A stretch of DNA of 64,000 bases from Nymphaea colorata (lineage: Eukaryota > Streptophyta > Magnoliopsida > Nymphaeales > Nymphaeaceae). Positions 1 through 64,000 of the stretch are shown piece after piece. Within the stretch, counting starts at the first letter, position 1. Each line of letters begins with the position of its first letter. The position numbers and the translations under genes were made by a program. The notes beneath the pieces were generated by a model. It was not told where the DNA came from and ran no database searches. It saw nothing but the letters and a program-made list of their open reading frames with translations. The DNA is taken from assembly GCF_008831285.2 (NCBI RefSeq), contig NC_045147.1, forward strand, positions 12,031,427 to 12,095,426, in the 5' to 3' direction.

Positions 1-267
1 CCACCTCTTGAAGATGCCGGCAGTAAAGGCCAAGGAAGAGGTGGAGATGGATGGCGAGGGAGAGGGCGGGACAGTTTTGGCGGCAGTGGCGGCGGCTTCT
101 CCAATCGTAGCAATGGTGGTTTCTCCAGTCGTAGTGGTGGTGGTTTCTCTAGTCGTGGTGGAAGAGGTGGTGGTGGTTTCTCCAGCAGGAGTAACCGTGG
201 GAGTGGTGGCTTTCAACGCCGGCCAGGAAGCGGTGGAGGCAGGGGTGGTTACGCCTCTCGCAGGTAG
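1..267 (+). CDS. C-terminal end of a Gly/Arg/Ser-rich protein (RGG/FSSR-type tail), 5' truncated by the window
   Basis: Frame 1 is open from the first base to a TAG at 265-267 and encodes 88 residues. They are almost entirely Gly, Arg and Ser, with repeated blocks such as GGGFSSR and GGFSNRSNGG, ending in GGRGGYASRR. Such RGG/FS-rich tails are typical of RNA-binding proteins, including plant DEAD-box RNA helicases and nucleolin-like proteins, where they bind RNA without sequence specificity. No helicase or RRM core lies inside the window, so the family cannot be fixed; a DEAD-box helicase tail is my first guess. The overlapping frame 8-340 is a low-complexity shadow of this repeat. Confidence 0.6.
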   Translation, partial: PPLEDAGSKGQGRGGDGWRGRGRDSFGGSGGGFSNRSNGGFSSRSGGGFSSRGGRGGGGFSSRSNRGSGGFQRRPGSGGGRGGYASRR

Positions 268-2473
268 TTCACAGGTAGTTGAGATAAGCTTTGGAGCTTT
301 CGGTGTTGAGATCTGGTTTAGTTTGCTGAGTGATAGGTAGGTTAGACCGCTATATAATTGCATGGAGGCAACTCCCGCGGCGATATGTGTAATGTGATGA
401 GGTGTTACTGTCATCATTATTTTTATTTTTTTGGGCTTTCTTTTGGCAATATTGATTTTTTGGAGTAATTCATATCCAAGGCAAATTATGTCTAATTTTT
501 GGTCACCCCTGATGGGATTTAGCTTTTTGCTAAAATAGCGCTGGGATACTTGTGTGGGCCTTTCTAAGAATGAGGCGTACTTGTGTCTTTTTGTAATAAG
601 CTTTTTTTTCCATGTTATGAAGGCGGAACCGAAAGTTTGCAAATGGTGGTCTGCTGAAATTTTCCGACCTTTCCTCTGGGTCACTAGTCCCCCGTTTGAT
701 CACCGTTCCATATTTACCTTCAAAGATGAACTTGTTGTCGTAAACACCGGGTTTTTTGGTTCCTAAGCGATTGAAATTTGAGCTTCGAAGGCGTGTTTCT
801 CAAAAGCGTGGTTGGCATCAATTAGACGTCGGTTATCGAAGTGGAATTTTTCTGGGCGTGTGCTTGATTCTTGAAAAATCGGATCTGGGTTTGGCTAGTG
901 CAAGATCCAACATTTGCATGCAATTCGGTTGAAGCTTTCCCGAATGTCAATCTCAAACTGTTTTGGTATTTGCCCAATATGGTCGAATCGGAGCCGAATT
1001 ATAAACTCAAATTTGTATCGGCATTGCAATTCGGTTGAATCTCTGTCGAACTTATTGAGAAATTGCACGTCAAATCCGTCCTCAAATAATCTTGATCTGA
1101 TTTGCTGTTGGACTTGGGCCCATAGTTAATTCTCAGCCTTAGTTTTGGCAACCCTACTGTTCTGTGGGTCTCAGATTTTACACTAAGCTGAGCAAATTAA
1201 GGACGGCAGTGACTATCCGGAAAGGAGGGACAAAGATGAACCAATTACAGTCGCCGTTTTCTAGGCGATTTGGCTTTGAAATTCATTGGTAAACTTTTTT
1301 GAATAGAATTTTCACAACATATAAACTCCTTCGTAAGCAGCTAATCAAGAATTACTTTCTGGTTGAGTAGGAGGTTAATAATATATGTTTGGTTGAATTA
1401 AGATGTCGCGATCCCAATACTCATAGGAATCAAACTAATGATGGCGCTTTCTATACCATTATTTGTTCCATAATAAACTATGCTACATCCTTTGGGTTAA
1501 TAACAGATAATGTTATTGCTGTTATGTTATTTCTGCTGTTTTCATAAAATCTTAGTAGCTGAAAATGATTAATTCATTTTAAGAGGTTTATGCAGTACAA
1601 TTTTGTACATTATAAATGTCACTGGTCTTAAACCTGATTAGGGAGATCTTAAGCTTCATCGAGTCATTAATTTTCTTAGCATAAACATCACATTTGTACA
1701 ATTTGTTTTGTGGAACATATTCAATAATGCACACCGTTTACGACAATTATTAACTACCAACATTTTTTCTTGTTGTCTACCCATGAACAGCATAGCAACT
1801 GTAGTAATTTTTAAGAGTTCCAATCCTTGGGCAGTTATTGTATTTACTGTTTCTACAAGGTAGCCCTTAGAGCTGATATTGTTTTTTCTAGTTTCAAGAT
1901 AATTTTACATATGAAAAGGAAAATCTTTTTAACCAATGATGTTTCCTCGACTCATGTTTTTTTAGTCAGTCTTCTCGTAATTTCTTTTTTTTTTTTAGAT
2001 ATGATCTTGAAAGGTAGAGAAGGTGAGTGTACGTCATATGTGAAATGTTTGAAAAAGCAGTTTTAAACATAATAAAAGTCATGTTAGGAATATTTGAATA
2101 ATTTTAGCGGTGATTTAAAATTTCTAAAAGCTAGACAATACCTATAAATATGTTGTGTGTCAAAAGATGTATTTATAAATTTCTCAAAAATTTTAAATGC
2201 GACGAATTTCTTTAAGAAAAGCTGTAAATGATACGTCTCAGCTTCACCGAGAGCCGCCCGCCCTTGTGTGGAGAAAAGTCGGCTTTGTAGGAAATTGGGT
2301 TGGGTGGTTTTGTTCTTGACGGCAAAACGGTGGACCTGAACAAATTTTTTGAGCAGAGAACACGCTCGCGGCTTCGTGGCCGAGACAGTCGGTTCACCAT
2401 CTCCTTGGGGTGGGGGAGTCCTGAAGAATTGTCGTTAGAGTCTTCCTGCTTCTTCCGATCTGCTTCTTCAACT
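268..2473. other. 3' UTR of the first gene and intergenic spacer
   Basis: About 2.2 kb of AT-rich DNA with no protein family that I recognise. The first few hundred bases are probably the 3' UTR of the Gly-rich gene. The last 250 bases are probably promoter and 5' UTR of the next gene. An upstream in-frame ATG at 2300 would add 58 residues to that gene, but the extension looks like translated leader. Confidence 0.5.
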
Positions 2474-5400
2474 ATGCAATCCCTCAACCCAGTCTTCGTA
2501 GAGGATTGGCTTGAAATATGCTGCCAGAACAGCAGTAGTCGCCTCTCAGTATCATCGCCAGCAGCGCCACCATCATCTGCTACAGAAATCATTCAAGCAT
2601 GGTCCCAGATCAGAAATTGCCTTCAAGAGAAGAACTTTCAACCCCAGCATCTTCTCCCATTCCGAACGCTCGTGAGCTCTCGATTCTCACTTCGCGTGGC
2701 AGACTCGCAGGCCAGACTCCTCCTTTCCGCCCTTTCCTTCTCTTTCCCACCTGAATTAGCACCAGATTTCTGCTCTCTCATTCTAAGACTCCTCTACATC
2801 TGGGCGAGAAAATCCGTTCACGGTAATGTCTCTCTGCTTGAGTCTGCCGTCTCTTCTGCCTGTGATCTTTTTTGCCATTCTGGATATAAGGGGAAGTTTG
2901 TGGGAGAAGGGATTCTGTTTTTGGGTGCGGTATCTGCAGTACCCATATTGCCGGAGAGCTCGAGGAAGCTCTGCTTGGAGATGGTTCTGAAGCTGTTGGA
3001 TGAACAAGGGAGTGGACATGTCGGGGGTACTACGGAGGTTTTAAGTGGAATTGGGTACTCTCTTTTTTCTTCCCAGATGTACGAATTTGATAAGATTATT
3101 AATTGGTTTCTTAATGTGTGGGATAGTTCGTGTGTTTTTTGTGCTTGTGTGTCTCACGGGCTCATGATTTTTCATCTAATGGAGTGGTTGGCTTCTCGTT
3201 GCATTTCGTCTGGTTTCTGGGAGAAGATTGAATTGTTACTGGCCCGAATGGGTGAGAAAACTCGTGGTGGAGACGATGGCGTGGTGCCATCTGGAGTCCA
3301 ATTTACTTTGATCATGTCAGCGGGTGGAGTTCTGAGGGGCTTGAATAGGGGCAATGGAGGTAAGGATATTGTTAGTCGATTGAGAAAATCAGCAGACAAT
3401 GTAATTGATACAATAATAAGCTGCATCATTGTTCAAAGCCTTGGGAGGAATCCAGCAGGAGAATTTGATTACTTTGATCATGGTAGCAGTTCCACTGTTC
3501 TTCGCTGTATTGCCTTGTGCTTGTGCCGTACGGGGCCGATATCATTTCGTGCAAACGTGCTAACATGCCTCGTGCTGGCGTTGTTGCATGAGGTTTTTCC
3601 TTTGATTTATTTCTACGGCCAAATTGTGACCAACTCTTCGGAGAGTTTGGCAGCGGTTGTTGCACACTTGGAGAGCATTCTGTTCAAAGAGGCAGGAACC
3701 TTGACGAGGATATTGTGCAATTTGTATGTTCTGGCAAATGAAGAACAAAAATCGCTAGTGGAGAATTGTATCTGGAACTACTGCGATAAAGTCTATTCCA
3801 AACAAAGGCGATTTGCATATACATTTGGAGAAAAGAGTGAATTGCTGAAAGGGTTGGAGAAGATTGGAGAATCTGCATTCCTTATGATTGTTATCTTTGC
3901 ATCGACTGCGACAAAACACAAAGCTAGCACACAACCTACCGGTGAAATCCAGTTGGGCCTTTCATGGAGGACGCTTTCTGCCTTCTCATGCATAGAGTAT
4001 TTCCGCAGGGTGAGGATTTCGGAATATGCTGAAACGGTCAGGCGCTCAGTATTGTGCATTAAGGATGACACATCTGCTTGTTCCTCTCTTGTTGAAATGC
4101 TGCCTTCGTATGCCGAAATTACCCGACAAGGTATTTTTGTCCAACACATCATGTCCTACTTAGAATGACTAACTGCTATTTGTGTCTACATTGTGAATGA
4201 AAATTTCCATCTAGTATCGGGCCAACCTATATGGTAAACCTTATTGGTGTCTGTTTTGTAGGTTGGAATATGAACTACGTTTGGTTTAAGGATGAGGTGC
4301 AGACTGCCCGTATTCTTTTCTATTTACGGGTTCTTCCACCATGTGCAGAGAAAATTCCCACAAGTTTGATTCAGAAAATCCTTGCACCTATGGTGTTTTT
4401 GTATCCTTAGTTACCATTTTGTTGTTAATTGCTTGTCTAACTTCAGAATTTTATCACCAGCAATACTCTGCTTTTATGCTTCTTAATGTTATTAAGATAC
4501 ATGCATCATCCTGAGGGGAAGGTGGCTAGAGCTTCACATTCACTATTTTTGGCTTTTATGTCTTCTGGAAAAGATGCCTTCGATGATCACAGAACCTTGT
4601 TGAAAGAGCAACTGGCTTTCTATTACATGCAAAGAGCATTAGAGGTAAGGAGTTAGTCAGGCTTTTGTGTATTTATTACATAACAGCACTAGATTGACAT
4701 TCATATCCTCTGGAAATAGGGATATCCAGGGGTGACCCCTTTTGAGGGTATGGCATCTGGTGTCGTTACCTTGATCCGCAATCTCCCTGCTGGATGTCCA
4801 GGCATATTTTATTGCGTAAATAGCATCATTGAGAAAGCAAGGATTATGAGTCAGGGTAATGAACCAACTGAAAATCAGCAAGAGTGTTCAGAGCCTTGCA
4901 AGAAACTGCTAGAATTCCTGCCCCGACTTATTCTCCTGGTGGATATACAGGTAAATGCTTATGGACTTTTCTGCTTACACTTTTTTTTATTTTAAATTGT
5001 TATTGTGATTTTACTATATTTGTTAATTTGTCAAAATCATAATTTTATTATTTAAGAAGTCTCTTACATGTAGATGTTGCTTGAGCATCCCAAAAGGAAA
5101 AAAATCTGATAGACCAGGTGTAGACATCCCAAAAGCTCGTTACTTTTTCCTGTTGTGAATACTAACCATGCTTTTTCTTGAGTATGTGACATATACCTGC
5201 AGATCAATGTGCGCATATGCATATAAATATGGAGTTTCTTGTCCCTGTAGTTTATTTTATTGTTGTTTTTTTGTTAATTTCTATAATGGATGAGTTAGTT
5301 GGAGTTACGGGTCACTGGTCTTCAAAATTGACGATGCATCTAGTCATGTTCTTTTACTTGGGCTGGAAACAAGATAGCATCTTATTTTTCGAATTGGATG

Positions 5401-6577
5401 GCTACATGTTTAGTAAAACTGTATGGTTAAGAAGAGAGAGTTGAAATCTTATGTGCATATTAGGTTTTATAAAATCATCAACATCAATGGTATAACATAG
5501 CCATCTCATATTGAAAAAAAAAAGGATAGGGGTTGGGGGAGACTGTGTTGTCAAAGTATGACATCAAAGAGAAAAGTCTTATGTATTGAAGAAACAAAAT
5601 ATCAATATTTCGTACCTGGTATGTAAGAAACTTGAAAGAATGTAGGACATGCAATATCATGTGTCCGTTTTGTGAACTCCTGTATGCAGAAAATGTGAAC
5701 CATCTCTATCGTTGAGCGGTGTTGGTGTCTAAAACTAAAAGTGTTGAAGGTTGGCACCTTCACCTTCTAGAAGCATGAAATTTGCAGAGTATAAAAGACT
5801 TCTATCTTGCATGTTAAATTAATCCATTTCACGGATCATCCTAACTGATTATATTTTTCCTTTTGTTATATATTTTCATATATATAGATCAGGGAGACAA
5901 CCAATATGCCATATGCCAGATATGTCAGGCTGTAGGATTGCAAAAACCAGTTTAACAAGGGGCCCTATTTAGTGAGGCTTTTCATTATGTAACTGCAAAG
6001 TACCGATGGCCTAGTTATTCCAAGAAATCAGTTACCACATTGTCTCGTAACTCATGTTTTTTTTTGCCATGAAAATTCATAGGGCTTTGGCTTTCCTGAT
6101 TTTACTGTGAAATAATTCCACAGCAAGGAATTGCACAATTATAAAATTTGAGAAGTTTAAGCCCTTCAAATGGTTGATTTTTCGGCCCTACATGTTGGAC
6201 CTTTTACCTAATTTATGCACCTACCGGTACTTTTTGTGTTTGACTTATTATTTACACAGGTACTACCGGGGTTATTGAAGCTCTTGGCGCAGCTCATTGT
6301 ACATTTAAGGGGACATCCCTTGACCATAGTACTCGATGGTATTTACGCTCTTGTGGCAGAATCTGATGATGTTACAAGAAAGCCCCTTTTGGTTTCGTGG
6401 GTGCACTCAGTTACTTATCTCTCTTCTCAAGCTGGAAAAAATAACAGCAGTAATAGCCACACAAATATTTTGGTGGGCAAGGGCCTAGATGTTGGAGATG
6501 GTTCTTCACAAACTGCAGGCATTTCTCCCCCAAACAAGACGTGGGGGAGTTATTTCTTTCCTGGTTCCAGACTCTAG
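2474..6577 (+). CDS. Five-exon plant gene of unrecognised function, about 830 aa
   Basis: Exons read from splice signals: 2474-4130, 4262-4400, 4497-4644, 4720-4950 and 6260-6577 (TAG). All introns are GT-AG and phases match across every junction (1, 2, 0, 0), giving 2,493 bp including the stop. I chose ATG 2474 (MQSLNPVFVEDWLEICC); an in-frame ATG at 2300 adds a basic leader that looks like UTR. The protein is Leu/Ser-rich with many hydrophobic helical stretches (for example FRANVLTCLVLALLHEVFPL), suggesting an all-helical, possibly ARM/HEAT-like fold rather than a catalytic domain. No signal peptide or catalytic motif is evident. Intron 4 (1.3 kb) is much longer than the others. The gene converges on the Aurora kinase. 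I do not recognise the family, although the clean exon structure says it is a real gene. Confidence 0.75.
4951..6259 (+). other. Long intron 4 of the unrecognised gene
   Basis: It runs from a GTAAATG donor to a TTTACACAG acceptor. It is AT-rich, with short open frames of no recognisable content and no transposon ends that I can define. Confidence 0.7.
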
Positions 6578-7333
6578 AATACTGACACTAGCTGATGGTG
6601 GACTATAAATACTTTTGGTTGCAAAAATTTTAGCTGGTATACAGTATACACCTGCATTAAACATGAGATTGGGCAATAGGGCTAAGTCAAGTTAATTATT
6701 GTCATCAGCAAAAGGGGTCAGGCCCATCCATCTGGATACTACCTTTCTGGATAAGTTTGTTTTGCCTCAAACAACACGCTTGAGAGTCTTAACTCTTAAG
6801 CTTGCTGATTAGTAGAGCAATCTACTTCCTAGGCAATGGGCTACACAGCTTTAGGATGTTGTCTGTGTTATTAATGTATATGATTAGCTGTAGAGCTGCA
6901 GCAGAATTAAATATTTGAAGATGGTTATGCATCGCAGCAACTTGTGTAGCAAAATTTTATTTTATGCTGACAAGAAGAACCACTTGTTAGATACCATCAA
7001 AATATTTGGCCAAAGCAACTGAGCATTGACATGAAAATGACATAGAGAAGCTCATCCAATAACAATTCTCACGAGCAGCAGAGAATATGAGAGTCTCAAA
7101 TTGTTCTTCGGGTCAGAGATTTACAGGAATTGGTCACTTTGGTGACAAATGAGCAGAAGGGCTGATACAAATTGCAGTCGTCTTCTGAATTCAGAGGGTA
7201 GTTGCACTCAGAGAGCTGAAATCCTTGTTGCAATAAGGGGAGAAGCCAAATAGCAATTAAACCTGCCAATCTGCCTTCAGAATTCTTGCGGGCCATATAC
7301 CTCCCATAGCAAATACTTCATCTACTTTCTTGT
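6578..7333. other. Convergent 3' intergenic region
   Basis: Spacer between two converging genes, presumably holding both 3' UTRs. The short minus-strand frame at 7096-7296 has no recognisable similarity. No other feature is seen. Confidence 0.5.
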
Positions 7334-9068
7334 CTAGGCGCATGAGCTGGTGGAATCAGCATTTTGAGCAATCCATGGGTGCTCGAGAATTTTTTGTAGT
7401 GATAGCCGCTTTGAAGAGTCCTTGACCAAGAGCTGCACAAGGAATTCTAAAATGAGCACAAAAAAATCATGCAAGTGATTTTGCTCTACAAATTAAGTCT
7501 GTTTTTGTCATGCATGTAAGTGATTTTTCCGTGCAAATTAAGTCTGTGTTTGTGGATAGACTCACGCGACTGATAAGGTCCTTGGCTTCTGCAGATATTG
7601 CTGGGGTGGAAGGGAAGCTAAGATCAACCCTCAGAATCCTGCAAAACAATGTCTTCACTCAAGTCAAGATTTGCAAACCTACTTCCTTGGGGAGCGGGTT
7701 AAGAGACTTAACCTCCTGAAGGTATCCGACTGGCTTTCAGCTTCGAAAGGTGGTACACCGTACAGGAATTCATAGCAGAGTATGCCCAAACACCAATTAT
7801 CAACAGTGTGATCATGTAATCTGTTTTCCACCATTTCCGGTGGTAGATAATCCAGAGTCCCGCACATGGTTTGCCGTTTTGTTTTGGAGTGAACGGACCA
7901 ACCAAAATCAGCGATTTTCAGCTGACCCTGTCAACAATACGTTATCGCTATTAAGGCATAAAAAACTGGAATGTCCAAGCCGCATCCCACAAATATTATG
8001 TTACTGTATTCCCAATCTTACAAACAAGCGTGATTCGCTTGTTTCAATTACACTGAATTTATGTACTGAGCGCTTCCTGCAATGTTATTGTTCTTGGACT
8101 TTTTTGTTCATGGTCATGTGGACAACGCGGTGCATTATGTGGTGTTTAAAAGAAACCCAATAGGCATAAAGTTTTCAATCGTCTAGTTTCATACACCATA
8201 AAGTTGGTTTGTGGGTAAGGAGAGGATTTGTTACCTGCAAGTCAACCAGTATGTTTTCCGGTTTGATGTCACGATGAGTTACATGCTTCTCATGGCAGTA
8301 CGCCAACGCTTGCGCAAGGCATGATACGTACTGCACCCACAAAATCCTAATCTGCGTAAGAGTGAAAGATGAATCAAGAAGCAATGCACAGGGCTTAACA
8401 ATCTGAAGCAACCGTACAGTGGCAGCCCGCTTCTCCGGTAGGTATCGTACTCTCTGCAACTCCTTGTAAAGCTCACCTCTAGCGGCATATTCAAGAATCA
8501 AGAATATACGTTCCTGAACGCGTGAACAATAACAGAATGAGAGGAAAAAAAAAAACTGGTCAATTTGGTGTGAGGAATTTTTGTTTTCCATCCAGGACCA
8601 TCAAAAAGAGGAGGTCTGCACTGACCTCGTCGTGGAAATACCCAAACAACCGCAGAATATTCGGGTGGCGAAGAAGGCTCTGTATCTCAATCTCTCGTCT
8701 TAATTGGTGTTCGAGCTGGTGTTTCCGAAGCTGTGCCTTGAAGATAACCTTGAGCGCAACAACATATTTGCTCTGCAAGCATGCCCATCAGTTTTTTTCT
8801 CAGTTGGAACGAGAAGATCGACTTCAAGATTGGCGGAAAAAGAAAAGGGGTCGGCGTACCTTCCGCTCTCTGGCGAGATAGACATTGCCGAATTTCCCTC
8901 TACCGAGGGGTTTCCCGATCTCAAAATCCTGAAGGCACCACGGTTTCACAGCTTGCTTGCTCCTTGGATCCTGCACTCGGATCGCCGATGAAAACCAAAG
9001 ATCGTGTGGAAACTAATACATTAGAATGGGAGGCTACTCACTGGTACATTGCCTTTGTGACTTGCCAT
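7334..9068 (-). CDS. AUR: Aurora kinase (plant alpha type), eight exons, 287 aa
   Basis: Ser/Thr kinase of mitosis that, in plants, phosphorylates histone H3 and acts in spindle and phragmoplast function. Minus-strand exons: 9068-9042, 8970-8860, 8772-8626, 8513-8418, 8330-8235, 7927-7713, 7638-7566 and 7432-7334. All junctions are GT-AG and in phase (864 bp). The Gly loop is [17 protein letters not shown]; the catalytic Lys is in VVALKVIFK; the αC region is [10 protein letters not shown]; the catalytic loop is HRDIKPEN; the Mg loop is DFGW; the activation segment is [13 protein letters not shown]. The C-tail [11 protein letters not shown] is typical of plant Auroras. Length matches the family (about 280-295 aa), and the very short N-terminus marks an alpha rather than beta type. 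The first exon codes only nine residues (MASHKGNVP) and is the least certain part. Minor oddities are Thr before HRD (usually Ile) and DNWCLG in place of DIWSLG. Confidence 0.9.
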
Positions 9069-9558
9069 TAGGAGGAGATGACGAGAGCGCCAAAGCAACT
9101 AGCAGAACTGCACGCAAAGGAGAACAAGGAGCAGTTTTTCGCTTCAGGAGGAGATTGGCATCGCCAAGTGAATCCAGTTTCAGAGAAAATAAACGGGAGA
9201 AGAGCGACAAAATGAAAAATTCATTACCAGAAAATGGGGTCACCAAGTCTACAGCGAGAGAGAGAGAGAGAGCTGCAACGCCCATTAGGACGCCGCCAGG
9301 CAGTTTTTTGAAATTTGAATGGTAACGTCGTCTCAAAGAAGCCGCCGTGACCCGCACCAGATCCGAGTCGGTGATTGATATCCAAAATTAAATCCAGTGT
9401 GTTTTGGAAGACTGATGGAGTTGGGCCAAGGCATTAGAGGTCCGGGTTGCTGGGCCCGAAGCCAAATCAAGTACCCATATTCCGAAACGGTACTTGTCGT
9501 GCTGAGAACTGAAACCGGTTCGCAGTGACGAGTTCAAAGCAAGGACCATGTTTCCTTC
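9069..9558. other. Aurora kinase upstream region up to the duplication boundary
   Basis: Probable promoter and 5' UTR of the Aurora kinase. It holds a short (AG)n tract at about 9256-9272. Homology to unit B starts at about 9559, so this stretch is single-copy in the window. Confidence 0.5.
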
Positions 9559-9979
9559 GGGTCCGCTTTACTAAGAAAACCGATCTTCTGATTCCGATCG
9601 GGCGATCGGATGACCCAATACTTGGTCACGTGAATAAAAGTCTGGACCTCTAAGAAGTGTATTCAAGGCCATAAGCACAGGAAGATATGGCATCAGGAGA
9701 GGGAGAGGATGATTTTTGATATTTTGAAAATAAATGACATATTTCATTCAACACACGACTCTTTGAGAATTTAGACTAAAAGCTAAGTGGTGATATGTTG
9801 AAAGTGAGAAGTTCAGCAGTACTTTGTGAATCCCTCAAAAATTGAGTGGGTCTTTTTGAAAATTCAAAGAAACCCGTAAAGAACAGTTTTAGAAAACAAT
9901 GTTGAGGAAAATCTCGTCTAAACTTTCTCGTACCAATAGAGTTTCAACTTTTACGTTTATTTGATAAAAGGTGAGCTTC

Positions 9980-12895
9980 TGTTAGGACCAAGACCCGGCA
10001 TGGACCTCTGCCAGATGTCGATCCTCTCCCAAGATCTCTCGGAGGAGCCGTCGAACAAAACCAAAAACAAATTATTTACAATTTCAAAACCTGGTCGGAC
10101 AGGACCCTGTCGCAAAATCCCCTAGGTAGTGTATCACAACCCGTGAGACTTACTCTCCACTACAAAGAATGAGTTTGAAGGTTGTACAAAGCGCGAACGA
10201 TACAAATGAAGCTCTCAATCCTCACTCACAAACCAAACAACCAAACCATCCTGTCATACATGCCTAATGAACGTGCAAACCACACTCAGTCCCAATTGGT
10301 AGGCTGCTACCCCCGTGGTCATGTCCTCAGCTCTTGAGCCCTAAAGGTACCGTTGGTCAAGACAACGGCCGTAGCCAGGCTAAAAGCAAAGCATGTACTA
10401 AAACACCCAATCCACGTAACTATAGGGGGTTGAGAAGATCACTGGCCAAGGCTAAACTTGGCTAAATCCGCAAGATGGCCCAGAGGTGAAAACCCGACCT
10501 CGGATATTGCAGCAACAGGCAATGAAGAGGCTCGGCCCTCCTGGCCAAAAAAGAGGTAAACTCCCGCCGCAGATGGCTATTGCTCACAGGTTGAGATCTA
10601 CCTTGAGAAGCGCCTTGCCGCTATGGAGGAGGTGAAGTTGGCGCCAACTCCCTTGTGAAGATGTCGCCCACTTAGATGCACTCCTTGCAAGGCTTCCTAG
10701 AAGAGGTGGTCCAACTTAGATGGGAGGTAGGCTAGGTCGAGTAGGTCTGACTTGGGTTAGGTCGGATTGTTGTGGACTGAACCCGGTGAAGTGGGTTCGG
10801 GTGAGGTTAAGTTGGTGGGGTCGGTTAAGGTCTAAGAGGTGGGCTAGGTCTCGGTCAAGTTGTTGCCCGATTTGAACCCACGTACTTGGACAGCTGGTCG
10901 ACCAGATTCATGTGCAGCTCCTTACCTTTTTAGTCACGCCTTAGATGGAGGACATGTGGAGGGCCAAGGTTAATCACGTGAGAAGCTGGCTAGGCAAGAT
11001 GGACACCTTCTGGAATTAGCGATAGAGGAAGAAGAAAGCTTGCGACGGCTAGGGTTTGCAAATGAATTCCATGCCCCCTAAGCTTGTACGAAGGACTAAA
11101 ACACCAAATGATAAAGACCTAAAATTAAATAGTATTCAAATAATGCAGGGGTATTTTGGAGACTTCATCGAATCACCAGAAACCCAATTCGTTGCCGGAA
11201 TGGGTGTCGCTTTCATCGATTGGCCACGCCGGTGCAATTGGCCCTAGTTCTCCAAGGTTGGTCTGCAGACAGTCCTGTTTCCGTCAATGTTTCGTCAGTC
11301 AAGTGATATCCAATCTTCACGAAATCCGATGATGTCGTAGACGAGGAGAAGACAAATCCAACGGTACCAAGAACTCCTTCAGACTCCCGACAGATCACCG
11401 GAGAACGGTCATTGATCTGACAGGTCTGCAGTTAGTCATGGCAGAACGGCGACGACGATATAGTCCTATTTCATCGCAGATTTGGACCCAAATGGATTCC
11501 GATCTTAATAAAATTTGAACAGATGATAGCTGACCTCATGACAGCGGATGATGTTCTGTTTCTCCATGATTTGACAGACCAAATGAACATAAAACGCTAT
11601 CAAGTTTGGGTATGCTGTAGAGGACATCGAGACGATACCAACGGTATATGGTTCGTCCTCTAACTCCCGGTAGATCTTTAGATATGGCTGTTTGAACAAG
11701 CGGATGTTTCTAGAATTCTGTCTGCATGCGCGAGACCGAGAACGAGTTTTCTCCCGTGAACGACCCAAGGCAAAATACCGAGAAGATCTCGGATCTTCCT
11801 CGTTTTTGGGTTTTTTTGAAGGTCGACACTGCTTGAATGGTGAACCAATCTTCACAGCCTTCCCTATTGACGATTCGGCCTCTAAACCTCCGTGTGATTG
11901 AGGAGGAGTGCACCAAGATCCTCGTAGCTTGCTGGTTGGGGATTGCAAAACGTGAGATGAGGAAGACAAGGAGCTGCCCGTGAGCTTCACTTTGAGATCT
12001 TTCGCCCGTAGCTCCTTCGGCCATGGGGAGAAGGGAGTTTCGAAGAGAGAAAAAGTTGAGAAAGAGAAGGCCGTAAGGTTAAAGAAGAACACAACCAACC
12101 GTTGCCGATAATGGGGGTTGGAAGAATCCTCCGGCCGTCACCGAGAAGACGATCAAGATGGGGGGAGAGGAGAAGGAGAAGTCCCACGCGGGGGGAGATT
12201 GAGAAAGTCACGAACTCAATTCTTCATTATCGAAAAGCATTTCAAAAACCCTAATTACAAAGCTTATATACATCAAGTGTCTCGGTTCTAACTCTAACTC
12301 GAGATAAATCAAAAGCAAATACGAGTCTAAGTGTCTCAAACCGAGACAGTACAAAAGTAACTAGATCCAAAAACTAAATGCAAATGGGCGCATGGATCCA
12401 AACTCATTTTGCCCGCTCCAAACTAGATCCAAAAACTAAATGCAAATGGGCGCATGGATCCAAACTCATTTTGCCCGCTCCAATGTGTCCCGGACTTGTA
12501 GGTCCGAGTATAACTTGCCTAGGTCCGCCCTAGGCTGCTTCGTAGCTTGGTTGAGGTCTTGACGCTCTGCTTTGGTCTGGCCTAAACCGAGTCCTGGTCT
12601 ACTGCCCTGATCCTTGTCTATCTCAGAACTCGGTCCAATCCATGCTTCACTCTGTTCGACCTTAGCTGCTCCACCCACTCCGCCCACTGTAGCCATGTAA
12701 GTAATGCCCAAAGGGTTTACAAGTGTCGAACCCTGAACTATGCCAAGGTTAACCTCACAAGATAAAGAGGGTGTAGGCTTGTCAGGTGGTAACCGATGTG
12801 CCCAGCTATACCCTACGCCGCTAGTTAGGTTTGTGCAAGGACCCTCGGCCATGCTGCTGGTTGGCCTCAGAGGTGTCAAATTTAGGCACGTATCA
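9980..12895 (-). repeat. LARD 3' LTR (2,916 bp)
   Basis: Right-hand LTR in transcript sense. Compared with its partner it lacks about 0.5 kb (the part present at roughly 17435-17915) and about 90 bp near 18600. It carries an extra tandem copy of about 62 bp near 12358-12480. Confidence 0.85.
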
Positions 12896-12911
12896 GATCC
12901 ACCCTCTTTAC
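12896..12911 (-). other. LARD polypurine tract
   Basis: Minus-strand GTAAAGAGGGTGGATC abuts the start of the 3' LTR (TGATACGTGCC). This is where plus-strand DNA synthesis of the element would be primed. Confidence 0.65.
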
Positions 12912-13905
12912 ATCGAGCTTGACCCCAAGCTCATGTCAACTCGTTTCCTAGGGTGACATGAACTCGTACTTCCTAAGATTCCACATAAAAGTATTGGGGT
13001 TCTGGTCCATAATCTCGGGGTAACAATTCCAAGAAGATCTGGTGGTACTGCAACACTTGGTTAGGACCCTTTGGGTAAGACTGTAAGGTGGCCTTGGCTA
13101 GCTGTCCTCTAACCAAGGCTCGACTGCCCTGTACCTGCCACGGTTTGGGCATAGTCCCTAGGTATCTTCCCGAGTAGTGACCCTGGTTGGTCTAAACGTT
13201 GCTCGGTCTGGTTGGGGCATGTCTTCTTCGGCTAGCCCTCAACATAGGTCAGCCATAGGTGTTTGCTTCTTGTACCTCCAAAATGGTCCGTCCGTTGTTG
13301 TTGCAGACCCACATTTCCACACCCACCCACGCTTCATCTGCGCTTCTCTCTCTTGGTTCACTCATCGAAGATGGCATGGGAGAGAGTCTGGACCCATAGA
13401 GAGTCTGATGGTCCTTTGAGCTCCAACGCATAGCCTTGTAGGACCGGGTCATTAGATTTCTTTCAGGGCGTTGGAAGTATGCTGTCCATCCTAGTGCCCA
13501 TCTCTTCATGTTTGACAGTCATGCTTTTGCTTGGGTAGCTTCGACTAAGTTCTCGAGCTGCCCTTTCTTATAGCCTCATTCTCAACGAATTGTATTTTGG
13601 GGCATAACCACCCTCCTTAGGAAATAGCTTATCCTGACGTAGGGTCACAGGGAGCGGTATCGATTCATGCCCCATGCTGTCACCACCCTCCTTGGAATGA
13701 GCTGTATCATGTGGGGTGAAAGCTTGTGGCGGCAAGGTCTTTGCCACTACTGATGGTTTGCTGCCCATTGTAAAATCTGTGGTGGTGTTAAGGGACAATT
13801 CTTTGTCCACTAGAACTTGCTCGCTCCCGGTCAATTCCTGCCATTCGAGTCCCATGTAGACTCGGTTATACCCTTTCACGTTTTCATACCCGCTAAGTGA
13901 ATCAG
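12912..13905 (-). other. LARD interior downstream of the long frame
   Basis: It holds a minus-strand frame at 13568-13879 (103 codons) starting 26 bases after the main frame's stop, and a shorter one at 13249-13509. Neither resembles a family I know, and no pol motifs are present in any frame. Confidence 0.4.
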
Positions 13906-14676
13906 CTAGTGCTTTTTCATTTTGAAGGGTTTAGTAAGAACTAAAATTCTCTTGGCTTTAGGCCTTTGGATTTTTACTTTAAGAATTCGGATCCCCTTTT
14001 TAAATCTCTTAGCCGACTGGATTGAGATAGTATTCTTCGAAGCTCGTTGGTCCTCTTTGGGCTGTATGACTGTTTGATTGGATTCGCAAACCTTGTGAGT
14101 TTGCTCCGAGACCGGTTGTTGTGCAGGGCCCATATTATTTGGTGCTATCTCACTAATGTCCGACTCTTCATATTTCCTTCCTTCTATCATCATGTTGATT
14201 TTTTCGATGATCTTTTGCACCATTTCGTCCCAAGTAGGGGGTCTAGGGCTTTGGACATTCCGTCCATCATGCTCTTCTTTCTTGGCGGCCTTTTGTGTCG
14301 GGATTGTTTCCAACACAAAATATTGGTTCAATGATCCCAATTGGATAGCTTCTCTCGGGTAGATTTGTAGATATTTCTCTGATAGGATTTCGAATCCGAC
14401 AACACTAATTTTGTCAAAACGGGTCACGTTCGTGACCTCAATATTGCGGGTCACCTTGTCCACTTCAATTTCGCAATGATAGTCCATAATGCTCGGGTGG
14501 TGTAGGATGACGTTACATCGAGCATGTTGCCCCACTAAGAAACGGACACGCCTCAGACGTTGGTGCCATTCTGCTCTAGGGACCAACAAGGTCTTTTCCA
14601 TGAACTTGCCATGTCTATAGGTGCTGAAAACCAGATCTACTTCTGATTCTCTAAGGTGCGCACATGTGTCCGCCAT
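13906..14676 (-). CDS. LARD-encoded 256-aa protein with an FHA-like domain
   Basis: The only long frame in the element. It lies in transcript sense in the middle of the interior. Residues 40-125 follow the forkhead-associated (FHA) plan: FLVGQHARCNVILHH matches the GR..-N-x-I-x-L strand; HPSIMDYHCEIEVD matches the usual HPSISRYH..I block; NVTRFDKISVVGFEI sits where S/NGT-VNG-I normally lies; and YPREAIQLGSLNQYFVLE matches GD-x-I-x-x-G-S-x-x-Y-x-L. FHA domains bind phosphothreonine. Here the Arg of GR is Gln and the Ser of SRxH is displaced, so binding may be lost. The C-terminal half (about 130-256) is charged and ends in a Lys/Arg-rich tail with RRP/KR clusters that could bind nucleic acid. 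It is either a captured host FHA gene or an element-specific protein. No Gag zinc knuckle is present. Confidence 0.6.
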   Translation of the reverse strand: MADTCAHLRESEVDLVFSTYRHGKFMEKTLLVPRAEWHQRLRRVRFLVGQHARCNVILHHPSIMDYHCEIEVDKVTRNIEVTNVTRFDKISVVGFEILSEKYLQIYPREAIQLGSLNQYFVLETIPTQKAAKKEEHDGRNVQSPRPPTWDEMVQKIIEKINMMIEGRKYEESDISEIAPNNMGPAQQPVSEQTHKVCESNQTVIQPKEDQRASKNTISIQSAKRFKKGIRILKVKIQRPKAKRILVLTKPFKMKKH

Positions 14677-16516
14677 CTACTCTATCTAAGTAAAGTGTTG
14701 AACAACTGCTGCTGCGGAAGAAAACACTGAAAACTACTGAAATAAACTAACTATGCTGACACAAAATCACGTCTGCTCTGCTCAAATCTGTCAAAGAGAA
14801 TACCAAGGTGCTGCGATTTTTGAACTAGTAGCAGGGGTTTTCTGGAAAACTGGTCTTGCTTATAAAATCGATAACTTTCTAACCAGAACTCCAAAAATTA
14901 TGAAATTTGGTGGTAAAATACTAGACACAATAGGGATTCCAACGCCACCAATTTCAGCATCTAACTCTGCTCCAGTGCTACACTCGTTCTTATGAAAGTC
15001 ACGCCTGGACAGGTTCTGTCCAGTCTGCTGCCTATGTAAATTTGCACAGGAAGTTCTCCAGTGATAGGGGGTTCACTCAAAAACTCATAACTTTTGATCC
15101 GTAACTCCAAAAATTCTGAAATTTAAAATGAAGATTTCTGACTCAAGGGCGCTTCCAATGAGCCTATGCTCGACCTTTTTTGACGTCAGAGCTGACAACA
15201 CCGGCCGTCGGAATCTAGTGAAGGTTCTGTTTTTACAAAAACTGTATTCCGCAGGCCGAAGATGTATAAACTTAACTTTTGCTTGTCCAAACGAACTCCT
15301 TTTTGCACCAAATTTGAACAGAGTATGTCCGTGATAATTCTGAACGCGTCAGTGTAGGATCCGTCTTCAGATCGCTAGGAAATCAACATATTCAACTGTT
15401 TGACCAGGTCAAGCTGTTACCGCTTATCGAAATTCCACACTTCAGAATTTAGCAAAGTCCCTTCGCCATGCTAATCTACTGAATTTCACTTAAACCCCTT
15501 TAACTCTTTGGCACATCTACAGAGTTAACTATGCAAGTTACTGAAAACTATCACTAGGTGAAAGCTGAATTTCAAGAATTTCTGAAGTCACTAAAAATCT
15601 ATCTGAACTTCAATTCTTGCTGCACCCAAGACTACTATGGCTAAAAAAAAAACACTGAAAAACTGCTCCTACTGCTGCGGTCACTAGTTGCAATCTGCCC
15701 AAGTGCATCTAAGGGAGGTGGAACATGTCCACCTGTCACCGCACCCACCTGGCACCTCGGTGGCTAACTCTCGCTCTCAGCCGGGCCCAAAAGTGGGGCC
15801 TAAACTGTTGTGTCCGCCTGACGCCTCGACAGCGCACCTCGAGCTCAAGCACCTTAGTGTTGTGCGGCGTGCACAACCACAGTCTAGACTGTTTTTCAGG
15901 CAGTCAAAAATTGACGCACAGAAATTCCAAATTGAGGAATTTCGCCCCCAAAATTAGTCAGCACAAAGTTGGGATAGTTATCTAACTATCCTCAAAATTT
16001 CAGTTCGTTTTGACCACGAGAAGTCTTCAAACCAACACAATCTACCTAGCAGACTATCACCCGGACAGGTTCTGTCCGCTCAGGCTATCAGTCCGGTGTA
16101 GGGACAAAATTCCAAGTTTTCGGAAGAATCTCGCCTGGTTCCCTAGAAGACTTTTAAATCACATATAATTACGAAGTTCTCCACCAATTTTCAGATGATT
16201 CCGAGCTTGTTTGCCCTACAAAATCGGCCGTGCACGACTGCTGGCTGCTACAATGCATAAAACAACAACTACTATACTACCGCAAGAACACAAAATCTGC
16301 TATACTCCAAAACTGAAACTGAAAATGCACAAATTGAAAACTGACGGTTGAATCCTCGAGTTGCTCTGATACTAATTGTTAGATTGGTATCAGTTGGTCC
16401 AAGGTGGTTGCACCACAGAAATCTGACTAACTACAAACTGAAAACTGCAACTTGTACTAACACCGAAAGTACCAAAATCTGAAAACTGTCACAAACTTTA
16501 CGACTGTACTCCGATA
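14677..16516 (-). other. LARD 5' leader
   Basis: About 1.8 kb between the PBS and the FHA-like frame with no convincing coding content. It holds repeated short blocks related to CTGGACAGGTTCTGTCC (near 15006 and 16062). Confidence 0.5.
16361..16382 (-). repeat. Second LTR-end/PBS-like block inside the LARD
   Basis: On the minus strand it reads CTAACAATTAGTATCAGAGC, closely matching the true LTR-end plus PBS at 16517-16538 (CTAACAATTGATATCAGAGC). It lies about 155 bp further into the element and looks like a partial duplication of the junction. Confidence 0.55.
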
Positions 16517-16530
16517 TCGCTCTGATATCA
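16517..16530 (-). other. LARD primer-binding site
   Basis: Minus-strand TGATATCAGAGCGA lies two bases inside the 5' LTR. It resembles the tRNA-iMet complement TGGTATCAGAGC used by most plant LTR elements, with a G-to-A change. It fixes the direction of the element. Confidence 0.75.
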
Positions 16531-16532
16531 AT

Positions 16533-19500
16533 TGTTAGGACCAAGACTCGGCGTCGTCCAAGAACTCTGCCAGATGTCGATCCTCTCTCAAGATATTTCG
16601 GAGGTGCCATCGAACAAAACCAAAAACAAATTATTTACAATTTCAAAACCCGGCCGGACAGGACCCCGACGCAAAATCCCCTAAGTAGCGGTACAAGTCT
16701 GGTGTATCCCAACCCGTGAGGTTTACTCCCTACAACAAAGAATGAGTTTGAAGGTTGTACAAAGCACGAGCGATACAAATGAAGCTCTCAATCCTCACTC
16801 ACAAACCAAACAACCAAATCATCATGTCATACATGCCTAATGAACGTGCAAACCACACTCAGTCCCAATTAGTAGGTTGCTACCCCTGCAGTCGTGTCCT
16901 CGGCTCTTGAGCATTAGAGGTACCGCTGGTCAAGGCAATGACCGTAGCCAGGCTAAAAACAAAGCATGTAATAAAACACCCAATTCATGTAGCCATAGGG
17001 GGTTGAGAAGATTACCGGCCAAGGCTAAGCTTGGCTAAGTCCGCAAGATGACCCGAAGGTGAAAACCTGACCTCGAGTATTGCAGCGGGCAATGAAGAGG
17101 CTCGGCCCTCCTGGCCGAGGAAGAGGTAGTCTCCCTTCGCAGATGGCTATTGCTCGTGGGCTGAGATCTACCTTGAGAAGCGGCACGCCTTGCCGCTATG
17201 GAAGAGGTGAAGTTGGCACCAACTCCCTTGTGAAGATGTCGTCCACTTAGATGCACTCCTTGCTCGGCTTCCTAGACGAGGTGGTCCATCTTAGATGGGA
17301 GGTAGGCTAGGTCGAGTAGGTCTGACTTGGGTTAGGTCGGATGGGTGTGGACTAAACCCGGGTGAAGTGGGTTCAGGTGAGGTTAAGTTGGTGGGTTCGG
17401 TCAAGGTCTAAAAGGTGGGCTAGGTTTCGGTCAAGTTGACCTTAGGTGGGCTTGGTCATATGAGTCCAGCTGGGTTAGGTTCATGCGAGGATAAGTGCGG
17501 TCAAGGGTAATATGGGAAAGAAGTGCGAATAGAGTTTAGAGATTATTGCGCAAGGTGGCACTTCCACTTGAGTAGGAAGATCTTCACTTGGCAACAACTA
17601 AGGATGAGGTGGCCTTGGCGGCTAGGGTAGCTGAGTATGAAAGGTAGCGAGTGGGTAAGGACCGTGAGGGATAAGGAAAGTGTGTGAAGAGGTTTCCTAC
17701 TTTGGTGCTAATGGATTGAGGGCTAATCGGGAATCGGTTATGGAAGGAAGGTGAATAGGGTAAGGTGGCGCGTCGAGGTGAACTTGCCTTTTGCAGTAGA
17801 TGAGGTGTCGTCATGGGGGAGCTCCTTCTACAATTGACTCCTCCAAAATAGGTGGAAAGGATTGTCTTTTTGGAATGACTAATCCTTTCTCAATCTCCTT
17901 CCTAAAATGTTGCTAGAGGGTTGCCCGATTTGAACCCACGGACTTGGACAGCTGGTCGACCAGATTCATGTGCAGCTCCTTGCCTTTTTAGTCACGCCCT
18001 AGATGGAGGACAGGTGGAGGGCCAAGATGAATCACGTGAGAAGCTAGCTAGGCAAGATGGACACCTTCCGGAATTAGCGACGGAGGAAGAGGAAAGCTTG
18101 CGGCGGCTAAGGTTTGCAAATGAATTCCACACCCCCTAAGCTTGTACAAAGAACCAAAACAGCAAATGATAAAGAACCAAAATTAAATAATATTCAAATA
18201 ATATAGGGGTATTTTGGGGACTTCACCGAATCACCAGAAACCCAATTCGTTGTCAGAATGGGTGTCGCTTTCACCGGTTGGCCATGCTGGTGCAATTGGC
18301 TCTAGTTCTCCAATGCTGGTCTGCAGAGAATCCTGTTTTTGTCAATGTTTTTTTCAGCCAAATGATATTTAATGTTCGCAAAATTTGGATATGTCGTAGA
18401 TGAGAAGAAGATGAATCCAACGGTACCAAGAACTCCTTCAGACTCTCGACGGATCGTCGAAAAACGGCCGTTGATCAGACAGGTCTGTAGCTAGTCGCGG
18501 CCGAACGGCGGCGGCGATACAGTTCTATTTCACCGCAGATTTGGATACCCAAATGAATTCCGATCTTAATGAAATTTTTACAAATGATAACTGACCTCAA
18601 TAAAATTTCAACGGCGTATTATACGCGATAAAACTCCCAGAGAATCGTCAGATCCAGATCGAAGAACAGCAACCCATCGCTGGAAATGACAGAAACACGA
18701 CAACAAAGAATGTTCTGTTTCTCGTACGATTTGACTGACCAAATGAATACCAAATGCCATTAAATTTGGCTATATTGTAGAGGACGTTGAGACGATTCCA
18801 ACGGTATATGGCTCATCCTCTAACACCTGGTAGATCTTCAGATATGGCTATTTGAACAGGCGGATATTTATGGAATTCCGCCTGCGTACGCGCAACCGAT
18901 AACGAGTTTTCTCCCGTGAACGACCCAAGGCAAAATACCGAGGAGATCTCAAATCTTCCTCGTTTTTGGGTCTCTTTGAAGGTCGACCTTGCTTGAATGG
19001 TGAACCAATTTTCGCAGCCTTCCCTATTGACGATTCGGCTTCTAAATCTCCGTGTGATTGAGGAGGAGTGCACTAAGATCCTCATAGCTTGCTGGTTGAG
19101 GATTGCAAAACGTGAGATGAAGAAGACAAGGAGCTGCCCGTGAGCTTCACCTTGAGATCTTCCGCCGTAGCTCCTTCGACCATGGGGAGAAAGGAGTTTC
19201 GAAGAGAGAAGAAGTTGAGAAAGAGAAGGCCGTAAGGTTGAAGGAGAACACAACCAGTCGTTGCTGATAATGGAGGTTGGAAGAATCCTTCGGCCGTCAC
19301 CGAGAAGACGATCAAGATGGGGGGAGAGGAGAAGGATAAGTCCCAGCGGGGGAAGATTGAGAAAGTCACGAACTCAATTCTTCATTATCGAAAAGCATTT
19401 CAGAAACCCTAATTACAAAGCTTATATACATCAAGTGTCTCGGTTCTAACTCTAACTCGAGATAAATCAAAAGCAAATACGAGTCTAAGTGTCTCAAACC

Positions 19501-19991
19501 GAGACGGTACAAAAGTAACTAGATCCAAAAACTAAACGCAAATGGGCGCATAGATCCAAACTCATTTCGCCAGCTCCAATGTGTCCTGGACTTGTAGGTC
19601 CGAGTATAACTTGCCTAGGTCCGTCCTAGGCTGCTCCGTAGCTTGGTTGAGGTCTCGACGCTCTGTTTTGATCTTGCCTAAACCAGGTCCTGGTTTACTG
19701 CCCTGATCCCTGTCTATCTCTGAACTCGGTCCAATCCATGGTTCACCCTTTTCGACCTTAGTTGCTCTGCCCACTCCTCCCACTGCAGCCATATAAGTAA
19801 TGCCCGAAGGGTCTACAAGTGTTGAACCCTAAACCATGCCAAGGTTAACCTCACAAGATAAAGAGGGTGTAGGCTTGTCAGATGCTAATCGATGTGCCCA
19901 GCTACACCCTATGCCGCTAGTTAGGTTTGTGCAAGGACCCTCGGCCACGCTGCCGGCTGGCCTCAAAGGTGTCAAATTTAGGCACGTATCA
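16533..19991 (-). repeat. LARD 5' LTR (3,459 bp)
   Basis: TG...CA termini. It carries an open minus-strand stretch at 19562-19792 matching 12466-12879 in the other LTR (shared blocks such as GPSSEID and LGKLYSDLQV). I read this as shared LTR sequence and not as a proven gene. Confidence 0.85.
19421..19428 (-). promoter_or_regulatory. TATA box of the LARD 5' LTR
   Basis: Minus-strand TATATAAG within TGTATATAAGCTTTG. The same motif sits at 12263-12270 in the other LTR. Its position is consistent with a promoter for a minus-strand transcript crossing the interior. Confidence 0.55.
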
Positions 19992-19996
19992 GCTTC

Positions 19997-20507
19997 GTTT
20001 CATTTTTTCAAATTACTTTTCAGATCACTCTTAATGAAAGTGAAACTATATGAAACGTGAAAAACTTTGCAATGTTGGTAGGAGTTTTTATTTTTGAAAA
20101 TAAAGTCGTTTGTTATTTAAATAGGTTTTGGTAGGAGTAAATATTTTACTTAATGATAAAATTTCATAAGACTGGAAAATTAGTTTTGTAAATCTTTGTT
20201 TTTTTGCTAGACTTTAGCTTTTTTCATGATTTTCGTATTTGATGTCTAAACTTTCAAAAATTCAGTTAATCTGAAAATAATTTATAGTTACAAATGGATA
20301 TGAAAAGTAATGTGTATTTTTGTTGGTATTTTTAGTTTATGAAAATAACATGCCAACTATCACGAGTGGAGAATATAAAAAAGTATAATATCGAAAATTC
20401 TCCTAATTTGTTGTTTAAGCTTCTCTTGGATCCACACATTGAGTCAAACATGAAGAAAAACGTCTGCTACTGTTAGAAACATCCCTCAAACTTAGCTATA
20501 TCTGTTA
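19997..20507. other. Duplicated non-coding block, left part
   Basis: AT-rich sequence collinear with 46743-47250. No genes are seen. Confidence 0.6.
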
Positions 20508-21240
20508 GGGCTCGTTTGATGGGCGGGTGAAATCTTGTGAGGAGGGGGAAATCTGTACGGGCGGGTGAAATCTTGTGAGGAGGGGGAAATCTGTACGGGC
20601 GGGTGAAATTTCACCCACCCGATTGAAAACCCAGCAAACGGAGAGAAATTTCACCCGTTTAACGCAAAAGGGAGCAGGTGAAATTTCACTTGCTCGAGTT
20701 TGTTGTTTCAGGCGCTTATTTCATCCCGCTCGACTTCCCTCCCCATTTCCTCCTCCCTCCTGCCTTCTCACCGTCGCACCAGAGACCTCATCACTCTCAC
20801 CATCGCTGCTGCGCCGTCGCCTCTCCGCTCCTCCGCCAGTAAACTTTCTCCCTTTCTTCTTTGGCTTCTCACCGGCAGGGAAGAGAGACGCAGAGACAGG
20901 GCAGCGTCCGCCGCTGCTAGAGTTGTCGCTCCTTCCCCTCTAATACTGCCCCATGAGTCTCTCGATATCTCTCTCGCTTCTCCTCGGACAGAGATTTGGG
21001 CGTTTGATTTGCTGCCCTGTCTCTGCATCCCTCTTTGCAGAGTTTACTACCATTGTAGGAAAGACTATGCACCGCATCTTCTGCGCCCAACCTTTCACTC
21101 GCATATCTGTTCTGCAGCCTTTTATCGCCACCACGATCGAGCAAGCCAGCCATATCTCTAACCTTCCTTCATTGCCAGGGTCAAGCAGTAGTGACATCTG
21201 CGAGGTAAATTCCTCTCTCTCTCGCGTCAGGGCAAACTTC
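20508..21240. mobile_element. Insertion present only in unit A; element-like head plus gene-like GC-rich segment
   Basis: Absent from unit B, where about 30 unrelated bases stand instead. It starts after TTA with GGGCTCGTTTGATGGGC, a form common at plant DNA-transposon ends. Then come two 38-bp tandem copies (20521-20558, 20559-20596) and a hairpin-prone GGGTGAAATTTCACCC. From about 20700 the sequence turns GC- and CT-rich like a plant 5' UTR plus first exon. It is open from the ATG at 20953 through a good GAG|GTAAATT donor near 21204. No matching right-hand inverted repeat is visible. I read it as a truncated element carrying a host 5' gene fragment. Confidence 0.4.
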
Positions 21241-24200
21241 TGAACCTGTTACACTTCATTACTAAAAAGTTTAATAATGTATTAATGATTGTCGAAAACT
21301 TTTGAGCTTAATCATGTATTAATGATTATTATCAGAAACTTTGAGGGTTGATAAGAAAGTTGACTAAATGGTTAGTGGTCTTGCTTCCTACCCTTTTTAG
21401 AACAAATCGAATCTGCTTGAAGATGGGTAGGGATCCGATAAACTAGAAGCCCCAACTCGATGTTTAAAATGAACGAATCTAGTTTTAATATTTGGCATCA
21501 TGTCAGGTTTAACACTCATACCTGAGGTCTCATAGGCACAGACACAAGGATGCACAAGTGAGTTGGTTAAATGATTAATTATCCAAGTTTATAGTCTTTC
21601 TAATGTAGGAATACAAGTTACTATGTGATGGATTGAGACTATCTATACTATGAGCCCTGTGGTGGTTGTTACAATAAACATAAAAAACCATGAGGTGAAG
21701 AAGGTGGGTCTTTGCCCAACTGGCCACTGATCATGGAGAGTTGAAGAGGGAGATCCAATTTTCTAGATTCAGATTTGAATATCTTAAACCACACAAGAAA
21801 AAGAGTAGGATCTCAATGCATCACAACTTTAACGGATCACGAACACTTGTTACAAAAAATCCCCTTTGAAGACATTTGATTACCACTCATCTAATTGGAA
21901 CCTATGATTAAGATATGAGACACACGAATTAGAGATCAGATTCAAATTCTTCTATCTCATATCAGGTTTGTCAACATAAAATAATCAATTTAACCTATGA
22001 TCTTGATGCACCGAATTAAAGATAAGATTCAAATTCTTCCATCTCATATCAAGTTTGCCAATATAAAATAATCAATTTTAACCTAAGATCTTTAGCTTGA
22101 TGCACCACCATATATTAATTGGAAAACATAAATTTTTATCATGATTATGCAAAAACGATCTCAAGACTAGTCTCAGCTTAGCCACTAGATTAAACTAGTG
22201 TTTGAATGTTAGTAAAAGAAGAAGGGTAAAAAATGCTGGGTAAATTACCTTAAGTATATTTTGGGACGGCCATTCTTCAGCCGACGAGGATCTTGGACCC
22301 CAACTAGGGGTGAGAGGACAATAGCTTTGAATGGCATATAAATATTGGTTTGTTCTCGGGTCGTCAAGAATTCTTGGAGCAATAAAAGATTTTCCTTAAA
22401 AGGACTTAAAGCTAGACTACGATGATTCGATACCCAAGTCGGCCCGCTACCACAAAAAACCAAAAATTTCATTGAAACCCATCGACAGCAGATGCTTTTG
22501 TATCTTATATGAATGGTTTGATGATCCAGTATGCATGATTCACGATCAATTGAGTTCGAATTTAAGTGCGAGTGTGAGAAGAGAGAGAGAGAGAGAGAGT
22601 TGCTTCGTACATTTCATGTTGTATGTACTTCCGAATTGCTATAATAATTTCATCTCCTCATTTCTTGAGCGAATTAAATCATAGGGTATGGGGGCTTAAA
22701 ACTGGACTGCCTTAAACTTCTTCTAAAAAACAGTAGCAAAATTTCCTAAACACAAAAAGCAGATATTTAAGACACCAACATCATTTTTTGTCAAAATGAT
22801 TGTTAAATCAGTAAAATTTTACTTTTTCCTTTATAAGAATTGACCTGAAAAAGAAAATAACTACGTGGATACATATAAGGTTCCGTTAGCTTTTAAGAAT
22901 TAATGAAGAAAAAAGTCATTCACCAAACTAATTAGATTAGGGAAATTAACTAAATTGAGTATAGTTGACCTACTGATTATTGGGATGGCTTGTATAAATT
23001 GGTTTTACTTGAGAGCGTTTTAGGTCCTTCATTAAACTAATACCTAAGAGGATTTTAGTTCTTTTATCACACTAACATCACTGTCTTGCAAAACATGGAT
23101 TCGCACAAACGATTTTAAACAAATGACATAGAAAATAAAAACCTATGCAAGCTTTTCAATAATCTAGGTTCCAACATGGTATTTAACCACAATTGATCAG
23201 ACATAACTAAGCCAAGATTTTCTATGGCTCATCAAGTTACATGCAAGTAAAGGCTTTGAAGATGTGGACATGACCGTGTACCTGTCCAATGACAATGTGT
23301 TCTCCATGCTCTAACAGTAAATATAATAGAACATCATCTATGTATTTCCATTTCTTGATAATGATGAGTAACTCGTGACACTTCACATATAAGAGCAGAA
23401 AAGATATCAAAAGAATATGTTGATACCCGAAAACATAGAATATTTTCACTTTATGCATGATTTTGGACGTACAGAAAACATCCGAAAATGCAGCTTGGCA
23501 TGACAATATAGCCATAGACAAACTCACTTTTATTTGTTTCGATACCAACCATACAACAACTTTGACCTCCTTCAATTCAACTTGAAGGGACAAATTCCTT
23601 TGCGAGGTGGCTAGAGGTCTTTGTCCCAGAATTATTAAACTGGTGATTACAAACGAGATAAGAAATATAATTTGCTACAAAGGAATCAGGGGAATACCTC
23701 AATAGGCAAAAAAATTATTCAAAAAAAGAAAAAGAAAAAAAAGAAAGACTTGATCTGATGGCTTACCTTTTCACTGGCAAGACTAATGATGAATGATATA
23801 ATGATCAATAGTCCCTGGGTGCACAAGACATAGCTTTCTGCTGTAACTGGTTAATACATTATATATAATACAATGCAGTAATTGATAGTGAAAAACAGAA
23901 AAAAGGCTTCAGCTTAGGAATCTACCTGACAACATGTTGATCAACGGGAGTACCATTGCTTGAAAAAAATATATATAGGACATTGAAGAGTTTGTTAACT
24001 AAAGGAAAATTAGGAAAGGATGATGATTTATGTGGATTAAGATGAAACACTGTTGAACAGAAAAAAGGAATGCAATATTATGATGGAAGACATCAATTTG
24101 AGGAACAAAAAAATGTAATGGTTGATTTCTTCAACCAATCAAGCAAGCATATTCTTTGGAATACAGTGGTTTATGTGGCCATGTTTGACTTCGCGGTATT

Positions 24201-24561
24201 AAAATGATATTTACCACATCTTGTATGATGGCTTAGAAACGTTTGCCAAACCTATTTAGGTGGAACTCTAACAGCCACGTTTCTTTCTTTTTCTCAAAAA
24301 CTTTAACCTGTTTAGATGAAACTTTAATGCTAAAACAAAGATATTAGGACTTAGCAAAAACACTTCGGATTAATGTTCCATTTTTGCTTTGCCATGCTAT
24401 TTTCCTAAATTTTTGAGTCTTAGTTCCACTTCCATAAGTGGAATACTATGCATTCAAACGTGGCCTGAGTGAATTTGAATGTTTATGGAATATTAGATTT
24501 CATAGAATTCCTTGTTTTTGCATTATGAGCCTTCTCAGAAAGAGTTAGACACGTTGAAGCT
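21241..24561. other. Duplicated non-coding block, middle part
   Basis: No gene is recognised. It holds a diverged tandem repeat of about 90 bp at about 21930-22085 (the block AGATTCAAATTCTTC occurs in both copies), a (GA)n tract near 22580, and short frames that drift between the two units without sign of coding constraint. Confidence 0.55.
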
Positions 24562-24626
24562 AGTGGCAGAGCCAGCAAAATCGGCTGGAGGGGCAATTGT
24601 TTAAACAAACTCAAATCTGATGGGGC

Positions 24627-24676
<50 letters not shown>

Positions 24677-24770
24677 AATAAATATTTAAGATTTTTATTT
24701 AAAAATGAAAAACTTTTAAGAGGCTGGTGTGGGCAGTTGCCCACACCAGCTACAATGTGGCTATGCCACT
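24562..24770. mobile_element. MITE-like short element with terminal inverted repeats and a perfect hairpin
   Basis: Ends AGTGGCAGAGCCA and TGGCTATGCCACT form an imperfect terminal inverted repeat. Inside, 24723-24750 is a perfect 13-bp inverted repeat with a 2-base loop (GCTGGTGTGGGCA/TGCCCACACCAGC). A (TA)n run at 24630-24674 is expanded here. The unit B copy (50578-50753) has almost no TA run. Confidence 0.5.
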
Positions 24771-25671
24771 GGATGAAGGAGAGGGGGAGAGGGTGATTTT
24801 TTGGTATTTTGAAAAGAACTGACATATTCCATGCAACGCACGACTCTTCGGCAATTTAGACTAAAAGCTAGGCGGTGATCTATTGGAAGTGAGAAGTTGA
24901 GCAGTGCTTTTGTCTTTCTTTTCTCAATTTACTTTCCAGATCACTCTTAATTAAAGTGAAGCAACATGAAAGGTGAAAATTATTATTCCTAATTTGTAGT
25001 TGCGCTTAGAGTTTCTATTTCTGAGAATAAATTCGTTTATTATTTAAGAAGATTTTGGCAGGAGTAGGCATTTTACTTAAAATTCAACTTCTTTTGGTTC
25101 CACACATTGAGTCAAACATGAGGAAAAATGTCTGCCAGAAACATTCCTCCAAACCTAACGATATGTTTTAGACATCCTTGTCTTTTGCCTTGAATACGTG
25201 CCACACTTCCACAACATTATGAAAAAGTTTAATCATGTATTAAAGTTTATTGAAAACATTTGAGGGAAATAGTTAGTTCTAGTGCTTCTTACCCTTTTTA
25301 GAACAAGAATCAAAGCTGTTTGAAGATGGGTAAAGATTTGCTACTAGAAGCCTCATGTCAATATCAAGGTGAATCTAGTTTTAGTATTCGACATCACGAC
25401 AGGTTTAACACTTGTACCTAAAGTCTCTCATGCACATAAAGGATGTATTAGCTGGTTATATGCACAGGCCTGTGCACAATGCAAACATGCGCAAGTCCAT
25501 GTGGATGACATGTACTCAAAGAGTGCACTCGGGACCCAATAAAAGTGAGTCAAAGAGACGGATGTAATGCACAGAGGGTTGTGCACACACGTGCCCGTAA
25601 CCATGTCCCACGTATAAGTAAGTTGGTTAAATGATTAATTATCGGAGTTTCTTGTCTTTCTAAAGTAGAAA

Positions 25672-25849
25672 ACAAAGTTCCTATGGGGTGACTTGAGATT
25701 GTCTAACCGATGAACCCAAAGACAGTATGGGGTTTGTTACAGTAAACATGCAAAACCATGACAAAGTTCATATGGGGTGACTTGAGATTATCTAAACGTT
25801 GAACCCATAGACAGTATGGGGTTTGTTACAGTAAACATGCAAAACCATG
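25672..25849. repeat. 89-bp tandem repeat, two copies
   Basis: Units 25672-25760 and 25761-25849 share the blocks GGGGTGACTTGAGATT and ACAGTATGGGGTTTGTTAC. The same pair is present in unit B at 51565-51742, so it predates the segmental duplication. Confidence 0.8.
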
Positions 25850-27100
25850 AGGTGATGAAGATGGGTCTTTGCCTAACTAGCTACTGACCGTAGAGACTTG
25901 ACAAGGGAGATCCAATTTTCTAGATTCAGATTTGAATATCTTAAATCATACAAGAATATGACCAGGATCTCACTGCATCAGATCTTTATCGAATCTTGAA
26001 GACTTGTTGAACAACATCATACTCTCTCGGAGTCTATTCAATGATAGAACTGGTTAGACCTAACCAATGGGTCCAAATTTTACTATATAAGTTCAGGGTA
26101 CAAATCTCAATAGTGGACAGGTTTGATTGCTGGATGGTTGAGACCACTGCAAGAATATTGACGTTCAGTGGCATTCAAGAAGCATCACTAAACTAAAAGT
26201 ATTAGTGTGCAGTAAAAAATGCTGCTGAAAGTAGAGTGGGTGTTTCCCTTGAGTGGTATCACTTGCATATGCCATAAATGCAAACCTTTTATCGCAAAGA
26301 CTATGTGCTACTAAAAGCATTCAGTGACACTCAAAAAGTGTCCCTGTAGATTTTTTATGGCATCCATAGTAGCAATCCCGTGAATGGTCTTTTTAGGTTA
26401 AGGGAAAAACTAATGCATGTTGATACAAATGAGATTTAAGGCGTTCATTTGCTTAATTATAGTTCATCAAATGAATGGATCTTAACGAATATATATTTCA
26501 GGAAAAGGAGGGATCTTCTGCCAAACCTTTTCTTTTCCTTTTCTCTAACTCCTAATACCAAAATCCACTCGTTAATCCTCCCTTCAATTGTGACTGTGGG
26601 TCGCCATAGGTCTTGATAATCGTGGTCTCCGTTACCTAAACGCCTAAGTTGCAGTCAACATTGGCAATTCAAACCCTCCACGCTTGAAAAGGTGTTTCTT
26701 CAAAGGCACGGATGCCTTCCTGCGCCATTAAAAGTGAAGAGGGCATTTGGTGTAGTGGACAAAGAGACGGAAGGTGGACCAAGGGAATCCCGTGGATTTC
26801 CCAAAGTTTCCAACACCAAACCATAATTGATAGAACTTTCCGATATATACAAATATGTGACAAAGATGGATACAGATCGTAATTAGTTTAATATTTCGTC
26901 CAGATGCCTGAACATCGACTTTGCTTAGTTCATTAACTCATTTATTGCACTCGGCATCATTATCAACGCATGAGGCACGAACTGGCCCACTGAGTCAGCT
27001 TTCTGCTGATCGTATGAGGCAGAAAGTAAAGGGTGAGAAAGAGAGAGAGAGATCTTAAAGTTGAAGTTCTAAGAACGCCATTATTCAATTTCATATATAC

Positions 27101-27141
<41 letters not shown>

Positions 27142-27147
<6 letters not shown>

Positions 27148-27302
27148 ATAAAGTTAAAGTATCAAGAAAGCCATTGATTCAATCTCATATAGGTCGTTTA
27201 GAAGCACAACTACTTTGTATATATTTATGTCATAAAGTTAAAGTAACAAGAAAGCCATTGATTCAATCTCATATAGGTCGTTTAGAAGCACAACTACTTT
27301 GT
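27142..27302. repeat. 84-bp tandem repeat, two copies, beside a (TA)n tract
   Basis: Units start at 27142 and 27226 (TATGTCATAAAGTTAAAGTA...). A (TA)n tract ends at about 27144. Unit B has a single diverged copy after its own TA tract (about 58591-58650), so the second copy was gained in unit A or lost in unit B. Confidence 0.75.
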
Positions 27303-30300
27303 CAGTGTATCATGAATTTGCCGTAAATATATATATTTGTTGCTGTTTACAACCCGACCTAACCTCAGGCTTTCTTATAGAACAAAGGAAGTATCCTATT
27401 GCATTCAAATCATATATGAGATCATGGTTACACCTGGGAGGTTTATAAGATACGGTTGTAAACAAACCACAGTGCTAGAAGAAACCTTCACAGTAGTTTA
27501 TTGAAGTCCAGAGACAGCCCGACCATGAGGGAAGATGATTGTGTGATCGTCATTAAATTAATTCACTGACATATGCTGTTCATATCTAATGGGTGTACAT
27601 TTCAGTCACAGAAGGAGTTACCCATGCTCCATTCATTAATGACGCTCATTGGTGGTTTTTTGAATGAACCATTGAATATTTTTCCATGTTTATGGCTCTA
27701 AAATAGAAGCATGACAACCTGACAAACAAACTCGATTGTTTACGCTGACCAGAAAAATTTGAGCACAGTTTTGATTGGCATGTCAAGAATCAAAAATTAA
27801 CCGTAGAAGCATCATCGAAAGCATCAGCTTCTCAGACGCCATGGCAGGGTTGTATGCTTGAAAAGAGAGAAGAAGCCATCTCTAGCGATTTTTCAGCTCT
27901 AGTGTTTCACTAGGGATTCTTGTACTGCATCCAATTAAGTACTTAGCTTAAGCAGTCTGCTTTAAACAAGGAAAGAACAAAGTTTCACTACGATCATACA
28001 TTCATATTTTATCTCTAGTATTCTCCCGTGAATAAGACTATTGAGCCTCAAAGAAGCCGATGAACTGCGCGGACATGAAGGCCCTGATCAATGTGAAGGG
28101 TCAGCATGGTTTTGTAAGTCACCTCTTTAGATGGGTCCTTTAGATTGAATCTAAAGAAAACGGTAAGCAATGCAGCTACTATCTTCATCTGCCGATACGC
28201 GAAATCTTTACCCAAGCACGTCCGTGGACCAGCCTGTGACAGTGAATGAAAAAAATTTTGAGATTTTCTTTCTTCTAACCTGACAAGGATCTTGACATAA
28301 TGTCAGTTATTATGTGTATAAATGATGAAGCAAAACATTTGAGTGCTAACATGCGTGCCATATATGATTGTATAAAGAGCTCTACTTACATGGAATGCTG
28401 GAAATTTGAAAGGGGATTCTGGTCGGAAAACTCCATCGTGGAGCCATCTCCCTGGCCTGAAATCCTCCGCATCGTCGCCCCAGATATACTTCATCCTGCC
28501 CATCGCATAAGTTACATGGTTGACTCCATCACCTTTCTTCACTTTGAATCCATCAGGGAGGATGTCATCCTTGCATGCACTCTGTCTATCCTGGGAAAAC
28601 CCAATTAAGATGCATATTTATCTGGTTTGAGTGGCTGAAAGAAATCAATATCAAGTTTAAAGCGAACGGCCAGCAGGACAGTGACTTTCCCTATTACAGA
28701 AAAAGAAAAAGACACTCCTACAATTTCAGAAACAAGAAGGGCCCGTCTTTGAAAGTTATTCTTCAGAAGATGGCCAAATGCCTATAACTATCTTAGAGAT
28801 TTCATACAACGAGCTTCACACATGGAACTCTTGTCGTGTGTATGTCGTGGCCTTTCATAGACATTGACAGTTTCACCGTGGTCTGTCTTGCTAAAATTAC
28901 TACTCTTTCTTGCACTAAATGTCATCACAAGTGAAAAAAGCTGCAAATTGAAAGGTAGGGTTATTTTATTTGAGTGATGCCATGTTTCAATGTGCTTTTG
29001 TCATTGGTGATCAAGTTAATGACTTGAAGTACATGTTACTCCTAAAATCTGGAAAGGGGGAATGGAAAAAGCACTGACATACACTCTGAATGACAAAACA
29101 CCGTCATCAAATTTACGTGTATGTGCAGGTGGGTGCAAAAATGAGCAGAGTTTATAAATTATGTTATTCGCTTAACTAGGATGTATTTAACCAAAATGTC
29201 TTTAGTCAGATAAGAGTGTCAAAGCAGAGGAATTATAATGCTTACAATGGGGACTGCAGGATACAATCTCAAGGTTTCACTCAAAGCAGCATGAAGATAC
29301 TGCAGCTTTTCTAATGCGCCTTCTGTAAGTTTTTCGACAAACTGTGTAAACTGTCCTTTTTCACAAGAGCCAACAGTCTCCTTGACCTCCTGTGCAATCT
29401 TCTCTTGTATAAGCGGATGCTTGCAGAGCAAATATGTGAACCATGAAAGCGTGCCCGCAGTGGTATCTTTCCCGGCAAACATGAAGTTCAAAATGATATC
29501 CCTCAAGTAACGATCGTTCATGGTCTCCGGATTCTTCTTACTTTCCAAAAGGAACCTTGACAGAATATCTTCCTTCACCTATTATTATTTTTAAAACCCA
29601 GCAAATCATGTCTCCGCATTTAAAAACTTACACTTCCAAAAGAAAGGTCCAAAAGGTTGATGCTTGCATATGAACTTTGATGGCACGAGTACTTCTTCCG
29701 TCTAGAACTGATGATTTTGTTGATGAACTCATCAATCACTCCAATATTTTTCCTGAGTGTTGCTTCTGTACCAACATTAAGAAATCTCTTGACCTTCCAG
29801 AATAAGTAAACGTAACGGTGAAATGTCAAAGCGTTCGCTTCATCAAAAGCCTTGGCGAATGTAGTCGCTTCCTCGTTAGATCCATCCAAAATATTCAATT
29901 TCACCCCAAATCCAACTTCGAATATGGAGTCCAAGGAATATTTAGTGAATAATTCCTGCATTGGACACAGAGATACGTACATGAAAGCAATCACACTCCT
30001 GACGTAATACTTGTTCTGCACAGTTAACAGAAACAGTAACAAAAAGATAATGACGCTCGCGAGTTATGACCACAGGCATCGGTAGATCTAGCTTTTGATC
30101 AACTTGATAAGCTTTCTCGTTCTACATCAATCTGAGCAACTCAGACATTGAATTTGGCACAGAAACCCACAAAAGAAAAGAAAAACGATAATTCAAGACT
30201 GAGAAGCATGGTCGTCTTGCCATGGAACCAGAAGATGCAGCCCACCAATCTGGTTACTGGACGTTTTCATTTTTCTGTAGAACAGAGAAACAACTTTACT

Positions 30301-30574
30301 GGGAGCTATTGTATTTTTTTTGAGAGCAGAGAAACTACTTCAGCGGTGGGAAACCAGGTGAAACTAGTTACTTTAACCTGTTGCTCACCATGGGCTTTCT
30401 GAGATGGTAGAGTACCGAGCGGGTAGAAGAACTAGATAAAAGCTCCTTGAACTCATTAATCTTTCACCTCTGCAACTGTACTGGTCACTTGCCCGAAAAG
30501 GGCCTCAGAGTTGTTGGAGCCTTATGATCAGCCTTATTCTTCCAACCAGCGCTCGTCACCAATTCAGATGTTTC

Positions 30575-30882
30575 TGAAGGAAGTCTTTCTAACTCCCACA
30601 CCAAACAACACTACAAAAGGGCACGTTAAAATAAAACTTGAAAAGACCTCAACACTTTCATTCTTTTTCTCACACCTTGGATTACACGCATGGAACTAGT
30701 ATTTATAGAACAAAAGAAAAAACTACCCACTAATGCCACTTGCCAAAAAGCAGCCCCATTTTGTGGACACATAACCACTAATTCCTATTTTTATGGCTAA
30801 AGAAAAGAAACTAAAAAAAACCACCACATGTTTACACGATCTCTACTTCCACATATTGCTCACACGTTCACATTAACTAACA
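30575..30882 (-). repeat. 3' LTR of the young Copia
   Basis: 308 bp, starting TGAAGGAAGTC and ending TAACTAACA on the plus strand. A TATA-like CTATAAATAC is read on minus near 30700. Confidence 0.93.
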
Positions 30883-30892
30883 TTTCTCCCCC

Positions 30893-33800
30893 TTAATGTG
30901 AAAAATCTTGTACTCCAATCGCTTCTCGAAAATTGAAAAACTTTGATGGTGGTAGTGCTTTTGTAAAACCATCCGCAACTTGCTCTTTTGTGAAACATTG
31001 CTTCAACTCAATTTCTTCTTTCTCAATCACGTCTCTAATAAAGTGATAACGTAACTCTATATGTTTAATCCTTCCGTGAAATGATGGATTTTTTGCCATG
31101 GAAATAGTAGATTTGTTATCACAGTATAACTGAGTTGGATTCTCTTGCTTCAATTGAAGATCTTCTAAAATACGTCTCATCCATATCGCTTGACATGCAG
31201 CAGCAGTAGCAGCAATATACTCAGCTTCCGAAGATGATAAGGCTGTTGAACTTTGTTTCTTTGAGCACCACGACACAGCACTTGAACCAAATCCAAATAC
31301 AAAACCACTTGTACTTTTTCGATCATCAACAGAACCTGCCCAATCACTATCAGTATATCCAAGTAAACCAAAGTTAGTCACAGGTTTATAAAAAATTCCA
31401 TAGTTGAGTGTAGATTGAATGTAACGAAGAATTCTTTTTGCTGCACCAAGATGTTGCACTGAAGGATCTTGCATGAACCTTGATATCAAACTCACTGAAA
31501 ACACAATGTCAGGTCTGGTATGTGTCAAGTACATCAATGCACCGACCATGCTTCTGAAATATTTTTCATTTACTTTTACCATTCCATCATCTGCATTCAG
31601 CTTTTCGTTGGTGTTCATGGGAGTTGCACAACCATTACAATTCATCATTTTAAACTTTTTCAGAGTATCTAATGCATATTTTTCTTGCCATATAAAGTTT
31701 CCTTCATCACTTTGTACTACTTGAAGACCAAGAAAGTAATGCAACAATCCCAAATCAGACATTTCAAACTCCCTCATCATACAATTTTTAAATTCTGCAA
31801 TAAGACTAGAAGAAGTGCCAGTATAGATAATGTCATCCACATAAACACTTACAATAAGTAAATGATTTTCACTCACTTTGACATAAAGAGTTGGCTCACT
31901 ATCACTTCTTTGAAAGCCATTTTGATGAAGAAATTTATCAAGACGACTATACCAAGCACGAGGAGCTTGTTTAAGTCCGTATAATGCCTTTTTAAGTTTA
32001 TAAACCTTGTCTTCTTTTCCTTTAATTTTAAATCCAGGTGGTTGATCAACATACACTTCTTCATTCAAATAGCCATTTAGGAAAGCAGACTTGACATCAA
32101 ACTGAAAAACTTTCCATTTAAATTGAGCAGCAATAAAAAGAACCATTCTTACTGTCTCAAATCTTGCAACAGGTGAAAACGTCTCAGTAAAATCAATTCC
32201 ATATACTTGCACAAAACCTCTAGCAACCAGCCTTGCTTTATATTTTTTCACGTTACCTTGAGCATCATACTTCACCTTATAGACCCATTTTACTCCAATT
32301 GGTTCCTTTCCCGACGGCAACTTAGAGAGCTCCCATGTGTCATTCTTTTCTATGGTTTGTATTTCCTCTTCCATAGCATTCATCCAATTTTTGTCTACAC
32401 ATGCTTCATCAAAAGTTGAAGGTTCTATAACACCAAAAGCGAATGCACACTTATAAATGTCATTTAAGGATCGTACCTTTCTTGGAGGAGTTTCTTCAGA
32501 AATGGATTCAATACCTTCATTGATCGTCTCCTTCAAGGCTTCATCTTTCTCCCTTGGTTCTTCGTCAATATGACTTGGATTCACTTCTTCCCCGTCAACT
32601 TGGAGTTTCATGGTTTCATTCTTAACCCAATCCCAGCAAGCTTTTCATCAAATATAATGTCTCTTCTTATAATCATCTTCTTAGTGATAGGATTATAAAG
32701 ACGATAACCCTTAGTTTCACTACTATAACCAATGAAAATGCATTTTTCACTCTTCTTATCCAACTTGCTTCTTTCATTAGGATCAATTAATGCATATGCA
32801 ACACATCCAAAGACTTTTAACATACTTACATTTGGTTTGCGATTCCACCATGCTTCGAATGGAGTTTTGTTTCTGACTGCCTTTGTTGGAGAAATGTTGA
32901 GAAGATATACTGCCGTATGGATTGCTTCAGCCCAAAATTCACTTGGTAATTGTTTTTCATTTAACATGCTGTGTGCCATTTCCACCACTGTCCGATTTTT
33001 CCTTTCGGCCACACCATTTTGTTGTGGGGTCTTCCTTACTGTAAACTGTCTACGAATGCCATGATTTTTACAAAATAAACCAAATTCGTCAGACAAAAAT
33101 TCTCCCCCTCTATCCGTACGTAGTATATTTATTACATTTCCACTTTCTTTTTCTGCAAACACTTTAAACTCTTTAAATTTATCCATTGCATCAGATTTGT
33201 GACTGAGAAAATATACCCAACTCATTCTAGTGTAATCATCAGTAAATAGCAAAAAATACTTGCTACCATTTAATGAAGAAGTTTTCATTGGACCGCATAT
33301 GTCAACATGAACTAATTGAAGCGGTATTTTAGCTCTTCATGATTTTTCAACTTGAAATGGTAATTTATGTTGTTTACCATAAATACACCATTCAGATACA
33401 TCATCATGACAATCAATAGATGGTAGTCCATATACCATACATTTTTGATGTAAGAGCTTCAATCCATTAAAATGAAGATGTCCATATCTCACGTGCCATA
33501 GCTTGGAATCATCAATTTTTGTCATAAAAGCATTTGTCTCAAGAGGAAACATTTTATTTCGAACCATATTTACTTTCGCAAGAACTACACCACTTTTATT
33601 TTTAATTTCACAAGCATCATTTTCAAATAAAAGTGTGTACCCTTTTTGAACCAATTGCCCAACACTAAGCAAATTTTGAGCCAACCCGGGAACGTAATAC
33701 ACATCATTAATAAATTTTTCCATACCTGTTTCTGATTTGATGATAGCAGTTCCTTTGCCCTTCACACTTATTCTATTATTGTCTCCAAGCCACACATCCA

Positions 33801-34866
33801 ATTGTATAGTCTCATCAATGTCTTTGAAAAAACTCTTGTTACCAGTCATATGATTACTGCAGCCGCTATCTACAAACCAAACTTCACTCTTGCAACTGTT
33901 AGCATCCATAGTTGTAAGAAATAAATTCTCATTTTCTTCTACAAAACTAGCTTGTTGTTTTGCCTTTTCAAAACATTTAGCTTCTATATGACCAAACTTC
34001 TTGCAAAAGTTACATTGTTTTCCTCTAAAGTACTGATTTTGATTACCTTTCCCTGTTGTGTCATGGGTTTTATGAAAATTTTCATGGAATCTTCCACGTC
34101 CTCTACCATAACCACGAGTGACTCCTCTATAGCCTCCTCGTCCTTGACTCCTTCCTTCATTTCTTTGATCATAGCTTCCATTCTTCTCTTTTGAAAACTC
34201 TATCTTTGTTTGGAAAACTTGCTCTATTCCTTTTTCTGTTGACCTATTCATACGTTGCTCATGTGCTAAAAGAGACCCCATTAGTTCATCAATAGAATAA
34301 ATAGACAAATCTTTGGATTCTTCTATTGCAGTGACAACATGATCAAATTTAGAAGGAAGACTTCTTAACACCTTTTCAACCACCTTTTGCTCGGTTATGG
34401 CTTCACCGAAACTCTTCATTTGATTTACAATAGTAGAGAGTCTAGAAAAATAATTTTGAACGGACTCACCAGTTTTCATGCAAAATGTTTCAAACTCTCT
34501 CCTTAAGATTTGGAGCTTAACTGTAGTAATCTTCTTATCTCCATGAAATTTTTGTTTGAGGAATAGCCACGCTTCACTTGACTTCTCTGCACCAGCAATA
34601 GTTGGGAAGACAGTCTCTGATACAGCCTGCTGCAATACTGAGAGTGCCTTTGCATCTTTCTTCCGAAATTCCTTAACATCAATTTTCTCTATTGACTTTC
34701 CTGCTGCCTTTGATACTTCAGTTTCTGCATAACCATTTTCAACTAACTCCCAAAGATCTTGTGAAATGAAGTAAGTCTTCATTTTGATATTCCAAAACTC
34801 ATAGTTCTCACCATTAAAAATAGGCACTAAGGATTGGGATAAATTGAGAGTATTTGAATTAGCCAT
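30893..34866 (-). pseudogene. Copia gag-pol polyprotein with two lesions
   Basis: It starts at ATG 34866 (MANSNTLNLSQSLVPIFNGE). Order: Gag; CCHC knuckle CNFCKKFGHIEAKC; protease WFVDSGCSNHMTG; GAG-pre-integrase (LWHVRYGHLHFNGL); integrase with RTDRGGEF and QQNGVAER; reverse transcriptase with YVDDIIYTG; RNase H with DSDWAG and SSSEAEY. The integrase-first order defines Copia. Two breaks are visible: an in-frame TGA just after PFQVEKS (about 33337) where the family has Trp, and a one-base frameshift near 32610 between integrase and RT. All domains are otherwise open, so inactivation is recent. Confidence 0.9.
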
Positions 34867-34980
34867 ACCAGCTTTCAAAAAATAACTCTTACCAATAACA
34901 CGCGATTTGGAGTTCCTTGCTTCTGCAATGCTCCAAGATACTTGAGATGCCCACGCAACCTGGCGCTCTGATACCAAGAT

Positions 34981-35288
34981 TGAAGGAAGTCTTTCTAACT
35001 CCCACACCAAACAACACTACAAAAGGGCACGTTAAAATAAAACTTGAAAAGACCTCAACACTTTCATTCTTTTTCTCACACCTTGGATTACACGCATGGA
35101 ACTAGTATTTATAGAACAAAAGAAAAAACTACCCACTAATGCCACTTGCCAAAAAGCAGCCCCATTTTGTAGACACATAACCACTAATTCCTATTTTTAT
35201 GGCTAAAGAAAAGAAACTAAAAAAAACCACCACATGTTTACACGATCTCCACTTCCACATATTGCTCACACGTTCACATTAACTAACA
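34981..35288 (-). repeat. 5' LTR of the young Copia
   Basis: Differs from its partner by G/A at the TTTTGT(G/A)GACAC position and T/C in CGATCT(C/T)ACTT or close to it. Everything else looks identical. Confidence 0.93.
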
Positions 35289-36147
35289 GTTTCGGCAACT
35301 ACTGTTTAACTGTGCTTTGAAATGTTAGCGTCGCCGTTAAAGAAAAATCATGGTGGTGTCGAAGCGTATGTGTCTGATATTAGAAAATTGGATGGAAAAT
35401 TCAGCAACTTAAGAAGTACGTCTACTCAATCCATGCAGAAGACATGAAATCTTGTGAACAAGGTGAATACGCTCACATGCATATCCATGGGCCGATCGGC
35501 CTCTGCATTATCTGAAATCTTCAGTGCAAGAACAGCAGCGTTCCTCCAAAAAATGACGCTGCTGAAATCTCTCAGCACCTTGGTGGAGAACTCGTAGCTT
35601 GCTACTTTTCTTTGGTGACGCCATTTCTGACCATCCACTGCAAAAATACCATCTCCAAGAAGATCCTTCGTTATCTCCTGATGATACTCTCCCTGCAACA
35701 GCAATGAATTAAAGCATTTCATGGTCCACCACTGGTTGCTTATTGAGTCGCCTTCTCGACCCAATAACTTTGCCTCAAAAAGCCAGCAAGTAACAAACTA
35801 ACAACCACCAAGAACAGAGCAGACGATAGAAGGTGGCCTTTGTTGGTTACCTTGTCATAGTTAGCAAAGTTCGTCTTCAGGATATACTCGATGTTCTGCG
35901 GGTCTGCAGTGTAGATTTCGCTCTGGGAGAAGGCAAGGTACCTGAATGTCTTGTCATGGGTAGCAATTTCTGCTTGGTAATCTTAGAAACTATCCAAGCA
36001 TCTAAGAAAATGGAAAATAGTTCCTTTCACAGGTGGGTACGCCTTGCTGCCTAGAGATTTCCCTGTGAAGATTCTCAAAACACAAAGACACAGAAACAAC
36101 AAGAGAAGGGAAGCTAAACCGCAACAGATGTAGAAGAAGATTGCCAT

Positions 36148-37106
36148 CTCTCTCCCTCTCTCCCTGTGTCAACGAGTGTCCAAAGGGGAATCGGAGTTAG
36201 TAAGAGAGAGAGGAGATAGGGGGAAGCGGGAAGGACTGAGAACCGTTAGGTAGCCGCCATAATAGAGCGCAAACGTTCGGTGGACATGAATATAACACCA
36301 CTCAATCCAACCAGTTGTTCTATCCGTCACTCAATCCAACTAGTTGCGCTATCTATAAAACTGCACCACTCAATCTAACCAGTTGCACTATCTGAAAACG
36401 AATCCAAAAGCAATGGATTGCATATGACAAATGAAAAAAAAAATGATAAGTAAAATTAAAGATAAGAGCAGGCTGCCAAAAAGTTGAAAATGTATGTGAC
36501 ACCAGCCGAAAATTAAAAAGAAAAACTAAAAAATCATTGACCTGTCATAAAGACACTCTTTTCAAATATGCCACCTAAAATAACACAGCCAAACCCTTAG
36601 TTTTCAAAAGAAACGTCATCTTTGGGATTTTTTAATTTCTCTTGGGAAAAAGAGAAAGTAACATGCAAAGGGACTGCTTAGACACCATACAAGGAGAGAG
36701 AGAGGACATAATAGGAGACTACGGCTTTAAGGACCATGAATTATAGATATTAATAATATCCGAAATCTATAGTGTCAAGTTACTCTGGTGAATTTTGAGG
36801 TGCAAAGTTTTCATATTCATTAATCATGATTTAATCATTGCATTTTCCAAATAAAAATTTTCAAATTCATCCCGTAAAGATCTGTTCGACTATTGTATTT
36901 CGTGATTGTGACAGGTTAATTTTATTTGATTGGTATTTCCATCATCAAACTCGAGACCTGTTGGTTGGTGATCATCTCTCTCATCTAAACTCATGTGCAT
37001 GTGTTTTGCTAAGAAATAAAAAAACTGGGCTTCATTTTCCCATTTTTTATGGACTAAACACAATCCTGAGTTCATTATATGGAGAAAATCAGATCAATTG
37101 GTTTTA
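36148..37106. other. Upstream region of P450 copy 1
   Basis: CT/GA-rich leader next to the start codon, then a direct repeat of about 30 bp in three copies at 36296-36393 (CACTCAATCCAACCAGTTG type). The rest is AT-rich with no gene. A shorter two-copy version of the same repeat lies upstream of copy 3 at about 63040-63095. Confidence 0.55.
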
Positions 37107-37434
37107 AGCTGGATTAAAGCCACCATCTTTGAAGTTGTTCTTGGTCAAATAGTCAGGGCTTGCTTAGTGCAAGAAGCCTGGTTTGCATTGGAAAAATTCT
37201 ACGGGTCTCAATCCCTGCTCCGAGTCATGTTATTGAAAAAAAACTAATGTTTATTAAGAAAGGTAACTCAAATATGGTTTCTTACTTGCAGAAAATTAAA
37301 ATTTTAGTTGACTCTCTTGATGCTTCGGCCTATCATACGCCAAATGAAGATTTAGTTCAAATTGTGCTCAATGGACTTCCATCAAATTGTGAGATGAGGG
37401 TGGTTGATCAGCACAACGAAGGAAAGGAATTTTA
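37107..37434 (+). pseudogene. Decayed Copia gag fragment
   Basis: Frames read AWFALEKFYGSQ, KLMFIKKGNSNMVSYLQKIK and NEDLVQIVLNGLP, typical of the UBN2/Copia gag region, split by frameshifts. A sister fragment lies at 63787-64000, so it was part of the duplicated unit. Confidence 0.7.
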
Positions 37435-38861
37435 AAACTTTAAAATTATGTTGTAATCCCTTGCATATTTCATTCAATATCTTGTTACCATATTTTGTAA
37501 TTATCTCCAGCAGTTGTAACATCTGATATTGTAAACCATATTATATATGAAGGATTACTCCTGCATGTTATCACGCAAGATGCTTTCTCCTCTTCTTGTG
37601 TTACTCTTTTCTTTTTCAACCTTCATTGTTTCAGCTCCTTGAATTTTTTACTCATGGAGACTCCAAGTATCTCTGCCCCTCATTATAAGTATTTGACAGG
37701 CAACCTATCATTAGAAAGAAGAAGAAGAAGAGATGAAAGATGAGGGAAGGAGTTGGTTAAGGTGGTGGCAGCAGTGGCTGCAGGGGGGAGTCAGGGGAGG
37801 TGACCTAAAAAAAATTTAAAAATATTTCACTTGTCTTATATAAAAATTTTAAAAAATGATATTTTGGCCTCTACCAAAATTTAGAAACTTTAATTCAGTC
37901 CCCATCATGAAAAATTTCTCACTCTAGTTGAATGGTTGTCGTCTCCATGAAGGCTGCCAATAAATAGCTTGCCTCCATTCAGGCATGAGATTCCTTATTG
38001 CTACTTAAGGAAAATTATTGAAGACACAAAAATGTGAGATTTCATTTTTCAGGATTCCTTGGTGCTGAATTAAAAGGGAAGGGGGTGGTAGAAAATTTTC
38101 CTAATGAATACCCTCGTTCTCCACTGGACTATGGCTCATTGAATTACTGAAGTCCCTCCACAGGGTATTTTGGTCATTTTGACTTTTCCGATGATAAACT
38201 TTTCCCTTTGGGTCTTATTTTGAATTAATCACTTCCTTTTAGAGGTTACAGAAATGCTTCTTAACAAAACTTTGATGAACATTCTCTTTTGGATAATGTG
38301 TGGTTCTTTTGGAAACTTATATCAACTCACCAGTCACCACAATTGAAAACTCAAGATGACTAAGAGTCACCTTGGTAAAATTCAAAAGATCCTAATGAGC
38401 TAAGATTTGATCAAAAGTGTCGTATTTTGGAACTCAAGTTGTCTTGAATCACCTTAGTAAGATCAAGAAACCTCTTATCACTACAAAAAAAGATGAATTC
38501 ACCCACGCGTGGGATCAAGAAAACTCCTATGGAGGCAATCACCCTAAAATTTATAAAATTCTACATACAAAAAAGAATGAGGTCCTGATACCAAGATGAT
38601 CAAGAAAACAAAACCACAAGCCATAGCTCAATGTGGAAAGGTTTAAAAAAACCGTACGATTTCTGAAGTTCCAGGAACCGATCGGAAGTGACAAATCTAA
38701 CCTTCAAATCATCTTAGTAGAACGAAAAAGATATGGTGCCCTCTTCTAATTTAAGTACTTAAATTAGGCAGTCTGTATTAAACATGGAAAGAACAAAGTT
38801 TCACTACAACCATACATTAATGTTTCATATGATGTTCTCTCATGAATAAGACGGTTGACTC
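37435..38861. other. Spacer between the gag fragment and P450 copy 2
   Basis: AT-rich with no recognised gene. A PBS-like GATACCAAGATGATCAAG (minus CTTGATCATCTTGGTATC) near 38587 hints at a further decayed LTR element, but I cannot define its ends. Confidence 0.4.
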
Positions 38862-38893
38862 TTACAGATGGCGGTGAACTGCACGAACATGAA

Positions 38894-39193
38894 TGTTAAA
38901 AAAAGACCTTTCTTATCTTATCTTCTCCTTATTTGTTGCTTATCTTAACGGTAAGTGAAACTGCATTTGGATGAACTCAAAAGTTGTGGCATAAGATGAG
39001 CCAAATGTTGTTGAACTCCTTGTACAAATTTTTGTATATAAGTTGGAAGATCAATGAAAAGAAGCAAGGAATTCTCTTTTCCTCCCATTTTATCGGCTCT
39101 ATTTCCCCTCTCGCTCTCTTTGCCCAAATTGTTTCTTTCTCTTCTCGATCTGGTTCAGTGCACGTCCAGTCTCTTTCACAAGTCTTCTTCACA
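38894..39193 (+). repeat. 5' LTR of the older Copia
   Basis: Begins TGTTAAAAAAAGACC and ends CTTCTTCACA. TATATAAG at 39035-39042 is the likely TATA box. Confidence 0.9.
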
Positions 39194-39221
39194 TGGTATC
39201 AGAGCATGGAGAGAAGAAATT

Positions 39222-39437
39222 TGGCTGCTCCTGAAGTCTGAAGGTGTCATCTACCACCTTGACTGCCTGGTCATCAACACCTTCATCTTCATCGGCACCC
39301 TCTGCAGATGGGTTCGCTCCAATATCTACATCAACTGTTTTTTCAACCTCCCACAGAATCCCGTTCTGGACCTCAGTGTATGGGAATGAATCAGAGAGGA
39401 GCTCGCCCCCGGTGAGCAAATCCTGGTAGACCAACAT
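39222..39437 (-). pseudogene. TCTP: Antisense TCTP (translationally controlled tumour protein) fragment inside the Copia
   Basis: On the minus strand, ATG 39437 opens [20 protein letters not shown], then [32 protein letters not shown] and DTFRLQEQP, the N-terminal 70 or so residues of plant TCTP in order. TCTP is a small, very highly expressed cytosolic protein tied to growth control. No intron interrupts the 72 codons, suggesting capture from mRNA. Short in-frame gaps occur (after WEVE and in KVVD-DTF). The GTP/GEF-interacting C-terminal half is absent. It sits 12 bases after the element's PBS, opposite to the element's transcript, so the element would transcribe it as antisense TCTP. Sequence just upstream of the ATG (39438 to about 39540) may be its 5' UTR. 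Confidence 0.85.
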
Positions 39438-39540
39438 CGTTGCAGACAGCGACACCCTAGTGATCCGCCAAAATCGTATCGAGAAGAATGTTTTCCTGCC
39501 CAATCTCGCCTAAACTGAGATGACTTCGCATCCAAGAGAA

Positions 39541-40500
39541 TGTGAAAATCAGAGCTCGTTCATCTGCTATACTTCCTTCTCCTTCTGAAAATCAGCGTCT
39601 GATGGAGCCGTTTGGGTTTACTCTCCTTCTCCACCGCCTCAATTGCGTTCTTTTGCACGAGAAACCTGTAGAGCTTGACGAGGAGCGTCAGCATCATCAA
39701 CGTCAACAGAAAGATTTGGTTTCTTCTCTGATTTTAGACAGAGTTTTTCCAGCGAAGGAAAGAGGGAGGAAATAGAATTTGGGGCTATCGGACTGTAATT
39801 TTTTGAGGGGCGCTTTGAACTCTTTTTCTGATTGCTATAAGGTGAGAATGATGGTGATATTCTGACATCACTGTTTTTTTTCTGCCCCTTGAACATGAGC
39901 ATCGAAGCGTCCTGGTAGAAATTCGCGAGGCCTGCTCTGTTCGCACGCCTTCGCCACCGAGTCAAGATTCATCGATGAAGATCTTTCATCCATTCCCCTC
40001 TAGGTCCTGCAACTATGACTTCTCTATTTTCTAAGGAAGGAGGAAGACGTCTACTGCTAATCGAGGGACATCCCCAGCAGAGAGTATCAAGAGCTAAGGC
40101 CAGGCGTAAAGCCTGCTACAGTTACTGAAATCCGTGTTCAGACGAGAAGAAGCCGCTGCATCAAGGACGCCTCTGTAGCCTCTGTCGCTTCATCGGAAAC
40201 TAGCAGTCGCCGGATCTTCTAAATTTCTGTCGTTTTTCCTGTGGCAATTCTCTTCTCCTGCCACTACTCTGTTTTTTTTCAGTCATTAAGGAGCAGTCAT
40301 GGCGTCGACAGCAAAGGATATTGGCAGGCCGGAAGATACTAATGGCTATGAAAGTTCTCAGGTGATATCTCCTAACTTTCGCCCATCACTTGTTGCAGCT
40401 ACCATTCATAATCAAAGGCTGGTGGACCCCATGCGAGCGATGGTACTAGTTTCTTTGATAGAAACGGTCAATCTTTCAAGGAAGTTGTACCCTCATTCAC
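39541..40500 (+). other. Copia leader of mixed origin
   Basis: Between the TCTP fragment and the first Copia protein. No Gag domain is present. The minus strand at 39656-39685 encodes LLVKLYRFLV, the same ten residues as in ribosomal protein L18, but neighbouring residues do not match. The frame 40299-40676 (MASTAKDIGR...) may be a residual or novel gag start. Confidence 0.4.
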
Positions 40501-40501
40501 T

Positions 40502-43500
40502 ATGGATGAGTATCATAAACTCTTATCACTTGTTAGAACTCCCTCTGCCTTTATCAATTTCGCAGGTAATATATATTCATCTCATCTTTCTTGGATCATC
40601 GATTCTGGAGCAAGTCGGCACATTTGTGCCGATAGTTCTTTACTCCAAAAACAAACAAATTGCCAAGTACCTATAAACTTACCTAATGGACATACAATAA
40701 CTGTTGATCAATCTGGTGGTGTTAAACTACCACCTTTTACTTTTGAAAATTCATTGCATATTCCCTCTTTTAAAGTGAACCTACTCTCTGTGAGTCAATT
40801 GACCAAAGCACTAAACTGTTCCGTAACTTTTTTTCCTACTCATTGTGTCTTGCAGGATCTAGCGTCGAGGACGACGCTTGGTCAGGAGAAAGAAAAAGAA
40901 GACATATATGAACTCGATCCAGTGACTTCATCCACAAGCTGCTTTACTGTGTTATATTCCCAAAATCTCTAGCACAGGCGGTTCAGTCATCTTTCTCTTT
41001 CTGGTCTTAAACTTGTTGATTCTTATGTAGGTTTGAATTGCGATTTGAATAAGGAAATTTGTTGTGATGCTTGTCATCGCGTAAAGCAAACTCGTTTGAA
41101 GTTTGATTTAAGTAGTATTGAAACATCAAAGCTTTTTGAATTAATACACTATGATATTTGGGGGCCGTATACTCAGTCCACCCTTACTGGAGCACATTAT
41201 TTTTTAAGTATAGTTGATGACTATACAAGATCTACATGTGTTTTTCTAATGAGACATAAACATGAAACATTTCATCTCATGAAAATTTTTTTTGCCATGA
41301 TTAAAAATCAGTTTGGAGTCTGTATTAATAATGTGCGCTTAGATAATGGGTCTGAATTTTTTTCATATGAGATAAAATCTTTTTTTCAAATGCAAGACAC
41401 TTTACAACACAATTGTGTCGCTACTCTACAACAGAATGGAGTAGTAGAGCGAAAACATCGACATCTTTTAGAAATTGCTAGAGCTTTGCGTTTTGATGCA
41501 AATTTACCAAAACGTTTTTGGGGAAAGTGTGTTTTGACAGCAACTTACTTAATCAATCGCATCCCAACTCCAGTTTTGAAAGGAAAGTTACCATTTGAAA
41601 AATTGTTTAACAAAAGACCAAACTTCAAGCATTTGCGTATTTTTGGATCACTTTGTTATGCTACAAACAATGACCACAATAGAAATAAATTTGATGTTAG
41701 AGCTCATAAATGCATATTTCTTGGCTACCCTCAAGGACAGAAACCATACAAAGTATATGATCTAGAAAGTAAAAAGCTTTTTACTAGTCGAGATGTTATT
41801 TTCTATGAAAATATTTTGCCTTTTCAGCAAGAAAGAGAGAACGAAAGTTTGCCCGTATTGCCTTTGCCAATTACCCAAGTTGATGAAATTAGTCCCTTGG
41901 ATAACATTATTCATAATAACGACAGTCCAAATACACCTATACTTGAACCAAATCATAACCCATCAAATATGTCCATTAATCATGAAAATGACCCATCACC
42001 TGAGTCATCAAGCGAGGTTGTTCAACCACCTCAATCCAGTGCATCAAGTTCTATTGCTGAACCAAAGCCCACTGAATCATTAAGAAGATCCACTCGTCCA
42101 AAACGGCCAGTTACCTGGATGCGAGATTTCTATTGCTCTCTTATTCCGGCTCCCTCGATCAATGGTATCTCGACGTCCAGTGAAATGAAAGGCACAAGGT
42201 ATCCTCTTTCTAACTTTATTTCACTTTCTCGTTTCTCTCTCAGTACTCTCATTTCTTAGCAGCCATAGTGTCCACATCTGAACCAAAAACCTTTGAAGAG
42301 GCAGTTGGACATAGGGAGTGGCGAGAGACAATGAACTCAGAAATTAGTGCACTAAAGGAAAACAACACTTGGACGATGATCACCTTGCCAGAAGGAGTTA
42401 AGCCCATCGGTTGTAAGTGGGTTTACAAAATCAAGTTCAGATCAGACAGTACTATTGAGCGATACAAGGCACGACTGGTTGCCAAAGGTTATTCCCAACA
42501 AGAAGGACTCGACTACAATGAGACATTTGCACCAGTCGCAAAAATGGTAACTGTCCGAACTCTACTTTCAGTCGCTGCAGCAAATGATTGGTTACTATAC
42601 AAAATGGATGTGAATAATGCCTTTCTTTATGGTGATTTACTTGAAGAGGTCTATATGCAAGTTCCACCAGGATATGACCGTAAGGGGGAGAATCTAGTAT
42701 GTAAATTACATAAATCTCTCTATGGTCTCAAGCAGTCTCCTCGAAACTGGTTTCACAAGTAATCATTAGCACTGACAGAGTTTGGATTCAATCAATCAAA
42801 GATCACACATTGTTCACTTACAAACAAGGTCAATTTTTTGTTGTTGTTCTTGTTTATGTAGATGACCTTATTATTACGGGCAACACCAAGGAGCAAATTG
42901 ACAAATTTAAGCAGTTTTTATGCCAGAAATTTCGTATGAAAGATCTCGGTACTCTTAAATATTTTTTGGGTCTAGAAATTGCCCGTTCAAGTGCAGGAAT
43001 TTATGTTTCGTAGCAAAAATATGCTCTTGACATTATAAGCGAAACAGGTATGTTGGGTGCCAAGCTAGTGGAATTTCCAATGGAACAAAAGCATGGACTC
43101 GACTCCACACAAAGTCGGTTGCTAAGAGATCCGACTACGTATAGAAGGCTGGTAGGACGACTAATCTATTTAAGTATAACAAGGCCCGATATTCAATTTG
43201 CAGTTCACTTGTTAAGTCACTTCATGCAAACACCACGTGAGATATATCTTCAAGCTGCATTAAGAGTGGTCAAGTATATCAAGTTGAAGCCAGGACAAGG
43301 CATTCTTCTTAGTAAACAAACCAATCTTCAAATGTGTGTATTTTGTGACTCTGATTGGGCGGCGTGTCATGAAACACGAAGGTCAGTAACTGGTTACTGT
43401 GTTCTCCTTGGTGATTCTCTAATTTCATGGAAAACAAAAAAACAGCCCACAGTATCTCGCTCCTCTGCAGAAGCAGAATACAGGGCAATGACAAATGCAG

Positions 43501-43727
43501 TATGTGAAGTGACTTGGTTAAAGTTCTTGTTGATGGATCTAGGCGTGAGACATTCACAACCAGCAAATCTATATTGCGACAATTAGGCTGCTATGTATAT
43601 TGCAGCCAATCCAGTTTTTCACGAACGTACCAAGCATATAGATTTAGACGGTCATGTGGTGCAAGAAAAAATAAATGAAGGTCTAGTAAGGACCAGTTAC
43701 ATTAAGAACAACAGACTTATTCACTAA
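40502..43727 (+). pseudogene. Copia pol remnant: protease, integrase, RT, RNase H
   Basis: Protease WIIDSGASRHICAD near 40590; integrase with IVDDYTRS, RLDNGSEFF and QQNGVVERKH (41033-42259); RT from 42268 with [11 protein letters not shown] and YVDDLIITG; RNase H with DSDWAACHETRRSVTGY and SSAEAEYRAM (43050-43586). In-frame stops at about 40970, 43011 and 43584, and frame changes near 42260 and 42765. The element is not autonomous. Confidence 0.88.
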
Positions 43728-43806
43728 GGCTTTAGGCAAGGAATCATTTAATCAACTTTTATCCAAACCGAGTGTAAGAAATCTCTACGCTCAGTTTTAG
43801 GGGGAC

Positions 43807-44109
43807 TGTTAAAAAAAGACCTTTCTTATCTCATCTCCTCCTTATTTGTTGCTTATCTTAACGATAAGTGAAACTGCATTTGGATGAACTCGAAAGTTGT
43901 GGGATAAGATGAGCCAAATGTTGTTGAACTCTTGTACAAATTTTTGTATATAAGTTGGAAGATCAGTGAAAAGAAGCAAGGAATTCTCTTTTCGTCGTCT
44001 CTTCTCTTTCTCTCTATTTCCCCTCTCTCTGTGCCCAATTTGTTTCTTTCTCTTCTCTTCTCGATCTGGTTCAGTGCTCGTCCAGTCTCTTTCACAAGTC
44101 TTCTTCACA
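43807..44109 (+). repeat. 3' LTR of the older Copia
   Basis: Matches 38894-39193 with scattered substitutions and indels, including a different CT-rich stretch near 44000. Confidence 0.9.
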
Positions 44110-46345
44110 GCCCCGATCAATGTGAAGAGTCAGCATGGTTTTGTAAGTCACTTCTTTAGACGGGTCCTTTAATTTGAATCTAAAGCAAGCAGTAAGCAGT
44201 GCAGCTACTATCTTCATCTGCCGATACGCGAAATCTTTACCCAAGCACGTTCGTGGACCAGCCTGTGACAGTGAATGAAAAATTTTGAGATTTTCTTTCT
44301 TCGGACCTGGATCTTGCCATAATGTTAGTTATTATGTGTGTAAATGATGCAGCAAAACGTTCGAGAGCTAACGTACGTGCAATATTTGATTGTATAAAGA
44401 ACTCTACTTACATGAAATGCTGGAAATTTGAAGGGGGATTCTGGTCTGAAAACTCCGTCGTGGAGCCATCTCTCTGGCCGGAAATTGTCCGCATGGTCGC
44501 CCCAGATATACTTCATTCTGCCCATCGCATAAGTTACATGGTTGACTCCATCACCTTTCTTCACTTTGAATCCATCAGGGAGGACGTCAACCTTGCATGC
44601 ATACTGTCTATCCTGGGAAAACTCAATTAAGATGCATATTTATCTGGTTTGAGTGGCCGGAAGAAATCAATATAAGTTTAAAGCAAAAAGCCAGCATGAC
44701 CGTGACTTTCCCTATTACAGGAAAAGAAAAAGGCACTCCTACAATTTCAGAAACAAGAAGGGCCATCTTTGAAAGTTATTCTTCAGAAAATTGCCAAATG
44801 CCTATAACTATCTTAGAGATTTCATACCACGAGCTTCACACATGGAACTCTAGTCGTGTGTTTCTCGTGACCTTTCGTAAACATTGACAGTTTCACCGTG
44901 GTATCTCCGCTAAAATTACTACTCTTTCTTGCACTAAATGTCATCACAAGTGAAAAAAGATGCAAATTGAAAGGTAGGGTTATTTTATTTGAGTGATGCC
45001 ATGTTTCGATGTGCTTGGGTCACTGGTGATCAAGGTAATGACTTGAAGTACCATGTTACTCCTAAAATCTGAAAAGGGGGAATAGAAACAGCACTGAACT
45101 ACACTCTGAATGACAAAACACCATCATCAAATCCGTATGTCTATGTGAAGGTGCGTGCAAACATGTGCAAAGCTTCTATGCTTCTTCTTATATGACAGAA
45201 CAGTTATGTTATATGCTATTTATCGAAGATGTATAAAACCAAAATGTCTTCAGTCAGATAAAGAGTGTCAAAGCAGAGGAATTATAATGCTTACAAGGGG
45301 GACTGCAGGGTACAATCTCAAGGTTTCGCTCAAAGCAGCATGAAGATACTGCTGCTTTTCTAATGCCCCTTCTGTAAGTTTTTCCAGAAACTGAGTAAAC
45401 TGTCCTTTTTCACCAGAACCAACTATCTCCTTGACCTCTTGTGCAGTCTTCTCTTGTATAAGGGGATGCTTGCAGGGAAAATATATGAACCATGAAAGCG
45501 TGCCACCAGTGGTATCCTTCCCGGCAATCATGAAGTTCAAAATGATATCCCTCAAGTAACGATCGTTTATGGTCTCCGGAGTCTTCTCACTTTCCAAAAG
45601 GAACCTTGACAAAATATCTTCACCTATTATTATTTTCAAAACCCAGCAAATCATGACTCTGCATTTAAAAAACTTACATAATTTGCTTCCAAATGAAAGG
45701 GTCCAAAAGGTTTATGACTTTGATGGCACGAGTACTGCTTCCGTCTAGACCTGATGATTTTATGGATGAATTCATTAATCACTGCAATATTTTTTCTGAG
45801 TGTTGCTTCTGTACCAACATTGAAAAATCTCTTGACCTTCCAGAATAAGTTAACGTAACGGTGAAATGTCAAAGCGTTCGCTTCATCAAAAGCCTTGGCG
45901 AATGTAATCGCTTCCTCGTTAGATTCATCCAAAATATTCAATTTGAGCCCAAATCTAACTTCGAATATGGAGTCCATGGAATATTTAGTGAATAATTCCT
46001 GCATTGGACACAGAGATACGTACATGAAAGCAATCACACTCCACACGTAATACTTGATCTGCACGGTTAACAGAAACAGTAACAAAAAGATAATAACGCT
46101 CGCGACATATGACCATAGGCATCGGTAGATCTAGCTTTTGTTCAACTTGATAAGCTTTCTCGTTCTAAATCAATCTGATCAACTCAGACATTGAATTGGG
46201 CACAGAAACCCCTAAAAGAAAAAGAAAAACGATAATTCAAGACTGAGAAGCATGGTCGTGTTGCCATGGAACCAGAAGGTGCAGCGCACCAATCTGGTTA
46301 CTGGACGTTTTCATTTCTCTGGAGAACAGAGAAACAACTTTACTT

Positions 46346-49300
46346 GGGGTCCGCTTTACTAAGAAAACCGATCTTCTGATTGGGATCGGGCGATCGGATG
46401 ACCCAATACTTGGTCACGTGAATAAAAGTCTGAACCTCTAAGAAGTGTATTCAAGGCAACAGGAGAGGGAGAGGATGATTTTTGATATTTTGAAAATAAA
46501 TGGCATATTTCATTCAACACGCGATTCTTTGAGAATTTAGACTAAAAGCTAAGTGGTGATATGTTGAAAGTGAGAAGTTCAGTAGTACTTTGTGAATCCC
46601 TCAAAAATTGGGAGGGTCTTTTTGAAAATTCAAAGAAACCCGTAAAGAACAGTTTTAGAAAACAATGTTGAAGAAAATCGCGTCTAAACTTTTTCGTACC
46701 AATAGAGTTTCAACTTTTACGTTTATTTGATAAAAGGTGAGCTTCGTTTCCTTTTTTCAATTTACTTTTCAGATCGCTCTAAATGAAAGTGAAACTACAT
46801 GAAACCTGAAAAATATCATTCCTACTTTGCAATGTTGGTAGGAGTTTTTATTTATGAGAATAAATTCGTTTATTATTTAAATAGGTTTTGGCAGGAATAA
46901 ATATTTTACCTAATGATAAAATTTCATAAGATTGGAAAATTAGTTTTATAATCTTTGTTTTTCTGCTAGACTTTAGTTTTTTCATGATTTTAGTATTTGA
47001 TGTCTAAACTTTCAAAAATTCAGTTAATCTGAAAATAATTTATAGTTACAAATGAATATGAAAAGTAATGTGTATTTTTGTTGGTATTTTTAGTTTATGA
47101 AAATAACATGCCAACTATAAAGTATAATATCCAAAATTCTCGTAATTTGTTGTTTAAGCTTCTCTTGGATCCACACATTGAGTCAAACATGAAGAAAAAC
47201 GTCTGCTACTGCAAGAAACATCGCTCAAAACCTAGCCATATCTTTTAATGCCTCCTTGTGTTTTTTGCCTGTCGTACCTGTTACACTTCATTACTAAAAA
47301 AATTAATCATGTATTAATGATTGTTGAAAACTTTTGAGCTTAATCATGGATTAATGATTATCAGAAACTTCTGAGGGTTGATAAGAAAGTTGACTAAATG
47401 GTTAGTTGTCTTGCTTCCTACCCTTTTTAGAACAGACCGAATCTGCTTGCTTGAAGATGGGTAGGTATCCGATAAACTAGAACCCCCAACTCGATGTTCA
47501 AAATGAACGAATCTAGTTTTAATATTTGGCATCATGTCAGGCTTGACACTCATACCTGAGGCCTCATAGGGACAGACACAAGGATGCACAAGTGAGTTGA
47601 TTAAATGATTAATTATCCAAGTTTCTAGTCTTTCTAATGTAGGCATACAAGTTACTATGTGATGGATTGAGACTATCTAAACTATGAGCCCTGTGGTGGT
47701 TGTTACAATAAACATAAAAAACCATGAGGTGAAGAAGGTGGGTCTTTGCCCAACTGGCCACTGATCATGGAGAGTTGAAGAGGGAGATCCAATTTTCTAG
47801 ATTTAGATTTGAATTTCTTAAACCACACAAGAAAAAGAGTAGGATCTCAATGCATCACAACTTCAACGGATCACGAACACTTGTTACAAAAAATCCCCTT
47901 TGAAGACATTTGATTACCACTCATCTAATTGGAACCTATGATTTAGATATGAGACACACGGATTAATGATCAGATTCAAATTCTTCTATCTCATATCAGG
48001 TTTGTCAACATAAAATAATCAATTTTAACCTATGATCTTAATGCACCGAATTAAAGATAAGATTCAAATTCTTCCATCTCATATCAAGTTTGCCAATATA
48101 AAATAATCAATTTTAACCTAAGATCTTTAGCTTGATGCACCACCATATATTAATTGGAAAACATTATTTTTTATCATGATTATGCAAAAACGATCTCAAG
48201 ACTCGTCCCAGCTTAGCCCTAGATTAAACTAGTGTTTGAATGTTAGTAAAAGAAGAAGGGTAAAAAATGCTGGGTAAATTACCTTAAGTATATTTTGGGA
48301 CGGGTAACATTATTCAGCCGACGAGGATCTTGGACCCCAACTAGGGGTGAGAGGACAATAGCTTTGAATGGCATATAAATATTGGTTTGTTTTCGGGTGG
48401 TCAAGAATTCTTGGAGCAATAAAAGATTTTCCTTAAAAGGACTTAAAAAGCTAGACTACGATGATTCGATACCCAAGTCGCCCCGCTACCACAAAAAACC
48501 AAAAATTTCATTGAAACCCATCGATTGCAGATGCTTTTGTATCTTATATGAATGGTTTGATGATCCGGTATGCATGATTCACGATCAATTGAGTTCGAAT
48601 TTAAGTGCGAGTGTGGGAAGAGAGAGAGAGAGAGTTGCTTCGTACATTTCATGTTGTATGTACTTCCGAATTGCTATAATAATTTCATCTCCTCATTTCT
48701 TGAGCGAATTATTAAATCACAAGGTATGTTTGGAGGGGCTCAACACTGGACTGCCTTAAACTTCTTCTAAAAAACAGTAGCAAAATTTCCTAAACACAAA
48801 AAGCAGATATTTAAGACACCAACATCATTTTTTGTCAAAATGATTGTTAAATCAGTAAAATTTTACTTTTTCCTTTATAAGAATTGACCTGAAAAAGAAA
48901 AATAACTACGTGGATACATATAAGGGGCCGTTAGCTTTTAAGAATTAATGAAGAAAAAAGTCATTCACCTAACTAATTAGATTAGGAAAATTAACTAAAT
49001 TGAGTATAGTTGACCTACTGATTATTGGGTGCGCTTGTATAAATTGGTTTTACTTGAGAGCGTTTTAGGTCCTTTATCAAACTAATTCCTAAGAGGATTT
49101 TAGTTCTTTTATCACGCTAACATCACTGTCTTGCAAAACATGGATTCGCACAAACAATTTTAAACAGATGACATAGAAAATAAAAACCTATGCAAGCTTT
49201 TCAATAATCAAGGTTCCAACATGGTGTTTAACCACAATTGATCAGACATAACTAAGCCAAGATTTTCTATGGATCATCAAGTTACATGCTGGTAAATGCT

Positions 49301-52037
49301 TTGAAGATGTGGACATGACCGTGTACCTGTCCAATGACAATGTGTTCTCCATGCTCTAACAGTAAATACAATAGAACATCATCTATTTATTTCCATTTCG
49401 TGATAATGATAAGTAACTCGTGACACTTCACATAAAAGAGCAGAAAAGATATCAAAAGAATATGTTGATACCCGAAAACATAGAATATTTTCATCTTATG
49501 CATGATTTTGGTCGTACAGAAAACATCCGAAAATGCAGCTGGGCATGACAATATAGCCATAGACAAACTCACTTTTATTTGTTTCGATACCAACCATACA
49601 ACAACTTTGACCTCCTTCAATTCAACTTGAAGGGACCAATTCCTTTGCGAGGTGGCTAGAGGTCTTTGTCCCAGAATTATTAAACTGGTGATTACAAACA
49701 AGATAAGAAATATAATTTGCTACAAAGGAATCAGGGGAATACCTCAATAGGCAAAAAAATTATCAAAAAACAAAAAAAGAAAGACTTGATCTGATGGCTT
49801 CCCTTTTCACTGGCAAGACTAATGGTGAAAGATATAATGATCAATAGTCCCTGGGTGCACAAGACATAGCTTTCTACTGTAACTGGTTAATACATTTATC
49901 TAATACAATGCAGTAATTGAGAGTGAAAAACAGAAAAAAGGCTTCAGCTTAGGAATCTACCTGACAACATGTTGATCAACGGGAGTACCATTGCTTGAAA
50001 AGCAGTGTTAACTAAACGAAAATTAGGAAAGGACGATGATTATGTGGATTAAGATGAAACATTGTTGAACAGAAAAAAGGAATGCAATATTATGATGGAA
50101 GACATCAATTTGAGGAACAAGAAAATGTGAAGGTTGATTTCTTCAACCAATCATGCAAGCATATTCTTTGGAATACAGTGGTTTATGTGGCCATGTTTGA
50201 ATGAGCGGTAATAAAATGATAGACATTTACCACATCTTGTATGATGGCTTAGAAACGTTTGTCAAACCTATTTAGGTGGAACTCTAACAGCCACGTTTCT
50301 TTCTTTTTCTCAAAAACTTTAACCTGTTTAGATGAAACTTTAATGCTAAAACAAAGATATTAGGACTTAGCAAAAACACTTCGGATTAATGTTCCATTTT
50401 TGCGTTGCCATGCTATTTTCCTAAATTTTTGAGTCTTAGTTCCACTTCCATAAGTGGAATTCTATGCACTCAAAAATGGCCTGAGTGAATTTGAATGTTT
50501 ATGGAATATTAGACTTCATAGAATTCCGTGTTTTTGCATTATGAGCCTTCTCAGAAAGAGTTAGGCAGGCTGAAGGTAGTGGCAGAGCCAGAAAAATTGG
50601 CTGGAGGGGCAATTGTTTAAACAAACTCAAATATGATGGGGCACTGATATATATATAAGAATAAATATTTAAGATTTTTATTTAAAAATAAAAAACTTCT
50701 AAGAGGCTGGTGTGGGCAGTTGCCCACACCAGCTACAATGTGGCTACGCCACTGGATGAAGGAGAGAGGGAGAGGGTGATTTTTTGGTATTTTGAAAAGA
50801 ACTGACATATCAAAGCTAGGCGGTGATCTATTGGAAGTGAGAAGTTGAGCGGTGCTTTTGTCTTTCTTTTCTCAATTTTCTTTCCAGATCACTCTTAATG
50901 AAAGTCAAGCTACATGAAAGGTGAAAATTATTATTTCTAATTTGCAGTTGTGCTTAGAGTTTTTATTTCTGCAAATAAATTCGTTTATTATTTAAAAAGA
51001 TTTTGGCAGGAGTAAGCATTTTACTTAAAATTCAACTTCTCTTGTTCCACACATTGAGTCAAACATGAAGAAAAACGTCTGCCAGAAACATTCCTCCAAA
51101 CCTAACGATATGTTTTAGACATCCTTGTCTTTTGCCTTGAATGCGTGCCACGCTTCCACGACATTATGAAAAAGTTTAATCATGTATTAAAGTTTATTGA
51201 AAACATTTGAGGGAAATAGTTAGTTCTAGTGCTTCTTACCCTTTTTAGAACAAGAATCAAAGCTGTTTGAAGATGGGTAAAGATTTGCTACTAGAAGCCT
51301 CATGTCAATATCAAGGTGAATCTAGTTTTACCTAAAGTCTCTCATGCACATAAAGGATGTATTAGCTGGTTATATGCACAGGCCTGTGCACAATGCAAAC
51401 ATGCGCAAGTCCATGTGCATGACATGTACTCAAAGAGTGCACTCGGGACCCAATAAAAGTGAGTCAAAGAGACGGATGTAATGCACAGAGGGTTGTGCAC
51501 ACACGTGCCCGTAACTTGGTTAAATGATTAATTATCGGAGTTTCTTGTCTTTCTAAAGTAGAAAACAAAGTTCCTATGGGGTGACTTGAGATTGTCTAAC
51601 CGATGAACCCAAAAACAGTATGGGGTTTGTTACAGTAAACATGCAAAACCATGACAAAGTTCATATGGGGTGACTTGAGATTATCTAAACGATGAACCCA
51701 TAGACAGTATGGGGTTTGTTACAGTAAACATGCAAAACCATGAGGTGATGAAGATGGGTCTTCGCCTAACTGGCTACTGACCGTAGAGACTTGACAAGGG
51801 AGATCCAATTTTCTAGATTCAGATTTGAATATCTTAAATCATACAAGAATATGACCAGGATCTCAATGCATCAGATCTTTATCGAATCTCGAAGACTTGT
51901 TGAACAACGTCATACTCTCTCGGAGTCTATTCAATGATAGAACTGGTTAGACCTTACCAATGGATCCAAATTTTACTATATAAGTTCAGGGTACATATCT
52001 CAATAGTGGACAGGTTTGATTGCTGGATGGTTGAGAC
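46346..52037. other. Unit B non-coding block
   Basis: Collinear with the unit A spacer. It contains the MITE-like element (50578-50753, hairpin 50706-50733) and the 89-bp tandem pair (51565-51742). No gene is recognised; the frames at 48382-48759 and 49387-49701 are not conserved as protein between units. Confidence 0.6.
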
Positions 52038-52396
52038 TGTTGGATAGTGGTAGTGGCCATGAGCCCTACCCATTCATCTCGTAACTGCAAGGGGGCCCAC
52101 TTGCAGTTACGAGCTTTAATGCTCACCTAAAATCTCTCATTTACTGTAACCGCTGCTGGATTTGGGGAAAACCTAAGGGGCTGGCTATTTATATCCAGCG
52201 AGACTAAGTAATAGTTCGTTGATTACACATGAGGAGCCCCTTAGAAGGAAACCCCAAAAACTGACATACTCTTCAACTTCCTCCTCTTCCTCTTGTGTTG
52301 TTTACTATAGGGATGAGTTCTACATGGAACTAAAGCCGCTGGTGATCTTACAGGCGACGACTTTCAACTTCTGCTGCATCGTAAGTTTCTCCAACA
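52038..52396 (+). repeat. 5' LTR with 14-bp inverted repeat
   Basis: 52078-52091 and 52100-52113 are perfect inverted arms (CTCGTAACTGCAAG/CTTGCAGTTACGAG) around GGGGCCCA. TATTTATAT at 52186-52194 is a plausible TATA box. Confidence 0.88.
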
Positions 52397-52411
52397 GTGG
52401 TATCAGAGCCA

Positions 52412-53242
52412 TACGTATCGAATTCCAATAAGTGAAATTCGATCTTGATCATAGTGAAGCCTGTGAAGATCATATTACCTGCGTGAGCATGCTAGTCGCC
52501 TATGTATTATGCTGTTTAATCTCTAGCTCTTGAAATTAGTGCATGCTAGGCTATATTTATTCGAAGCATGATATATGCTAGCCTTAATTACTTTATGAAA
52601 CTCTCTGGTTTCTGTATTATGCCTGAACTACGCATTCTCTTTTCCAATGATTCTGAGAAAACGCGAACAGAGCCTGTTCTGTTCCTAAATCGCTCCACCG
52701 CTATGTCAAGAACTATGAACCTGCCCCTCAGGCGAGCAGTTGTAAAGGTTGCACAGCCTGCTATGCTCGACATACATCAAACTCAAAATTAAACAAACAC
52801 GTAAAAGAGAAGAAAATATATAACCTTGGCTCACCGTATGCCGATTGAGAGTCCGACCCAACAGCCTCATGGTAAAGGACGGGATTCTTCCGTCTGACCA
52901 AAGCTGAGATTTTCTCATGCTGGTAGCAGAGAGGCAACTTAAGTAAAGGACGAAAACCGCTTTTGAAGCCCTGCAAACCTCCTCTGTCGTTCCTCTGGGT
53001 CTGCCGGTGCACCTCTGTTTCAACGAGAGCAGAGATTGAGAGGTTGTCCTCCTCAGGATGGCAGCACAGAAACGTCGAGAACTGAGGAAGAGGCAGCGGC
53101 GGCCTGAAGCGCCGGACGAACCCTAATCTGAAAAGGATGGCTCAAAGTTGCTCTCTGCTAGTCGGACTCTACCTTTGCCGCCCTCTGTGCGGTAGAAGTG
53201 GAATAGAAAGACGACCTCACCGTGGCGGTGAAGGAAATCCGG
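52412..53242 (+). other. Leader of the non-autonomous element, upstream part
   Basis: Mixed content. From about 52690 it turns GC-rich and the minus strand is open in two frames (52706-53023 and 52761-53012) without a family I can name. It may be more captured host sequence. Confidence 0.35.
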
Positions 53243-53353
53243 GAGGGAATGCTTCTTGGCTCCAAACACCTGGCCGTAGATGGGCTCCATCCCCATTGCC
53301 AGGCCGGAGATGATGAAGAAGCCGGTGATGTTGGCGAAGCCGACGGCGGGCAA
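53243..53353 (-). pseudogene. DTX: Antisense MATE/DETOXIFICATION transporter fragment
   Basis: The minus strand encodes LPAVGFANITGFFIISGLAM followed by GMEPIYGQVFGAKKHSL, the signature N-terminal MATE block of plant DETOXIFICATION efflux carriers (usual form GFANITGYSVLSGLA-GMEPICGQAFGA). These 12-helix membrane proteins export organic cations, flavonoids or hormones. Only about 37 residues are clearly MATE; the frame then drifts into unrelated sequence. An in-frame stop lies just upstream (...SPLVKP, TAA). It sits about 850 bases inside the element's PBS and on the strand opposite to it. Confidence 0.75.
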
Positions 53354-54289
53354 AACCCTCGGTTAGGGTTTCACGAGAGGGGAGATGAACGCTTGATAGA
53401 GGAGAGCAGAGAAGGAGGCGACGGCGGCTGAAGGCGTGGTCCGTCGGTGGCTTGGCGGCGTGGTCCGTCGGTGGCGTGGCGGCGTGGGAAACCCAAACGC
53501 AGAAACAAAACTCTCTTCCCCTCTCTGGTTTTGGTCATGGAAGAACGGTGGAAGCTCCACCGTCGGTCGCACTAGAAGAAGAAAGAGGCACTCTCGTGAG
53601 GAGAGAGAAAAAGGGGCGAGAAATGAAGAAAAACGAGGGTTCGACGGATTTTCATATCAAATTTGAGAAATTACAAAAATAGTCCACCTTGTTAGCGAAA
53701 TTCTCGAAAAGGCTGTTATAAATTATAGAATTTAATGCCGCAACTTTTTTCTAAAACGTTTTTCAGAAAGAGGCTTGCGAAAGTTAATTTCGGTGAAAAC
53801 CTAGAATTTTATATGAAATTTCGAAGTGGTACCCTCTGAGTTATTATAAATTTCTGAAAGAGGGTTTCAAAAAAAAAATTGTTTTGCAATTTCAGTGGAG
53901 ACAGGAGATTTTATGTAAAATTGCATATAGGCACCACTCAAGCTTATTAAAATTTCAGAAAAAAGGGTTCTAAAAATAACTTTCAAAATAAGAAGGGAAA
54001 TTCACGGTCTAAAAATTTAATATTGAGTTTTCCTTGTTTTAAGTGGTACCTTGGAATGTTATTGGAGTTCTTTCGATATATTATTCTCCTTGTTGCTTTC
54101 CGTGTATTATTGCTTTACGTTTCTCATGGAATTGATTTAAAAATGACTTCAAAAGTGGGAGCCTCAAACTGGTGAAAACTGAAAAAAAATGGTTAGCAAC
54201 ATATTTGCATGCTTATGCAATTTTGTTATTTTTTGTGCATACATGACCCAATGGTGGCATAAACCTAGTGTTTCTACACTAACAAAATA
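53354..54289 (+). other. GC-rich then AT-rich interior of the element
   Basis: 53435-53482 holds a tandem 24-bp repeat (GTGGTCCGTCGGTGGC...GGCGGC). After about 53660 the base composition drops sharply to AT-rich. This marks the right edge of the captured host-like segment. Confidence 0.5.
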
Positions 54290-56170
54290 ATATTTGGATA
54301 TGGATATTATGTAGAAACATGTTCATATTGGATTTGAACTTGGATCCTTCTGTTGATATCATTATGTTTGGATCCACATTGAAATTGATCTGAATTTCAA
54401 TAATCATTTGGATTTTTTGCTTTGGATCTGATTGTTGCTTAAACCCATATTTGGATTCAGTTTGAATCATGACATATTCAGATCTAAATTTGTTTGGATA
54501 TTGGTTAAAAATCCATATCATGTTTATGTTGGTTCAAGTATATGTTATTATACTTGATTTATGAATATTCTTCGTCATTTTGGGTCTATGCAGATATTAG
54601 ATATGACCAAAGCTTTGAATTAAATATTCATTTAGTTGTTGAATTTTGGATCTCACACTAAACGTTGCACTCTTTTGGAGCATGATCTAATTTGACTTGT
54701 TCAAGATCTATATATTGCTTATATTAGATCTAAACATATTATGATGAACATTGATTTTTAGAGCTAATGGTTTTACAAGTTGTACATTTTCAATGTGTAA
54801 CACTAGAGTGCTAAAGATGAATTCCAGTTAGAAGGAATGATTATGTTATTGCATGTTGATATGCTAAGAGGTGTAAATCACCACTCTTAGACATGGTGAG
54901 ATCCTTATAACATTATGTTGGGTCGTGATACATTAAGATCCAAATTAACTTGGTTGAATCATTGGATTCAAATTCTCGTACTGTTACTAAACACAATATA
55001 TCATGTTTGCTTTTTGGATCCAATGATATTGTGATATTTGTTGTCCTTTTAGATTCAAATCATTCTAGAGTGCTATTGAACAAAGCTTTATTTACTCCAT
55101 TAATGAGGTGAACTTGTTTTAAAATATATATTCAAGAGGTGTAATGTAACACTCTTGGACTGGAACTGATATAAGTTTGAATGTCTTGATTTAAAGACTT
55201 ACTTTATTTGCTCTTAAGGGTGATGGATAAGTTTGGGTACAAACGTGCATCATCTCAAGGTAAAGAAACTTTTCTTGTTTCACCTTGTTCAACAGTTGGA
55301 CTATTGTTTGGATCCAAGCATGGTTATTGAAATCATATTGCACAATACTTCATATGGATCATTTGTATTTCAAATTCAGATTATTGTATTGTGGATATTG
55401 TTGGTTTGATCCAAATTTCCATATTTGAACTAATGAAATCCACATTACGTAAAGTTTAGTTGTAGATCTAAACTGACTTGTTTGGATATGTGAGAATAAT
55501 TCATATCCTGTTGTTTTAGTTCCAATATATGTTATCATGTTTGCCTTTGGATATGATCATATTGTAATATGTGTTGTCATTCTAAATTCAAAGGTGATTA
55601 TGGAGAATTATTGAATAAAGTTTCATTTTTTTTTTCCTTCTTAGGAAAATGAATTTGTTTTAATGCATACTCAAGAGATGTAATATAATACTCTTGGACC
55701 AAAATTCATATTGGCAAGAATGCATTCGTTTGTAGCTTTGTAGCACTAAAGTGCTAGTACATGATAACTTGTTTTTCTCAAAAGAGAGATGAGTTAGCAG
55801 TGATCCAAATATGGTTGTTGAATCATATTGTGTAATATTTCAATGAGGATCATGTGTTTTAAATATCATATTAGTAGTATTGTGGATATTACTAGTTTGG
55901 ATCTATGCTAATATAATCTGAATCTTTATATTCATGTGGCTTTTGGATATATGGTTAAACATCCATATCCTGTTTATATTAGATCCAAGCATATTATGTT
56001 ATTTGTTCGTTTCTAGATCAAACAAAGCTAGCTTGCTGTTTGAGGATGAATTTGATTTTAATTTTTCATGAGGTATAAAATAACACTCATGAATATAATG
56101 AGATCCACACTAATTAGATCCATATTGAGATCCTTGGAGATCTATAATGCATGTTAAATGCATATATAAA
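54290..56170 (+). repeat. Degenerate tandem array inside the element
   Basis: Related blocks recur: AAGAGGTGTAA...ACTCTTGGAC at about 54865, 55135, 55675 and 56070, and GGATAT...CCATATC-TGTTTAT at about 54500, 55480 and 55945. Spacing is a few hundred bases, with strong divergence. No coding content is seen. Confidence 0.55.
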
Positions 56171-56334
56171 AATGAAATGATATGTTTGCAAATACATATG
56201 TATTGGATACCCAAATAAAAGTAGGGTATATGATATTTTTTATACATGATTTTGAAGTGTTCGAATAAAAATAAAAGAGACAATATTCCAGTGGGAGATC
56301 ATAATACTAGAGGATCTGATTTATTTAGATAATC

Positions 56335-56480
56335 AGTTTGACAATGAACCGACTGAGGAACAGTTTGGCAATGAACCAACTGGCTAACAATCTGGCAATG
56401 AACCGACTGGAAAACAATTTAATAATGAATCAACTGTGCATGATTCGTATAATGATCAATCTGGTAATGAACCGATTGGG
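56335..56480 (+). repeat. Short repeat coding for GNEPTG-type peptides
   Basis: Roughly 27-30-bp units centred on GGCAATGAACCGACTGG. In one frame they read FDNEPTEE, FGNEPTG, SGNEPTGK and SGNEPIG, interrupted by a TAA. It may be the remnant of a repeated linker in a former polyprotein. Confidence 0.5.
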
Positions 56481-57149
56481 TAGTGATCTCTATGATTATA
56501 TGTGAATAATTGTTTGGTGATCAAGTTTGATTGATTGAATATGCTAATAAGCGGTCAAGTAATGAACCGACTAAAAATCAGTTTGGTATTAAACGTCCAA
56601 CTGAAGCTTATTAATGGTCTTATTGATCATCTTGTATGTGAATTGTTGATTGCATGCATGGGTTGTCAAAATTATGTATTGACCTTGATGAGTTAAATGA
56701 AACTCATTGTCTGAGAGAGTACATTGATGAAAATTATACAAGATGAACAGTGCTTGTATGATAGACTATGAGTAGATTGCTTATTCTCTTAAATAGTCAT
56801 AATAAAGATTAAGTGACACTAATCAAGTTGATGGCTATGTAAATATTTGATAAGTGGGAGCACACTTGAATATTTTCTTTGCTATGTTCGAAAGCTAATA
56901 TTATTTTGTCATATGATAATGCATTGCATGAATGCTATAGAACTCTTGTTGTTAAAAGGAGTTGAGTAATTGTGGAAAACAATTAAAGGAAATATATCAT
57001 TGGCTTTTGATGTATATTAGTTTGTGTGCTGGAAATGATACAAGCATCTAATTTAACTTGTCAGTATACATGGAGAGAGTCCAGGTTAGACTTATTTTAA
57101 GGCTGATATGTTCTCAGATATATGAATGAAATATATTCATATGATTGCT

Positions 57150-57330
57150 AGGTTGTTTTTGTTGTTGAACAAGAAGAGAATATGCATGTAGCCTTTATGG
57201 GGCTAGAAAAATCCTGGTTTATTAGCCTTTATGGGGCTAAAAAAATCCTGGTTTGCCTTTTTATGAGATAGTTGAAAAATATCCAGGTTGTTTTTGTTGT
57301 TGAACAAGAAGAGAATATGCATGTATATTT
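57150..57330 (+). repeat. Local direct repeats near the element's 3' end
   Basis: GTTGTTTTTGTTGTTGAACA plus the following 20 bases occurs at about 57150 and 57287. Between the copies lie two of GCCTTTATGGGGCTA-AAAAATCCTGGTTT. Confidence 0.75.
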
Positions 57331-57615
57331 CAAATGTGTACATGATTGCTAGCATTATTATCAAGAGAATTCTTGATGTTTTATATAAAACTTGTGGTCT
57401 ACATGGAACTAAGTTTTAATATGTTATAATGTGAAATATATTGAATACTTGAAAGGTTGCGATGGAAAACCGTTAAAAGGAAAACCTTGCTACAATCATT
57501 GAATGAAAATTCAAGTTACGATGGCCAAACCAATTATGGAAAATCTCGTAACTAAAAATTAAGAAAACCCACATACAGTGGAAGCAAACTGGCGGTCTCA
57601 TGGCCAAGTGAGAGA

Positions 57616-57985
57616 TGTTGGATAGTGGTAGTGGCCATGAGCCCTACCCATTCATCTCGTAACTGCAAGGAGGCCCACTTGCAGTTACGAGCTTTAATGC
57701 TCACCTAAAATCTTTCAATTACTGTAACCGCTGCTGGATTTGGGAAAAACCTAAGGGGCTGGCTATTTATATCCAGCGAGACTAAGTAATAGTTCGTTGA
57801 TTACACATGAGGAGCCCCTTAGAAGGAAACCCCAAAAACTAACATACTCTTCAACTTCCTCCTCTTCCTCTTGTGTTGTTTACTATAGGGACGAGTTCTA
57901 CATGAAACTAAAGCCGCTGGTGAAGAGTATGTTAGTTTACAGGCGACGACTTGCAACTTCCGCTGCATCGTAAGTTTCCCCAACA
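57616..57985 (+). repeat. 3' LTR, 11 bp longer through a templated insertion
   Basis: Carries the same inverted repeat at about 57655-57692. At 57922-57938 GAAGAGTATGTTAGTTT replaces GATCTT-type sequence of the 5' LTR. It is the exact reverse complement of 57836-57852 in the same LTR. Confidence 0.85.
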
Positions 57986-57990
57986 GAGAC

Positions 57991-58584
57991 CACCGCAAGA
58001 ACATTGACGTTCAGTAGCATTCAACAAAAAGTGTCACTAAACTAAAAGTATTAGTCTGCAGCAAAAACTGCAGCTGAAAGTAGTGAGTGTTTCCCTTCGT
58101 AGGTCTTTATAATCGTGGTCTCCGTTACCTAAACGCCTAAATCGCAGTCAAACAATGGCAATTTAAACCCTCCACGCCTGAAAAGGTGTTTCTTCAAAGG
58201 CACGGATGCCTTCCTGCGCCATTAAAATCGAAGAGGGTATTTCGTGTAGGGGACGAAGAGAAGGGAGGTGGACCAAGGGTATCCCGTGGAATTCCCAAAG
58301 TTTCCAACACCAAACCGTAATTAATATAAGTTTCCCATATATACAAATATGTGATAAAGATGGATACAGATCGTAATTAGTTTAATATTTCGTCCAAATG
58401 CGAACATCCACTTTCCTTGGTTCATTAACCCATTTATAGCTCATTTATTGCACAAGGCATAATAATCAATGCACGAGGCACGAACTGGCCCACTTAGTCG
58501 GCTTTGGACTGATCGGATGAAGCAGAAAGTAAAGGGAGAGAGAGAGAGATCTTAAAAGTTAAAGTTCTAAGAACGCCATTATTC

Positions 58585-58616
<32 letters not shown>

Positions 58617-59414
58617 TATCTCATATAAGTAGTTTAGAAACACAACTACTTTGTCAGTGTATCATTAATTTGCCCTAAATATACTTGTTGTTGTGTGCAA
58701 CCCGACCTAACCTCAGTTTTTCATATAGAACAAAGGAAATATCCTATTGCATTCAAATCATATATGAGAACATGGTTACACCTGGGAGGTTTGTAAGATA
58801 CACTTGTAAACAAACCAAAGTGTTAGAAGAAACCTTCACAGTAGTTTATTGAAGTCCAGAGACAGCCCGACCGTGAGGGAAGATGATTGTGTGATCGTCA
58901 TTAAATTAATTCACTGACATTGATTCTATTGTCACTAATGCTGTTCATGTCTAATGGGTGTACATTGCAGTCACAGAAGGAACTACCCATGCTCCATTCA
59001 TTAATGACGCTCATTGGTGGTTTTTTGAATGAACCATTGAATATTTTTTACATGTTTATGGGTCTAAAATAGAAGCATGGCAACCTGACAAACAAACTCG
59101 ATTGATTACGCTGACTAGAAAAATTTGAGCACAGTTTTGATTGGCATGTTAAGAATCAGAAATTAACCGTAGACGCATCATCGAAAGCATCAGCTTCTCA
59201 GACGCCATGGCATGGTTGTATGCTTGAAAAGAGAGAAGAAGTCATCTCTAAAGATTTTTCAGCTCTAGTGTTTTCACTAGGGATTCTTGTACTGCATCCA
59301 ATTAAGTTCTTAGCTTAAGCAGTCTGCTTTAAACAAGGAAAGAACAAAGTTTCACTACGATCATACATTCATATTTTATCTCCAGTATTCTCTCGTGAAT
59401 AAGACAATTGAGCC
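57991..59414. other. Unit B spacer upstream of the P450 copy 3 stop
   Basis: Collinear with about 26150-28047. It holds a (TA)n tract at 58591-58616 and a single copy of the repeat that is doubled in unit A. No genes are seen. Confidence 0.6.
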
Positions 59415-62400
59415 TCAAAGAAGCCGATGAACTGCGCGGACATGAAGGCCCTGATCAATGTGAAGGGTCAGCATAGTTTTGTAAGTCACCTCTTTAGATG
59501 GGTCCTTTAGATTGAATCTAAAGAAAGCGGTAAGCAATGCAGCTACTATCTTCATCTGCCGATACGCGAAATCTTTACCCAAGCACGTCCGTGGACCAGC
59601 CTGTGACAGTGAATGAAAAAAAAAATTGAGATTTTCTTTCTTCTAACCTGACAAGGATCTTGACATAATGTTAGTTATCATGTGTATAAATGATGAATCA
59701 AAACATTCGAGAGCTAACATGCGTGCCATATATGATTGTATAAAGAACTGTACTTACATGAAATGCTGGAAATTTGAAAGCGGATTCTGGTCGGAAAACT
59801 CCATCGTGGAGCCATCTCTCTGGCCTGAAATCCTCCGCATCGTCGCCCCAGATGTACTTCATCCTGCCCATCGCGTAAGTTACATGGTTGACTCCATCAC
59901 CTTTCTTCACTTTGAATCCATCAGGGAGGATGTCATCCTCGCATGCACACTGTCTATCCTGGGAAAACCCAATTAACATGCATATTTATCTGGTTTGAGT
60001 GGCTGAAAGAAATCAATATCAAGTTTAAAGCAAACAGCCAGCATGACAGTGACTTTCCCTATTACAGAAAAAGAAAAAGACGCTCCTACAATTTCAGAAA
60101 CAAGAAGGACCATCTTTGAAAGTTATTCTTCAGAAGATGGGCAAATGTCTATAACTATCTTAGAGATTTCATACCACGAGCTTCACACATGGCACTCTAG
60201 TCGTGTGTCTCTCGTGGCCTTTCATAGACATTGACAGTTTCACCATGGTCTCTCTTGCTAAAATTACTAGAAACTCTTTCTTGCACTAACTGTCATCACA
60301 AGTGAAAAAAGCTGCAAATTGAAAGGTAGGGTTATTTTATTTGAGTGATGCCATGTTTCAATGTGCTTTGTCACTGGTGATCAAGTTAATGACTTGAAGT
60401 ACCATGTTACTCCTAAAATCTGAAAAGGGGGAATAGAAAAAGCACTGACATACACTCTGAATGACAAAATACCATCATCAAATCTGTGTGTGTATGTGCA
60501 GGTGCGTGCAAACATGTGCAAAGCTTCTATGCGTCTTCTTATATAACAGAACAGTTATGTTATATGCTATTTATCGAAGATGTATTAAACCAATTGTCTT
60601 CAGTCAGATAAGAATGTCAAAGCAGAGGAATTATAATGCTTACAAGGGGGACTGCAGGGTACAATCTCAAGGTTTCACTCAAAGCAGCATGAAGATACTG
60701 CAGCTTTTCTAATGCTCCTTCTGTAAGTTTTTCCACAAACTGAGTAAACTGTCCTTTTTCACAAGAACCAACTATTTCCTTGACCTCCTGTGCAATCTTC
60801 TCTTGTATAAGAGGATGCTTGCAGAGCAAATATATGAACCATGAAAGCGTGCCCCCAGTCGTATCTTTCCCGGCAAACATGAAGTTCAAAATGATATCCC
60901 TCAAGTAACGATCGTTCATGGTCTCCGGATTCTTCTCACTTTCCAAAAGGAACCTTGACAGAATATCTTCCTTCACCTATTGTTATTTTCAAAACCCAGC
61001 AAATCATGTCTCTGCATTTGAAAAACTTACATAATTTGTTTCCAAATGAGAGGGTCTAAAAGGTTTATGCTTAGTCTAAAAGGTTTATGCTTACATATGA
61101 ACTTTGATGGCACAAGTACTGCTTCCGTCTAGAACTGATGATTTTATAGATGAATTCATCAATCACTGCAATATTTTTTCTGAGTGTTGCTTCTGTACCA
61201 ACATTGAAAAATCTCTCGACCTTCCAGAATAAGTCAACGTAACGGTGAAATGTCAAAGCGTTCGATTCATCAAAAGCCTTGGCGAATGCAATCGCTTCCT
61301 CATTAGATCCATCCAAAATATTCAATTTGAGCCCAAATCCAACTTCGAATATGGTGTTCATGGAATATTTAGTTAATAATTCCTGCATTGGACACAGAGA
61401 TACGTACATGAAAGCAATCACACACCACACGTATACTTGTTCTGCACAGTTAACAGAAACAGTAACAAAAAGATAATTAACGCTCGCGAATTATGACCGC
61501 ATGCATCGGTAGATCTATCTTTTGAACAACTTGATAAGCTTTCTTGTTCTACATTAATCTGATCAACTATGACATTGAATTTGGCACAGAAACCCCCAAA
61601 AGAAAAATAAAAACGATTATTCAAGACTGAGAAGCATGGTCGTCTCGCCATGGAACCAGAAGATGCAGCGCACCAATCTGGTTACTGGACGTTTTCATTT
61701 TTCTGTAGGACAGAGAAACAACTTTACTTTAGTGGGAGCATTTGTAATTTTTTTGAGAACAGAGAAACTACTTCAGTGGTGGAAAACCAGGTGGAACTAG
61801 TTACTTTAACCTGTCGTTCCACCATAGGCTTTCTGAGATGGTAGAGCACCGAGCGGGTAGAAGAACTAGATAAAAGCTCCTTGAACTCATTAAACTGTCA
61901 CCTCTGCAGCTATACTGGTCACTTGCCCCAAAAGGGCCGCAGCGTTGTTGGAGCCTTATGATCAGCCTTGTTCTACCAACCGGCGCTCGTCACCAATTCA
62001 GATGTTTCGGCAATACTTTTTAACTGTGCTTTCAAATGTTCGCTTCCCTGTTTAAGAAAAATCATGGTGGTGTCGAAGCGTATGTGTCTGACATAAGAAA
62101 ATTGGGTGGAAAAGGCTGCAACTAAAGAAGTACATCTACTTAATCCATGAAGAAGACAGGAAATCTTGTGAACAAGGTCAATACGCTCACATGCATATCC
62201 ATGGGCTGATCGGCCTCTAAATTATCTGAAATCTTCTGTGCAAGGACAGCTCCGTTCCTCCGAAAAACGACGCTGCTTAAATCTCTCAGCATCTTGGTGG
62301 AGAACTCGTAGCTTGCTACTTTTCTTTGGTGACGCCATTTCTGACCATCCACTGCAAAAATACCATCTCCAAGAAGATCCTTCGTTATCTCCTGATGATA

Positions 62401-62853
62401 CCCTCCCTGCAATAGCAATGAATTAAAGCATTTCATGGTCCACCACTGGTTGCTCATTGAGTCGCCTTCTCGACTCAATAACTTTGCCTCAAAAAGCCAG
62501 CAAGTAACAACCACCAAGAACAGAGCAGACGATAGAAGGTGGCCCTTGTTGGTTACCTTGTCATAGTTAGCAAAGTTGGTCTTCAGGATATACTCGATGT
62601 TCTGCGGGTCTGCAGTGTAGACTTCGCTCTGGGAGAAGAAAAGGTACCTGACTGTCTTGTTATGGGCAGCAACTTCTGTTTGGTAATCATAGAGACTATC
62701 CAAGCATCTAAGCAAATGGAACATAGTTCCTTTCACAGGTGGGTACGCCTTGCTGCCTAGAGATTTCCCTATGAAGATTCTCAATACACAGAGACACGGA
62801 AACAACAGGAAAAGGGAAGCTGCACCGCAACAGATGTAGAAGAAGATTGCCAT
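59415..62853 (-). CDS. CYP704-like cytochrome P450, intact copy 3, 506 aa
   Basis: Minus-strand exons: 62853-62557, 62406-62191, 61382-61095, 60976-60644, 59958-59758 and 59600-59415 (TGA). All are GT-AG and in phase; 1,521 bp. The N-terminus MAIFFYICCGAASLFLLF is a membrane anchor for the ER, followed by the Pro hinge KAYPPVKGT. GDGIFAVDGQKWRHQRK is the C-helix region. AGKDTT (I helix), ETLR (K helix), FRPERW, and haem loop FHAGPRTCLG with its Cys ligand are all present. Family CYP704 (CYP86 clan) ω-hydroxylates long-chain fatty acids for cutin or sporopollenin. The assignment rests on motif order and the KDLLGDGIFAVDG block. I set the exon 3 donor at TAT|GTAAGC; reading on would hit a stop within a 20-bp duplication. 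A start 27 bases upstream (62880) is possible but less likely. Confidence 0.9.
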
Positions 62854-62918
62854 CTCTCTTCCTCTCTCACTCCGTGTCAACGAGTGTCCGAAGGGGGGAA
62901 TCAGAGGTTAGTAAAGAA

Positions 62919-62954
<36 letters not shown>

Positions 62955-63786
62955 TGGGGAGAGGAGGAAAGGACTCAGAACCGGTAGGTAGCCTCTATAG
63001 GAGGACTCTTAATCAAGTTCAACATTTTTTTTATTCGACTCAATTCAACCAGTTGCACTATCCACCGCCCATCCAACCAGTTGAGCTGTCCATAAAACTG
63101 AAAGCGAAGTCAACAGCAATGGATTGCATATGAGAAATGAGAAAAAAAATTATGAGTAAAACTATTTGGCGAAATTGGGTCGACAGTGACCCACATTGGA
63201 CAGCGAGGGTCGACAGTGATGCTCGCCGATCAGTGAAGGCTGCCGGCCGTCTCTGTGCGGCGAGCCTCTTTAGGGAGTCCGGTGAAGAGATTTTTTTATT
63301 TCTTTCGTATGCCCTAGAGTAAGGGTATTTTTGCAATGAGTTACATACAGTAACATAATCTTGCCGTAGGCATTGAGCTTTTTCTGCCTCTCTTCGATAT
63401 CACCTTCAAATGATTATAATTTTCCCAATGGGTTGTTCCCATGATGTAATATTTGGTCCGAATCCATGAAAACCGACCTTGCATTTTTCATTTATGATTC
63501 ATCCCGTAAAGATGTGTTCGATATCACCTTATTGCTAGTAATATGCCCTAGAGATAAGGGTATTTTTGGTCAATTAGTTGCATACAGTAATATAATCTTG
63601 CCGTAGGCATTGAGCTTTTTCTGCCTCCCATCGATATCACCTTCAAATGATTATAATTATAGATTTCATTTATGATTCATCCCATAAAGATCTGTTCGAC
63701 TACTGTATTTCGTAATTGTCTGAAGTTAATATTGTTTGATTGGTATTTCCATCACCAAACTCGAGACCTTGGTTTTAAGCTGATTA
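62854..63786. other. Upstream region of P450 copy 3
   Basis: (GA)n microsatellite at about 62922-62950 in the probable 5' UTR or promoter. A 233-bp direct repeat follows: TATGCCCTAGAG...GATTATAATT at 63309-63421 recurs at 63542-63658. Unit A has only the counterpart of the later part. A GC-rich stretch at 63170-63280 has no counterpart in unit A. Confidence 0.55.
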
Positions 63787-64000
63787 ATGCCACCGATTAA
63801 TGCCACCGTCTCTGAAGCTATTTTTGGTCAAATAATCAAGGCTTGCTCAACACGAGAAGTATGGTTTGCTTTGGAAAAATCCTATGGGTCTCAGTTCCTA
63901 CTTGGAGTCATGTTATTGCAAAAAGATCTTATGTTTATTAAGAAAGGTAATTTAGATATAGTTTCTTAGTTGCAAAAAACTAAACTTTTAGTTGAGACTT
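63787..64000 (+). pseudogene. Decayed Copia gag fragment (unit B), cut by the window end
   Basis: Reads VSEAIFGQIIKACSTREVWF, ALEKSYGSQFLLGVMLLQKD and LMFIKKGNLDIVS, then a TAG and QKTKLLVET. It is a Copia gag segment less decayed than its unit A sister at 37107-37434. No LTR is visible. Confidence 0.7.

Follow-up and report, generated by a model that had tools for sequence, protein, structure and literature searches.

The window, that is, the whole stretch of 64,000 nucleotides from Nymphaea colorata analysed here, lies at C10:12031427-12095426 and carries a decayed, gag-deleted Ty1/copia LTR retrotransposon (Table 1). Between its paired LTRs there are 7 differences over 241 reliably aligned positions, or 26 over 298 when a poorly aligning, pyrimidine-rich tract is counted. 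The PBS behind the 5' LTR is presumably of the initiator tRNA-Met type, and a candidate PPT, TTTTAGGGGGAC, was recognized by eye just before the 3' LTR. These hallmarks of Ty1/copia elements are accompanied by the corresponding order of pol, with integrase ahead of reverse transcriptase. Pfam matched Pol_BBD, rve and SH3_retrovirus within 40412-42259 (rve with 31.4 bits, just under its cut-off of 32.6) and RVT_2, spread over two frames, within 42214-43013; no Pfam match was obtained for the RNase H region at 43014-43586. The element breaks the end of a P450-like gene (flanks, 38865-38893 and 44110-44262), with a p450 domain (Pfam) in the adjacent frame 44325-44639, and the uninterrupted end of such a gene is seen in two paralogs within the window (28051-28233 and 59418-59600). 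By eye, the 5-bp target-site duplication of Ty1/copia elements was not found, the flanks ...ATGAA and GCCCC... being unlike, and about one base has apparently been lost at the insertion site relative to these paralogs.

Table 1 Features of the Copia element in the window (positions are those of the window)
Feature	Position	Strand	Evidence or matching loci
5' LTR (TG...CA)	38894..39193	+	Direct repeat with 43807-44109
PBS TGGTATCAGAGC	39194..39205	+	Read from sequence
Antisense spliced TCTP cDNA (part of exon 4, exons 3, 2, 1, 5'UTR)	39202..39468	-	blastn against the parent gene, Pfam
Antisense La-protein gene fragment, one exon	39465..39555	-	L020, C1:30003045-30003135, 90%
Two pieces also found behind the PBS of Copia L040/L048 (C2)	39552..39646		25 nt 84%, 75 nt 87%
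Short antisense RPL18 piece	39653..39693	-	Longer spliced RPL18 piece in Copia L047
Leader repeat holding the NTF2 piece	39717..40036	+	Many other loci, mostly 68-75% identity (40 of 105 candidates scored)
Antisense NTF2 first-exon fragment (gene L021)	39840..39983	-	Two pieces, 85 and 92%
Short leader modules common to siblings L024-L027	40077..40260	+	
Remnant of gag start, about first 100 nt	40267..40369	+	Sibling comparison
Degenerate pol, several broken frames (Pol_BBD, rve, SH3_retrovirus, RVT_2)	40370..43586	+	Pfam
3' LTR	43807..44109	+	Direct repeat with 5' LTR

Antisense TCTP behind the PBS

The leader, by which we mean the region from the PBS to gag, opens with a spliced copy of TCTP in antisense orientation. 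The minus-strand frame 39189-39509 matched the Pfam TCTP family (PF00838) with an E value of 8.1e-17, as well as solved TCTP chains, and the parent gene (L019) was located in the same genome at C10:23279200-23282800, coding on the minus strand. Leader bases 9-38, 37-144, 149-217 and 216-275 correspond to its exon 4, exon 3, exon 2, and exon 1 plus 5'UTR, with identities of 93, 91, 97 and 93%, respectively, and 12 of the 267 aligned bases are mismatched (4.5%). All three parent introns (1149, 93 and 108 nt; GT...AG) are missing from the copy, which rules out retained introns: the flanking exons meet precisely at the sites of introns 1 and 3, and the site of intron 2 falls inside an 18-nt loss at the exon 2/3 border. 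The copy has further lost 6 nt of exon 3 and the greater part of exon 4; the second of these losses is bounded by two GGAGCAACC repeats. A protein search of the genome with TCTP, in which all six candidates were scored, returned the window copy and two TCTP genes and nothing else. Spliced host exons inside an LTR pair, with the parent gene elsewhere, are what characterizes host-gene capture of the Bs1 kind; a processed pseudogene of the LINE type does not fit, as TCTP starts within exon 4 and no A/T tract stands at the PBS join.

A preliminary description of this DNA had already recognized an intron-free antisense TCTP sequence behind the PBS within a Copia LTR pair, and this is borne out by a match far better than random and by the lack of any retained intron. 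Two of its details require correction. The distance from the PBS is not 12 bases but zero, because the TCTP match begins at 39202, inside the PBS, the last four PBS bases (GAGC) being common to both; and the span described, 39194-39540, holds TCTP as far as 39468 and runs on into a second host gene, La. It had also held that gag is gone and that TCTP occupies its place. The gag body is indeed deleted, at 40369/40370, about 0.9 kb downstream of TCTP: six relatives (L028, L029, L031, L034, L036 and L037) have 797-858 nt at this position, and the Copia gag domain of L028 lies in the stretch deleted from the window element. The start of gag is retained, however, so that only about its first 100 nt are left, and two relatives without TCTP, L024 and L026, are continuous across the same deletion, which rules out TCTP as a replacement for gag.

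The TCTP fragment and the parent cDNA have 43 perfect 21-mers and 27 perfect 24-mers in common, which would permit, without demonstrating, a dsRNA effect on TCTP. That the fragment persists because antisense RNA or siRNA from it lowers TCTP to the benefit of the element could be argued from these shared words, but we find it hardly credible: the fragment exists in one copy only, the pol of that copy is broken, and the other captured genes have no evident common theme.

Captured pieces in the leader and in related elements

Behind the PBS, the leader is a chain of TCTP, La, sequence from the leader of another Copia element, RPL18 and NTF2. The La fragment is identified by the La-domain match (Pfam) of exons that lie upstream in its parent gene and on the same strand; the exon holding the captured stretch had no Pfam match of its own. 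The fragment differs from its parent at 9 of 91 positions (9.9%) and occurs in the window element only, among the 40 of 105 candidates scored. For the NTF2 fragment, the mismatch with the parent is 12%, and farther downstream, window positions 40030-40285 matched only themselves and the L027 locus in a genome search. The mismatch differs between NTF2 and TCTP with a p of 0.008 and between TCTP and La with a Fisher p of 0.07; because of this latter difference in divergence from the parents, a single event for TCTP and La is not proven. The increase from TCTP through La to NTF2 would fit an order in which the newest piece lies nearest the PBS, but dating by mismatch was dropped, as the rates of the parents differ.

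Relatives of the window element were gathered by LTR and pol searches, and the 5' parts of the loci were compared. In L031 and L034, the leader starts within the PBS with the antisense first exon of SPF27/BCAS2, which in L031 covers 276 of the 291 nt between the PBS and the presumed gag ATG as three matches that overlap on the element and are gapped in the gene. The parent gene (L081), which we take to be SPF27, has a BCAS2 domain (Pfam; E, 9.9e-12). The leader of L027 carries pieces of SPF27 and of two further genes, namely CWC25, as we name the parent L082 (Cir_N domain, Pfam; E, 1.6e-15), and what we assume from its protein to be VOZ (L043), for which Pfam gave no match. The CWC25 and VOZ pieces lie 436-894 bases into the L027 leader, away from the PBS. 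The VOZ piece has 93-98% identity to its parent, lacks one intron, has one internal loss, and was found in the L027 element only (genome search, all candidates scored). L047, a Copia element by the similarity of its gag to that of L008, holds antisense RPL18 with 80 uninterrupted residues in one match, as opposed to two separated matches each for RPL18 at C10:23599592- and C5:25735967-; of the nine matches obtained in this search, the remaining ones are shorter or diverged. Three captured genes, TCTP, VOZ and RPL18, thus lack introns that are present in the host gene.

In L035, an L024-like leader in reverse complement (L024 1233-1005, then 922-475) directly follows the LTR and is itself followed by pol; no PBS was found in this locus, and gag and protease are missing (L035 388-1066). 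It looks as if plus-strand DNA had copied element RNA rather than mRNA. An inversion of DNA is possible, but alone would not remove the PBS.

Several other leader sequences were noted. L024 523-760 (reverse-oriented coordinates) matches, at 84% identity, six units arrayed in tandem about 4 kb apart on C9 (C9:18538579-18558971); this locus (L044) was excluded from the count of captured genes. A PADRE-domain capture in L048 was rejected, with an E value of 0.0015, under the cut-off, in the frame scan and no match for the isolated segment. Antisense frames of about 100-190 codons in the long Copia leaders of L058, L070 and L076 matched no Pfam family; that of L058 begins at the PBS. Window positions 40370-40860 resemble many loci at about 86% (L036-L038 and others on C4, C15 and small contigs). 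L036-L038 also align with the gag region of L028, and from these alignments such loci appear to form a Copia family that is related but has more members. The PBS preceded by CACA occurs at 143 places in the 408-Mb genome by exact match. Among the first 30 of these sites, 13 have an open frame of at least 390 codons that begins no more than 290 bases from the PBS, and several of the rest closely resemble these 13; many Copia elements in the genome therefore probably have short leaders.

Strand bias and junctions

The captured pieces lie almost uniformly on the strand opposite to the element. For six genes (TCTP, La, NTF2, CWC25, VOZ and SPF27), 38 of 40 matched stretches were antisense in 26 leaders chosen from the compared loci (blastn on both strands, E up to 1e-4; the count leaves out leaders L030, L036-L038, L042 and L049-L078), as opposed to the usual orientation of captured pieces in the sense of gag-pol. 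The two sense exceptions are a CWC25 piece in the inverted leader of L035 and a 21-nt match in L033. At all 11 loci of the NTF2 repeat (L008-L018), the gag start was found on the strand taken as sense, and the gene strands were rechecked. Since many matched stretches copy one event, genes rather than stretches were taken as the unit of the strand test: with RPL18 (L047) added, seven of seven host genes are antisense (two-sided sign test, 0.016), these seven coming from inspection of selected relatives and not from a genome-wide survey. A Pfam scan of 18 leaders in three frames per strand (54 frames a strand) gave RPL18 (6e-23), TCTP (1e-15), BCAS2 (8e-7) and four weaker matches (0.0015-0.026) on the antisense strand, and three matches (0.0076-0.048) on the sense strand.

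Such a bias might arise if capture were neutral with respect to orientation and selection then removed sense pieces whose start codons or upstream frames block the translation of gag. Indeed, the host start codon lies inside five of the seven captured pieces (TCTP, SPF27, CWC25, NTF2 and RPL18), which in the sense orientation would create upstream frames, and the pieces that have spread, namely the NTF2 repeat and the SPF27 leaders, have passed such a filter. Nevertheless, we regard this explanation as quite unlikely, since TCTP (window) and VOZ (L027) occur in one element each, with all candidates scored, and are antisense although they have had little chance to be filtered after capture; La is likewise antisense in one element, among 40 of 105 candidates scored. 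Moreover, selection would not predict joining inside the PBS.

That joining is seen for two different genes, both of which start inside the last PBS bases: TCTP with a microhomology of 4 nt (GAGC) and SPF27 in L031 with one of 2 nt. At the third clean junction, the end of TCTP (39468) and the start of La (39465) overlap in CCGC, again 4 nt. With three clean junctions of 4, 4 and 2 nt, the chance of at least 4 nt at a single junction is 0.016 for equal base frequencies. At the CWC25/VOZ junction of L027, ungapped microhomology was ruled out, 5 nt being obtained only with a one-base gap. A few common bases at some junctions, together with intron-free pieces, would also be left if DNA breaks in a pre-existing Copia leader had taken up processed pseudogenes or cDNA filler. 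This origin is very unlikely, given that it would be expected to give both orientations and that no poly-A/T tract marks the truncated 3' side of TCTP; in addition, the inverted element leader in L035 is not host cDNA.

Capture during plus-strand synthesis: a proposed mechanism

The antisense orientation and the removal of introns together indicate that sense mRNA was copied into DNA with the polarity of the element plus strand. The TCTP and VOZ pieces run from mRNA 3' to 5' along that strand, the order that plus-strand DNA would acquire by copying spliced mRNA. In the normal course of reverse transcription, plus-strand strong-stop DNA begins at the PPT, extends through U3-R-U5 and stops once the PBS has been copied from the tRNA; a transfer to the PBS complement on the minus-strand DNA follows. 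The site of its 3' end, the PBS, coincides with the start of the TCTP and SPF27 pieces. We therefore lean toward the view that the leader was built by template switching of reverse transcriptase in plus-strand synthesis, which we consider somewhat probable. From the chain of pieces, their orientation and exon order, the missing introns, the junctions and the sibling pattern, we infer a misdirected strand transfer and the packaging of host mRNA, in one or several rounds for TCTP and La.

Through microhomology, the 3' end of the strong-stop DNA (...GAGC) would anneal to TCTP mRNA carried in the particle, and copying toward the 5' end of the mRNA would add antisense, intron-free exons 4, 3, 2 and 1 and the 5'UTR. 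The growing end would then hop at CCGC onto La mRNA and from there to Copia leader RNA or DNA that already had older antisense captures (RPL18 and NTF2), and a last hop would return it to the element. Such a course needs an extra step that completes the minus strand across the insert. Against a start at the PBS, the CWC25, VOZ (L027), RPL18 and NTF2 pieces sit internally in their leaders, so that either later events pushed them inward or switching occurs elsewhere too.

Alternatively, a host mRNA may have been reverse-transcribed separately in the particle, with minus-strand DNA copying that first-strand cDNA to give an antisense insert. The same orientation and loss of introns would result, and mRNA capture at microsimilarities during cDNA synthesis is a published scheme (described in PMC5408686). 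We hold this route to be unlikely all the same, because it calls for an extra priming event for every mRNA and offers no reason for a start inside the PBS in two different genes.

LTR elements are known to capture genes, which reviews explain by read-through transduction or template switching (PMC13317346, PMC5408686). Bs1 of maize, as described in PMC13317346, carries pieces of three host genes and gave rise to a chimeric gene; the window element resembles it in having several host gene pieces within one LTR element, but differs in that its identified pieces are antisense and in the leader, whereas transduced pieces are usually in the sense of gag-pol according to PMC7264820. The scheme of LTR-mediated retroposition by Tan et al. 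(2016), as described in PMC5408686, has template switching at microsimilarities and shares with our proposal packaged mRNA, switching at short matches and the possibility of multiple switches. There, however, the switch precedes second-strand synthesis, whereas here the orientation and the junction at the PBS suggest that it took place as the plus strand was made; from a switch in first-strand synthesis we would expect sense inserts. Chimeras from abnormal template switching in the particle are also described for LTR elements of Triticeae (PMC1950507), including Veju and BARE-2 (PMC13317346), but these, unlike the present case, join element to element. The additional antisense ORFs of Grande, RIRE2 and Retand are likewise antisense coding-like sequences within plant LTR elements. 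As presented in PMC7264820, they lie between pol and the 3' LTR, are conserved and resemble no known proteins, in contrast to the present pieces, which lie between the PBS and gag, come from identified parent genes and encode no intact protein.

The antisense, PBS-joined form of capture appears to be undescribed in the open literature searched. No description of antisense host cDNA behind a PBS was found there, an absence that is weak because subscription journals were mostly uncovered. The main text of PMC1950507 contains neither 'antisense' nor 'inverted', and those of PMC13317346 (a 2026 review of plant gene capture) and PMC3726574 (a survey of rice and sorghum) contain neither 'antisense' nor 'orientation'.

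For the related Copia lineages as a whole, we give an even chance to a broader reading, in which the untranslated leader has been repeatedly rebuilt by aberrant second-strand transfer of plus-strand strong-stop DNA that runs from the PBS over packaged host mRNAs and returns near gag. Leaders would thereby become strings of antisense host 5' ends, some of which (SPF27 and NTF2) would later have multiplied along with the family. If antisense orientation and joining at the PBS proved to be a consistent signature, the second strand transfer would be implicated as a capture step, which could be tested for in any plant genome. Antisense sequence within LTR elements would then also have a possible origin; PMC7264820 describes most of the antisense ORFs that it covers as being of unknown origin.
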